The notes beneath the pieces are model-generated. The model was not told the origin of the DNA, made no database searches, and saw nothing but the letters and a program-made list of their open reading frames with translations. Both the position numbers and the translations under genes were made by a program. DNA of 48,510 bases from Acidimicrobiia bacterium (GTDB taxonomy: Bacteria > Actinomycetota > Acidimicrobiia > IMCC26256 > PALSA-610), in contig JADGOO010000107.1 of NCBI GenBank assembly GCA_017882905.1, forward strand, positions 1-48,510, given 5' to 3'. Positions 1 through 48,510 of this stretch are shown here, piece by piece. Within the stretch, counting starts at the first letter, position 1. Each line of letters begins with the position of its first letter.

Positions 1-183
1 CCGAACGACGTGGTGCGCCACGACTACGTCTGCGTCGGCGAGTTCGGTCACCGAGACGCCACCGCGCTGGCGCCCGTCACGTTCCTCTACCAGCTCTGGG
101 TCCGGCCCGCCACGATGACGGCCCACCATGTGGCGATGCCCACCTCGCCACAGTGCAAGAGCGGTCTCGCTACGCCACGGTAA
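1..183 (+). CDS. C-terminal end of an unidentified protein (partial)
   Basis: An open frame enters from the left edge and ends at a TAA at 181-183, giving 60 residues. Nearly every third codon position is G or C, which supports real coding in this frame over the other frames. The visible part contains a VTFLYQLWVRPATM segment but no motif I recognise, so I assign no function. The stop codon overlaps the likely -10 box of the next gene. The gene start lies outside the window. Confidence 0.55.
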   Translation, partial: PNDVVRHDYVCVGEFGHRDATALAPVTFLYQLWVRPATMTAHHVAMPTSPQCKSGLATPR

Positions 184-193
184 CGTCTCGCCG

Positions 194-964
194 ATGCGCG
201 TCCTGGTCTGCGTGCCGACCTACAACGAGGCACTCAACATCGAGGAGTACCTCCGTCGCACACGGGCGGCCGTGCCCGACTACGACATCCTCGTCCTCGA
301 CGACGCGAGCCCCGACGGCACGGCCGACATCGCCGAACGCCTCGCCGCGGAGCTCGGCCAGATCGAAGTGCTCCGCCGCCCGGCCAAGCGAGGTCTCGGC
401 GCGGCGTACCGGGCCGGGTTCGCGGTCGGCATCGACCGGGGCTACGACGTGCTCGCGCAGATGGACGCCGACCTCTCGCACGACCCAGCGAGCCTGAGCG
501 CGCTCGTCGCGGCCGTCACCACGGGCGGCGCCGACATGGCGATCGGATCGCGCTACGTGCCGGGCGGCTCGATCCCGCACTGGCCCGCGCACCGTCGGGC
601 GATGTCGCGCTACGGCAACCGCTACGCGTCGTTCATGCTCGGCAACACCGTCCAAGACTCCACGTCGGGGTACCGCGCGTTTCGCGCCGAGACCCTGCTC
701 GGGATCGAGTTCGACGGAACCAAGGCCAACGGGTATCTGTTCCAGATCGAGCTCGCGTATCGCGTCGCACAGATGGATGGCGTCATCGCCGAGGTGCCGA
801 TCGTGTTCACCGATCGTGTGCGCGGCGCATCGAAGATGAACTGGCAGGTCGTCGCCGAGGAGATGCTCAACGTGAGCTGGTGGGGTGCGCGAGACCGCCT
901 GCGCCCGGGCCGGCATCGCCTCGGCTCGCTGCAGCACGACACGCCGCGACGCTCACCGAGCTGA
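194..964 (+). CDS. ppm1: Polyprenol monophosphomannose synthase (GT2, Dpm1-like)
   Basis: This 256-residue GT2 enzyme should transfer mannose from GDP-mannose to polyprenyl phosphate at the inner membrane face, making the lipid donor used by GT-C mannosyltransferases. The sequence opens with VCVPTYNEALNI, then VLDDASPDGTAD, the DxD-type QMDADLSHDP near residue 95, and the Dpm-typical GSRYVPGG, STSGYRAFR and NGYLFQIE blocks. Length matches the bacterial single-domain family; there is no C-terminal membrane anchor and no fused Lnt domain. I chose ATG 194 because a TAACGT box sits 7 nt upstream, consistent with a leaderless transcript, and homology starts there. It runs convergently into the flavoprotein gene, overlapping its end by 12 nt. 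The membrane glycosyltransferases on the other strand are plausible users of its product. Confidence 0.88.
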   Translation: MRVLVCVPTYNEALNIEEYLRRTRAAVPDYDILVLDDASPDGTADIAERLAAELGQIEVLRRPAKRGLGAAYRAGFAVGIDRGYDVLAQMDADLSHDPASLSALVAAVTTGGADMAIGSRYVPGGSIPHWPAHRRAMSRYGNRYASFMLGNTVQDSTSGYRAFRAETLLGIEFDGTKANGYLFQIELAYRVAQMDGVIAEVPIVFTDRVRGASKMNWQVVAEEMLNVSWWGARDRLRPGRHRLGSLQHDTPRRSPS

Positions 965-2494
965 TCGCGCGCCTGCGGCGTCGTCGAGGGCGGCGCGCGG
1001 CAAGATCGGAGCGTCGCGGCCCGTGCCGGCGCCCTTGGCCTTCCCCGACGCGCCCTCTTCGTGGTACTCGGCCTCGACGTTCACCGACCAGATGTCGTGG
1101 TCGGCGCCGAAGATGTTCTCGACGGAGAGCATGGCGGTGAGCATCGAGTGGTCTTGGTTGTTGTAGCGGTGCATGCCGTTGCGGCCGGTGGGCATCACGT
1201 TCGGGGTGTGCGCGTCGACCCACGCTCGCAACGCACCCACGTTGTCCTGGTAGTGCTCGTCGTACACGGGATAGGCCTTCGGCATCCGCACCACGTAGCC
1301 GGCTTCGACCTTGCTCGCGTCGGCGAGGCCGAGCTCTTGGATCTCGCGCTTGGCCTGCTCGACGAGGTCGTGGTCGGACTTCGACCACATCTCGTCGCCC
1401 TCATTCACGAAGAACTCGAGGCCGAGACAGGTGCGCCCTTCCTTCACCATGTACGGCGACCACGAACCGAAGTTCTGCACGCGGCCCACCTTCACGCCCG
1501 GATCGTGGATGTAGATCCAATTGTCGGGGAAGGAGAACTCCATCGGCACGACGAGCGCAACGGTCATGTGCTCGCGATAGGTGAGACCCTCGGACGCGCC
1601 GATCACCTCAGCGGGAACCGGCGGATCCATGGCACGCAGCAGCGCGCCGAACGGCATCGACGAGATCACATGCGTGCACGGGTACGTGTGCTCGACGCCG
1701 TCGCGGTCGACTGCCGTGACCGAGTGAGCTGCGCCATCGGCATGCTCGATGCGCACGACCTTCTGCTCGAAGTGCAGCTGCGCGCCGCGCTCGGTGACGA
1801 TCTTGGCGGCCCGCTCCCACATCTGGCCGGGCCCGAGCTTCGGGTAGTTGAACTCCTCGATCAGCGACGTGATCTGCTGGCCCTTGCTACGCCGGGCCTT
1901 GACGAACTTCGGCGTGATCGCGTCTTTGGCCGCGTCCCAGAGCGACATGCCCTTGATCCGCTGCGCGCCCCAGTCGGCCGAGAGCGCCGACGCCGGCACA
2001 CCCCAAACCTTCTCGTTGTACGTCTTGAAGAAGTGGCGGTACAGGCGCCAGCCGTAGTTCGACGCGATGTAGCCCTCGAGGGTGGTGAGATCGCGCGGCG
2101 GGCGCACGCGCACCCACATGTAGGAGAACACGCAGCGCAGCGCTTCCACGGGACCGAGGTTCCGGAGCGCGTTGACGGCTTTGATCGGGTAGTCGTAGAG
2201 CTTGCCCCGGTAGTAGAGCCGGCTCATCCGTGGGCGGGAGAGGAACTCGTCGGGGCCGAGGATCTCGAACCACAGATCGTCGACGGCGTGCACCTTGGTG
2301 AAGAACCGGTGGCCTCCGAGATCGAAGCGCCAGCCGTCGCGCTCCACCGTTCGACTGATGCCGCCGACGACATCGTCGGCTTCGAGGATCGTCGCCGCGA
2401 CGCCGAGCTTCGACAGCTGGTACGCGGCCGTGAGCCCCGCAGGACCCGCGCCGATGATCACCACCTGTTTGTGTTCGTCGACCCCGGCTGCCAT
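953..2494 (-). CDS. FAD-dependent oxidoreductase, UDP-galactopyranose mutase-like/protoporphyrinogen oxidase-like
   Basis: A 513-residue flavoprotein. The N-terminus carries a Rossmann dinucleotide fold (VVIIGAGPAGLTAAYQLSK followed by an acidic residue in ILEADD, then VGGISRT). The C-terminal part has a TGRNGMHRYNNQDHSML block that I associate with the UGM-like amine-oxidase family often found near glycosyltransferases. No signal peptide or membrane segment is evident. The substrate cannot be told from the sequence; sugar-nucleotide or polyprenyl-sugar oxidation or isomerisation fits the context (inference). A TTG at 2533 would add 13 residues, but ATG 2494 has a GGAAGG-type ribosome site and better matches the family. 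A TACAAT -10 box and a triple 12-bp repeat lie in the leader. It is the last gene of the minus-strand glycosylation set, though separated from the others by 216 nt. Confidence 0.75.
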   Translation of the reverse strand: MAAGVDEHKQVVIIGAGPAGLTAAYQLSKLGVAATILEADDVVGGISRTVERDGWRFDLGGHRFFTKVHAVDDLWFEILGPDEFLSRPRMSRLYYRGKLYDYPIKAVNALRNLGPVEALRCVFSYMWVRVRPPRDLTTLEGYIASNYGWRLYRHFFKTYNEKVWGVPASALSADWGAQRIKGMSLWDAAKDAITPKFVKARRSKGQQITSLIEEFNYPKLGPGQMWERAAKIVTERGAQLHFEQKVVRIEHADGAAHSVTAVDRDGVEHTYPCTHVISSMPFGALLRAMDPPVPAEVIGASEGLTYREHMTVALVVPMEFSFPDNWIYIHDPGVKVGRVQNFGSWSPYMVKEGRTCLGLEFFVNEGDEMWSKSDHDLVEQAKREIQELGLADASKVEAGYVVRMPKAYPVYDEHYQDNVGALRAWVDAHTPNVMPTGRNGMHRYNNQDHSMLTAMLSVENIFGADHDIWSVNVEAEYHEEGASGKAKGAGTGRDAPILPRAALDDAAGARSAR

Positions 2495-2550
2495 CAGCTC
2501 GCGTTCTCGCCTTCCGAAACGACGCTGGACCAACCGAGGTGGAGCGCCCG

Positions 2551-2586
2551 GTGTTGTTCGACGTGTTGTTCGACGTGTTGTTCGAC
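2551..2586 (-). repeat. Three perfect tandem copies of a 12-bp unit in a 5' leader
   Basis: GTGTTGTTCGAC is repeated exactly three times head to tail on the plus strand (GTCGAACAACAC on the transcribed strand). The array lies between the likely promoter (-10 at 2619-2624) and the ATG at 2494, so it would be in the 5' UTR of the flavoprotein mRNA. No start codon opens a leader peptide across it in that region. Confidence 0.85.
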
Positions 2587-2618
2587 CCTTGTGCCAGTGC
2601 CCCCGCCTGGACCGACAG

Positions 2619-2624
2619 ATTGTA
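2619..2624 (-). promoter_or_regulatory. Probable -10 box (TACAAT) of the flavoprotein gene
   Basis: TACAAT on the minus strand is one base from the TATAAT consensus in a very GC-rich region. It would start transcription near 2612 and give a leader of about 118 nt holding the triple repeat. No good -35 hexamer is visible at 17-18 bp. Confidence 0.45.
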
Positions 2625-2710
2625 CCCAGGGGCTCGCTGCGGCCACCCTCGACGTGACGGGCGCCCCACCTCCGTGGCCCACCACCCCCGTCGGGCCCGG
2701 ATCGCGCAGC

Positions 2711-4243
2711 TCAGGCCGGGAGGAACACGGTGATCTCGAAGCGGCCCCGGCCGAAGCTGCGCGTGCGGGGATAGCTCGCCCGCAGCGCATCGATGAACGG
2801 CCCGATCAGAGGGTTCGGGCGGGTGTCCTGGGCGCCTCGATGCGTGAGCACCAGGTAGATCTCCCGGTTCGTCAACACCACGGCCGACGGACGGTGATGG
2901 CGCACGTCGTCGTAGAGGAGGCGCGCATCGGTCACCCCGAGAGCGCGTGCGTGTGCCGGCCCGAGATCGCTGTACGAGAACTGGCCGAGGGTGTAGCCGT
3001 CGAGCGGAACCCGCTGCGCTTCGTACACGACGGCCAACGCCGAGACCGACAGCACCCGGGCGCCCGAAGGCGTGCTCGCGCGCAGGTACGCCGCCGCGTC
3101 GCGCACCGTCTGGGGAGCTGCATCACCACGGGCGGGCGCCAAGCCCGAGAACGACGGCCTCCAGATCGACATCGCGCTCACCGCGACGATCACCACGGTG
3201 GCGACTGCCGGCCAGACACGACCGGCGCGGTCGCGACTCGCCACGCACAGCGAGACGACGCTCAGCGTCACGATGCTCGGCACCAGGGGCGAGAAGTACT
3301 CCACCCGGTAGAACTGGCCGGCGGAGCTCTGCACGAGCGCGAACGCGACGAGGCCGCCGACGAAGGCGAGCAGCTCCAATCGCTGCGACCACCACTGCCG
3401 CCCGGCGCGCGTCGCCACGATCGCCACGACGGCGACGCCCGCGAGCACGGCGATCCCGGGATAGTCCCACGCCCCGCCCGGCAGGCGGTGCAACAGCACC
3501 TGGCTCACGCGGCTCCAGAACGTCGTGCCGCCCCACTGGTTTCCGTGCTGCTCGAGCAGTCCGTAGCGCGCCCCGTCGAACCCCGCCGCGACGAAGGCAC
3601 CGAGCGTGAGCGCCGCCGTGGCGGCGATGCCGGTCAGCACGAGACGATCACGGCGCGTGCGCGCGTGCCGCCAACCGATCACGAACACGACCAACGCGAG
3701 CGGGCCGGCTGCGCTGCGCGCGGCCGTGGCGAACAACGCGGCCACGAGCGCCCAGCGCCAGCGGCGCGGCGATTCTTCGATGAGCACGATCGCGGCGAGG
3801 ACCGCCGAGGTGCACGCCAGCACGAAGGCGTACGTCTTGACGATCACGAGCCAGTAGGTCATTGCCGGCAACGCCGCGATCACGAGCAGCACGCCGAGCG
3901 CGGCGACGCGCCCGGCGAGGCGGCGGGCCACGGCGACCTGCAGCCCGAGACCCACCACGGAGAAGACGAGTGACGTGATGCGGCCCACGAGGAGACTGCG
4001 CGTGATGAGCTGCGGGAGGCCGTACACGTAGGGAGCCAGGGGCGTCTGCGTGAAGACGAAGTCGCGGTACGGCAGCTGGCCGTGCCACACGCGGCGCGCC
4101 GCTTCGAGGTACCAACCTTCGTCGCCGTTCACCTGCCCCCGCTGCACGTACCAGATCGCTACGGCGAGCCACGCGACGGTGAGCATTGCGGCGACGATCG
4201 GCGTGAGCCGCCGCCACGATGGCGCCGGAGCAGCCTCGCTCAT
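2711..4243 (-). CDS. Polytopic glycosyltransferase, GT39/ArnT-like (GT-C fold)
   Basis: A 510-residue integral membrane protein with many hydrophobic segments after one N-terminal helix (about residues 14-32). The first extracytoplasmic loop has the acidic NGDEGWYLEAARRVW motif and then FTQTPLAPYVYGLP, the layout of GT-C enzymes that use polyprenyl-phosphate sugars. A large hydrophilic C-terminal part follows (from roughly residue 390). It probably adds a sugar to a lipid, glycan or protein on the outer membrane face; the acceptor is unknown. ATG 4243 overlaps the stop of the upstream acyltransferase gene (ATGA), indicating translational coupling, and is chosen over an arginine-rich extension in a shadow frame. 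It is the last gene of the tightly overlapping 8305-2711 operon. Confidence 0.72.
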   Translation of the reverse strand: MSEAAPAPSWRRLTPIVAAMLTVAWLAVAIWYVQRGQVNGDEGWYLEAARRVWHGQLPYRDFVFTQTPLAPYVYGLPQLITRSLLVGRITSLVFSVVGLGLQVAVARRLAGRVAALGVLLVIAALPAMTYWLVIVKTYAFVLACTSAVLAAIVLIEESPRRWRWALVAALFATAARSAAGPLALVVFVIGWRHARTRRDRLVLTGIAATAALTLGAFVAAGFDGARYGLLEQHGNQWGGTTFWSRVSQVLLHRLPGGAWDYPGIAVLAGVAVVAIVATRAGRQWWSQRLELLAFVGGLVAFALVQSSAGQFYRVEYFSPLVPSIVTLSVVSLCVASRDRAGRVWPAVATVVIVAVSAMSIWRPSFSGLAPARGDAAPQTVRDAAAYLRASTPSGARVLSVSALAVVYEAQRVPLDGYTLGQFSYSDLGPAHARALGVTDARLLYDDVRHHRPSAVVLTNREIYLVLTHRGAQDTRPNPLIGPFIDALRASYPRTRSFGRGRFEITVFLPA

Positions 4244-5355
4244 GTGACCATGGGCCGGCGGCGCAGTCGCAGCGCCGGCGACTCGATGCCGTACCAGCTG
4301 AGCGCGCCGACGACCGTCGCCACCACGAACGCCACGACGAGCAGGAGCACATAGCTGTTGCGCACCGAGGCGGAGCTGAGCACGTGATCGTGCAAGGTGT
4401 CGAGCACGGCAACGTGCCACAGGTAGAAGCCATAGCTCACGCGGCCGAACGCGACCACGGGGCCGGAGCCGAGCACCACCGCGGGAAGCGCTACACCTTC
4501 GGCATCGACGATCACCGACAGCAGCAGCATCAACGCCGAAATGGTGAACAGCATCTGGTCGAAGCCCGTACCGCTCGGGATGAACACGCCCGGTGGCTTA
4601 CCGACCCGCGCCGCTTCCAACAAGCACGCCACGGCCACCACCACTGCACCGCACGCGAGTGAGCGTGCGCGCCGCTGCCAGGCGACCGGCAGCTGCGCGT
4701 GCTCCATCCAGCCGGCCACGGCGATGCCCGACGCGAACGATGGCAGCCACCAAGGCAGCCAGTACTGCTGCAGCCAGTCGGACGGGCTGCGATACCACCA
4801 CCACCACGCCGCGCCGATCAGCGCCAGGATCACCGCGCCCGCGAGCTCAGCGCGCAAGCCGTGTCGCGCCGCGAACCGACGTATGGCGAGGTGGTACAGC
4901 GGCAGCGCGATGTAGAACGAGACCTCGACCGACAACGTCCAGGTGATGGCCGGACCGACGAACGCCTCGTGGCGCGAGAACACGTGCGTGAGCGTGAGAT
5001 GCGCGAGCCAGTCGCGCGCCGTGCGGATGTGTGTGGTGCCGAGGAAGAACGCACCGAGCAGCGCCACCCAGTACGCCGGGAAGATCCGCAGCACGCGGTT
5101 GCGCGCGTAGGTGCGCACGTCCCACGGCGCACCCGTTCGATGCGCGCGAGCGATCGGTCGGTAGAGCAAGAAGCCCGAGAGCACGAAGAAGATGTGCACG
5201 GCACCCCGCACGGCTGGCAACAGCTTCACATAGGCATCGAGGCTCGGTTGCGCCCGGCCCGCCGTGTGGAACAGGAAGATCGACAACGCCGCCAGGGCGC
5301 GCAGCCCATCGCAAGCCTGCAACCGGCCCGACACGGTCGGTCGAGTGGTGGTCAC
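4240..5355 (-). CDS. Acyltransferase 3 family membrane protein (OafA/YrhL-like)
   Basis: A 371-residue membrane O-acyltransferase. The family signature is clear: CDGLRALAALSIFLFH with its histidine near residue 23, FFVLSGFLLYRP, the WTLSVEVSFYIALPLY block near the middle, and about ten hydrophobic helices. It ends with a short arginine-rich tail. Such proteins O-acylate sugars or lipids at the membrane, so here it likely decorates the glycan made by the adjoining glycosyltransferases (inference). The GTG start at 5355 overlaps the upstream stop (GTGA), and the stop overlaps the next start (ATGA), so it is the third gene of a four-gene coupled operon. No SGNH domain is fused. Confidence 0.82.
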   Translation of the reverse strand: MTTTRPTVSGRLQACDGLRALAALSIFLFHTAGRAQPSLDAYVKLLPAVRGAVHIFFVLSGFLLYRPIARAHRTGAPWDVRTYARNRVLRIFPAYWVALLGAFFLGTTHIRTARDWLAHLTLTHVFSRHEAFVGPAITWTLSVEVSFYIALPLYHLAIRRFAARHGLRAELAGAVILALIGAAWWWWYRSPSDWLQQYWLPWWLPSFASGIAVAGWMEHAQLPVAWQRRARSLACGAVVVAVACLLEAARVGKPPGVFIPSGTGFDQMLFTISALMLLLSVIVDAEGVALPAVVLGSGPVVAFGRVSYGFYLWHVAVLDTLHDHVLSSASVRNSYVLLLVVAFVVATVVGALSWYGIESPALRLRRRPMVT

Positions 5356-6779
5356 GCGACCGGCGCGTCCAGCTCGCGCCCACCCACCAGCCACCCGACC
5401 GCGATTGCGGCGAGCACGACCAATGACGGTTCGGCCGCGGAGCGGAACCTGACCTGGCCGTAGGTGATGGCCACGCCCACCGTCAGCGCGATGGCGGGCA
5501 CGACGAGCAACCACAAGTGCCGGCGGTTCCGCCGCCACAACAGCACGCCGCCTGCGATCGCGGTGAGCGCCAACGGATAGAACGTCACCAGCCCTGCCCA
5601 GGAGACGAAGCGGACGCGACTCTCGCCTTCGTTGTAGCTGATCATGTCGATCGGATGCCACAGGCTCCAGGTGCGTGCGACGCGTGCCACAACGACCAGC
5701 GGTACCCGCTTCCAGTGGAGGCGCATGTAGTGCACCGCCCGCGATCGGTACGCGGCGGAGACCTCCGACTGGTCGGCCGGCCGGTGGTGGCCCGATGAGT
5801 CGACCGTTGCGAGCTGGGCGATCTCGGCGTCCGTGAACGTGCAGGGCGGAGTGAGATCCGTGAGACCGATCGACGTCCCGTGGTACACGGGGTCGCAGTT
5901 CGACGCGCCCATCGCGAGCCCGTCGTTGGTCGAGATGAACGTGAGGTCGTGAAAGCGCGTGTTGTTGTAGATCACCCAAGGGGCAACGACGATCACCGCG
6001 GCGACCAGCCCCGCGCCGATGCGGCGCAGCGCGACTCCGTTGCCGGCCGCACGCCGCGCCGACCAAGCGATCGGGATCACGAGCAGCGGCGCCAGCAGGC
6101 CCAGCTCGGCACGCCCGAGCGCGGCGAGGCCACACGCCGCGCCGAGCCACGCGATCCGGCCGAACGTCGGCTGTCGCCACGCTCGTACGGCGAGGATGAG
6201 CGCGGTCACGACCACGACGTTCGTGAGCGTCTCCGAGAAGATCAGGCCGTCGTTCACCCAGAGGTTCGGGTACAGCGCGGCGATCAGCGCGGCGATGATC
6301 GCGGCTCGGTCCCCGGCGAGCGAGCGCGTGAGCAAGCCGATGAGGAGCACGACCAGCGCGCCCATGAGCGCAAGGAAGTAGCGCTGCTCGCGCACGTTCG
6401 TCTGGACGACGATGTGGGGACTGAGGCGCGTTCGGTCGGCAATCCATTGCAACGGCGCATGGTCGAACGCGAACGACACCGCGCTGAGCACCGCGACCGT
6501 GAGTGGCGGATGGTCGGCCGCCGGTCCTGACTGTCCGGGCAGCGTGGCCGTGAAGCCATGCCCGGTGGCCAGCGCGTTCGCGGCCGAGTTGTAGTACACC
6601 TGATCGTTGGCGACGCCCGCGTGCCCAGTGCACTCGCTGTGGTACACGCCTTCGAGGCCGTGGTAGCGAATCGTGCACGGCCCTCGCTCCGCGATCGCCA
6701 CGTACGCGACGCGCACGCCGAGGCCGAGGACAGCGGTGGCCAGCAGGAGGCGCATCGTGGCGTCGGCGCGGCGCTTCAT
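5352..6779 (-). CDS. Polytopic glycosyltransferase family 39-like protein
   Basis: A 475-residue multi-helix membrane protein of the GT39/ArnT type. Helix 1 (about residues 8-29) is followed by a long extracytoplasmic loop holding VANDQVYYNSAANALATGHG and DHPPLTVAV, which resembles the acidic catalytic loop and HPPL motif of GT-C enzymes. GRAELGLLAPLL and an APWVIYNNTRFHDL loop follow later, as in related mannosyltransferases. The expected donor is a polyprenyl-phosphate sugar; the acceptor cannot be read from the sequence. It starts at ATG 6779, overlapping the previous stop (ATGA), and is followed by the acyltransferase with a GTGA overlap. Confidence 0.75.
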   Translation of the reverse strand: MKRRADATMRLLLATAVLGLGVRVAYVAIAERGPCTIRYHGLEGVYHSECTGHAGVANDQVYYNSAANALATGHGFTATLPGQSGPAADHPPLTVAVLSAVSFAFDHAPLQWIADRTRLSPHIVVQTNVREQRYFLALMGALVVLLIGLLTRSLAGDRAAIIAALIAALYPNLWVNDGLIFSETLTNVVVVTALILAVRAWRQPTFGRIAWLGAACGLAALGRAELGLLAPLLVIPIAWSARRAAGNGVALRRIGAGLVAAVIVVAPWVIYNNTRFHDLTFISTNDGLAMGASNCDPVYHGTSIGLTDLTPPCTFTDAEIAQLATVDSSGHHRPADQSEVSAAYRSRAVHYMRLHWKRVPLVVVARVARTWSLWHPIDMISYNEGESRVRFVSWAGLVTFYPLALTAIAGGVLLWRRNRRHLWLLVVPAIALTVGVAITYGQVRFRSAAEPSLVVLAAIAVGWLVGGRELDAPVA

Positions 6780-8305
6780 CTCGCGGGCAGTATCGACAGG
6801 CCGACGTGCTCGAACGTGACTGCATCCGGCCCGACTGCAACGTCGACCCGGCGCTTGGCGAGCACCGCCAGATCAGTGACGAACGCGGGGCACAGTGCGT
6901 CGTGCGTGGTGTAGCCCGGCGACGTGACCACGAACACCGCGTGCTTGCCCGCCAACGCGAACGCGCGCCGCGCCGCGAGCTCGGGCGGGTTCGCGTTCAG
7001 TCGAGCCACATAGTCGACCCAGTCGACAAGACCGACGCGCGGGTCGGCAACCGGGTCGAGCGGATACTTCACCTCACGGAGGTCATTGCGCCCGAGCAAG
7101 CGGTGGGTAGCAGGCGCGAGCTGATCGGGGCAGTAGACGACCACGTCACCCGGCTTGGCCTGGTCGTGGATCACGGCCGCCACCGAGGCGGCCTGCGTGC
7201 GGTTCTCGGTGACGTTGCGGACACCGCCGACAAGTCCGCAGGCAACCACGAGCACGACGGCACCGACCCGCAAGCGCGCGTTGTCGAGCACCGCGATGCC
7301 CTTGGCCACGACGAGCACGAAGAAGGGCAGGGCGATCGCCGCGTAGCGCGGCTGATAGCCGCTGCCACCCAGCCAGGCGATCGTGGCCGCGGCGGTGAGG
7401 CCGAGCAACCCCACGAGCGCCTCCCACCGGACGCTGGTCGGCGCGCGTGCGTCGAGCTCCACGCGCCAGCCCTGCGCGGCCACGCCGAACGCGCCGAAGA
7501 TCGCGAGGAGCACCATCGGATACACGAGCAGCTGCCCCTCGGGGTGGCTGCCACCCGCGAACTCGAGGAGGCTCGTGGCCACCGGACCGGGCGGCAGCTG
7601 CGCGATCGCCCACGGCGTACCCGTGTGCTGCGACTGATAGCGCAACGTGGCGAGCCACGCGAGCAACGTCGCCGTGCCGACAACGATCGCGACCGCGTCG
7701 AGGAACAGCGCGCGTCGCACTGCGGGCTCGGTGCTGCGCCGCGCCGCGAAGGCCAAGACGAGCACCGCGGCGCCGAGCATTCCGAGCGCCCAGTAGTGGG
7801 TCCACGCCAACGCGGCGGCGACGAGCGCCACCAACGCCAGCCGGATCGGAGCGGGCCGCTCGATCGCGCGCCGCACCAGGAGGATGCCGGCGAACACCAG
7901 CATGATCTCCATGCCATACATGCGCGTCTCGGTGGCGTAGCGGATCGCGAACGGGTTGACCGCGAGCACGAGCAAGGCGAGCCACGCGGTGCGCGCGTCA
8001 CCGACCCGGCGCCCGCACCACCACGCAAGCGGCAGCGCCGCCACGCCGAAGACGCCCGACATGGAGCGCACCGCGGCATCGCCAGTACCGAACACCGACA
8101 TCCATCCGTGCAGCAGCCAGTAGTAGAGGGGCGGCGCGCCGTCGTGCTTGAGCCACGGTGCGATCTGGCCGAACGGCAGCCGCGCGACGTTCACGCTGAG
8201 CGCCTCGTCGAGCCACAGATCGGACCGCGTCACGAACCGCAGCATCACGCCGACCACCACAACCGCGCCGAACGCGAGGGCAGTCACGTTCCTGGTGCGG
8301 GTCAC
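6776..8305 (-). CDS. Dolichyl-phosphate-mannose-protein mannosyltransferase-like glycosyltransferase (GT39)
   Basis: A 509-residue membrane protein and the first gene of the coupled operon. Helix 1 is followed by SDLWLDEALSVNVARLPF (the conserved acidic pair) and KHDGAPPLYYWLLHGW, the classic PPLYY loop of GT39 enzymes. About ten helices and a C-terminal extracytoplasmic domain of roughly 150 residues follow. It likely transfers a sugar from a polyprenyl-phosphate donor outside the membrane. The start is GTG 8305: a TAGCAT box lies 8 nt upstream and no Shine-Dalgarno is present, which fits a leaderless operon transcript. Its stop overlaps the next start (ATGA). Confidence 0.8.
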   Translation of the reverse strand: MTRTRNVTALAFGAVVVVGVMLRFVTRSDLWLDEALSVNVARLPFGQIAPWLKHDGAPPLYYWLLHGWMSVFGTGDAAVRSMSGVFGVAALPLAWWCGRRVGDARTAWLALLVLAVNPFAIRYATETRMYGMEIMLVFAGILLVRRAIERPAPIRLALVALVAAALAWTHYWALGMLGAAVLVLAFAARRSTEPAVRRALFLDAVAIVVGTATLLAWLATLRYQSQHTGTPWAIAQLPPGPVATSLLEFAGGSHPEGQLLVYPMVLLAIFGAFGVAAQGWRVELDARAPTSVRWEALVGLLGLTAAATIAWLGGSGYQPRYAAIALPFFVLVVAKGIAVLDNARLRVGAVVLVVACGLVGGVRNVTENRTQAASVAAVIHDQAKPGDVVVYCPDQLAPATHRLLGRNDLREVKYPLDPVADPRVGLVDWVDYVARLNANPPELAARRAFALAGKHAVFVVTSPGYTTHDALCPAFVTDLAVLAKRRVDVAVGPDAVTFEHVGLSILPAR

Positions 8306-8313
8306 GGCGGCGG

Positions 8314-8319
8314 ATGCTA
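8314..8319 (-). promoter_or_regulatory. Probable -10 box of the glycosyltransferase operon (leaderless)
   Basis: TAGCAT on the minus strand is 8 nt from the GTG at 8305. A CTGACG hexamer at 8340-8335 is 15 bp upstream and could be a short-spaced -35. A weak 7-bp stem (8330-8336 with 8351-8357) overlaps the end of the preceding LLM gene. Confidence 0.4.
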
Positions 8320-8356
8320 ATGAGAGCGCAGCAGCGTCAGGCGCACGCGGCGCTGC

Positions 8357-9328
8357 TCAATTCCCCACCAACGGCACGACCTCACGGGCAAAGCGCTCGA
8401 GGCTCTCGCTCGACGGGTAGTCGCGGAACCACAGGACGAACTCGCCACACCCGGCGTCGACGTAGCCCTGGACCTTCTCGGCGACCTGTTCGACCGTGCC
8501 GACGAAGTGGTTGGCGACGTACTCGTCGTGCGGCACGTCGCCCCGCAGGCCGCCGCCCACGGCCTCGAGCCAGCGCCGCAGATCCGCCTCGGTGTCGAAG
8601 AGCCGGCAGTCGGGCCCGTGGGTCCGCGTGATGCTCGCGAAGTCGCGCCCGATTGCATCGCAATGCTCGGCGAGCACCTTGCTCTTGTGGATGAAGGCGT
8701 CGAGCCCCGTCTGCCAGTTGGTGTGCGAGGCGTGCTTGGCGGCCACCCGCAGCGTCTTGCGCTCGCCGCCGCCACCCACCCAGATCTGGGGCGGGTCTTG
8801 GAGCGGTTTGGGGTCGCAGTAGGCGCCGTCGAGGTGCACGAAGCGGCCGTCGTAGGTCACCGTCTCGTCGGACCAGAGGCGCCGGATGGCGTCGAGCGCT
8901 TCGTCGAGCAGCGCGATGCGCGTACCGGGCGACGGGAACTCGTAGCCATACGCCGCGTACTCACGCTCGTACCAGCCGGCACCGAGACCGAAGATCAAGC
9001 GGCCGCCCGAGAGCACGTCGACGCATGCCGCGGTCTTGGCGAGCAGCCCGACGTTGCGGTACGCGGCGCAGGTGACGAGCTGGCCGAGCCCGATGGTGGT
9101 GGTGTGCTGCGCGACGGCGGCCAGGAGCGTGAACGCTTCGAAGGTGTGCGTCGCCTCCCGGCGCGGCACGGTCTCGACATGGTCGTAGACCCAGAGGTGG
9201 TCGTAACCGAGCGCTTCGGTGAGGCGCGCGATCTCCTTGCTGCGTTCCCACGCGTCGGCCGCCGCGACGCCCGAGTACTCGAGCTTCCAGCCCTGCGGGA
9301 CGAACGCGCCGTACTTGATGGTCCTCAA
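8357..9328 (-). CDS. LLM-class, probably F420-dependent, oxidoreductase
   Basis: A 323-residue TIM-barrel protein of the luciferase-like monooxygenase superfamily. Typical segments are YDHLWVYDHVET near the N-terminus, TTIGLGQLVTCAAYRNVGLLAK, GGRLIFGLGAGWYEREY and PPQIWVGGGGERKTLR. F420 use is inferred from family and lineage, not from a single residue. The TTG start at 9328 overlaps the stop of the VOC gene (TTGA), with GGAG 5 nt upstream; starting further upstream would only enter the neighbour's coding sequence. It is the last gene of the alcohol dehydrogenase-VOC-LLM operon and is expected to follow the regulator acting at 10844-10859. Confidence 0.82.
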   Translation of the reverse strand: MRTIKYGAFVPQGWKLEYSGVAAADAWERSKEIARLTEALGYDHLWVYDHVETVPRREATHTFEAFTLLAAVAQHTTTIGLGQLVTCAAYRNVGLLAKTAACVDVLSGGRLIFGLGAGWYEREYAAYGYEFPSPGTRIALLDEALDAIRRLWSDETVTYDGRFVHLDGAYCDPKPLQDPPQIWVGGGGERKTLRVAAKHASHTNWQTGLDAFIHKSKVLAEHCDAIGRDFASITRTHGPDCRLFDTEADLRRWLEAVGGGLRGDVPHDEYVANHFVGTVEQVAEKVQGYVDAGCGEFVLWFRDYPSSESLERFAREVVPLVGN

Positions 9329-9765
9329 ACCTTCTCCCACGCCTTCTCCCACCACTGCACCTCGACCATCATCGGGAGGATGTAGCCGATGTAGCACGCG
9401 GTGATCGCGATCGTTCCGTGGTCGTCGCGGTGCTTGTCGATGATGTCGACGCGATCGTCGCGTTCCTTGTACGCCTGGGCGAGCGCGAGGATCTCGTCGA
9501 GCTCGGACTCCGTGCCCACCGAGAAGCCGTAGTGGTCGAGGCGTGGGCAGGCCATCGGCTGGTCCTCGCCATGGATGAACACGAACTGCTCGAGCGTGTA
9601 GGTCTGGAACACGAGCCGCTTGCCGTCGATGTCCATCATCGGCAAGTGCGTCCAGCCGAACACCTCGGAGTAGAACGCTTTGAGGTCTTCACGGTCCTGA
9701 CCGCCGATGACCTCGTGCGGCACGCTCATCGCGACATGGTTGAAGTGGGGCTTGCGGCCGGACAT
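9325..9765 (-). CDS. VOC-family (glyoxalase/dioxygenase fold) protein
   Basis: A 146-residue protein with two beta-alpha-beta-beta-beta repeats. Candidate metal ligands are in HFNHVAMSV at the start, RLDHYGFSV in the middle and MVEVQWWE near the end, as in glyoxalase I and extradiol-type VOC enzymes. EDLKAFYSEVFGW is the usual helix of this fold. The reaction is not predictable. It sits between a zinc dehydrogenase and an LLM oxidoreductase: the ATG at 9765 shares one base with the upstream stop (TGATG), a GGAGGA ribosome site is present, and the stop overlaps the TTG of the LLM gene. Confidence 0.75.
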   Translation of the reverse strand: MSGRKPHFNHVAMSVPHEVIGGQDREDLKAFYSEVFGWTHLPMMDIDGKRLVFQTYTLEQFVFIHGEDQPMACPRLDHYGFSVGTESELDEILALAQAYKERDDRVDIIDKHRDDHGTIAITACYIGYILPMMVEVQWWEKAWEKV

Positions 9766-10823
9766 CACACGCTCCTCCTGGGAACGACCATCACCTTCGC
9801 GGCGAGCTGCCCGTCGTTGAGCGCGACGCAGGCGTCGACGAGCCCATCGAGCGGCACGTCGTCGGCCTCCACGAGCAGGTCGAGTGGAACCCGACCGGAT
9901 GCGAGCAGGTCGAGGGCACGGGGGAAGCCATCGTGGTCGTAGACGAAGCTGCCCGTGATCATGAGCTCGTTGAGCAGGATCCGGTTGTTGTCGAAGCGTG
10001 GCTTGGAGATGCCCGCGCCCACGAGCACGAGCATTCCGCCCCGCTTCAGCTGCGCCAGGCCCGCTTCGATCGCGCCGCGCACGCCCGAGCACTCGAGCAC
10101 CACATCGAAGGGCTCCGCCACGATGTCGTGCGGCATCGGCGGGATCTCGAGATCGTCGGGGTGCACGGTGCTCGCGCCGAGCAGCTCGCACAGCGCTCGG
10201 CGCGTCTCGTGCGGCTCACTCACGACCAGATCAGTCACGCCCTCGGCCCGCAACGCCGCCACCGACAGGAAGCCGATCGGGCCGCCCCCGGTGATGAGGT
10301 AGCGCTTCGCGGGATCCGCGCCCCCGGCTCGCGTGATCCCGTGCAACGCGACCGCCATCGGCTCCACCAGCGCGGCGTGCTTCAGGTCGAGCCCGGCGGG
10401 AACCCGCAGGATCTGATCGGCGTGCATCTTCTTGTAGCGCGCGAACGCACCCATCCAATCGCCGTCGTCGGCACCCACGCGACCGCGATCCAGGCAGAGC
10501 GACGGGCGGTTCGCGAGGCAGTACTCGCAACGACCGCAGCGCGGCGACGGCCCACCCACGACCGCATCGCCCGGTCGCCAATCGGTGACCGCGTCGCCGA
10601 CCGCGACGACCGTGCCCGAGAACTCATGGCCCTCCACGGAGCCCGGCTTGCCCGCGCCCGGCCAGTGCACCACGAAGTGGAGGTCGCTGCCGCAGATGCC
10701 GCAGTAGCCCACCTCGAGCAGCACGTCGTCGGGCCCCAATGCGGGAACCGGGAGCTCCTCGATGCTCACATCGCGAATGCCCTGGAACACCGCCGCAGGC
10801 ATCGTCGCGGGCAGATCAGCCAT
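9765..10823 (-). CDS. Zinc-dependent medium-chain alcohol/polyol dehydrogenase
   Basis: A 352-residue MDR enzyme. Catalytic zinc ligands are the Cys in YCGICGSDLHF and the His-Glu of EGHEFSG. The structural zinc site is the four-cysteine lobe CGRCEYCLANRPSLC. The Rossmann motif is ITGGGPIGFLSVAAL, and EPHETRR after the second strand suggests NAD preference. It should oxidise an alcohol or polyol to a carbonyl in the cytoplasm; the substrate is unknown. ATG 10823 is chosen because GAGATT lies 6 nt upstream with TTGACA 18 bp before it, so the mRNA is probably leaderless, and because homology starts with MPAAVFQG a few residues in. It leads the dehydrogenase-VOC-LLM operon and carries a palindromic operator over its -35. 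Confidence 0.85.
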   Translation of the reverse strand: MADLPATMPAAVFQGIRDVSIEELPVPALGPDDVLLEVGYCGICGSDLHFVVHWPGAGKPGSVEGHEFSGTVVAVGDAVTDWRPGDAVVGGPSPRCGRCEYCLANRPSLCLDRGRVGADDGDWMGAFARYKKMHADQILRVPAGLDLKHAALVEPMAVALHGITRAGGADPAKRYLITGGGPIGFLSVAALRAEGVTDLVVSEPHETRRALCELLGASTVHPDDLEIPPMPHDIVAEPFDVVLECSGVRGAIEAGLAQLKRGGMLVLVGAGISKPRFDNNRILLNELMITGSFVYDHDGFPRALDLLASGRVPLDLLVEADDVPLDGLVDACVALNDGQLAAKVMVVPRRSV

Positions 10824-10843
10824 GGTCGCAATCTCGCCGCAAC

Positions 10844-10859
10844 CTGACACCAATGTCAA
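10844..10859. promoter_or_regulatory. Palindromic operator site 1 over the -35 of the dehydrogenase operon
   Basis: CTGACA-CCAA-TGTCAA. On the minus strand the right half-site is a perfect TTGACA -35 (10859-10854), followed after 18 bp by GAGATT (10835-10830) and 6 nt later by ATG 10823. Binding here would block RNA polymerase. Confidence 0.65.
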
Positions 10860-10912
10860 GTATCGGGATGGCGTTGCCCACCCCGCTCGCCTGTGCTCGC
10901 GCCCGGCGGGCT

Positions 10913-11611
10913 TCACGAGAACATCGGGTTCACGCGCGTGTCGGGGGTGTCAGTGTCGCCCGCGAGGGCCCACAGGTAGTACATGGCGCAGCCTGGTGCT
11001 GCCACCACGGGATGCTCGTCGGCGGTGATGCGCACGATGTCGCCGTCGCGCACCACGATCGGCGCGTCGCCGCCACCGTGGCCGTCACCGAGCGCTACGT
11101 GCACGCCGAAGCCGTGCCGCGGCGCGAAGCGGTACAAATAGATCTCCTCGTGGGTGTGCTGGTGCGGCGGCCAGCTCGACCAGCCACCCGGCGGGTTGAG
11201 CGTCTCGCCCACCACCAGCTCACCGTGCGCCACATACGTGCGCACCCGACGCGCCGTGACTCCCGAGCCGCGATCCTCGTCGGGCACGACCGCCGGATCG
11301 ATGATGCGCGCCGCCGCGGGCCGCCGGCTCCACCGCCACACGACCGTCGCCTCGAGATCTCCGGCGAGCGCGAACGCCGTGTCGGGACCGATCACGGCCG
11401 ACCAGCCCGGGCCGGCGAACACATCGTCACGGCCCGCCACGTCGGCGGTCTCCTCGCCCGCCGTCAACGAGCCGCTGCCGCGCTCCACGAGCACCCACGC
11501 ACACGCATCGCGTGTGCGACCGCGCAGCGCGCCGCGGCTGCGGGCCACGCCGATGCGCCCGTCGACTCCCGCCGCGAGCAGCTCGTCGACGGCCCCGTCG
11601 AGGTCGATCAC
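10913..11611 (-). CDS. iolB: 5-deoxy-glucuronate isomerase-like cupin (IolB family)
   Basis: A 232-residue two-cupin protein. The diagnostic IolB stretch is present: NPPGGWSSWPPHQHTHEEIY with its metal-binding histidines and glutamate, then YRFAPRHGFG, and HPVVAAPGCAMYYLW near the end. IolB converts 5-deoxy-D-glucuronate to 5-dehydro-2-deoxy-D-gluconate in myo-inositol breakdown. No other iol gene is in the window, so either the rest lies elsewhere or this paralogue acts on another sugar acid. The GTG start at 11611 has TAGCGT 8 nt upstream (leaderless). It is divergent from the deacylase gene, with operator site 2 in the shared 95-bp region. Confidence 0.78.
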   Translation of the reverse strand: MIDLDGAVDELLAAGVDGRIGVARSRGALRGRTRDACAWVLVERGSGSLTAGEETADVAGRDDVFAGPGWSAVIGPDTAFALAGDLEATVVWRWSRRPAAARIIDPAVVPDEDRGSGVTARRVRTYVAHGELVVGETLNPPGGWSSWPPHQHTHEEIYLYRFAPRHGFGVHVALGDGHGGGDAPIVVRDGDIVRITADEHPVVAAPGCAMYYLWALAGDTDTPDTRVNPMFS

Positions 11612-11671
11612 AGCCGCCGACGCTATATCTCGATCCAGGCGCCGCGATGCGCTGGCCGCGATCGGGCTCGC

Positions 11672-11687
11672 CTGACACGAACGTCAG
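11672..11687. promoter_or_regulatory. Palindromic operator site 2 in the iolB/deacylase divergent region
   Basis: CTGACA-CGAA-CGTCAG. On the plus strand the first half-site is the -35, with a 17-bp spacer to TACGCT (11695-11700) and 6 nt to ATG 11707. The operator therefore overlaps the -35 and spacer of the deacylase promoter. Confidence 0.65.
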
Positions 11688-11706
11688 TCAGGCGTACGCT
11701 CGCGCC

Positions 11707-13371
11707 ATGGCTGACATCGTGATCCGAGGCGGCACCGTGATCGACGGCACCGGCTCGCCGGGCACACGCGCCGACGTCGCGATCGACGGCGACACGATCG
11801 TCGAAGTCGGCAACGGTCTGCACGGCGACCGAGAGATCGACGCCACGGGCCACACCGTGACGCCCGGCTTCATCGACATCCACTCGCACTACGACGCGCA
11901 GGTCTTCTGGGATCCTGCGCTCACCCCGTCGTCGTACCACGGCGTCACCACCGTCGTGGCCGGCAACTGCGGCTTCTCCATCGCGCCCGTCAAGCCACGC
12001 GACCGCGAGCTGCTCGTCAAGACGCTGATGCACGTCGAAGACATGAGCCCCGACACTCTGTTCGCCGGCGTGCCCTGGGACGACTTCGAGACCTTCCCGC
12101 AGTACCTCGATGCGATCGAAAGTCGTGGCACTGTCCTCAACTACGCGTGCTACGTGGGGCACACCGCTGTGCGCATGTATGTCATGGGCGAGGAGAGCTA
12201 CGAACGTGCGGCCACGGCCGACGAGCTCGCAACCATGCGCGGCATCGTCGCCGAGGCGATGGCCGCCGGCGCGGCAGGCTTCGCCACGAGCGCGTCACCC
12301 ACCCACTCCGGCGAGGGCGGCCGACCCGTGCCCTCACGCGTCGGTGACCTCGCCGAGCTACGCGAGCTGCTCCTGCCGCTGAAGGACGCGCACCGGGGTG
12401 TGGGTGCGCTCCTGCCCGGCGGCGTGATCAAGAACAGCCAGATGTTCGACCTGCAACGAGAGATCGGCCGACCCTTCACCTGGACGGCGCTCCTCACGCT
12501 CAAGGGGTCCGACTACCACGAGCGCGTCATCAACGAGCACGACGCCGCCTGGTCCGACGGTGTCGAGGTGTGGCCGCAGGTGAGCTGCCGACCGCTCGTG
12601 TTCCAGATGAACCTCATCGAACCGTTCACGTTCAACATGCGACCGGCCTTCGCCGAGCTCGTCGATCGGCCGCTCGCCGAGCGCATCGCCGCGTACCGGT
12701 CACCCGAGTGGCGGGCGCGCGCGTGGGACGACCTCACGGGTGGCCGCGTGCTGCCGCCGAACTGGGATTCGATGCAGATAGCGGAGAGCGCCACCCACCC
12801 CGAGCTCGTCGGCCGTTCGGTGCTCGAGCTCGCCACCGAGCGGGGCGTGAACCCATTCGAAGCCATGCTCGACATCGCGCTCGAAGAAGACCTGCAGACC
12901 CGCTTCTGGTCGGTGCTCGCCAACAACAACGCCGACGGCATCGCGTGGCTGCTGCCGCGCGACAACGTGCTGTTCGGGCTCGCCGACTCCGGCGCGCACG
13001 TATCGCAGCTGTGCGACGCGTGCTTCGCGACCGACCTGCTCGGCAGCTGGGTCCGAGACCAGGGTGTGATGTCGCTCGAGCGAGCGGTGCACAAGCTCAC
13101 GGCCGAGCCGGCCGGCGTGTTCGGCTTCACCGACCGCGGCGTGATCGCGCCCGGGATGCGCGCCGACATAACCGTGTTCGACGCCGAGACCGTCGCGCCC
13201 GGCCCGTTGCGCCGCTGGCACGACTTCCCCGCGAACGGTGAGCGCCTCACCGCGCCCGAGCCCGTCGGTCTCGCGCACACGCTCGTGAACGGCGTGCCGA
13301 TCCGCGTCGACGGCGTCTCGGAGCCGAGCGGCGCGGGCCATCGACCGGGGCGAGTGCTGCGCGGGCGCTGA
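11707..13371 (+). CDS. N-acyl-D-amino-acid deacylase-like amidohydrolase (amidohydrolase 3 family)
   Basis: A 554-residue metal-dependent amidohydrolase. The order is typical: IVIRGGTVIDGTGSPGTRAD (small beta domain), PGFIDIHSHYDAQ (metal HxH), VAGNCGFSIAP (the Cys used by D-aminoacylases as a ligand), SPTHSGEGGRPVPSR, and FGLADSGAHV with the metal-binding Asp. The usual second histidine of an ISHLK-type motif is not obvious, so substrate range may differ. It is expected to hydrolyse N-acyl or similar amide bonds. ATG 11707 follows a TACGCT box by 6 nt, without a ribosome site, so the message is probably leaderless. It converges on the nucleotidyltransferase gene with only 2 nt between stops. 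The neighbouring hydantoinase genes suggest a shared amide-catabolism theme. Confidence 0.78.
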   Translation: MADIVIRGGTVIDGTGSPGTRADVAIDGDTIVEVGNGLHGDREIDATGHTVTPGFIDIHSHYDAQVFWDPALTPSSYHGVTTVVAGNCGFSIAPVKPRDRELLVKTLMHVEDMSPDTLFAGVPWDDFETFPQYLDAIESRGTVLNYACYVGHTAVRMYVMGEESYERAATADELATMRGIVAEAMAAGAAGFATSASPTHSGEGGRPVPSRVGDLAELRELLLPLKDAHRGVGALLPGGVIKNSQMFDLQREIGRPFTWTALLTLKGSDYHERVINEHDAAWSDGVEVWPQVSCRPLVFQMNLIEPFTFNMRPAFAELVDRPLAERIAAYRSPEWRARAWDDLTGGRVLPPNWDSMQIAESATHPELVGRSVLELATERGVNPFEAMLDIALEEDLQTRFWSVLANNNADGIAWLLPRDNVLFGLADSGAHVSQLCDACFATDLLGSWVRDQGVMSLERAVHKLTAEPAGVFGFTDRGVIAPGMRADITVFDAETVAPGPLRRWHDFPANGERLTAPEPVGLAHTLVNGVPIRVDGVSEPSGAGHRPGRVLRGR

Positions 13372-13373
13372 GC

Positions 13374-14114
13374 TCAGGCCACCCGTTCGCTGATCGCCAC
13401 GGCCGCGTCGACCACCTTGCGCTGCGCGGGGCTCAACACCCGCTCCACGCGCACGGCCGCCTGACGGAAGAGCGCGAGGGCAGCGAGGTCGGCGCCGCCC
13501 GGAGTGAGCCCGAGCGCGATGTCGAAGTCGCGCTCCCAGTCGTGGCCCATCACCGTCCCGACGAGCTCCCACAGCGAGTTCTCCGAGTCGAAGAACAGTC
13601 GGTGATGCGCGGCCATCAGCTTCGGTAGGCCGGTCGTCAACGCGACCCGCATCACCGCTGCGACGCGGAGTCGCCCAGCGGCGCGCACGCCCACGAGCCG
13701 GAAGACGTCTTCCGACCACGCCGTCACCTCGCGCGCCACGACACGGTCGCACTGCACGGCGATGCGATCCCATGTCCAGTCGTGCGCCGACTTCTGGAGC
13801 GACGCACCAATGCCGCTCGGATCGTGCAGCACCCGGGCCGTGCGCCACGACGGGACGACCCCACCGGCGTCGAGCGGCGAATCGAACAGCTCGCGCAGGC
13901 GCGCCGGCGTCTTCCACGACACCGAGACGAGCGCGCCATCGACCAGGTCGAGCGAGTGGGCCACACCTTCACCGATCGCGGTGATGTCGACGTCGGAGCC
14001 GTCGTGCGTGTCACCGCGCGCCACGCTGCCCACGACAGCGACCGCCAGCGCGCCCTGCGCGCCGAGCCGGGCCGCGACCTTCTCGGCAACCTTCGACAGA
14101 TCGGTGGTGGACAC
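13374..14114 (-). CDS. Nucleotidyltransferase-domain protein
   Basis: A 246-residue protein with a Pol beta-type nucleotidyltransferase core near residues 25-50. It reads AVVGSVARGDTHDGSDVDI, the GS-x(n)-DxD pattern of MNT/KNTase proteins, and a helical C-terminal region follows. Such domains transfer nucleotides to small molecules or proteins; the target here is unknown. The GTG start at 14114 lies 2 nt after the stop of the acyl-CoA ligase, so the two are almost certainly co-transcribed. That is unusual for a catabolic operon, and regulation by nucleotidylation is a speculative possibility. No HEPN partner is next to it, so a MNT/HEPN toxin-antitoxin pair is not supported. Confidence 0.7.
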   Translation of the reverse strand: MSTTDLSKVAEKVAARLGAQGALAVAVVGSVARGDTHDGSDVDITAIGEGVAHSLDLVDGALVSVSWKTPARLRELFDSPLDAGGVVPSWRTARVLHDPSGIGASLQKSAHDWTWDRIAVQCDRVVAREVTAWSEDVFRLVGVRAAGRLRVAAVMRVALTTGLPKLMAAHHRLFFDSENSLWELVGTVMGHDWERDFDIALGLTPGGADLAALALFRQAAVRVERVLSPAQRKVVDAAVAISERVA

Positions 14115-14116
14115 GG

Positions 14117-15769
14117 TCAGACGCGCAGGGCGGCGCGCAGCCGGAACTTCTGGATCTTGCCGCTCGGGGTGCGCGGGAACTCGCCCACCTCGCGCAGCTC
14201 CTCGGGCCACTTCTGCTTGGCGAGACCGGCCGCGTCGAGGTGAGCGCGCACAGTAGCGAGGTCGGGCATGGCCATGCCGGACTGCATGCGGAAGAACGCA
14301 CACGCGTGCTCACCCAACCGTGGGTCGGGTGCGGCGACCACGGCAACCTCGGCGACGCCGGGCATGCGGATCAAGAGCTCCTCCACCTCGGCGGCACTCA
14401 CGTTCTCGCCGCCCCGGATGATGATGTCCTTCTTGCGGTCGGTGATCGACAACCAACCGTGCTCGTCGAGCACACCGATGTCGCCCGTGGAGTACCAGCC
14501 GTCGGCATCGATCGACTCCGCCGTGCGGGCCGGTTCTGTGTAGCCCCAGAAGCAGTCGGGCCCACGGCTCAAGATCTCGCCCGGTTCGCCGGCCGCCACA
14601 TCGGTCCCGTCGTCGCCGACGAGGCGCATGTCGACGCCAGGGAGCGCCGCACCATCGGTGAGCGCGCGCCGCTCCCACGGGTCGTCCCAGCCGCTGCCCG
14701 TGATCGAGGGATGTTCCGTGCACCCGAAGCTCCGCACCGTCTCGATCCCCATCGCACGCGCCCGTTCGCACACCGCAATCGGCACCGCGGCTCCCCCGAG
14801 GCCGATGCGCGCCATCAACGGACCGTGCACCGCGAGATCGAAGTCGGGATGGTCGAGCAGGCTCGTGAGGAAGAACGTCGCACCCTGCCCCGCGCTCAGC
14901 CGCTCCTCGGCCATCGCGGCGAGCACGCGCTTTGGATCCCACACGTCGATGAGGTGCACATGGCGCCGACGCCACACCGGCAGCAGCAACGCGGCGAGCA
15001 TGCCGATGCCATGCCCCACCGGTGCGCCCGTCAGCGAATCGATCGCCTCGGGATCCTCGAAGTCGTCGGGCATCGGGCTCTGCATCAATCCGAGCTGGCG
15101 GATCTCGGCGGTGATCGTGCGGTGCACGTGCACCACACCCTTGGGGTCGCTCGTGGTGCCACTCGTGTACGCGACGAGCGCCGGCGCACAAGGGTCGGTG
15201 GGCGCTGGCCCGTCGATCGGGTCGTAGGCGAGCAACGCGTCGAACGCGATCGCGTCGCTCGGAGTGTCGTCACCCACGACGGCGTGCCATTCGAGGTCGG
15301 GAAGGCCGCCCGCCTCGGCGCGGATCGCAGACAGGTTGGCGAGGAAGTCCTGCGCGCCGAAGCGGTCGGCGGTGATGAGCGCCCGCACGCGTGTCTTGCG
15401 CAGGATGTAGCCCACTTCCTTCGGGCCGTAGAAGTGCACGATCGGAACCACGACCGCGCCGAGATACGCAACGGCGTAGAACGCGGCCGCGGCCTCGACC
15501 CAGTTGGGCAGCTGAAACGCGACGCAGTCGCCCGGCCCGATGCCGCGCGCCCGCAAGCCGGCGGCGACGCGGCGAGCCATCATGTCGACGTCGGCGAAGC
15601 TCCCGCGCCACGGCCGCCGCTCCGAGCGCACGGTGAACTGATGGTCGGGCACGTCACGCAGGCCGGCGGCAAGGATCTGGCCGAGCGTCTCGTCGTTCCA
15701 GAACCCGTCGTGCACGTACCGCTGCGCTCGAGCTGCGTCCGGTTCGCGGGGCTGCCAGTCGAAGGTCAT
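14117..15769 (-). CDS. AMP-dependent acyl-CoA synthetase/ligase
   Basis: A 550-residue adenylate-forming enzyme. The P-loop-like A3 motif is YTSGTTSDPKGVVHVHRT, the A5/A7 region shows SFGCTEHPS and WYSTGDIGVLDEHG, the hinge is ITDRKKDIIIRGGENVSA, and the C-terminal catalytic lysine lies in TPSGKIQKFRLR. It activates a carboxylic acid to its CoA thioester; overall it resembles cyclohexanecarboxylate/medium-chain-type ligases more than acetyl-CoA synthetases. I took ATG 15769 (homology begins at FDWQPREP), but ATG 15811, six nt after a GATGAT box, would add 14 residues and fits the leaderless pattern seen elsewhere. It is divergent from hyuB across operator site 3 and is followed by the nucleotidyltransferase. 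Confidence 0.85.
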   Translation of the reverse strand: MTFDWQPREPDAARAQRYVHDGFWNDETLGQILAAGLRDVPDHQFTVRSERRPWRGSFADVDMMARRVAAGLRARGIGPGDCVAFQLPNWVEAAAAFYAVAYLGAVVVPIVHFYGPKEVGYILRKTRVRALITADRFGAQDFLANLSAIRAEAGGLPDLEWHAVVGDDTPSDAIAFDALLAYDPIDGPAPTDPCAPALVAYTSGTTSDPKGVVHVHRTITAEIRQLGLMQSPMPDDFEDPEAIDSLTGAPVGHGIGMLAALLLPVWRRRHVHLIDVWDPKRVLAAMAEERLSAGQGATFFLTSLLDHPDFDLAVHGPLMARIGLGGAAVPIAVCERARAMGIETVRSFGCTEHPSITGSGWDDPWERRALTDGAALPGVDMRLVGDDGTDVAAGEPGEILSRGPDCFWGYTEPARTAESIDADGWYSTGDIGVLDEHGWLSITDRKKDIIIRGGENVSAAEVEELLIRMPGVAEVAVVAAPDPRLGEHACAFFRMQSGMAMPDLATVRAHLDAAGLAKQKWPEELREVGEFPRTPSGKIQKFRLRAALRV

Positions 15770-15832
15770 GAGGCTTCCGCTGCCGTGTCCACTGCGACGG
15801 CTTCGCGGCATCGTTCGATCATCGTGCCTAGT

Positions 15833-15848
15833 CTGACACGCATGTCAG
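15833..15848. promoter_or_regulatory. Palindromic operator site 3 between acyl-CoA ligase and hyuB
   Basis: CTGACA-CGCA-TGTCAG, a perfect 6-bp-arm palindrome. It overlaps the last base pairs of the hyuB -10 box (TAGTCT, 15829-15834) and its ATG (15842). On the minus strand the other half-site could serve as a -35 (19 bp before GATGAT). One site could therefore control both operons. Confidence 0.65.
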
Positions 15849-17641
15849 TAGTGGCGGAGACGGCCGGGGGCGTCGACCCGGCCCGGCCGGACGGCTGCGA
15901 TCCGGTGACGGCCGAGGTGATCCGCTCGGCCATGGAGACCGTGTGCTTCGAGATGGCGACCTTCGTGTCGCGCACCGCGACCACGCCGATCCTCAACCAG
16001 AGCAACGAGCGCAACGCGACGATCCTCGACAGCGCCGGTCGCCTCGCCGCACTGAGCGTCGGCATCCCGCAGTTCATGCTCAGCTCCACGCTCCCGGTGC
16101 GCAAGGCGATCACGTTCTTCGGCGACGAGCTGTACCCCGGCGATGTGATCGTGGCGAACGATCCGTACTACGGCGGCGGCCACCTCCCCGACTTCAACGT
16201 GTTCTCGCCCGTGTTCGACACCGACGGCCGGCTCCTGCTGATCGCCTCGATCCAATGTCATCACGGCGACACCGGTGGCGCGCTCGCGGGTGGCTACAAC
16301 GTGTTCGCGAACGACATCTGGAGCGAAGGTACGCGGTACCCGCTCCTGAAGATCGTCGAAGCCGGACGCGAGCGCCGCGACGTCGTCATGACGATGCGCG
16401 CCAACAACCGTCTCGACGGCTTCATCGGCGACCTGCGCGCGCAAGTCGGCGCCGCGCAGCTCGGCGCCGCGCGGCTCACCGAGGTGATGGAGCGCTACGG
16501 CGCGGCCACCGTGCGCGCGGCCGTCGACCACACGATCGAAGACGCCCGCCGTCGCTTCAGCGCCGAGATCGCCCAATGGCCCGACGGCACCTACGAGGCC
16601 GACGTCTACGTCGACGCCGACCCCGCCGGCAACCGCGACATCCACGTGCACGTGGCCATCACGGTGGAGGGCGACCGACTCATCGTCGACTTCGCCGGGA
16701 GCGACGAGCGTCCCGACATCCGCGCGTGGAGCACCTACGGCAACACGCGGGGCTACACCATTGCGCAGCTCGCGTCACTCGTCGACCCCACGATCCCGAA
16801 GAACGAGGGCTTCTTCGACTGCATCGATCTGCGGATCCCCGAGGGCACCTGCCTCAACCCCACGGTCGGCAAGCCGGTGAGCGCCGGCACGCACCACCCG
16901 GGCGTCGAGGTGGGCGACGCGATCGCGGTCGCGATGAGCGGGATCCTGCCCGACCGCTGCGCGCCCCAGACGTACAAGTACGGCGCGCCCCGACAGATGT
17001 GGGGCGACGTCGACCCGCGCACCGACCGCCCGTTCTTCGATCATGGCGGCGAGGTCAACGCCGGTTGGGTGAACGGCGTGCGGGGCGTCGACGGCTGGGG
17101 CGCGCTCGTGGCCAGCAACGGGAACCTCATCAAGGCGAGCGCCGAGCTGAACGAGGTGCTGTTCCCCCACATCTTGCGGGGCCGCAACTACCGCACCGAC
17201 AGCGGCGGAGCGGGCCAGTGGCGAGGCGGTCTCGGTTCGCACTTCGTGAAGGAAGTGCGCACGCCCACCTACGTGAACCAGTACGTGGTGAACCAACGAC
17301 ACATCCACCCGGGGATCGCGGGCGGCGCGAGCGGCAGTCCCGATCGAGTGACCCTCGCACCCGGCACCGATCACGAGACGGTGGTCGATCCCACGGTGGC
17401 CGGCTACCTGCTCGGCACCGGCGAACAGCTCGTGTACGACTTCGGCGGGGGCGGCGGTTGGGGCGACGCGCTGGAGCGCGACCCGAGTGCGGTGCTCGAC
17501 GACGTGTGGGACGAGTACGTGTCGATCAAAGGCGCGCGCAGCTACGGCGTGGTGATCTCCGGCACGCTCGAAGCCATGGATGTGGCGGTCGACGAGGCCG
17601 CCACCGAGAAGTTGCGCGCCGAGATGCGGGCCGCACGATGA
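15842..17641 (+). CDS. hyuB: Hydantoinase B/oxoprolinase family protein (HyuB)
   Basis: A 599-residue protein matching the HyuB subunit of ATP-dependent N-methylhydantoinase/acetone-carboxylase-type enzymes. Recognisable parts are EVIRSAMETVCFEMA at the N-terminus, VANDPYYGGGHLPDF, the QCHHGDTGG block, and FGGGGGWGDALERDP near the C-terminus. With HyuA it hydrolyses or carboxylates cyclic amides or ketones using ATP; the exact substrate is open. The ATG at 15842 lies within operator site 3, 7 nt after TAGTCT, so the mRNA is probably leaderless. Its stop overlaps the hyuA start (ATGA). Length is close to that of stand-alone HyuB proteins. Confidence 0.85.
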   Translation: MSVVAETAGGVDPARPDGCDPVTAEVIRSAMETVCFEMATFVSRTATTPILNQSNERNATILDSAGRLAALSVGIPQFMLSSTLPVRKAITFFGDELYPGDVIVANDPYYGGGHLPDFNVFSPVFDTDGRLLLIASIQCHHGDTGGALAGGYNVFANDIWSEGTRYPLLKIVEAGRERRDVVMTMRANNRLDGFIGDLRAQVGAAQLGAARLTEVMERYGAATVRAAVDHTIEDARRRFSAEIAQWPDGTYEADVYVDADPAGNRDIHVHVAITVEGDRLIVDFAGSDERPDIRAWSTYGNTRGYTIAQLASLVDPTIPKNEGFFDCIDLRIPEGTCLNPTVGKPVSAGTHHPGVEVGDAIAVAMSGILPDRCAPQTYKYGAPRQMWGDVDPRTDRPFFDHGGEVNAGWVNGVRGVDGWGALVASNGNLIKASAELNEVLFPHILRGRNYRTDSGGAGQWRGGLGSHFVKEVRTPTYVNQYVVNQRHIHPGIAGGASGSPDRVTLAPGTDHETVVDPTVAGYLLGTGEQLVYDFGGGGGWGDALERDPSAVLDDVWDEYVSIKGARSYGVVISGTLEAMDVAVDEAATEKLRAEMRAAR

Positions 17642-19725
17642 CCCGCACGACGTACCGAATCGGGATCGACGTCGGCGGCACGTTCACCGATTGTGTCGCC
17701 ATCGACAACGCCGGGCACGCGACGCTCGAGAAGGCGCCGACGACGCCCGGCGACCAGAGCATCGGCGTGCTCGACGGCATTGACCGGCTCGCCGCGGCCC
17801 TCGCGCTCGACGGCGCGCCCGCGCTGCTTGCCCGCACCACGTCGATCGTGCACGGCACGACCACGGGCGACAACACGATGATCCAGATGTCGGGAGCTCC
17901 GACGGGTTTGCTCGTCACCGAGGGCTTCCGCGATGAGATCGAGATGCGGCGTTGCTACAAGGAAGACATCTGGGATCCGACGTTCCCGCCGCCGCTCCCG
18001 ATCGCCCGCCGCCGAGTGCGCCTCGAGGTGAAGGAGCGCATCACTGCCGAGGGCAAGATCGAGACGCCGCTCGACGAGGAATCCGTGCGGCACGCGGCGC
18101 GTCGGCTCGGCGCGTTCGGAATCCGGTCGATCGCGATCGTGTTCCTGCACTCCTACGTGAACCCCGTGCACGAGCTGCGTGCCCGGGAGATCGTGCACGA
18201 AGAGCTCCCCGACCTCGAGCTCGTGTCGCTGTCGTGCGAGGTGCACCCGAAGCCGCCGGAGTTCGAACGCACGTCGACCACGCTCGTGAACGCGTACGTC
18301 GGCCCGCCGATCGTGCGCTACCTCGAACGGCTGGAGGCCGCGTTGCGCACCAACGGGTACGCCCACGAGCTCCTGATCGCCACGTGCTCGGGCGGCGTCG
18401 CCACGCCGGCGAGCAGTGGCCGCCGGGCTGTTGCCACCATCGGCAGCGGCCCGACCGGCGGCGTCGTTGCCGCCGCGGAGGCGGCGCGCGCCGCGGGTCT
18501 CCACGACGTGGTGAGCGTCGACATGGGCGGCACGAGCTACGACGTCTGCCTGATCCGCGATGGCCGGCCCGAGCTGAAGAGCGACTGGAACTGGCGCCAC
18601 CGGTATTGCATCGCACTGCCCATGGTCGACATCCACGCGATCGGCGCCGGTGGCGGCTCGATCGCCCGTGACGTCGCCGGCACGTTGCACGTGGGGCCGG
18701 AGTCGGCGGGCGCGCAGCCCGGCCCCGTCAGCTACGGGCGCGGCGGCACAGAGCCCACCGTCACCGACGCCGACCTCGTGCTCGGCCGGCTCGACCCGGC
18801 GAGCTTCTGGGGCGGGCGTCTCAGCCTCGACGAGGCCGGCGCGCGCGCGGCGCTGGCCAAGCTCGGCGCGCCGTGGGGCTACGACGCCGAGCAGACCGCG
18901 GTCGCGATCGTGCGCCTCGTCGACGCGCACATGACCGACGCCGTTCGGCGCGTGCTGTCGCTGGCCGGTTCGGATCCCCGACTCCTCGACCTCGTTGCGT
19001 TCGGGGGCATGGGCGCCGTGCACGCAACGACGCAAGCCGCCGGTCTCGGGATGCAACGCGTGCTCGTACCGCGAGCCGCGCCCACGTTCTCCGCACTCGG
19101 ACTGGTCAGTGCCGATCACGTGGTCGACGCAACCCGCACGGCCATCTCGGCGTGGCAGGCGATCGACACGGCGCGCCTGAACCAGCTCGCCTCCGAGCTC
19201 GAGGATGCCGCACGCAACGAGTTGCGGGCGGCGGCAGTTCCCGACGAGCGGGTGCGGCTCGAGTGGCTGCTCAACCTCGTCTATCCGGGCCAGACGTTCG
19301 ACACCGGGATCCCGTTGGACCGCCGACCCGACACCGCCGTCGCCGATGCTCCGATCACCGACGCTGACGTGGCCGCGTGTGTCGAGGAGTTCCACCGTCG
19401 CAACGAGGCGGCGCGGCTCATCGAAGCGCGCGCGCAGGAGCCGACCGTGCGCGGTCTACGGCTCGTGGCGACGGGCGTGGTCGACCGACCCGCCACCGCG
19501 CCGCTCGCCGCGCAGACGACGCCGGCCGTGCCCATCGCGACGCGCCGGCTGTGGGTCGACGAGTGGTACGACACGGCCGCCGTGTACGCACTCGACAAGC
19601 TCGGCGCGGGTGCCTCCGTCCACGGCCCGGCAGTCCTGCAGGATCGTTTCACCACCGTGGTGTTGCGCGCGTCCGATGTGGCGGTCGTGCAGCCCGACGG
19701 CGCCGTCCTCGTCACGGTGGGGTGA
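17638..19725 (+). CDS. hyuA: Hydantoinase A/oxoprolinase family protein (HyuA)
   Basis: A 695-residue ATP-binding subunit with the ASKHA-type fold. Markers are RIGIDVGGTFTDCVAID at the N-terminus, HGTTTGDNTMIQ, the second nucleotide motif SVDMGGTSYDVCLI near residue 300, GAGGGSIA, and FGGMGAVHA. The C-terminal domain has LLNLVYPGQ followed by a variable region. It pairs with HyuB: the start overlaps the hyuB stop by 4 nt and its own stop overlaps the GTG of the peptidase gene, so all three are coupled. Substrates of the family include 5-oxoproline, N-methylhydantoin and acetone; the neighbouring D-acyl-amino-acid deacylase and M24 peptidase favour an amide or imide (inference). Confidence 0.87.
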   Translation: MTRTTYRIGIDVGGTFTDCVAIDNAGHATLEKAPTTPGDQSIGVLDGIDRLAAALALDGAPALLARTTSIVHGTTTGDNTMIQMSGAPTGLLVTEGFRDEIEMRRCYKEDIWDPTFPPPLPIARRRVRLEVKERITAEGKIETPLDEESVRHAARRLGAFGIRSIAIVFLHSYVNPVHELRAREIVHEELPDLELVSLSCEVHPKPPEFERTSTTLVNAYVGPPIVRYLERLEAALRTNGYAHELLIATCSGGVATPASSGRRAVATIGSGPTGGVVAAAEAARAAGLHDVVSVDMGGTSYDVCLIRDGRPELKSDWNWRHRYCIALPMVDIHAIGAGGGSIARDVAGTLHVGPESAGAQPGPVSYGRGGTEPTVTDADLVLGRLDPASFWGGRLSLDEAGARAALAKLGAPWGYDAEQTAVAIVRLVDAHMTDAVRRVLSLAGSDPRLLDLVAFGGMGAVHATTQAAGLGMQRVLVPRAAPTFSALGLVSADHVVDATRTAISAWQAIDTARLNQLASELEDAARNELRAAAVPDERVRLEWLLNLVYPGQTFDTGIPLDRRPDTAVADAPITDADVAACVEEFHRRNEAARLIEARAQEPTVRGLRLVATGVVDRPATAPLAAQTTPAVPIATRRLWVDEWYDTAAVYALDKLGAGASVHGPAVLQDRFTTVVLRASDVAVVQPDGAVLVTVG

Positions 19726-20915
19726 GCACGCCGGCCCACGAGCCATGGTCCGGCGCGCAGGCACGCCTGCGCGCGGCGGGGCTTGACGGTCTGCTCATTG
19801 CCGCGCCCGGCTCCGCCGCGGCGATCGGCGGGCACCGGCGCATCGGGGTGCGCCAGGCCGATCCGCCGACGCCGTCGCTCGTGCTCGGACCCATCGGCGC
19901 GCCGCACGTGTGCACCCCCGATCCCGACGGAGCGCTGCACCTTCCGGCTGCGCACGTGCACCCGCACTGGTTCGACGCGCATTCCCTCGCCCGCCGCCTG
20001 CCCGACTGGCTCCCCGGCGCGCGTCGCGTCGCGATGGATTCGCGCGACGAGGCCACGATCGCGCTCGTGCGCAACGCCCTCCACGGCGCCGAGGTCATCG
20101 ACGCTGCGCCGCTCGGCATCGGCATGTGGCGCGCATCCACCGCGCCCGGCCCGCCACGCGACCGGCATGCGCCCGCGGCCGTCGCCGCACTCCACGACGG
20201 CTACGTGTGCACTGAGGCCGCGGTGTTCGCGTGGCTCGCGGCGCTGCACGCAGGAGTGAGCGAACGCGACGCCGCGTTCGCGCTCGACGCGGCCGGAGCC
20301 GATCATGGATTGCCTGTTCCGCACATCGAGCACGTCGTGGCCGTGAGCGCGCGCCACGCCGCCGAGGCACCGTGGCTGCGCGGCGACTTCGCGAACGCGT
20401 GGCCGTGGCGGCAGCTCACGACGGCGCGCCGGCTCGTGCCCGGTGATCTCGCCCATGTGGATGCCGGCTTCCTCTACGACGGGTGGGTCACCGATCTCGG
20501 CTGCACGCTCGTAATCGGCCGTGATCCCACCTCGAGCGAGGCTGCGCTCGCCGCCGACTGGCGCGCCGTCGCCGATCGTGTCACGGCGGCCGCGTGCGCC
20601 GGCGCAACAGCAGCCGACCTGCGCGCCGCCGCACTCACGGAATGGACCGACGAGCACGCGCCCTGGCCCGACGGCCTCTACGTGGCGCACGCGGTCGGCG
20701 ATGGGTCGGTCACGCCGCCATTCGTAGGCACCGATCTCGGCGTGACCGCCGAGCGGTCCATGGTGTTGCGCACCGGCGACGTGCTGATGATCGAGCCGTT
20801 CGTCTGGCGCGACGGCGTCGGCGGGTTCCGCGCCGAACGGTGCGTGCTCATCGGCGACGACGGTGCCACCGTGTGGAGCAGCCCTCGACTCGAGGACTTC
20901 GTGCGCGTCGGCTGA
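19722..20915 (+). CDS. M24-family metallopeptidase (Xaa-Pro aminopeptidase/creatinase-like)
   Basis: A 397-residue pita-bread-fold protein. All five expected metal ligands can be placed: Asp in LAHVDAGFLYDG, Asp in WVTDLGCTLV, His in AHAVGDGSVTPP, Glu in MIEPFVW and Glu in GFRAERCVLI. The N-terminal half is a creatinase-like domain. It likely cleaves a short peptide or an amide such as an N-substituted amino acid. The GTG start at 19722 overlaps the hyuA stop (GTGA), which places it as third gene of hyuB-hyuA-pep. It converges with the minus-strand acyl-CoA dehydrogenase, 13 nt apart. Confidence 0.82.
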   Translation: MSTPAHEPWSGAQARLRAAGLDGLLIAAPGSAAAIGGHRRIGVRQADPPTPSLVLGPIGAPHVCTPDPDGALHLPAAHVHPHWFDAHSLARRLPDWLPGARRVAMDSRDEATIALVRNALHGAEVIDAAPLGIGMWRASTAPGPPRDRHAPAAVAALHDGYVCTEAAVFAWLAALHAGVSERDAAFALDAAGADHGLPVPHIEHVVAVSARHAAEAPWLRGDFANAWPWRQLTTARRLVPGDLAHVDAGFLYDGWVTDLGCTLVIGRDPTSSEAALAADWRAVADRVTAAACAGATAADLRAAALTEWTDEHAPWPDGLYVAHAVGDGSVTPPFVGTDLGVTAERSMVLRTGDVLMIEPFVWRDGVGGFRAERCVLIGDDGATVWSSPRLEDFVRVG

Positions 20916-20928
20916 GCGGGCGTGCCGA

Positions 20929-22119
20929 TCAGCGCGGCAGGCCGAGCACGCGCTCGGCGATGATGTTGCGCTGGATCTCGCTCGTGCCGCCCGGGATCGT
21001 GCCGCTGAAGCTGCGCAGGTACGAGACGAGCCACGAACCTTCCCGCCACATGCGCGGGCCGAGGATGTCGAGATCCACGGCATCGGGCCCGAGGAACTCC
21101 GACGCGGCGAGCAAGCATTGCTGCAAGCGCTCGCTTCCGTACAGCTTCAGCAGCGAGTGCTCCGACGACGACTTGCCGGCCATGAACTTCGAGAAGCCGC
21201 GGTACCCCATCGCCATCAACGCCACCGCGTCGACCTGGAAGCCGGCGACCGAGTCGCGGAACTTCGGGTCTTCCCGCAGTCGGCGCCCGTCGGGACCGAC
21301 GCGATCGCCGATCGTGATCATCGCGTCGACCGCGCGGTTCATGAGGTAGGCGTAGTCGATCCACAACATCGCCCGTTCGTGCGCCAACGAACCTTGCGTG
21401 ATCGGCCAACCCTTGTTGAGCTCGCCGAGCAGGTTCTCCTTGGGGACGATCACGTCGGTGAGGAAGACCTCGTTGAAGTCGCAGTAGTCGGGCTCGCTCA
21501 GCTCGGCGAACGGCCGGCACTCGACACCAGGCGTGCGCATGTCGATGATCAGCGCGCTGATACCGCGATGCTTCGGCGCGTCGGGGTCGGTGCGCACGAA
21601 GCAGAGGCACCAGTCGGCGTGGTGCGCGCCCGACGTCCACACCTTCTGACCGTTCACCACGAAGTGGTCGCCGTCGAGCACCGCGCGGGTCTTGAGGCTG
21701 GCGAGGTCGGAGCCCGCGCCCGGTTCGCTCATGCCGAGGCACCAGGTGATGTCGGCGCGCAACGTGGGCAGCACGAATCGCTCACGTTGGTCGTCGGTGC
21801 CGTAGTCGCGGATCGAGGGGGCGATGATGCCGAGCGCCTGCGGGTTCCAGCTGCGCGGGATGGCGCGTCGGGAGAGCTCTTCAAAGTAGATCATCTGCTG
21901 GGCCGGCGTGGCGTTGCGACCGCCGAGCTCGGGTGCCCAACCGGGCACGAGCCAGCCCGCGTCGAACTCTCGCCGTTGCCACTCGCGCGCGTACTGCGGC
22001 ATCCACGCGCTCGACTCCTTCGGCGCGTCGAGCTGCTCGCGCGACGGCGCGTTCGCCTCGAGCCAGGCCACGAGCTCGGCGCGAAATGCTTCGTCAGCGT
22101 CGTCGTATCGCAGCCGCAT
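20929..22119 (-). CDS. Acyl-CoA dehydrogenase, alpha-type (FadE-like)
   Basis: A 396-residue flavoenzyme. Family signatures are GMSEPGAGSDLASLKTRA, VVNGQKVWTSGAHHADW, and the C-terminal GGTSEIQRNIIAERVLGLPR. It should introduce an alpha,beta double bond in an acyl-CoA. Together with the divergent gene at 22177 it resembles the two chains of alpha2-beta2 acyl-CoA dehydrogenases described for actinobacterial steroid and branched-acid catabolism, in which both chains are needed for one FAD site (established for mycobacterial FadE pairs; inference here). ATG 22119 is chosen over GTG 22128, because the latter sits inside the TAGCGT -10 box located 7 nt before the ATG. Operator site 4 lies in the promoter spacer. 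Confidence 0.87.
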   Translation of the reverse strand: MRLRYDDADEAFRAELVAWLEANAPSREQLDAPKESSAWMPQYAREWQRREFDAGWLVPGWAPELGGRNATPAQQMIYFEELSRRAIPRSWNPQALGIIAPSIRDYGTDDQRERFVLPTLRADITWCLGMSEPGAGSDLASLKTRAVLDGDHFVVNGQKVWTSGAHHADWCLCFVRTDPDAPKHRGISALIIDMRTPGVECRPFAELSEPDYCDFNEVFLTDVIVPKENLLGELNKGWPITQGSLAHERAMLWIDYAYLMNRAVDAMITIGDRVGPDGRRLREDPKFRDSVAGFQVDAVALMAMGYRGFSKFMAGKSSSEHSLLKLYGSERLQQCLLAASEFLGPDAVDLDILGPRMWREGSWLVSYLRSFSGTIPGGTSEIQRNIIAERVLGLPR

Positions 22120-22137
22120 CCGACGCACGCTAGTTTC

Positions 22138-22153
22138 CTGACGAGAGCGTCAG
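22138..22153. promoter_or_regulatory. Palindromic operator site 4 between the two acyl-CoA dehydrogenases
   Basis: CTGACG-AGAG-CGTCAG, perfect arms. On the minus strand it fills the spacer between TTGCTG (22156-22151) and TAGCGT (22132-22127). It is 23 nt from the plus-strand start at 22177, so it probably controls both genes. Confidence 0.68.
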
Positions 22154-22176
22154 CAATCGAGCGCGCGAGGGTGTCA

Positions 22177-23292
22177 GTGGACTTCGAGTTCTCCGAAGAA
22201 CAGGAGCAGCTCCGCGACTCCGTGCGCCGCTACCTGGCCGACCGCGCGCCGATCGCGTGGGTGCGCGAACGTTGGGCCGACGCCGCCGATCCGAACGACG
22301 CGGTGTGGAAGGGACTCGCCGCGCTCGGCGTGATGGGTCTGCTCGTCCCCGAGGAGCACGGTGGCGCGGGCATGACGATGGTCGACGCGGCCGTGGTGCT
22401 CGAAGAGCTCGGACGCGCGGTGTTCCCGGGTCCGTACGCGGCGAGCACCATCGGCGCGACGACGCTCATCCTCGCCGCGGGTGACGGCGCCGACCACGCC
22501 GCGCTCCTCCCCGCCTTGGCGGCCGGCGACGAGATCGCGACCGTGGCCGTGTTCGAGCCGGGCCGTCGCTACGACTGGCGCAGCCCTGGCGTGACCGTCG
22601 CCGCCGACGGCTCCCTCACCGGCACCAAAGTGCACGTCCCCCACGGATGCGTCGCTCACCGGTACTTGGTGACGGCGAGCGACGCATCGGGCCTGACCGG
22701 GGTGTACGTGCTCGACGCCGACGCCGAGGGCGTGCACGTCGAGGTCGCCGACACCATCGACGGCGGGCATCCCGAAGCCACGGTCGAGCTCCGCGGCGCC
22801 CATCCGGCACGCCGCCTCGCCGCGACCGGTACCGATGCCCACCTCGCCATCGAGCGCACCTTCGACGCACTCGGCGTCGCGCTCTGCGTCGACGGAGTGG
22901 GGACCGCGGCCCGCGCGCTCGAGCTCTCGGTCGAGTACGCCCAGCAGCGCTACGCCTTCGGGCGACCGATCGGCTCCTTCCAAGCCGTCCAACACCTGTG
23001 CGCCGACATGCTGCGCGCCGTGGAGCTCGCCCGAGCCGCCGGCTACTACGCCTGCTGGGCGCTCGACTCAGCCGAACGCGCCGAAGGGCATCGGGCCGCC
23101 ACCGTCGCCCGTGCCTACTGCGCCGAGTCGCTGCCCCAGCTCGGCGGCACCGCCGTGCAAGTGTTCGCCGGCATCGGCTTCACCTGGGAGCACGACGTGC
23201 ACCTGTACTACAAGCGCCTCGTGCACCTCGGGTACGCGCTCGGCTCCGCCGACGAGCACCTCGCCACGCTCGCGGGGCTCGTGATCGACTGA
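22177..23292 (+). CDS. Acyl-CoA dehydrogenase, beta-type, carrying a palindromic repeat in its coding sequence
   Basis: A 371-residue flavoenzyme-family protein. It begins DFEFSEEQEQLRDSVRRYL and contains LLVPEEHGGAGMT, RYAFGRPIGSFQAVQHLCAD, and the C-terminal QVFAGIGFTWEHDVHLYY typical of the beta chain in heterotetrameric enzymes. It is more diverged in the FAD/substrate loop than the divergent alpha-type gene, consistent with a partner chain. GTG 22177 has GAGG 6 nt upstream; GTG 22171 is an alternative. Codons for about residues 157-171 (HGCVAHRYLVTASDA region) coincide with a copy of the 43-bp palindromic element (22646-22688), without breaking the frame. Confidence 0.85.
   Translation: MDFEFSEEQEQLRDSVRRYLADRAPIAWVRERWADAADPNDAVWKGLAALGVMGLLVPEEHGGAGMTMVDAAVVLEELGRAVFPGPYAASTIGATTLILAAGDGADHAALLPALAAGDEIATVAVFEPGRRYDWRSPGVTVAADGSLTGTKVHVPHGCVAHRYLVTASDASGLTGVYVLDADAEGVHVEVADTIDGGHPEATVELRGAHPARRLAATGTDAHLAIERTFDALGVALCVDGVGTAARALELSVEYAQQRYAFGRPIGSFQAVQHLCADMLRAVELARAAGYYACWALDSAERAEGHRAATVARAYCAESLPQLGGTAVQVFAGIGFTWEHDVHLYYKRLVHLGYALGSADEHLATLAGLVID
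22646..22688 (+). repeat. 43-bp palindromic element, copy A (inside a CDS)
   Basis: The left arm GATGCGTCGCTCACCGG and right arm ACGGCGAGCGACGCATC pair at 15 of 17 positions around a 9-nt loop. The first 15 bases are identical to intergenic copies B and D. It lies within the acyl-CoA dehydrogenase reading frame. Confidence 0.8.
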
Positions 23293-23309
23293 TCACCAAC
23301 CCGGCTCGT

Positions 23310-24623
23310 TCACGCCGGGCAGTGACGCCGATCCACGTGATACAGCACGTTCGTGCCGTCGTTGATGACCTCGGTGACGCTCGCATCGCCCAGCGCCGTG
23401 TGCACCGCCGCCGCGCGCCTCAGCGTCCGCGGCTCGTTCGTGTAGTTGTAGCTCGGGTACACAAGCACGAAATCGATCGCTCGACGGCACAACAGAGCGC
23501 CGTACTCGCCGGTCGAACGGAAGCTGCGGTGCGCCATGCTTTCGGGGAAGAACTCCGAATCGAGCCGCCCACCGTGGCGCAACACCGTGTAGAGCGTGTA
23601 CTTCGAATCGCTCGGCGCGCGCAGCACCCGGTACGTGGCACCGGGCTTGAACAAGCCCTCACGAACGAGCGACGCGACCGACAGGTTGTCGGGATGACGG
23701 TGACCGAGCACACCTGCCATGGTGCGCTTCGCGCCAAGCGGCCACCACAACGCCACCGTCACGATCAACGCCAGCACGAATGCGGCCGGCGCGACGCGCG
23801 GCCAGCGCCGGAACATCACGAGCAACGCGAGCGGCAGCGCGATCACGAGCAGGCGCGGCGCGACCGTCGAGACGAAGTTGAACAGCCGATCGCGTGTGGT
23901 GCTGTCGGCGTACACGGGCGAGTCGAACACAAGCACTGCGGGCGGCAGCGAGATCGCCAGCGAGATCGCGTAGTAGCGCAACAGGCGGCGCCGGTCCTCG
24001 GAGCCGACGATCGCCCAGATCACCACCACGCCGAAGCCGATCGGGAGCACCACAGCCGGGTGGTTCGCCTGGCCGAGCCCGACGAGGATGGCACCGAGGA
24101 GCCGACGATCGCGTCGCCACGTGCCGATGCCGGCGAGCAACAGCGCAGCCGACCACACGAACGTCTGCTGGCCGAACAGGAGCCCGTACCAGACGGCAGG
24201 ATTGGCCAGCACCGCCGCGGCCCACCACGTGCCTCGGCGCAGCTCGGGGAACGCATAGAAGGTGGCCATCAGACAGCCGACGGTGCCGAGCGCCGTCCAC
24301 AGCGTGACACCCCAGTCGCCGAGCAGCGGCCACACGATGGCCGCACTGGTCCAGTTCACCATCCCGTACGGGAACGTGAAGGCCTCGCCATGACCGATCA
24401 CCGGCATGCGCCACGGCAGCGTGCCGTGGTGCCAGAGGTTGCGGGCGATCCACCAGACGTGGGCGTTGTTGTTGACGCTGTCAGGCACGAGCAGGACGCG
24501 TCGGGAGAGCACCAGCGCGAGGACGATGCCCCACGCCACGGCCATTGCGCCGAGCGCGAGGCGTCCGCCCCGCCTGACGATCAGGGTCCCGAGCCGACCC
24601 GCCGGCGCTTCGGTACTGTCCAT
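23310..24623 (-). CDS. Putative GT-C-like integral membrane protein
   Basis: A 437-residue polytopic protein with about nine to ten hydrophobic segments and a soluble C-terminal part of roughly 100 residues. After helix 1 comes VLLVPDSVNNNAHVWWIARN, an acidic-loop layout like that of membrane glycosyltransferases, then HGEAFTFPYGMVNW and LFGQQTFVWSAALLL. I do not recognise a named family; a sugar transferase acting outside the membrane is the best guess, given the nearby deacetylase, GT2 and sugar-nucleotide genes. ATG 24623 is supported by the absence of earlier coding signal. It is divergent from the polysaccharide deacetylase, and copy B of the palindromic element lies in the intergenic space. 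It ends 17 nt past the acyl-CoA dehydrogenase stop. Confidence 0.6.
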   Translation of the reverse strand: MDSTEAPAGRLGTLIVRRGGRLALGAMAVAWGIVLALVLSRRVLLVPDSVNNNAHVWWIARNLWHHGTLPWRMPVIGHGEAFTFPYGMVNWTSAAIVWPLLGDWGVTLWTALGTVGCLMATFYAFPELRRGTWWAAAVLANPAVWYGLLFGQQTFVWSAALLLAGIGTWRRDRRLLGAILVGLGQANHPAVVLPIGFGVVVIWAIVGSEDRRRLLRYYAISLAISLPPAVLVFDSPVYADSTTRDRLFNFVSTVAPRLLVIALPLALLVMFRRWPRVAPAAFVLALIVTVALWWPLGAKRTMAGVLGHRHPDNLSVASLVREGLFKPGATYRVLRAPSDSKYTLYTVLRHGGRLDSEFFPESMAHRSFRSTGEYGALLCRRAIDFVLVYPSYNYTNEPRTLRRAAAVHTALGDASVTEVINDGTNVLYHVDRRHCPA

Positions 24624-24707
24624 CGAGGTCTTCGCAGACTATGCGAGTCGCCCCGAGCACACCTGGATTACGCCATGCCCACACAACATCTCCACGTCCC
24701 AACGGCC

Positions 24708-24750
24708 GATGCGTCGCTCACCCGGACATTGTGCGGGTGACCGACGCATC
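24708..24750 (+). repeat. 43-bp palindromic element, copy B
   Basis: The left arm GATGCGTCGCTCACCCG and right arm CGGGTGACCGACGCATC pair at 16 of 17 positions around the loop GACATTGTG. It lies at the 5' end of the deacetylase gene and overlaps its possible GTG starts at 24731 and 24737. Confidence 0.88.
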
Positions 24751-25945
24751 GAGGCTGACGGCGGGCGCGGCTGGGGCCGTGCTCGCCGCCGACGTGGCCG
24801 TCGGCCTTGCGAGCAGGGCACCTGGCGGGCTCACCGTCGTGGCGGCCGCTCTGGGCGCGTCGGTGGTGGCCACGGCCCTGCTGTACTCGATCCCCCGCCC
24901 GGCGCTGGCCAAGCTCGGCTTCCTCGTGGCGCTCGTGGCCGCCTGGCTGGTGCCGCAACGACCCGATCTGGGCAGCGCCGCGATCCTGGCGGCCCTGTTC
25001 GGGGCCGGCACGGGGCTGATCGCCGACCGGATCTCGGGCGAGCGGCGCCTCCCCGCCGCAACGGGTGCGCTCGCCATGGTGGCCCTCCTCGTCGTGCTCC
25101 GCCTCGCCGATGCCCGCCCGGCGATCCTCGTCGTGGGCCTGCTTGCGCTGCTCACCGGCACCATTTCCGTATCAGCGGCGCATCGTGGGTCGGGGCGGCG
25201 ACCAGGGGTGAGCGCGGGTGTTGGGATCCCGCTGACGTTGGTCACCGCACTGCTCACGGCCTACTTCGGAGCCAGCACTCCCGCCGCGGGCTGGTTCGGC
25301 GGCGGCGCCATACGCGGGCCGGTCGCCTCGGGGGAGGTCGCGCTCACCTTCGACGACGGACCCGACCTGGTGACCACGCCAGCCGTGATGCGCATCCTCG
25401 ATGCCGACCACATCGCCGGCACGTTCTTCATCGTCGGCAAGGCCCTCGACGCCGGCCCGCAAGAGGTCGCGATCGTCCGGGCCCTCATCGCGCACGGTCA
25501 TCTCATCGGGAACCACTCGTACCATCACGATCAGTGGCGGTGGCTCGACCCCCGCTACCCCGAGCTCGAACGCACCCAACTCGCATTCGCACGCGACATC
25601 GGGGTCTGCCCCGCCTGGTACCGACCACCGCACGGGCAACGCACGCCGTTCATCGCCCGTGTCGTCCACGACCACGGCATGCGCATGGCGATGTGGGACG
25701 ACTCAGCCGGCGACTGGGCGACCCGCGACGCGCACCTCGTGGCGCGTCGCGTCTTGCGTCGCGTGCGATCGGGCTCGATCATCGACCTCCACGACGGCCT
25801 CGACGGCAACCCGCTCGCGGACCGCAGCGTCGTGTCGGCCGCGCTGCCCGAGATCCTCGCGGGTCTGCGTGCCCGTCACCTGCGTCCGGTACGCCTCGAC
25901 GTTCTGCTGGGAGGCAAGTCGTCGATTCCGTGCCCGACCGTGTGA
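24737..25945 (+). CDS. Polysaccharide deacetylase (CE4/NodB) with N-terminal membrane domain
   Basis: About 402 residues. The N-terminal part (to about residue 190) is a string of hydrophobic helices that anchors the enzyme. The NodB domain follows with all motifs: ALTFDDGPD (Asp-Asp), NHSYHHDQW (metal histidines), YRPPHGQRTP, WDDSAGDW and IIDLHDGLDG. It should remove N- or O-acetyl groups from a surface glycan, acting outside the membrane. The start is uncertain: coding bias begins near GTG 24737, which lies in the right arm of palindromic copy B; GTG 24731 and GTG 24779 are alternatives, and none has a strong ribosome site. It converges with the GT2 gene, 19 nt apart. Confidence 0.8.
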   Translation: MTDASRLTAGAAGAVLAADVAVGLASRAPGGLTVVAAALGASVVATALLYSIPRPALAKLGFLVALVAAWLVPQRPDLGSAAILAALFGAGTGLIADRISGERRLPAATGALAMVALLVVLRLADARPAILVVGLLALLTGTISVSAAHRGSGRRPGVSAGVGIPLTLVTALLTAYFGASTPAAGWFGGGAIRGPVASGEVALTFDDGPDLVTTPAVMRILDADHIAGTFFIVGKALDAGPQEVAIVRALIAHGHLIGNHSYHHDQWRWLDPRYPELERTQLAFARDIGVCPAWYRPPHGQRTPFIARVVHDHGMRMAMWDDSAGDWATRDAHLVARRVLRRVRSGSIIDLHDGLDGNPLADRSVVSAALPEILAGLRARHLRPVRLDVLLGGKSSIPCPTV

Positions 25946-25964
25946 ACGAGACCAAGCGTGGCTG

Positions 25965-26789
25965 TCAGCGCGAGCGCGAACGTCGACGGGCCAGCACCGC
26001 ACTTGCGCCTGCGACGGTGGCGCCTGCGGCCGCGATCGGCGCCGCGGCGGCGAAGCGCGACCGTCGCCGCCACACCCGCCATGCGGCGACCGGGACAACG
26101 GCCATGTCGATCACGGCGTCGCGCATGCGGGTGCGCGAGCGGAACACGGGAACGCGCACGAGATGGTCGTTGCGGACGCGATACCCGAGCCGGCACAGCA
26201 CCACCGCCACTTCGACGGTCTCGCTGTACTTGTAACCCTGGTAGTAGTCGAGCGCGTGCGCCAACGCGCCCAGTCGAAAGATGCGGTACCCGGACTCGAC
26301 GTCGTGGAGCGGTGAACCCGCCCACACGGTCGCCCATGAGCTCATCACCCAGTTGCCGAAGCGCTTGAACGCCGGGTACCCGGTGAGGTCGCGCCGGGCC
26401 AGCATCGCGTCGAGGTGCTCGTCGATCGTGATGCGCGTGAGCGTCTCGAGCACTTCGAGGTCGTGCTGCCCGTCGGCGTCGACGGTGAACACCAGGTCGT
26501 CGGCGTCGAGCTCTCCCGCCTGCAATCGTGCGCGCAAGTCGGTGAGCGCGAGGTAATACGCCTCCGACATGCCCTGGTTCACGTCGTGCCACAGCAACCG
26601 GCAGTTCGGGTGACCGGGCAGCCAACGCTGCACCTCACCCCGTGTGCCGTCGGTAGAACCGTCGTCGACGACCACGAGCTCGTCGACGAGCGGATAGAGC
26701 GTGGCGAGCACGCGAACGACCGTCGGTTCCTCGTTGTACGCAGGTACGACCGCGATGCGTCGCGGTGCCCGCCGCCCGGCGTTCGTCAC
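25965..26789 (-). CDS. Family 2 glycosyltransferase
   Basis: A 274-residue GT-A fold enzyme. Motifs are AVVPAYNEEPTVVRVL, VVVDDGSTDGT, FTVDADGQHD (DxD) near residue 105, and LHDVESGYRIFRLGA. It ends with a basic tail after a hydrophobic stretch (about residues 235-265) that could tether it to the membrane. It is related to polyprenyl-phosphate sugar synthases and polysaccharide glycosyltransferases; the sugar is unknown. The GTG start at 26789 overlaps the epimerase stop (GTGA). It is last in the DegT-epimerase-GT2 operon, which suggests that the sugar made by the first two enzymes is passed to this one. Confidence 0.82.
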   Translation of the reverse strand: MTNAGRRAPRRIAVVPAYNEEPTVVRVLATLYPLVDELVVVDDGSTDGTRGEVQRWLPGHPNCRLLWHDVNQGMSEAYYLALTDLRARLQAGELDADDLVFTVDADGQHDLEVLETLTRITIDEHLDAMLARRDLTGYPAFKRFGNWVMSSWATVWAGSPLHDVESGYRIFRLGALAHALDYYQGYKYSETVEVAVVLCRLGYRVRNDHLVRVPVFRSRTRMRDAVIDMAVVPVAAWRVWRRRSRFAAAAPIAAAGATVAGASAVLARRRSRSR

Positions 26790-27706
26790 GAGCTCGGCCG
26801 GTCCTTGTACCACGCAATCGTCCGCGCCAGCCCCGACTCGAAGGTGTGCGCCGGCGACCAACCGAGCTCCTCGCGTGCCCGGTCGCTGCGCACCTTTCGG
26901 GCGCGGTAGTCGCCCGGGCGCGGCGGCCCGAACGTGACCTCGGTGTCGCCGACGAGACGACCGACTGTCTCGGCGAGCTGGCGGATCGTGATCGCCTCGC
27001 TCGCCTCCAAGTTGTACGTGCGATTCTCAGCCGCCTTGGCCAACGCGAGCGGGTGCGCGGCGGCCAGGTCTTCGACGTAGACGAACGTTCGCTCCTGCGA
27101 GCCGTCGCCGTCGATCTTCAGCGCCTCACCACGCATCGCGCGTTCGATGAACGCAGCGATCACGAGATCGCTGCGCATGCGGGGACCGAACGGGATGCCG
27201 TAGCGCAACACCGTGTACGGCCGCCCGAAGAGACTGGCGTAGTCGGCGCACAGCATCTCCGATGCGATCTTCTCCGTCGCGTAGATGTGGCGCACAGTGT
27301 TGAGATCGAACAAGGTCGTCTCGTCGACCATCATCTCGCGCGTTGCCGAGTACACCCACACGGTGCTCGACAGGATCACGCGTCCGGTGTCGGCGCGGCG
27401 CCCGGCTTCGAGGACGCGGGCAGTGCCGACGATGTTCAGCTCGACGCTGAGCGCCGGGTCGGCGACGACATCGTTGACGTCGGCCATCGCGGCGAGGTGG
27501 AACACGGGTCCGACGCCCTTCAAGGCGTCGGTGAGGGTGTCCTGGTCGAGCATGTCGACCTCCGCCCACTCGGCCGCTTCCTGGAGCGGCGGGCGGGCAT
27601 CGATCACGCGGACACGATGTCCGGCATGGAGCAGGGCGTCGACGACGTGCGAGCCGACGAAGCCACTGCCGCCGGTGACGGCGACGATCTCTTCGGGGTT
27701 GGTCAC
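26786..27706 (-). CDS. NAD-dependent epimerase/dehydratase (extended SDR, nucleotide-sugar type)
   Basis: A 306-residue SDR. It has the Rossmann motif AVTGGSGFVGSHVVDAL, the catalytic Ser region RVILSSTVWVYSA, and the YxxxK pair in RHIYATEKIASE. LRYGIPFGPRMRSDLV and the RTFVYVEDLAAAH block are typical of nucleotide-sugar 4-epimerases/dehydratases. The GTG start at 27706 has an AGGAAG ribosome site 6 nt upstream. It lies 22 nt after the DegT aminotransferase gene and overlaps the GT2 gene by 4 nt, so it probably works on the same NDP-sugar. Confidence 0.85.
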   Translation of the reverse strand: MTNPEEIVAVTGGSGFVGSHVVDALLHAGHRVRVIDARPPLQEAAEWAEVDMLDQDTLTDALKGVGPVFHLAAMADVNDVVADPALSVELNIVGTARVLEAGRRADTGRVILSSTVWVYSATREMMVDETTLFDLNTVRHIYATEKIASEMLCADYASLFGRPYTVLRYGIPFGPRMRSDLVIAAFIERAMRGEALKIDGDGSQERTFVYVEDLAAAHPLALAKAAENRTYNLEASEAITIRQLAETVGRLVGDTEVTFGPPRPGDYRARKVRSDRAREELGWSPAHTFESGLARTIAWYKDRPSS

Positions 27707-27728
27707 GATCGCTTCCTTGCGTCGGGGA

Positions 27729-28892
27729 TCACGTTGCGGCGACGGGGCCCGGACCGACGCCGGACTCCGCACCCAGACGGTGCAACGCGGCGGCGAACGA
27801 CTCCACCACGTAGTCGGCGTCGGCGTCGGACAGCGCAGGGTAGAGCGGCAAGCACACGTGCCGCGCGCACAACCACTCGGCACCGGCCAACACGGTCGCT
27901 TCGTCGACGAGATGCGCGAACACCGGCTGGTGATGCAACGGCGTGTCGTACACCTCGCCCGACAGACCCACCTCGTACTCGTCGCGGAGCAACTGCTTGA
28001 GCGCGGTGCGCTCCACACCGTCGGGCAGGAACACGACGTACTTGTAGTAGTTGCAGTGCGCACCTGCAGGGATCGCAAGCGTCTCGATGCCGAGCGTTGC
28101 GAGCGCTTCGTCGTAGCGCCGAGCGAGCTCCTGGCGACGAGCAATGAACTCATCGAGTCGCCCGAGTTGCGACAGCACGATCGCGGCGTGCGGTTCGCTC
28201 ATGCGCCAGTTGTGACCGAGGCGCGTGTGGAAGTTCGCGTGGAAGCCGGCCTTGCCTTGATCGCGATAGACGCCGGCCTCTTCGGCAATGCGGTCGTCAT
28301 TGGTGACGATCATGCCGCCTTCGCCGCCCGCGATCACCTTCGTCGGATAGAAGGAGAACGACGCGGCGACACCGAACGTGCCGGCAGAGCGGCCGTCGAG
28401 CGCGCTGCCGTGCGCGTGCGCAGCATCCTCGACGAGATGGATGCCCTCGGCTTCGCAGAGCGCTTCGAGCTCGGGCATCGCCGAGGTGATGAGACCGCCG
28501 ATGTGCACGACGATCAACGCTGCCGTGTCGGGCCCGACGAGTCGGGCCGCGTCGGCCGGGTCGATCGCCATCGTCGTCGGGTCGCAGTCGACGAAGCGAA
28601 CACGCGCACCGGCGTGGAGCGCGGCCGCCGCGGTGGCGAAGAACGTGTTCGCGGGCACGAGCACTTCACGGCCGGCGACGTCGAGCGAGCGCAAGATGAT
28701 CTCGAGCGCGCTCGTGCCGCTGTTCACCGCGACGGCATGGCGAACCTGATGCCTCTCGGCGAAGGCGGCTTCGAGCTCACGCCCGATGGGGCCGAGGGTG
28801 AGCTGGCCGGAGACCATCGCGGCATCGATGCGGGCCAGGACGGCCGCCCGATCGTCCGCAGGAAACAGGATTCGGGCTGGCGGCACGCGCAT
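27729..28892 (-). CDS. DegT/DnrJ/EryC1/StrS aminotransferase (sugar aminotransferase)
   Basis: A 387-residue PLP enzyme. The PLP-binding lysine is in the normal place (SFYPTKVIAGGEGGMI), and NSGTSALEIILRSL, VPANTFFATAAAAL and HLVEDAAHAHGS are all present. It should transfer an amino group to a keto-sugar nucleotide. ATG 28892 follows TAGATT by 8 nt without a ribosome site, suggesting a leaderless transcript for this three-gene operon. Contrast the DegT homologue at 43443, which lacks the lysine. Copy C of the palindromic element lies 62 nt upstream. Confidence 0.87.
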   Translation of the reverse strand: MRVPPARILFPADDRAAVLARIDAAMVSGQLTLGPIGRELEAAFAERHQVRHAVAVNSGTSALEIILRSLDVAGREVLVPANTFFATAAAALHAGARVRFVDCDPTTMAIDPADAARLVGPDTAALIVVHIGGLITSAMPELEALCEAEGIHLVEDAAHAHGSALDGRSAGTFGVAASFSFYPTKVIAGGEGGMIVTNDDRIAEEAGVYRDQGKAGFHANFHTRLGHNWRMSEPHAAIVLSQLGRLDEFIARRQELARRYDEALATLGIETLAIPAGAHCNYYKYVVFLPDGVERTALKQLLRDEYEVGLSGEVYDTPLHHQPVFAHLVDEATVLAGAEWLCARHVCLPLYPALSDADADYVVESFAAALHRLGAESGVGPGPVAAT

Positions 28893-28953
28893 GGCGGGGC
28901 AATCTACTGGGCGCATCACCCGAAGTGGGGGTTTGGGCGCCCGCCGCACAACC

Positions 28954-28996
28954 GATGCGCCGCTCACCCGGACATCTGGCGGGCGCCCAGCGCACC
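28954..28996 (+). repeat. 43-bp palindromic element, copy C (degenerate right arm)
   Basis: The left arm GATGCGCCGCTCACCCG and the first loop bases GACATC match copy B closely. The right arm CGGGCGCCCAGCGCACC keeps 11 of 17 consensus bases. It sits between the divergent DegT and AbiEi/Vsr-like genes. Confidence 0.65.
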
Positions 28997-29048
28997 CGGC
29001 TGCGGGTCCCGGCGCTTCCTGTCACACCCGGCGGGATTGCTGGTCGGT

Positions 29049-29996
29049 ATGCGCCACCTCTGCGAGTTGCATCTTGGCCGTCTCGGCGAAGCCCATTTCG
29101 GCGTCGTCGGGCGGCAGGAACTGCTCGACACCGGGATCAGCCGACACCAGGTGGAGCACCTCGTGCGCACCGGACGGCTCGTGCGCCTGTTCACCTCGGT
29201 GTACCGGTTGGCCGGTTGCCCGACGTCCTCACGCCAGATGCTCTATGCGGCGACCCTCGCCGCTAGGACCTGGGGCGCGGCATCGCATCGCAGCGCCGCC
29301 GCGCTCCATGGCCTGCCCGGTGGAACCGACGAGGTCACCGAGGTCGTAGCGTTCCGCTGGCGACGCAAGGCTGCGACGGCCATCGTGGCCCACGAGACGT
29401 ATCTCGTGGCACCGATCGATTTCACCGTCGTCGACGGCATTCCCGTCACCTCAGTGACGCGCACACTGTGCGACCTCGGGATCTCGGTACGCCTCGGGCA
29501 CATCAGTGCGGCGACCCTCGAAGCCGCCATCGAGGAGGCGATCCGCCGCGGGCAGACGTCGCCGGAACGAATCGGGACGACCTTGGAGCGCCTCGGTGGC
29601 GCCTGGCGGCCGGGCGCCGAACACGTCGAACGTGCACTAAAGCGCTTCCTGCCCGCCATGTCACGAGCCGACAGTCGAGCCGAGGTCGAGCTGGTGCGGA
29701 TCCTGCACGACGCCGGCCATACCGACGTCGTCACGCAGCACCCGGCTCGCGTGAGCCCGAACCTGACCCTGCGTCTCGACACCTACTTGCCCGGGTTGCG
29801 AGTCGCGCCAGAGTTCGACTCGTACCGATACCACGGCGGACGATTGGTGCACTTGCGTGACGCCAACCGATCGATCTTGTTGGCGGGCGTGAAGATCCTT
29901 CGGCTGCCCATCACCGACGACGAGCTCGCCGCCGGATGCCCGACGCTCCTCGCGACCCTTGGCGCGCTGCAAGCCGACCGTGCGCACGCCCCATGA
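29049..29996 (+). CDS. AbiEi-like winged-helix protein with Vsr/DUF559-type endonuclease domain
   Basis: A 315-residue protein. Residues 1-60 resemble the AbiEi N-terminal winged helix (VVGRQELLDTGISRHQVEHL, then GRLVRLFTSVYRLAG). The middle carries SHRSAAALHGLPGG and the TSVTRTLCDLGI segment common to these proteins. The last 90 residues look like a Vsr-type PD-(D/E)xK nuclease: an Asp in LRLDTYLPGLRV, Glu and Asp in APEFDSYRYHG, then RDANRSILLAGVKILRL. Such genes are common in actinobacteria and annotated as type IV antitoxin/DUF559; their role is not established. No AbiEii toxin is adjacent. Copies C and D of the 43-bp element flank the gene at 52 and 14 nt, probably in opposite orientation. 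ATG 29049 has no clear ribosome site. Confidence 0.72.
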   Translation: MRHLCELHLGRLGEAHFGVVGRQELLDTGISRHQVEHLVRTGRLVRLFTSVYRLAGCPTSSRQMLYAATLAARTWGAASHRSAAALHGLPGGTDEVTEVVAFRWRRKAATAIVAHETYLVAPIDFTVVDGIPVTSVTRTLCDLGISVRLGHISAATLEAAIEEAIRRGQTSPERIGTTLERLGGAWRPGAEHVERALKRFLPAMSRADSRAEVELVRILHDAGHTDVVTQHPARVSPNLTLRLDTYLPGLRVAPEFDSYRYHGGRLVHLRDANRSILLAGVKILRLPITDDELAAGCPTLLATLGALQADRAHAP

Positions 29997-30010
29997 CCGC
30001 ATTGGCCATT

Positions 30011-30053
30011 GATGCGTCGCTCACCCGCGTGATCTCCGGGCGAGCGACGCATC
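30011..30053 (-). repeat. 43-bp palindromic element, copy D
   Basis: The arms GATGCGTCGCTCACCCG and CGGGCGAGCGACGCATC pair at 16 of 17 positions around a 9-nt loop. Loop comparison favours the minus orientation (38 of 43 matches to the idealised element against 35). It lies between two convergent genes, where it could also act as a bidirectional terminator. Confidence 0.88.
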
Positions 30054-30068
30054 GGAGGGGTGCGGCGG

Positions 30069-31274
30069 TCATTCTCTGACGAGCAGGAGGGCTCCGCACG
30101 TGTTGCCACCACCGGCCGCAATCGCGCCGATCTCCACATCGCGCGGGATCTGCCGGGCCCCGGCTTCGCCCCACATCTGCGTCGCGCCTTCGTGCAGGAA
30201 GCCGTATCCGTGCAGCCGCCCGGCCGAGAGCTGTCCACCGTGCGTGTTGAGCGGCAGCTCGCCGTCGCGAGCGATCCGCTCACCTCCTTCGATGAACGGC
30301 CCGCTCTCCCCCACCTTGCAGAACCCGAGCGCTTCGATCCAGCTCATCGTGAGGAACGAGAAGCCGTCGTAGGCCTGCAGCATCTGCACGTCGCTCGGCT
30401 TCAGATCGGTCCGCGTCCAGAGCTGGGCCGCCGCGTCACGATTCGCCATCGTCGACAGGTCGTCGAACTGGTCCCAGCTCGGACGGCCGTGGATCGCCGA
30501 ACCGACGGCCTCGACGCGCAGCGGCGTGTTGCGCAGGTCGCGCGCCCGGTCGAGGCGAGACACGATCACGGCAGTACCGCCGTCGCACGGGACGTCACAG
30601 TCGTAGAGACCGAACGGCGTCGAGACCATGCGAGCCGACAGGTAGTCGTCCATCGTCATCGGCTCTGTGTAGATCGCCTTGGGGTTCAACGCGGCGTTGC
30701 GGCGTGCATTGAGCGCGATCCAGGCGAGCTGCTCGCGGGTCGTGCCGTAGAGGTGCATGTGACGTTGGGCGAACATCCCGATCCACGTCGCGGCACTGGG
30801 CGCGGAGAACACGAGGTTCCACTCCATGAAGCCGCTGGCCTTGCTGGGTCCACCGCCGCTGGGCATCACCGCCGCTCGCCCCTTCTGGCCTTGCGCGCTC
30901 CCCTCCCAGACGGAGCGGAAACAGAGCACGTGATTGGCGAGACCGCTCGCCACCGCGAGGCATGCGTTGATGACGGAACCGAGCTGTCCCGATGTCTCGA
31001 GGCCGCCGCTGTACCAACCGCAGTTGAGCCGCAGCGCGTCGATCACGTCGTAGGCGCCCGCGCCGGTGAACCCGGGCGGCATCGCCAACGAGCCTGGGTA
31101 GGTGGATAGGCCGTCGATGTCCTTGGTCGTCAGCCCGGCGTGGTCGATGGCCGCGAGACACGCGTCGAGCGTGAGCTCCATCGGATCGCGAAAGAGGCGT
31201 CGACCCACGTCGGACTGGCCCACGCCGGTGATGCACGCGCGCTTCTCGATGTAGGTGTCGCTTGCGAGCGCCAC
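30069..31274 (-). CDS. Thiolase-fold lipid-transfer-type protein, probable acyl-CoA retro-aldolase (Ltp2-like)
   Basis: A 401-residue thiolase-superfamily protein. The usual nucleophilic cysteine motif (NCSTG-like) is replaced by LETSGQLGSV near residue 95, so normal thiolysis is unlikely. The C-terminal block reads THGGQLSAGRLHGYGF, as in actinobacterial lipid-transfer proteins. Tyr302 (AYDGFSF) and Tyr357 (LHGYGF) are candidates for the tyrosines used by Ltp2-type steroid aldolases (inference; needs alignment). Those aldolases require a DUF35 partner, and a DUF35 gene sits 3 nt upstream. The GTG start at 31274 has GGAGG 8 nt before it. It is the last gene of the MaoC-DUF35-AhpD-like-DUF35-thiolase operon. 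Confidence 0.78.
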   Translation of the reverse strand: MALASDTYIEKRACITGVGQSDVGRRLFRDPMELTLDACLAAIDHAGLTTKDIDGLSTYPGSLAMPPGFTGAGAYDVIDALRLNCGWYSGGLETSGQLGSVINACLAVASGLANHVLCFRSVWEGSAQGQKGRAAVMPSGGGPSKASGFMEWNLVFSAPSAATWIGMFAQRHMHLYGTTREQLAWIALNARRNAALNPKAIYTEPMTMDDYLSARMVSTPFGLYDCDVPCDGGTAVIVSRLDRARDLRNTPLRVEAVGSAIHGRPSWDQFDDLSTMANRDAAAQLWTRTDLKPSDVQMLQAYDGFSFLTMSWIEALGFCKVGESGPFIEGGERIARDGELPLNTHGGQLSAGRLHGYGFLHEGATQMWGEAGARQIPRDVEIGAIAAGGGNTCGALLLVRE

Positions 31275-31277
31275 GGA

Positions 31278-31715
31278 TCAGGCCTCCGGGTCGGGTTCGA
31301 ACAGAGGGATCCAGACGTCGCCCTCCGGGTCGGGATGATGTTCGAACGTGACGCGCAGACGCATACCGATGCGGATCTCGTCGTGTGGGCAGTGCACGAG
31401 GTTCGTCGTGAGGCGCACCGACGGCTGTTCCACGATCTCGATGATCGCCACCACGTACGGCAGTTCCGGCCCGGGCATCCACGCCTGATGGTTGATCGAG
31501 TACGTGGTGAGCGTGGCCCGTCCCGACACGGCTTCCACGGCGAGGTTCTTCGAATGGCACATCGGGCAGATCGGCGACGGCGGGTGCACGAAGTACTGAC
31601 AGTCCTGGCACCGCCAGAAGCGCAGCTCACCGCGCTCACCGCCCTGCCAGAACTCGCGATTGCGGTCGGTGAGCTTGGGCAGTATGCGGAACGGCACCTC
31701 AGCGGTGTCGGACAA
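31278..31715 (-). CDS. Zn-ribbon/OB-fold protein (DUF35), probable aldolase partner
   Basis: A 145-residue DUF35 protein. Zinc-ribbon cysteines are in CQDCQYFVHPPSPICPMC, followed by an OB-fold domain (AVSGRATLTTYSINHQAW to MRLRVTFEHH). DUF35 proteins bind thiolase-fold enzymes; in the steroid pathway ChsH2-DUF35 activates the Ltp2 aldolase. The position directly before the thiolase-like gene (3 nt gap) fits that role. The TTG start at 31715 is favoured by GAGGAG 7 nt upstream. Confidence 0.82.
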   Translation of the reverse strand: MSDTAEVPFRILPKLTDRNREFWQGGERGELRFWRCQDCQYFVHPPSPICPMCHSKNLAVEAVSGRATLTTYSINHQAWMPGPELPYVVAIIEIVEQPSVRLTTNLVHCPHDEIRIGMRLRVTFEHHPDPEGDVWIPLFEPDPEA

Positions 31716-31728
31716 CGGGTCGCTCCTC

Positions 31729-32070
31729 TCAGTCGCGCTCGGCGTCGCGCGCCGCTTCGTATCCGGCCCGCGCGTGCGGGATCGATTCGACGGCCGCCAG
31801 CACGCCGCTGCCGGGCATCGTGAGCATGATCGAGCCGAGGATCTCTTCCCACGACGCGCCGACCTCGTGCGCGAGCTGTGCATGTCGCTGCACACCTTCG
31901 GGGTTGCGCATGATGACCGTCACGACCATGCGAATGAGCTCGTGGGTCTTACGGTCGGGCGCAGTGAGCGAGTCGATGGCCGACATCCACGAGCTCTGCG
32001 CATCGTGCAGGGCCGGGAACACCTCGTGGAGGGGGCCTTCGAACGGGAAGTTCCAGTCGCGCTGCTCCAT
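31729..32070 (-). CDS. Carboxymuconolactone decarboxylase/AhpD-like protein without CxxC
   Basis: A 113-residue, mostly helical protein. The recognisable part is GVQRHAQLAHEVGASWEEILGS, the CMD/AhpD helix pair. The redox cysteines of AhpD are absent and the protein has no cysteine, so peroxidase-type chemistry is unlikely. Its role in the operon is unknown; it lies between two DUF35 genes with gaps of 10 and 13 nt. ATG 32070 lacks a clear ribosome site and may depend on coupling. Confidence 0.7.
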   Translation of the reverse strand: MEQRDWNFPFEGPLHEVFPALHDAQSSWMSAIDSLTAPDRKTHELIRMVVTVIMRNPEGVQRHAQLAHEVGASWEEILGSIMLTMPGSGVLAAVESIPHARAGYEAARDAERD

Positions 32071-32080
32071 GACGCGGAGG

Positions 32081-32488
32081 TTATGCCGCGCCCGCGGGAG
32101 CGAACACGGGGATCGTCACACCCTCACCGACGTCGCGGAACTGCACCGTGAGGTGCATTCCGATCTGCAACGCATCGAAGTCGCAGTCGACCACGTTGGT
32201 CATCATGCGCGGACCTTCGGCCAGGTCGACGACGGCCGCGACGTACGGCACCCGTTCGGGGAACGGCGGGAGGTCGTTGACCCGAACGATCGAGTACGTG
32301 TAGAGGGTGGCGCGGCCGCTGGCGTCTTCCCACTGCACGTCGGTGCTCCAGCAGTGCGGACAGAACGGGCGCGGATAGAAGTGCGCTTTGGTGCACGAAG
32401 CGCACCGCTTGACGAGCAGACGATGCTCGGCGACGGCGTCCCACCACGGGGCCGTGTCGAAGTCGGGTGAGGGCAGGTCGAACCGCAC
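32081..32488 (-). CDS. Zn-ribbon/OB-fold protein (DUF35), second copy
   Basis: A 135-residue DUF35 protein with CASCTKAHFYPRPFCPHC as the zinc ribbon and an OB domain (ASGRATLYTYSIVRV to LTVQFRDVGE). The layout FDTAPWWDAVAEHRLLVKRC before the ribbon is standard. GGAGG lies 9 nt before GTG 32488 and 3 nt before GTG 32494; I took the former. It follows the MaoC gene, so it may belong with the hydratase, as ChsH2 combines MaoC and DUF35 parts in one chain in mycobacteria (inference). Confidence 0.82.
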   Translation of the reverse strand: MRFDLPSPDFDTAPWWDAVAEHRLLVKRCASCTKAHFYPRPFCPHCWSTDVQWEDASGRATLYTYSIVRVNDLPPFPERVPYVAAVVDLAEGPRMMTNVVDCDFDALQIGMHLTVQFRDVGEGVTIPVFAPAGAA

Positions 32489-32503
32489 GGTCACCGTCCT
32501 CCC

Positions 32504-32546
32504 GATGCGTCGTTCACCGTCATGAACGGCTGGGGAGCAGCGCAAC
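32504..32546 (-). repeat. 43-bp palindromic element, copy E (decayed)
   Basis: The left arm GATGCGTCGTTCACCGT is well kept. The right arm CTGGGGAGCAGCGCAAC keeps 12 of 17 consensus bases and forms the last codons of the MaoC gene. Orientation cannot be decided from the loop. Confidence 0.5.
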
Positions 32547-32942
32547 GGCCTCACCGGTGATCTTCGGCTCGCCGTCCTGGTTGGTGACGGCGCACTCGAG
32601 CACCACCTCGTGCGCTTCGGGCCGGAGCTCCTTGACGACGACGCTCGTGGTGAGCACCTCGCCCGGCCAGGTCTGGCGCGTGAAGCGCACCTGGTACCGG
32701 CGCAGCGCCCCGATGCCGACGAAGTTCGTGATCGCGGTGGCCAGGAGCCCGGCGGTGAACATGCCGTGTCCGAACACGCTCGGCAGACCGGCGCCCTGGG
32801 CAGCCACCTCGTCGTGGTGCATGGGATTGAAGTCGCCCGAGGCGCCGGCGTACATGACCAGGTCGGTCCGGGTGAGGGTGTGGCGCACGGGTTCGCCCGC
32901 CGCACCGTCGGCGACGTCCTCGAAGTACAGGGGGGCAGCCAT
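32520..32942 (-). CDS. MaoC-like enoyl-CoA hydratase (hot-dog fold)
   Basis: A 140-residue single hot-dog domain. The hydratase-2 motif is seen in YAGASGDFNPMHHDEVAAQ, containing the catalytic Asp and His, followed by PSVFGHGMFTAGLLA. It should hydrate a trans-2-enoyl-CoA, the step between an acyl-CoA dehydrogenase and an aldolase. It leads the five-gene operon ending at 30069. ATG 32942 is preferred: CAATCT is 8 nt upstream and TTGACA 18 bp before that, while ATG 32975 lies inside the -35/operator. The C-terminal codons overlap decayed palindromic copy E. Confidence 0.83.
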   Translation of the reverse strand: MAAPLYFEDVADGAAGEPVRHTLTRTDLVMYAGASGDFNPMHHDEVAAQGAGLPSVFGHGMFTAGLLATAITNFVGIGALRRYQVRFTRQTWPGEVLTTSVVVKELRPEAHEVVLECAVTNQDGEPKITGEAVALLPSRS

Positions 32943-32964
32943 CAGCGGCGAGATTGGCCGTGAA

Positions 32965-32980
32965 CTGACACGCATGTCAA
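32965..32980. promoter_or_regulatory. Palindromic operator site 5 over the -35 of the MaoC-thiolase operon
   Basis: CTGACA-CGCA-TGTCAA. Its right half read on the minus strand is a perfect TTGACA (32980-32975); CAATCT follows after 18 bp, then 8 nt to ATG 32942. The core CTGACACGCATGTCA is identical to site 3. Confidence 0.68.
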
Positions 32981-32989
32981 CTCACACCC

Positions 32990-33032
32990 GATGCGCCCCT
33001 GACCCGCACAGAGTCCGGCTGAGCGACGCATC
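32990..33032 (-). repeat. 43-bp palindromic element, copy F
   Basis: The arms GATGCGCCCCTGACCCG and CGGCTGAGCGACGCATC pair at 13 of 17 positions; the loop is CACAGAGTC. Read on the minus strand it matches the idealised element at 37 of 43 positions. It lies between the fused acyl-CoA dehydrogenase stop and operator site 5. Confidence 0.78.
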
Positions 33033-33038
33033 ACCTGG

Positions 33039-35234
33039 TCAGGGGTCTCGGGGGAGGCCCAGGAGGCGTTCGGCGATCACGTTCTTTTGGATCTCCGTCG
33101 TGCCGCCGGCGATGGTGAGGCACCGGTTGAACAGGAACGAGGCCACCCACGGTCCCGCGTCGCCGTCGGCGAACACTGCCGCCGGCCCACACAGCTCCAT
33201 GCCGGCCTCCTGCGTGCGTTGGTCGTGCTGCACCCCGAGCAGCTTGCGCACCGCCGCCTCGGAGCCCGACGGGTCGGCTCCGCCGAGCGCGAAGAGCGTG
33301 AGCCGGTAGCCGAGCACGGCGAGGGCATGCGCCGTCACCACGAGCGATCCCCCGGTTTCCAGCGCATGGGGATCGGTGGCGAGGCCGGAGGCATCGAGGA
33401 GCTTGAGGACGCCGGCCACGCCCCCGCCGATCGTCGACGAACCGCCCATGAACACGCGCTCGTTGGCCAGGGTTGTGCGCGCCGCGCGCCAACCGTCGTG
33501 CTCCTTGCCCACGAGGCAGTCGTCGGGGATGAACACGTCGTCGAAGAACACCTCGTTGAACATCGCCTGACCGGTGAGCTCACGCAACGGCCGCGGGTCG
33601 ACGCCCGAGGTGCGCATGTCGAGCATGAAGCACGAGATGCCGTCGTGCTTCGCGGCGTCCGGGTCGGTGCGGGCGAGCAGGATGCCCCAGTCCGCGGTGT
33701 GGGCCATCGTCGACCAAACCTTCTGGCCGTTGACGATCCAGCCGCCGTCGACCCGCTCGGCGCGTGTGGTGAGCGCCGCCAGGTCGCTCCCCGCGCCGGG
33801 TTCGCTGAACAGCTGGCACCAGGTGATCTCGCCTCGCAACGTGGGTGCGATCCACCGCTGCTGCTGTTCGGGCGTGCCGTGCACGATCAGGTTCGGCAAC
33901 GCCCAGGCGCCAACCATGATCGACGGGCGCGCAACCTTCGCCGCCCGGAACTCCTCCTCGATCACCAGCAGCTCGAGCGCTCCGGCACCACGGCCCCACG
34001 GCCGCGGCCACGCAGGCGTGATGTAGCCCTCGTCGACCATGCGAGCGCGTTGTGGCGGGGCGTCGAGCCCGGCGAGCGAGTCGAGGAACGCGCGCACCTC
34101 GGAGCGCAGCACTTCGGCTTCGGGCCCGAGATCGACTGCGAGGCGGCGGCGGGCACCGGCGAGCGCATGTCGGGCGGCTTCGACACGCCACGTCGAAGCC
34201 GTGCCGAGGAGCGCTCGCAGCGCCATTGCGTGACGCAGGTAGATGTGCGCGTCGTGCTCCCACGTGAAGCCGATGCCGCCGAGCACCTGCACGCAGTCTT
34301 TGGCGCACTCGAACGCGGCGTCACCGGCCAGCGCGGCAGCTGCCGCAACGGCGACCGCGCCGCCGTTGTCGCCGTCGTCGACGGCACGAGCCGCGTCCCA
34401 CGCCGCGGCTCGCGCCAGCTCGGTGCGCGCCAGCATGTCGGCGCACTTGTGCTTCACGCCCTGGAACTGACCGATCGGACGGCCGAACTGCACCCGATCG
34501 CGTGCGTACGTTGCAGCCGTGTCGACGCACCATTGCGCGACGCCGACCGCTTCGGCTGCCACCAATGCGGCGATCACGTGGCGTGCCATGGCGTCGTCGA
34601 GCGCCGTGAGCACGAGCGCCGACGCGCCGGTTGCGCGCACCTCACCGCTGCGGCGTACGAGGTCGACGTTGGCATGCGCGACGATCTCGACGGCGTCGGC
34701 GTGCAGCTCGATCGCGCACCAACGCGGTTGCGCATCGCCTTCGATCGCAACCGGCGCGATGAGCACGTCGGCAACCGCCGCGCCCGGCACCGGCGTCAGC
34801 GCGCCCTCGATGACGACCCGCTCCGCTCCGTTGCCGCCTTCGCGCCGGCCGACGAGACCCGCGGCGCACGCGAACGTGCCGATCTGGTCGCCGGCGCTCA
34901 ACGGCTCGAGGTACTGCGCGCCGGCGGCGCCACCGGCGCGTTCGACCAGCGCCGCGGCGACGATCGTCGGGAGCAGTGGTCCGGGTGCACCCGACCGACC
35001 GAACTCCTCGAGCACGACGGCCGCTTCCACGAGGGTTGCTCCCCCACCACCGCCGGCTTCCGACACATGCAAGCCGCACAGTCCCATCGCCGCGACCTGG
35101 TTCCAGAACGCGGGTAGGTCGTCGACATCGCTGTCGAGGCGCGCCCGGGCCACGGACGGCGGGCTCTGTTCGTCGAGGAAGCGGCGCACGCTTCGGCGCA
35201 GCGCTTCGTGGTCGTCGGTGATCCCGATCGGCAT
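33039..35234 (-). CDS. Fused double acyl-CoA dehydrogenase (FadE34-like)
   Basis: A 731-residue protein made of two acyl-CoA dehydrogenase units. Residues 1 to about 365 are beta-like (TDDHEALRRSVRRFLDE, FGRPIGQFQGVKHKCADM, VLGGIGFTWEHDAHIYL). Residues from about 375 are alpha-like (FSEPGAGSDLAALTTRA, VNGQKVWSTMAHTADW, GGTTEIQKNVIAERLLGLPR). This matches the single-chain version of the alpha2-beta2 enzymes, such as mycobacterial FadE34, which acts on CoA-activated steroid side chains. The unfused equivalents lie at 20929 and 22177. It is followed by palindromic copy F and the MaoC operon, consistent with the next steps of one pathway. ATG 35234 is used; no strong ribosome site is seen. Confidence 0.85.
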   Translation of the reverse strand: MPIGITDDHEALRRSVRRFLDEQSPPSVARARLDSDVDDLPAFWNQVAAMGLCGLHVSEAGGGGGATLVEAAVVLEEFGRSGAPGPLLPTIVAAALVERAGGAAGAQYLEPLSAGDQIGTFACAAGLVGRREGGNGAERVVIEGALTPVPGAAVADVLIAPVAIEGDAQPRWCAIELHADAVEIVAHANVDLVRRSGEVRATGASALVLTALDDAMARHVIAALVAAEAVGVAQWCVDTAATYARDRVQFGRPIGQFQGVKHKCADMLARTELARAAAWDAARAVDDGDNGGAVAVAAAAALAGDAAFECAKDCVQVLGGIGFTWEHDAHIYLRHAMALRALLGTASTWRVEAARHALAGARRRLAVDLGPEAEVLRSEVRAFLDSLAGLDAPPQRARMVDEGYITPAWPRPWGRGAGALELLVIEEEFRAAKVARPSIMVGAWALPNLIVHGTPEQQQRWIAPTLRGEITWCQLFSEPGAGSDLAALTTRAERVDGGWIVNGQKVWSTMAHTADWGILLARTDPDAAKHDGISCFMLDMRTSGVDPRPLRELTGQAMFNEVFFDDVFIPDDCLVGKEHDGWRAARTTLANERVFMGGSSTIGGGVAGVLKLLDASGLATDPHALETGGSLVVTAHALAVLGYRLTLFALGGADPSGSEAAVRKLLGVQHDQRTQEAGMELCGPAAVFADGDAGPWVASFLFNRCLTIAGGTTEIQKNVIAERLLGLPRDP

Positions 35235-35304
35235 GGGCTGATCGTGGCACGGACGCGCCTGTGGAGTCAGGTCGTAAGCGGCGCGGCGCCCGGTTCGGCG
35301 TGGA

Positions 35305-36072
35305 TCAGGTCGCCGTCGCGGCGATGGCGTCGAGCACCGGAGCCAGAAGATGCGGAGACGAGATCATCACGTCGTGACCGGAGTCGAGCTCGACCACGTC
35401 GACCACTCCGCCGGGAGACGCGCGCAAGTTGTCGATCATCATGTCCTGGCGAGCAGGCTCGAGCGACCGGTCGCGCAAGAGCCGAACGAAGGTCTTCGGC
35501 AGCGACGGCGGGATGCCGACGCGCGTCACCGGTTCGATCACGGGCCGCAACGCCTCGGTGCCCACGTTCGCGAGGAGGAACTCGCGTTGGTCGTCGTCCA
35601 TGTCGTTGGCGAACATCTCGATCAACGCGTCTTGCGGCATCGCGCCCATCGGCTCGTCACTCTCGAGCATCGCCTGCACGTTCGATCGAGCGAACTCCGA
35701 CAGGTTCTCGGGCAGCGCGTCGACCACGGAGCGACCCTCGGGCGGAACGGCAGCCGAGACGAACACGAGGTGCGCGACGCGTTCCGGCCGACGCCTCGCC
35801 GCTTCGGCGATCGTGAGCCCACCGAGCGAATGGCCCACGAGCACAGCCCGCTCGATGCCGGCGGCGTCGAGATCGCCGAACAGTGAATCGGTCCAGTCGG
35901 CGACCGTCAGTGTGCGCAGCTCGGGCCGCGACTCGTTGCGTCCCGCTCCGCCGCGCACCTCGCGAGGCGGAAGATCCACGGCGAGGGTCGACGACTGCAG
36001 GAGCACCATCGTCGGCGCCCAACACCAAGCGCCGTGGGCGCCGCCGTGCACGAGCACCAACGGCGCGCTCAC
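35305..36072 (-). CDS. Alpha/beta hydrolase
   Basis: A 255-residue serine hydrolase. The oxyanion region is LVLVHGGAHGAWCW, the nucleophile elbow is LVGHSLGGLT (Ser near residue 101), and the catalytic His is in ELDSGHDVMISSP near the C-terminus. The lid region is rich in acidic residues (FANDMDDDQRE). It resembles esterases/C-C hydrolases of the HNL-like group; the substrate is unknown. GTG 36072 is 36 nt after the ferredoxin stop, with a 7-bp GC hairpin between the two genes. Confidence 0.8.
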   Translation of the reverse strand: MSAPLVLVHGGAHGAWCWAPTMVLLQSSTLAVDLPPREVRGGAGRNESRPELRTLTVADWTDSLFGDLDAAGIERAVLVGHSLGGLTIAEAARRRPERVAHLVFVSAAVPPEGRSVVDALPENLSEFARSNVQAMLESDEPMGAMPQDALIEMFANDMDDDQREFLLANVGTEALRPVIEPVTRVGIPPSLPKTFVRLLRDRSLEPARQDMMIDNLRASPGGVVDVVELDSGHDVMISSPHLLAPVLDAIAATAT

Positions 36073-36083
36073 GAGATCACGCA

Positions 36084-36106
36084 GGGTCGCGCGAAGCCGG
36101 CGACCC
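36084..36106 (-). terminator. Hairpin between ferredoxin and hydrolase
   Basis: GGGTCGC and GCGACCC form a perfect 7-bp stem around a 9-nt loop, just after the ferredoxin stop. No U-tract follows, so it is only a possible attenuator. Confidence 0.3.
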
Positions 36107-36108
36107 GC

Positions 36109-36318
36109 TTAGGCAATCTGCTCCTCGCCACGGAAGACCTTGATGGCCTGGGTCGGGCAACCCTGCGCGGCGAGGACGACCTTGTCGTCGGGCTGCGCGG
36201 CAGGGTCGACGACGATGGCGATGCCTTCGTCGTCGAGGTCGAACACACCCGGCGCCCAGAACTGGCAGTTCCCCGAGCCCATGCAAGTGTCGCGATCGAT
36301 GCGGATGTCGAGAGGCAC
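36109..36318 (-). CDS. Small 3Fe-4S ferredoxin
   Basis: A 69-residue protein. DTCMGSGNCQFWAPGVFDLD gives the C-x5-C pair (Cys12, Cys18), and QGCPTQAI supplies Cys54 before proline. This is the three-cysteine pattern of [3Fe-4S] ferredoxins that feed actinobacterial P450s and Rieske oxygenases. No P450 or ferredoxin reductase is present in the window, so its partner is elsewhere. GTG 36318 lies 8 nt after TAGGGT, which overlaps the stop of the FGGY kinase gene; a leaderless internal promoter is plausible. Confidence 0.85.
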   Translation of the reverse strand: MPLDIRIDRDTCMGSGNCQFWAPGVFDLDDEGIAIVVDPAAQPDDKVVLAAQGCPTQAIKVFRGEEQIA

Positions 36319-36329
36319 AGCCGCGCACC

Positions 36330-37670
36330 CTAACGCGCAAGGTCCTGCCAGCGCCGGTAACGCTCGTCGGCGGCGCGCGCCCAGGCCTCGTTGGGCTCGA
36401 CGCGGCGCGCCACGCGCGCCCAGCGGGCGGCATCGCTGAGGCTCGTCTCGAGGCCCGCGCCCATTCGGGCGAGGAACGCTGCGCCGAGCGCACCACCCTC
36501 CGGAACGGCAACCACATCGACGGGCAGCTGCGTGCAGTACGCAAGGGTGTGCACCCACTCGTCGACGCGCACACCACCGCCCGTCGCGACGACGCGACAG
36601 GCCGGCTCCGGCGACGCCTCGATGATGCGCCGCGTGACGAAACCGGCCGCTTCGAACGCGGCTCGGCGCACGGCAGCCGGGCCGTGGGTGAGATCGAGAT
36701 CGTGCAGCTCGGCGCGTCGCGTCGCGTCGTTCACCGGTACGCGCTCGCCGCGCGGGTACGGCACCCACATCGGCACGTCGTTCGGATCGACGGGCCGGAT
36801 GCCGTCGGGCGCCAGCATCCCTTGCGCCCAGTTGAGGAACAGCCCGCCGGCGTTCGACGGGCCGCCGATGAGGAACTTGCCGGGTGCTGTGTGCGGGATC
36901 GGGAAGTACCCCGGGACCGACGCCGATTGCGGGTTCACGCACCACACGATCAGGGTCGTGCCGCAGATCACGAGCACGTCGCCGGCATTGTCGGCGCCGG
37001 CGACGATCTGTTCGCCCATCGCGTCGATCGTTCCGCCTTCGAGCACGCAACCGGGCCGCCCGACGACGGTGCCGGCGGGCTCGCCGCCGGGCACGAGCTC
37101 AGGCATCTGCTCGACGCGCGCCCCCGCGCCGGTGACCAGCTCCTCGCTCCAACCTTTGAAGTCGAACAGCGGCCAGCACGCGGCGGCCGCCGTGGTCGAC
37201 AGCACAGGCGCGCCCGAGAGGGCGAAGTTGGCGACGGCTTGCGCGGGCCAGTAGCCGCGCGCGCCCGGCGCAATGCCTGCGAGCCAGGTGAGGAACCGGC
37301 TCAGCTCGCCCGAGGCGCCGGGGTGCACCGCGTTGCCGGCGGCGCCCGTGTCGGGATGGCCGCGCTCGTCGCCGTAGAGCAAGCCCGGCGCGCACGGTCG
37401 GCCGTCGACATCCACGGCCGTGAGCGACGGCACCATCGCAGCCACGCTCACGCCCGCGATGTCGAGATCGTCGCCGAGGGCGGCCAACGCTGCTCGCGGG
37501 CCGTCGAACCATGCGACAGCCGCGTCGTGTTCGAACCGCAGCGGCGACGGTACGACGAACTCGTGCGGCACACGCGCCGTGCGAACGACGGTGCCGTCGG
37601 CGTCGGCGGCGACCGCCTTCACCGACGACGTTCCGATGTCGATGCCGACGGTGATCTCGTTGCCTGCCAT
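36330..37670 (-). CDS. FGGY-family carbohydrate kinase
   Basis: A 446-residue ASKHA-fold sugar kinase. It has the phosphate-1 motif TVGIDIGTSSVKAVAAD at the start, the second-domain motif VICGTTLIVW, and RVVATGGGVRVDEWV followed by VPEGGALGAAFLA near the end. It should phosphorylate a pentulose or polyol with ATP; xylulokinase-like is the closest guess. It is somewhat shorter than typical xylulokinases (about 480-500). ATG 37670 follows TAGTCT by 8 nt, suggesting a leaderless mRNA. Confidence 0.82.
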   Translation of the reverse strand: MAGNEITVGIDIGTSSVKAVAADADGTVVRTARVPHEFVVPSPLRFEHDAAVAWFDGPRAALAALGDDLDIAGVSVAAMVPSLTAVDVDGRPCAPGLLYGDERGHPDTGAAGNAVHPGASGELSRFLTWLAGIAPGARGYWPAQAVANFALSGAPVLSTTAAAACWPLFDFKGWSEELVTGAGARVEQMPELVPGGEPAGTVVGRPGCVLEGGTIDAMGEQIVAGADNAGDVLVICGTTLIVWCVNPQSASVPGYFPIPHTAPGKFLIGGPSNAGGLFLNWAQGMLAPDGIRPVDPNDVPMWVPYPRGERVPVNDATRRAELHDLDLTHGPAAVRRAAFEAAGFVTRRIIEASPEPACRVVATGGGVRVDEWVHTLAYCTQLPVDVVAVPEGGALGAAFLARMGAGLETSLSDAARWARVARRVEPNEAWARAADERYRRWQDLAR

Positions 37671-37722
37671 CGCGGCGCAGACTAGAGGACCCGCCGCGTG
37701 GGCACGCGAGTGCCGAGCCGCG

Positions 37723-38082
37723 TCAGTCGATGCGCTCTTCGACGAGCGTCACGGCGACCTCACGCGATGCGCTCTGGTTCTCGTAGAGCTGGCGCACCAG
37801 CCAGAACCGCAAGAATCGGGTGAGCGATTGGCGCAGGTAGAGGGCACCGCCGACCACGGCGGTCGACACGCCCGCGAGAGCGAGCACGATCATGTCGTAC
37901 TGGGCGCGCGGGTCGTTCTGCTGGTGCGACGACAGGTACGCGCCGAAGGCGATCGCGACCCCGGCGACCATCATCACGATCGACAGCCACAGCACGAACT
38001 GCTCGGCGCTGCGCTTCGACGTGGCCGTCTTCAGCTCGGCGAGCTCGCTTCTGAAGCGCTCGATTCGGGTGTCGTCACTCAT
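37723..38082 (-). CDS. Small two-helix membrane protein of unknown function
   Basis: A 119-residue protein. A charged helical N-terminus (DTRIERFRSELAELKTA, possible short coiled coil) is followed by two transmembrane segments (about residues 31-52 and 64-84), then a polar tail (LTRFLRFWLVRQLYENQ). I do not recognise it. Its ATG at 38082 overlaps the end of the livF-like gene by 8 nt, so it is translated as the last gene of the ABC importer operon and may be an accessory of that transporter. Confidence 0.65.
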   Translation of the reverse strand: MSDDTRIERFRSELAELKTATSKRSAEQFVLWLSIVMMVAGVAIAFGAYLSSHQQNDPRAQYDMIVLALAGVSTAVVGGALYLRQSLTRFLRFWLVRQLYENQSASREVAVTLVEERID

Positions 38083-38827
38083 GAGAACCACCAAGGTATG
38101 CGGACGAGAGCTGTTGCTCAATTTCTTGCGGGGTACCGACGGCGGCGATCCGCCCGCTGAGCATGATCGCGGCAGTGTCGGCGATGCCGAGCACGGTACG
38201 GGCGAACTGCTCGATCACGAGGATCGACACGCCCTCGCTCGCCACTTGCGCGACGAGCTCATAGAGCTCTTCGACGATGAGCGGAGCGAGGCCCATCGAC
38301 AGCTCGTCGAGCAGCAGGACGGCCGGGTCGACGGCGAGCGCGCGCGCCATGGCGAGCATCTGTTGCTCGCCGCCCGACATCGTGCCTGCGAGCTGGTTGC
38401 GACGTTCGGCGATGCGCGGGAAGCGCGCGTACGCGGTCTCCTCGACACGCGACAGGCGAGTACCGGTCTGGGTCGCCATCCGCAGGTTCTCGCGCACCGT
38501 GAGGTTGGGGAAGATGCCCCGGCCCTCCGGGATCGTGCACACGCCCAGCCGGGCGAGCACGTCCGCCGACGTGCCGTTGACGCACCGGCCGGCCAGGCGC
38601 ACCTCGCCCGCGGTCGGTGTGAGCAACCCCGCGAGCACCTTGACCGTGGTCGACTTCCCGCCGCCATTCGGTCCGAGCAGAGCGACGACGGCACCTTCGC
38701 GCACCACGAGGTCGACGCCGTGCAGCACTTCGATGCTGCCGTAACCGGCCCGCACGCCTACGAGCTCGATCAGCGGCGCCGGATCCGGCTCGTGCTCCAC
38801 GATCTCCACGCCGACGATCTTGGTCAT
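38075..38827 (-). CDS. livF: Branched-chain amino acid-type ABC transporter ATPase (LivF-like)
   Basis: A 250-residue ABC ATPase. Walker A is GPNGGGKST (Gly in place of the usual Ala), the signature is TMSGGEQQMLAMARAL, and Walker B is VLLLDELSMGLAP, where the LSMGLAP ending is characteristic of LivF. It powers import in the cytoplasm together with the LivG-like subunit. The ATG at 38827 overlaps the livG stop (ATGA). Substrate may be amino acids, amides or other small acids. Confidence 0.87.
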   Translation of the reverse strand: MTKIVGVEIVEHEPDPAPLIELVGVRAGYGSIEVLHGVDLVVREGAVVALLGPNGGGKSTTVKVLAGLLTPTAGEVRLAGRCVNGTSADVLARLGVCTIPEGRGIFPNLTVRENLRMATQTGTRLSRVEETAYARFPRIAERRNQLAGTMSGGEQQMLAMARALAVDPAVLLLDELSMGLAPLIVEELYELVAQVASEGVSILVIEQFARTVLGIADTAAIMLSGRIAAVGTPQEIEQQLSSAYLGGSHE

Positions 38828-39555
38828 GTGAGCGACTCGCCGAGGTAGGCGTCGAGCACTGCTTGGTTCGACCGGATGTCGTCGGGTGCACCTTCGGCGA
38901 TGAGCACCCCGAAGTCGAGCACATAGATGTACGCGCACGTGGCCATGACGAGGTGCACGTCGTGCTCCACGAGGAAGACTGCGGTGCCGTTGGCCGCGAG
39001 GCGCACGAGCAGCTCGGCGAACTCGTCGGTCTCCTGTTCGTCCTGGCCCGACGCCGGTTCATCGAGAAGGAGCACCTTCGGCTGGGTCATGAGGGACCGG
39101 CCGAGCTCGACACGCCGTGCCATGCCGGTGGGGATCTCGCTGACGCCGCGGTCGGCGAGCGCACCGAGCCCGAGCAGCTCGATCACCCGGTCGGCCTCCG
39201 CGACCGCGTCGATCCGTGGACGCGCCCAACGGTTGCGGATCTCGCCCGCGACGCGGATGTTGTCGCGCACCGACAGCGACGTGAACAGCTCGAGACGCTG
39301 GAACGTGCGGGCCAGCCCACCGCGCGCCCGCTTGAAGGGCGGCTGGCGGGTCACATCTCGCCCACCGAGCACGACCCGCCCGGCCGACGGCGTGAGCAGG
39401 CCGGTGACGACGTTGAACAGCGTGGTCTTGCCGGCACCGTTGGGTCCGATCAACCCGGTCACGCGGCCGGGCTCGACACGCGCGCTCACGCCGTCGACAG
39501 CGACATTGCCGCCGAACCGGACGGTGATGCCGTGCACCTCGAGCACAGGGTCCAT
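38824..39555 (-). CDS. livG: Branched-chain amino acid-type ABC transporter ATPase (LivG-like)
   Basis: A 243-residue ABC ATPase. Walker A is GPNGAGKTTL, Walker B is VLLLDEPASG, and the LivG insertion ARGGLARTFQRLELF is present. The signature motif is degenerate: IPTGMARRVELGRSL in place of an LSGG-type sequence, as in some LivG homologues. EHDVHLVM gives the switch histidine. The start shares one base with the permease stop (TGATG). Confidence 0.87.
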   Translation of the reverse strand: MDPVLEVHGITVRFGGNVAVDGVSARVEPGRVTGLIGPNGAGKTTLFNVVTGLLTPSAGRVVLGGRDVTRQPPFKRARGGLARTFQRLELFTSLSVRDNIRVAGEIRNRWARPRIDAVAEADRVIELLGLGALADRGVSEIPTGMARRVELGRSLMTQPKVLLLDEPASGQDEQETDEFAELLVRLAANGTAVFLVEHDVHLVMATCAYIYVLDFGVLIAEGAPDDIRSNQAVLDAYLGESLT

Positions 39556-41831
39556 CACACCGGCTCCGTGCTCGCCGCGATGCTGAGTGCCGCGTCGAAC
39601 AGCTCGCGGTCGGCCTCGGTGAACGGCCGCGCGAGGCCGACGAGCTCGAGCGGCACGTCGTCGTCGCTCGGGGCCGGCCGGCCGAGCTCGGCGGCGAAGC
39701 GATCCGGGTACCGCATCATGATGATGCGCGGCACGACGAAAACGCTCACGAACGTGATGATCGCGAACCACCAATGCGACAACGGGCCCTGCCACGACAA
39801 GACCCACAGCGCGACTTCGGCCGCGATCCAGATGCCGACTGCCGTCCGGGCGCGCGCGAGCGGACGGAAGCCGTCCATGATCTGTTGGGCCACTCCGGTC
39901 GGATTTCGGCCGAGGAAGATGCCGGCCAACGCGGAGCCGAGCAGCGTGGAGAACTTGCCGCCGAAGTGGAACAGCGGCTCGAAGCTCGCGTAGTCGTGCG
40001 CGAGCTTGTCGAACAAGCTGCCGAGCACTGCAAAGCTGATGCCGCCGAACACGCCGGCGAGGAACGCACCACTCACATAGCCGACGCCGCCGATCACGAC
40101 CAGCATGAACAAGCCGAGGCTGAGGAACACGTCGTAGTCGTTCGCGCCCGACACCGTTCGCAGCTGCGCGCTGTACAGCACGCCACCGAGGCCGGCCATC
40201 GCCGCCGACAACATGAACACCGAGAGCTTCAGCCGAGTGACGTTCAACCCGAGGGTGGCGCAGGCCGCGGGGCTGTCCTTCATCGCGGCAAGCGCCCGGC
40301 CGTAGGCCGAGCGGCGCAGAGCGATCAGGCCGATGCCGAGCAGCACGAACACCACGCACAGCAACATCAGATAGCTGCGCTCGCTCGCGTGGAAGTCGAC
40401 GCCGAACCAGTTCGGTCGGGGCACGGTGAGCGTGCCGCCCGTGAAGAGGTCGAGGTGGAACTTCAGGCCGAGCTGGTGGAACGTGAGCTGATCCGACTGG
40501 AGCAGCACCTCGTTGAGCACGAAGATCGCGAACGCGAACGTGGCCAGACCGAGGTAGAGGCCGCGCAGCCGCAGTGCGGGCAACGCGACCAGACCGCCCA
40601 CGAGCGCACAGATGAGCGTGGCGATCGCGAGGCCGGGCACCGAGAGGCTCGTGGTGAGCGCGTTGCCGCCCGGCCCAACGTCGAACTGCCACGCTGCGAT
40701 CGTGGCGATGCCGGCGAACGAGAACAGCGCGAGGTTGACCTCGCCGGCGTAACCGGTGAGCAGCACCAGCGACAGCCCCATCACGCCCAGCGCCATCCCG
40801 TGCTCGAGCGTGATGATGTCGGGGCCGGCGACGATCGCCTGGAGCATCGCGATACCCGCGATGAGTGCCACACCCCACGCGACCGCCTGGCGCACGGTGG
40901 GCACGTGGAAGCTCTCCCGGGTGCGGCTCACCACCGCGCCGCGCAGGCGATCTTGGGGCAGCGCGAGCAACACCACGAACAGGAGCACGGCCGGGACGGC
41001 GTTGCGGAAGTTCTGCAGGAACGGCCACTTCGTGCCACCCGCCGAGAACCAGTCCCAGTACGACTTCAGCAGTCCGAGCACGATCGCGCCTGCGAACGTG
41101 AGCGGCAGGCTCCGGAGCCGGCCGAAGATCGCCGCCGCGTAGGCGTCAACCACGAGCAGCGTGAGGGCGAGCACCTGCAACGAGATCAGCGGTGAGATGA
41201 GGATGCCGGCAATCGCGGCGGCCATCGCACCGATCGCCCAACCGGCCATGGCGGCCCGGTCGGGGCGACCGCCGTTGAGGCGCACCAACGATCGATCGTC
41301 GACCACGGCCCGCATCGTCACGCCGAGCTGCGTGCGGTAGAGCACGATCCGCAGCGTGATCGCGACCGCGATCGCCACGAACACGCCGATGACGTTGTGC
41401 CACAAGAGATGCTGGCCGAACAACGAGACGGTGCTCAACGAGCCGAAGAACGGGTCGACCGACTTCACCTGCGTGGGATCGTCGAACCAGATCCAGGTCG
41501 CGAGCCCGTTGAGCGCGAGCAGCACGGCAACGGGGATCACCAGCTTCGTGATCTCCGACGTTCCCTCGAGCCCACGCATGATCGCGATCTCGAGGAAGAT
41601 CCCGAGCGCGGGCGCGACCGCGCCGACGACGATGATGATCGCGAGCCACGTCGGGACGCCCCAGTCGACCCGAAGCTGCCAGTACGTGACCGCGCAGAAC
41701 ATGCCGATCGCGCCGTGCGCGAAGTTGAAGATCCCGGTGGTGGTGTACGTGACGACGAGACCGCTCGCGGCGATGGCGTACACCGCGCCGAGCGCGACGC
41801 CACTCACCGTGTAAAAGAGGAAGTTGCTCAT
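39555..41831 (-). CDS. livHM: Fused LivH-LivM branched-chain amino acid-type ABC permease
   Basis: A 758-residue membrane protein combining two permeases. Residues 1 to about 300 match LivH (YAIAASGLVVTYTTTGIFNFAHG, then the FGRLRSLPLTFAGAIVLGLL block). Residues from about 330 match LivM (GLSLVLLTGYAGEVNLALFSFAG, and the RSAYGRALAAMKDSPAACATLG loop). A C-terminal extension of about 100 residues contains a further hydrophobic pair. One chain should supply both transmembrane halves. ATG 41831 lies 13 nt from a strong hairpin and has no clear ribosome site. Confidence 0.87.
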   Translation of the reverse strand: MSNFLFYTVSGVALGAVYAIAASGLVVTYTTTGIFNFAHGAIGMFCAVTYWQLRVDWGVPTWLAIIIVVGAVAPALGIFLEIAIMRGLEGTSEITKLVIPVAVLLALNGLATWIWFDDPTQVKSVDPFFGSLSTVSLFGQHLLWHNVIGVFVAIAVAITLRIVLYRTQLGVTMRAVVDDRSLVRLNGGRPDRAAMAGWAIGAMAAAIAGILISPLISLQVLALTLLVVDAYAAAIFGRLRSLPLTFAGAIVLGLLKSYWDWFSAGGTKWPFLQNFRNAVPAVLLFVVLLALPQDRLRGAVVSRTRESFHVPTVRQAVAWGVALIAGIAMLQAIVAGPDIITLEHGMALGVMGLSLVLLTGYAGEVNLALFSFAGIATIAAWQFDVGPGGNALTTSLSVPGLAIATLICALVGGLVALPALRLRGLYLGLATFAFAIFVLNEVLLQSDQLTFHQLGLKFHLDLFTGGTLTVPRPNWFGVDFHASERSYLMLLCVVFVLLGIGLIALRRSAYGRALAAMKDSPAACATLGLNVTRLKLSVFMLSAAMAGLGGVLYSAQLRTVSGANDYDVFLSLGLFMLVVIGGVGYVSGAFLAGVFGGISFAVLGSLFDKLAHDYASFEPLFHFGGKFSTLLGSALAGIFLGRNPTGVAQQIMDGFRPLARARTAVGIWIAAEVALWVLSWQGPLSHWWFAIITFVSVFVVPRIIMMRYPDRFAAELGRPAPSDDDVPLELVGLARPFTEADRELFDAALSIAASTEPV

Positions 41832-41843
41832 GCGAGGTCGGAT

Positions 41844-41868
41844 GCCCGGGGCCGACCTGGCCCCGGGC
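41844..41868 (-). terminator. Strong GC hairpin between binding-protein and permease genes
   Basis: A perfect 10-bp stem (GCCCGGGGCC with GGCCCCGGGC) around a 5-nt loop. A second 6-bp stem (41885-41890 with 41899-41904) touches the binding-protein stop. There is no U-tract. This is the usual place for a partial terminator or 3'-end stabiliser that makes binding protein exceed permease. Confidence 0.55.
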
Positions 41869-41903
41869 GTGTGACGGTCACGTCAGCGACGGCCCGTCGT
41901 CGC

Positions 41904-43307
41904 TCACTTGCTGAACTGGTGCGCGACGCGGTTGGCGTCGAGCTTGGCTGCGGCGACGGCGGGCGTGCTGACGTCGACGACCGACGCCGGGTCGCAGTCG
42001 AACGAGCCGGTCGTCTTCGGCGTGAGGCGCACGTACTTCGTTCCCTCGAGCTGGAGCAACATGCCGCACTGCGGCGGGATGTTCTTGCCGGGGTCGGTGG
42101 CCGCGTGCATGCCGTTGCCCGTCCAGCTGTGCACGTTCGACATGGCCGTGAGCGTGCACGTGCGGGTGAGGTTGGCGCCGCAGCTCGCGACCGCGTTCGC
42201 CCACAGCAGGAACGACGAAGTGGCCTGCTCACCGAGCTGGGTGATCGGCACGCTGTGGTCGTTCATGATCTTCACGAAGTCGGCCGTGGCCTTGTTCGAC
42301 GACGCCTCCTCGAACGGCACGAACGCCGTGCGGATGATCACACCGTCCATGGCGCCGTCGGTGTTGGCCTTCGCGCAGTTCGAGTCGTAGTGGTTCGTGT
42401 CGGTCTCCCAGATCGGCTTGTAGTTCAGGTTGCGCGCGGCCCGCATCGCCTGCTGCAAGTTGGGCAGGCACGAGCCCGACCAGTAGATGAACTTCGCACC
42501 GACCGACTGCAGCTGCTTGATCGTGGACGACCAGTCGGCCTGACCGGTGATCGGGTACTCGACCTTGCTGTTGGGGAGGAACGTGAATCCGAGCTTCGCG
42601 TAGGTCTGGACGACCTTGTCGCGGGTCTCCTGGGTGGCCGAGAAGTTGCCGGCCAGCGTGCCCGACGCCTTGATCGCCGCGGGGTACAGCTTGGCGACCT
42701 GGATGGCGACCTCGTCGGGAATCTTGTCGGCGGGGTTCGGCACGCCTTGGTACATCAACGGCCCGTTGGCGAACGCCGCGCTCACCGAGTAGCCCGGCGC
42801 CGCAGGCAGCTGGCAACCGAGGCGCGTCTCTTCCTGGTTCGAGTCGAGCGCGAAGCCCTCACCCACGAGGAAGAACAGGTGATCCGAGCACGCCTGCGTC
42901 ATCGCCTTCTGGACGTTCAGGATCGCGGCGTCGTAGGTCTTGACGACGATGGTGCGGCCGTTGATGCCCCCCGCCTTGTTGCACTCCGAGACCATGGCCT
43001 GCACGGCCTCGGTCATCTCCTTGTTCAGACCGGGAGACGATTGGAAGCCGCGGTCGTCGCCGGCTCCGATCGTGATCGTGGTCGGGGTCACGCCGGTGTC
43101 GGACGCCGTGTTCGTGGTGCCCGCCTTCGCCGGCCCGCACGGGATCGTGCCGTTGCCGAACGAGATGCCCGACGCCGCCACGGTCGTGGGCGTGCCACTC
43201 CCCGCCGTCGTGGGTGTGGTGGACGGCGAGCTGCTGCGGCTGTTGCCGCACGCGGCCACCACCAGGGTCAGAGCCGCTGCCGCGGCGACGAGTCGCAGAC
43301 GCATCAT
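41904..43307 (-). CDS. ABC transporter substrate-binding lipoprotein (Leu/Ile/Val-binding type 1)
   Basis: A 467-residue lipoprotein. The signal is MMRLRLVAAAAALTLVVAAC with the lipobox VAAC (Cys20), then a Ser/Thr/Pro-rich linker. The mature domain is a type-1 periplasmic-binding fold (ITIGAGDDRGF, VSECNKAGGINGRTIVVKT, FLVGEGFALDSNQ). It captures the ligand outside the membrane for the fused permease and two ATPases downstream. ATG 43307 or 43304 both work. The promoter region carries the ATCTGACG-type palindrome at 43362-43380. Confidence 0.87.
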   Translation of the reverse strand: MMRLRLVAAAAALTLVVAACGNSRSSSPSTTPTTAGSGTPTTVAASGISFGNGTIPCGPAKAGTTNTASDTGVTPTTITIGAGDDRGFQSSPGLNKEMTEAVQAMVSECNKAGGINGRTIVVKTYDAAILNVQKAMTQACSDHLFFLVGEGFALDSNQEETRLGCQLPAAPGYSVSAAFANGPLMYQGVPNPADKIPDEVAIQVAKLYPAAIKASGTLAGNFSATQETRDKVVQTYAKLGFTFLPNSKVEYPITGQADWSSTIKQLQSVGAKFIYWSGSCLPNLQQAMRAARNLNYKPIWETDTNHYDSNCAKANTDGAMDGVIIRTAFVPFEEASSNKATADFVKIMNDHSVPITQLGEQATSSFLLWANAVASCGANLTRTCTLTAMSNVHSWTGNGMHAATDPGKNIPPQCGMLLQLEGTKYVRLTPKTTGSFDCDPASVVDVSTPAVAAAKLDANRVAHQFSK

Positions 43308-43361
43308 GGAGTTGATCCCCCCGGACCTCGATGGAAGGCGCACGGTGGCGCCTCGTCCCGT

Positions 43362-43380
43362 ATCTGACGATCCGTCAGAT
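43362..43380. promoter_or_regulatory. Palindromic site 6 (3-nt spacer variant) before the ABC importer operon
   Basis: ATCTGACG-ATC-CGTCAGAT, 8-bp perfect arms. It shares the CTGACG/CGTCAG half-sites with sites 1-5, but the spacer is 3 nt instead of 4. It lies 55 nt upstream of the binding-protein ATG and 62 nt upstream of the divergent DegT-like gene. Confidence 0.6.
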
Positions 43381-43442
43381 CCGCTGAAACCTTGCACACT
43401 GCCGCCCGTCATGCAAGCACCCCCCTCGCGTAGGTTCGGGGC

Positions 43443-44648
43443 GTGGACCGGATCGAGTACGCGGGCAGTGTGCACGGCGACGAGGAGATCGACGCCGTGG
43501 TGAGCGTCCTTCGGGGCGGCCCGACTGCGCTGCGGATCGGCCGTCACACCCGCGAGATGGAACGGCTGGTGGCTGCCACCTTCGCCAAGGCGCGCGGTGT
43601 GATGGTCAACTCGGGCTCATCGGCGCTCTACCTGGCCGTGGAGCTCCTCGGGCTCGAGCCGGGCGACGAGGTCATCACGAGCGCGGTCACCTTCTCCACC
43701 GACATCGCGCCGATTGTGCGGGCCGGGCTCGTCCCGGTGTTCGTTGATGTCACGCCCGACACGTACCAGATCGACGTCGACGCGATCGAGGCCGCGATCT
43801 CCCCGCGCACGCGGGCGATCCTCGCGCCGAACCTGATCGGCAACTGCCCCGACTGGGATGCGATCCGGGCCATCGCCGACCGCCACGACCTGAAGGTGAT
43901 CGAGGATTCGTGCGACTGCCTCGGCGCCACGTTGCGGGGCACGCCCACCGGCACCCGTTCCGACATCAGCGTCACGAGCTTCGCGCTGTCACACATCATC
44001 ACCGCGATGGGCACCGGCGGCATGGTGTGCCTCGACGACCCGGAGCTCATCGACCGGTGCCTGTTGCTCCGGCGTTGGGGTCGCCGCAGCGAGGTCAAGC
44101 TCTTCGGCTCGCAACGCGGCGATCGACGCTTCTTCTCGGCGTTGCCCGACGGCACCGAGTACGACGACCTGTTCATCTTCGACGAGCTCGGATGGAACTT
44201 CGAGCCGTCGGAGGTGGCCGCCGCGTTCGGTGTGGTGCAGATGGCCAAGCTCAATGCGAACCTCGCCCGCCGGCGGCGCAACGTGGAGCTGCTCACCGAG
44301 CACTTCGCGCGCTACCCCGATGTGTTCGTGCTGCCTCGCACGACGCCACACGTCGAGACGGGGTGGCACATGTTCCCGATCATGGTGCGCCCCGAGTCAG
44401 GCGTGCGGCGCGCCGCCCTGCAAGCCCACATGGAAGGGCACGGCATCGACACCCGCATGGTGTGGACGGGCAACGCGGTGCGCCAGCCCGCGTTCGCCAC
44501 GGTGGCGCACCGGGTGGCGCCGGGTGGCCTCGCGAACGCCGATCGCGTCATGGATGCCGGGCTCATCCTGCCCTGCAACCACGCCATCGACGACGAAGGC
44601 ATCGCGTATGTGAACGCGACGCTCGACGCGTTCCTCGCCCAGCGCTGA
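43443..44648 (+). CDS. DegT-family enzyme with histidine in place of the PLP lysine (RfbH/ColD-like sugar 3-dehydratase)
   Basis: A 401-residue fold-type I PLP protein. Where DegT aminotransferases have a lysine (S-F-x-x-x-K), this one reads SFALSHIITAMGTGGMV, with His at that position. Sequence blocks GLVPVFVDVTPDTYQIDVDA, VIEDSCDCLGATLRG and FDELGWNFEPSEVAAAFG follow the RfbH/ColD branch, which makes 3-deoxy sugars by dehydration and uses histidine there (established for ColD and E1). The cysteines of the RfbH/E1 2Fe-2S site are missing (RRWGRRSEVKLFGSQRG), so it is more ColD-like. GTG 43443 follows TAGGTT by 6 nt. No other deoxysugar gene is adjacent. Confidence 0.75.
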   Translation: MDRIEYAGSVHGDEEIDAVVSVLRGGPTALRIGRHTREMERLVAATFAKARGVMVNSGSSALYLAVELLGLEPGDEVITSAVTFSTDIAPIVRAGLVPVFVDVTPDTYQIDVDAIEAAISPRTRAILAPNLIGNCPDWDAIRAIADRHDLKVIEDSCDCLGATLRGTPTGTRSDISVTSFALSHIITAMGTGGMVCLDDPELIDRCLLLRRWGRRSEVKLFGSQRGDRRFFSALPDGTEYDDLFIFDELGWNFEPSEVAAAFGVVQMAKLNANLARRRRNVELLTEHFARYPDVFVLPRTTPHVETGWHMFPIMVRPESGVRRAALQAHMEGHGIDTRMVWTGNAVRQPAFATVAHRVAPGGLANADRVMDAGLILPCNHAIDDEGIAYVNATLDAFLAQR

Positions 44649-44666
44649 ACCGAGCAAGCCGTTCGG

Positions 44667-45446
44667 TCAGCGGGTGAGCGCGTCCAGCACTTCGTCGTGC
44701 AGCCGGCCGTTCGTGCACACGAGCGTGTCGCACGTGCGCGGGTCGGTGCGGCCGTCGATGGTCGACCAACGGCCACCGGCTTCCTCGACGATCGGCAGGA
44801 GCGCGGCGGCGTCCCAGTACGCCACGATCGGGTCGATCGACACGTCGTAGCTGCCGTCGGCCACGAGCACGTGCTGCCAGAAGTCGCCCAGTCCGCGCGT
44901 GCGCCAGCACCGGTGTGAGAGGTCGAGCATGCGGTTCCCGATGCCGTCGGCGGCGAAGCGTTCCGACGTGTCCCACGCGAAGGAGATCTGCGCGTCGCCC
45001 AGCGTCGCGACCCGCGACGCATGGATCCGCTCGCCGTCGCGGAAGGCGCCGGAGCCTCGTGCCGCCCACCAACGCGACCCGAGCGCGGGCGCCGACGCCA
45101 CGCCGACCACCACTTCGCCGTCGTGTTCGAGGCCGATGAGGGTGGCCCACACTGGCACGCCCCGCACGTAGCTCTTGGTGCCGTCGATCGGGTCGATGAT
45201 CCAGCGGTGCGCGCCGGGATCGCCGGCGTCGGCGCCGAACTCCTCGCCGAGCACGAGGTGATCGGGCGCAACGCGGGCGAGATGATCCCGGATCGCCTGC
45301 TCGACGGCGTGGTCGGCTTCGCTGACCGGCGTGAGGTCGGGTTTGGTGGTCACGGCCAGGTCAGCGGCACGGAACCGGGCCATCGTGATCGCGTCGGAGA
45401 GATCGGCGAGCTCGATCGCGAGCTCGAGCCATGCCTCGTTGTCCAT
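44667..45446 (-). CDS. hisN: Inositol-monophosphatase-family phosphatase, probable histidinol-phosphatase
   Basis: A 259-residue Mg-dependent phosphatase. The metal site is clear: LGEEFG, then WIIDPIDGTKSYVRGVPVW, and YWDAAALLPIVEEAGG near the C-terminus. VSEADHAVEQAIR is the N-terminal acidic motif. The KSYVRGVPVW wording resembles actinobacterial HisN more than SuhB, but the assignment is by resemblance only. ATG 45446 follows TAGCCT by 7 nt. It converges with the DegT-like gene, 18 nt apart, over a small imperfect hairpin. Confidence 0.72.
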   Translation of the reverse strand: MDNEAWLELAIELADLSDAITMARFRAADLAVTTKPDLTPVSEADHAVEQAIRDHLARVAPDHLVLGEEFGADAGDPGAHRWIIDPIDGTKSYVRGVPVWATLIGLEHDGEVVVGVASAPALGSRWWAARGSGAFRDGERIHASRVATLGDAQISFAWDTSERFAADGIGNRMLDLSHRCWRTRGLGDFWQHVLVADGSYDVSIDPIVAYWDAAALLPIVEEAGGRWSTIDGRTDPRTCDTLVCTNGRLHDEVLDALTR

Positions 45447-45500
45447 CGGTTGGAGGCTAGAGCGAAAGTCCGGGGTGCCCGAATGCCGATAGGCACTGTG

Positions 45501-47783
45501 ATGACCCTCACGGAAGTACCCTCGACCTCGATGGCCGCGACCACCGGCATCGAGCGCGATGCACTCCTCGAACGTGCCGCCGGGCTCGCTGCCACGTACG
45601 TCACGGCCGGAGAGCCGCCTGGCGTCGCCGACTTCATCCGCCGCTACTACGCCGACGTCGTTCCCGACGATCTGCTCGAGCGGCGCGTCGAGGACCTCAC
45701 AGGCGCGGCGCGCGCACACTGGCGCCTCGGGGCGCAACGGGTCACGGGCCAAGCCCTCGTGCGGGTCACGAACCCAGCTCCGGGTGGCGCGCAGGCTTGG
45801 GTGTCGCCGCACACCGTGATCGAGATCGTCACCGACGACATGCCGTTCCTCGTCGACTCCGTCACGATGGAGATCGACCGCCACGGCCTCGGGCTCCAGC
45901 TCGTGGTGCACCCGGTCGTGAAGGTGCGCCGCGACACCGAAGGCCGGCTTCTCGGCGTGGCCGCCGAAGGTCCGGAGGCACTCGCGGCCATCGTCGACGA
46001 CGCGACCGCCGTGGTCGTGAGCGAGTCGTTCCTGCACGTGGAGGTCGACCGCACCGCCGACGCCTCCGTGCTCGACGCGCTGTGTCGCGACCTCGAGCGC
46101 GTGCTCGGCGACGTGCGCGCCGCCACGAGCGACTGGGTCAAGATGCTCGCCGCGATCCGTCGCGTCATCGACGACCTGGCGCGCCGCCCACCGCCCGTCG
46201 CGCCCGACGAGCTCATCGAGACCCGTGCGTTGCTCGAGTGGATGGCCGATCACCACTTCACCCTCCTCGGATCGCGCGAGTACGAGCAGTCACAGGTCGA
46301 CGGCAGCGACGTGCTGCGGCCCGTGGCCGGCACCGGTCTCGGCGTGCTGCGCGACCGCGACGAAGCCGACGACGGCGACCCGTTCGGTGCGATGCCGCCG
46401 GAGCTGCGCCGCCATTCGGGCGACACCGGCCTCGTGGTCATCACCAAGGCGAGCACCCACTCCACGGTGCACCGCCCCGTGTACCTCGACTACGTGGGCG
46501 TGAAGCGCTACGACGGCACCGGCACCGTGATCGGCGAGTGGCGCTTCCTCGGCCTGTGGACCTCGGCGGCCTACAACTCGAGCGCGATCGACATCCCGAT
46601 GCTGCGCCACAAGGTCGCTTCGGTGGTGCGGCGGGCGGGCTTCGCTCCCAGCTCGCACTCGGGCAAGGACCTCATCTCGATCCTCGAGACGTACCCACGC
46701 GACGAGCTGTTCCAGATCTCAGACGACGACCTGTACCGGATCACGATGGGCATCCTCGGGATGCAGGAACGCCGCCGCGTGCGCGTGTTCTTGCGCCCCG
46801 ACCCGTACGGCCGCTTCGTCTCCGCGCTCGTGTACGTGCCCCGAGATCGCTACACGACCGAGCTGCGAGTGGCCGTCGACGGCATCTTGCGGCGCGCGGT
46901 GCGCGCGGTCGGATCCGAGTGGAACGCGCGCGTGAGCGAATCGGTGCTCGCCCGGTTGCACCTCGTGTTGCGCACGATGCCCGGTTCGCTGCTCGACGCC
47001 GACGAGCGAGAGCTCGCCGAGACCATCGAAGCCGCCTGCCGAAGCTGGGCCGACGAGCTGCACGACGCGTTGGTGGCCGCGCACGGCGAGGTGCACGGTG
47101 CGGCACTCGCCCGCCGCTACGCCTCGGCACTCCCCTCGTCGTACCGCGACGACGTTCCGGCTCGCGCGGCACTCGACGACATCGCCTGCCTCGAGCAGGT
47201 ACGCGACAACGGTGAGTACGCACTGCGGCTCGATCCGCCCGACGCGTCGGGCACGATGACATTCAGCGTGTTCGCCGCGTCGCAGCTGGCGCTCTCCGAT
47301 GTGATGCCGGTGCTCACGAACCTCGGTGTGGCTGTGGTCGACGAGCGTCCGTACGAGGTGACCCACACCGACGGCACCCGGCAGTGGGTGGAGCGATTCG
47401 GCCTGCGCGCGCCGAAGACTCCGAGCGCCGAACAACGCGAGGAGTTCGAGCACGCGTTCGCGGCAGTGCTCCGCCACGATGCCGAGAACGACTCGTTCGG
47501 CGCGCTCGTGCTCACCGCCGACGTCACCTGGCGCGAAGCGGCGCTGCTGCGTGCCTACGCCCGCTATCTCCGCCAGATCGGGAACCTGTTCAGCCAGGAG
47601 TACATCGCGGGCGTGCTCGTCGCCAACCCCGATGTCACGAGCGGGCTGATCGAGCTGTTCCGGAGCCGCTTCGACCCGGCGGCCACGGCGCCGCCGGCCG
47701 AGCAGCAGGCCCGCGCCGAAGCGATCACCACGATGCTCGACAAGGTGGCGAGCCTCGACGACGACCGCATCTTGCGTGCGTAA
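45501..47783 (+). CDS. gdh: NAD-specific glutamate dehydrogenase, N-terminal part (interrupted by in-frame TAA)
   Basis: 760 residues of the large (about 1600-residue) NAD-GDH. The regulatory half is visible: VTDDMPFLVDSVTMEIDRHG, the WMADHHFTLLGSREYE segment, KASTHSTVHRPVYLDYVGVK, and QIGNLFSQEYIAGVLVANP. It stops at TAA 47781 right after ASLDDDRILRA, where homologues continue into LxLIxATLRTN. The same frame continues past the stop with [17 protein letters not shown] 45483 and ATG 45531 are alternative starts. As it stands the catalytic domain would not be made unless the stop is a sequencing error or is read through. Confidence 0.8.
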   Translation: MTLTEVPSTSMAATTGIERDALLERAAGLAATYVTAGEPPGVADFIRRYYADVVPDDLLERRVEDLTGAARAHWRLGAQRVTGQALVRVTNPAPGGAQAWVSPHTVIEIVTDDMPFLVDSVTMEIDRHGLGLQLVVHPVVKVRRDTEGRLLGVAAEGPEALAAIVDDATAVVVSESFLHVEVDRTADASVLDALCRDLERVLGDVRAATSDWVKMLAAIRRVIDDLARRPPPVAPDELIETRALLEWMADHHFTLLGSREYEQSQVDGSDVLRPVAGTGLGVLRDRDEADDGDPFGAMPPELRRHSGDTGLVVITKASTHSTVHRPVYLDYVGVKRYDGTGTVIGEWRFLGLWTSAAYNSSAIDIPMLRHKVASVVRRAGFAPSSHSGKDLISILETYPRDELFQISDDDLYRITMGILGMQERRRVRVFLRPDPYGRFVSALVYVPRDRYTTELRVAVDGILRRAVRAVGSEWNARVSESVLARLHLVLRTMPGSLLDADERELAETIEAACRSWADELHDALVAAHGEVHGAALARRYASALPSSYRDDVPARAALDDIACLEQVRDNGEYALRLDPPDASGTMTFSVFAASQLALSDVMPVLTNLGVAVVDERPYEVTHTDGTRQWVERFGLRAPKTPSAEQREEFEHAFAAVLRHDAENDSFGALVLTADVTWREAALLRAYARYLRQIGNLFSQEYIAGVLVANPDVTSGLIELFRSRFDPAATAPPAEQQARAEAITTMLDKVASLDDDRILRA

Positions 47784-48510
47784 CTGCACCTGTTGATCGC
47801 GACGCTGCGCACCAACTGGTTCCAGCGCGACGACAACGGCGTGGCGCCCGCGCACGTGGCGTTGAAGCTCGCTCCGCACCTCGTGCCCGATCTGCCGAAG
47901 CCGGCACCGGCGTACGAGATCTTCGTGTACTCGCCGAAGGTCGAGGGCGTGCACCTGCGCATGGGCCGGGTGGCGCGTGGCGGGTTGCGCTGGAGCGACC
48001 GTCGCGAAGACTTCCGCACCGAGATCCTCGGGCTCGTGAAGGCACAGATGGTGAAGAACGCCGTCATCGTGCCGGTCGGCGCGAAGGGCGGGTTCGTACC
48101 GAAGCAGCTGCCGAGCGCTTCTGACCGCGATGCGTGGCTGGCTGAGGGCATCGCCTGCTACCGCATCTTCGTGGGTGGTCTCCTCGACATCACCGACAAC
48201 CTCGTCGACGGGCTCGTGGTCCCGCCGGCCCAAGTGGTCCGCTACGACGGCGACGACCCGTACCTCGTGGTCGCGGCCGACAAGGGCACCGCCACCTTCT
48301 CCGACATCGCCAACGAGATCGCGGTCGCACGAGGCTTCTGGCTCGGCGACGCGTTCGCGTCGGGCGGCAGTGTCGGTTACGACCACAAGGTGATGGGCAT
48401 CACGGCGCGGGGCGCGTGGGAGTCGGTGAAGGCGCACTTCCGCCGACTCGCCATCGATCCGCAGACCACCGACTTCACGGTCGCCGGCATCGGCGACATG
48501 TCGGGCGACG
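47784..48510 (+). pseudogene. gdh: NAD-specific glutamate dehydrogenase, catalytic part after the stop (runs off the window)
   Basis: This is the same reading frame as the preceding CDS and remains fully open to the window edge with strong GC3 bias. It encodes [14 protein letters not shown], then [19 protein letters not shown], the nucleophilic/substrate lysine region [27 protein letters not shown] and [18 protein letters not shown], all from the dehydrogenase domain. The coding sequence looks intact apart from the single TAA. It could be a recent nonsense mutation, an assembly error, a readthrough site, or a split gene with a restart at TTG 47793. Confidence 0.7.

Follow-up and report, generated by a model that had tools for sequence, protein, structure and literature searches.

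AbiEi-type nuclease genes bracketed by their own dispersed repeats in an Acidimicrobiia genome and other Actinomycetota

The nuclease gene and its palindromes

The window analysed here, a stretch of 48,510 nt from an Acidimicrobiia genome (contig JADGOO010000107.1), holds a gene for an AbiEi-type protein that stands between two copies of an imperfect palindrome, with further copies in and around nearby genes (Table 1). The distances given by an earlier, sequence-only reading, 52 nt from copy C to the gene and 14 nt from the gene to copy D, are exact, and its call of C and D as an inverted pair is sound, since the inverted match (21.0, against 15.0 for the direct one) runs on past the palindromes on either side, into CCGCCGCAC. 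The right arm of copy C has decayed and the copy folds no better than its shuffles, whereas the hairpin of copy D is intact and folds better than its shuffles do. The two neighbouring genes, which encode a DegT aminotransferase and a thiolase-like protein, include no AbiEii-like toxin.

Table 1. Features of the nuclease locus and copies of its palindrome family, in window coordinates
Feature	Position	Strand	Evidence
AbiEi-type winged-helix protein, 315 aa, with an assigned C-terminal Vsr-fold / EDxHD-type nuclease domain	29049..29996 (ATG at 29049; TGA ends at 29996)	+	AbiEi_4 E 3.7e-6, motif conservation, profile matches
Copy C, upstream bracketing repeat	28954..28996	+	arms with 1 and 6 mismatches; 53.9 bits, E 1.3e-11; fold z -0.15
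Copy D, downstream bracketing repeat	30011..30053	-	arms with 0 and 1 mismatches; 61.8 bits, E 6.2e-14; fold z -4.9
Copy A, in frame within an acyl-CoA dehydrogenase CDS	22646..22688	+	
Copy B, at the 5' end of a polysaccharide-deacetylase-like ORF or ahead of it	24708..24750	+	69.8 bits
Degenerate copy E, at the 3' terminus of a MaoC-like ORF on the minus strand	32504..32546	+	48.2 bits
Copy F, a short distance upstream of that MaoC-like ORF	32990..33032	+	55.7 bits
Further weak match to the family model, inside a coding region	25140..25186	-	36.4 bits, E 1.7e-6

The arm GATGCGTCGCTCACC occurs 26 times in the window with up to three mismatches, against 7.1 +/- 2.95 times in shuffled sequence, where none of 100 shuffles reached 26; with up to two mismatches it has 63+54 matches in the whole genome, against 4+9 for a reversed-pattern control. 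A covariance model built from 20 aligned 47-nt copies, none of which contains the tetranucleotide GTAG, places the family at 28 distinct places in its own genome of 4.36 Mb, C and D among them and copy B scoring highest, and finds no more than marginal matches in relatives. Six of the 28 places fall within 10.4 kb around the nuclease gene (binomial p about 7e-11); such clustering was seen for one other family and was absent in five further families tested. Chance palindromes are ruled out by the shuffles, by tiled intervals and by shifted controls. RNA structure selected at each copy was likewise considered and set aside, as covariation is not above that of shuffles, and the copies thus behave as decaying copies of DNA. 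Separately, the window contains an inverted similarity between 22957-23208 and 34239-34487 that belongs to two acyl-CoA dehydrogenase paralogues and is unrelated to the palindromes.

Against Pfam, the window protein by itself matches in its AbiEi part only (AbiEi_4) and has no DUF559 or Vsr match, so that the nuclease domain is attributed to it from the family alignment. Among the 30 members of that alignment, E212, E255 and H262 never vary, D244 and D271 hardly vary, and the window protein has all five residues. PADLOC AbiEi models match the N-terminal half of all 30 homologues, while the C-terminal half is matched by REase_MTES_1575 in 20, by DUF559 in 14 and by the Vsr family model in one, at E 0.06. 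Profile comparison with solved structures points to 3hrl, which is endonuclease-like (E 1e-6), to AbiGI (E 0.0006), to AbiEi (6y8q, E 0.0008) and to 3r3p, an endonuclease from a mobile intron (E 0.002). Hhe and other defence models are matched weakly. An AlphaFold model made from three sequences reached a pLDDT of 52, too poor for confirmation of the fold. From motifs and profiles, the gene is assigned as encoding an AbiEi-type DNA-binding half joined to a putative hydrolytic nuclease half of the Vsr fold (EDxHD/DUF559-type). A phage origin of the family was rejected, as no phage record matches it and the six matches among 72,556 plasmid records are by the N-terminal part only.

Bracketing among homologues

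Five homologues, the window gene included, are found in the same genome. One (L032) has near-identical copies of AACCGGCGTTGCGGATACGTCAGGGTGACGTATCCGTCACGCCGGTT on its two sides (L032 1453-1499 and 2507-2553), another (L034) is bracketed by a third repeat, and a fourth repeat pair belongs to L035/L037; four nuclease genes with mutually unrelated repeats are therefore housed within one genome (G000), and the sole homologue there that has no bracketing repeats, L033, is short and without a nuclease domain. A search with the family profile gave 54 matches in 13 of the 14 genomes of the window's taxonomic family, and a contig scan with a profile from a three-row alignment gave three loci only.

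Bracketing was scored as the best local match, direct or inverted, between the 400-nt flanks of a gene. Of 187 gene-sized intervals tiled across the window, the nuclease interval alone scores above 19, a threshold that was picked after the score distributions had been seen. Within the taxonomic family, and setting aside a subfamily with the motif NGRRWH, all 32 intact nuclease-domain genes score above 15 and 29 of them above 19; the corresponding counts above 15 are two of eight for homologues with an in-frame stop and one of five for the NGRRWH subfamily, and none of six AbiEi-only homologues, which have no nuclease domain, is bracketed. Across Actinomycetota, 54 of 89 genes, not all of them independent because several are orthologues, score above 19, against none of 185 intervals shifted by 1000 nt (Fisher p about 1e-33). 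Bracketing is thus restricted to genes that keep the nuclease domain, and the core of the sequence-only reading, a pairing of this type of nuclease with the palindromes, withstood the check put forward with it. Outside the taxonomic family 32 of 47 sampled loci score above 15, a rate that may be inflated for the wider family, the loci being mostly best matches to a profile built chiefly from bracketed genes. A nuclease-type gene is present in 142 of 396 sampled Actinomycetota genomes (102 of 237 genera).

Two kinds of homologue without bracketing stood out. L033, L059, L060, L075 and L077 are AbiEi-only proteins of about 200 aa, the last four of them (from G007-G010) syntenic orthologues of one another. 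L071, L072, L074, L078, L079 and L083 form a subfamily marked by the motif NGRRWHDD, in which in-frame stops are frequent, and contig G005:C124 carries a tandem pair of its genes that are 82% identical.

The upstream copy is often less than 200 nt from the start codon, and downstream copies lie near stop codons, positions that bring two conventional roles to mind. AbiEi antitoxins bind inverted repeats in their own promoter, and the palindromes could accordingly be operators of an AbiEi-like autorepressor, with extra copies acting as regulatory sites at other genes, which would suit the upstream spacing. A copy also follows the stop codon, however, others sit in coding sequences and between other genes, AbiEi-only homologues do without repeats, no promoter-like site was found in the region and the neighbouring genes offer no AbiEii-like toxin; we regard operators as a rather improbable explanation. 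The closeness of downstream copies to stop codons would fit ordinary transcription terminators or insulators of single-gene units, but no terminator-like site was found in the same region, there is no Rfam match, the same sequence stands at both ends of the gene and throughout the genome, and only nuclease-domain genes are bracketed, so that this explanation can hardly be credited.

Private repeats at stationary genes

When 27 bracketing repeats were joined into one query and searched for in the 14 genomes of the taxonomic family, with a limited number of candidates scored per genome and copy numbers therefore being lower bounds, many of them proved to be multi-copy in the genome of their own nuclease, with essentially no matches elsewhere. 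Twelve repeats from eight genomes of other families, some of them complete, were likewise multi-copy at home and essentially private. Each tested repeat family is thus dispersed in the genome of its nuclease and nearly confined to it, and the copies inspected are mostly intergenic.

The bracketing repeats are mostly imperfect palindromes of 40-60 nt; 33 of 59 are significantly palindromic by a simple test and about 44% are not, and the 59 bracketed genes have 34 direct and 25 inverted pairs. Where copies are in tandem they are in direct orientation and spaced 62-78 nt apart (29 of 36 at 70-74), and this period of about 72 nt is common to nine unrelated families. In the family of L211-L220 (G029), the inner part of each arm is one of several alternative segments, among them TGATTAGTG, TAGTTGTTG and TGATAAGTG; the two arms may have matching or differing segments, which suggests that copies have undergone exchange with one another.

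Several nuclease genes are syntenic across genera (G000:C248 with G003:C45, G004:C59 and G011:C121; G002:C7 with G003:C59 and G004:C40; G006:C12 with G007-G010), which indicates that they are vertically inherited and stationary; for the window's own gene, these genomes offer no syntenic counterpart. The syntenic genes keep their locus while the bracketing repeats turn over to unrelated sequence. It had been expected that palindrome and nuclease would co-vary, and the flanks of homologues proved to be bracketed indeed, each pair by its own unrelated repeat, but repeat similarity does not follow protein similarity to a significant degree (Mantel rho 0.055, a value reached in 72 of 500 permutations), though the closest pairs may be an exception. 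Two congeneric genomes differ at one orthologous intergenic position (L142, L159), where G004 has its own repeat and G003 has two copies of another repeat, private to itself. In a comparison of empty sites between these two genomes the orthologous places could be located, and the intergenic DNA was too diverged for junctions to be read.

The repeats might instead be recognition or cleavage sites of a nuclease that does not move them, serving chromosome maintenance, discrimination of self from non-self or a gene-drive-like protection of the locus, with copies accumulating by ordinary recombination. A hydrolytic nuclease with an AbiEi half, its weak matches to Hhe and other defence models and the confinement of each repeat to the genome of its own nuclease are all in keeping with such a role, but it accounts neither for the new repeat families of tens of copies found in each genome nor for the joint change of both flanks at a gene that stays put, and on balance we consider it unlikely, though the least so of the alternatives weighed here.

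Two copies within coding regions bear on how new copies might arise. Nine homologues, about 49-63% identical, agree in length around the site of copy A to within one or two residues, and the residues LVTA encoded by the centre of the copy are native. A second coding-region copy, at L021 1473-1515, falls in a loop of a MidA-type methyltransferase, and two solved homologues are no shorter there. The lack of net insertion at these two sites, as judged from diverged homologues, hints at overwriting rather than insertion, though insertion with a compensating deletion may also account for it.

Relation to REP systems and a possible mechanism

REP-like palindromes occur in many bacteria, and to our knowledge the sole enzyme linked to them is the HUH transposase. 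The system described here shares with REPtrons (REPs together with RAYT/TnpA-REP) the short imperfect palindromes, present in tens of copies per genome, mainly intergenic and in lineage-specific families, as well as a resident enzyme gene that is flanked by its own repeat and behaves as if domesticated and passed on vertically; RAYT genes, too, behave as domesticated genes (PMC8266576). Here, however, the enzyme is an AbiEi protein with a putative Vsr-fold hydrolytic nuclease rather than an HUH Y1 transposase, tandem copies are direct with a 72-nt period, and the window family is without the GTAG tag. The REP transposase domain Y1_Tnp (PF01797) is absent from the window's genome and from 13 of the 14 genomes of the taxonomic family, the only match being a partial one at G006:C23:153418-153648. 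As the defining Y1 transposase is absent and GTAG is missing in the window family, the system resembles REP/RAYT in anatomy but is no member of the REPtrons.

Since TnpA-REP processes REPs in other bacteria (PMC8266576), another enzyme, such as a RAYT or an insertion sequence acting in trans, could conceivably move the palindromes, with the nuclease genes merely tolerating or attracting them. The absence of Y1_Tnp from 13 of the 14 genomes, the window's included, speaks against it, however, and one private repeat family per nuclease gene would not be expected from it; we think this very improbable.

Other known systems share single features with the one described here. The dispersed palindromes recall CGTC-tagged REPs, which differ in that they were reported without a dedicated transposase (PMC3733652). 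The nuclease fold, at profile level, and the E-D-H-D motif recall EDxHD or Vsr-fold homing endonucleases such as 3r3p (I-Bth0305I), but there is no intron or intein here, the brackets belong to a dispersed repeat family, and an AbiEi half is present. AbiE type IV toxin-antitoxin systems have the N-terminal AbiEi winged-helix domain in common with the window protein, but not its extra C-terminal nuclease, and the AbiEii-like toxin is missing from the neighbouring genes. In the open-access literature searched, with few subscription journals or preprints among it, we found no report of an association between such nucleases and repeats.

On present evidence we lean towards the view that gene and palindromes belong together as components of a single REP-like system in which an unrelated hydrolytic nuclease serves as the dedicated enzyme. 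Their association is a matter of observation; that the nuclease drives the spread of the repeats is what we infer from it. Favouring this view are the bracketing of nuclease-domain genes only, the private dispersed families, the several unrelated repeats within G000, the synteny with differing repeats, the shared 72-nt period, the conserved E-D-E-H-D residues, the similarity to 3r3p, the absence of Y1_Tnp from 13 of 14 genomes and the clustering of window copies around the gene. It is weakened by the failure of repeat similarity to track the protein, by the large share of repeats that are not significantly palindromic and by the absence of clustering in five families. The analogy with REPs and RAYTs drawn in the sequence-only reading thus holds in that homologues are bracketed far above controls, each repeat is scattered through the genome of its nuclease and there is no RAYT that would explain these repeats, but the inverted layout and the palindromic form on which it dwelt are not general.

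In such a REP-like system, the nuclease gene would keep its locus through vertical inheritance, with a copy of its own repeat on either side. Its protein would recognise that repeat family, probably as a hairpin or cruciform, and nick or cut there, and repair or replication across the cut would copy the repeat to new sites; as a hydrolytic nuclease cannot join DNA alone, host repair must be assumed. The new copy would be written over its target and not inserted in the manner of a transposase. It is tempting to go further and to suppose that selfish or domesticated repeat systems of one class are widespread in Actinomycetota: a hydrolytic Vsr-fold nuclease, in place of a transposase, would cut target-like sites and repair would overwrite them with the palindrome, by conversion or another templated route without net insertion, and each nuclease gene would have one private family; this we put forward tentatively, as a possibility somewhat less probable than its negation.

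If the REP-like reading is right, an unrelated nuclease, bracketed in most intact cases examined, would occupy the place held by the HUH transposase in REP systems. It would give a testable function to many genes whose present annotation goes no further than AbiEi-family antitoxin domain protein or DUF559, and would offer tens of enzyme-repeat pairs for work on specificity.
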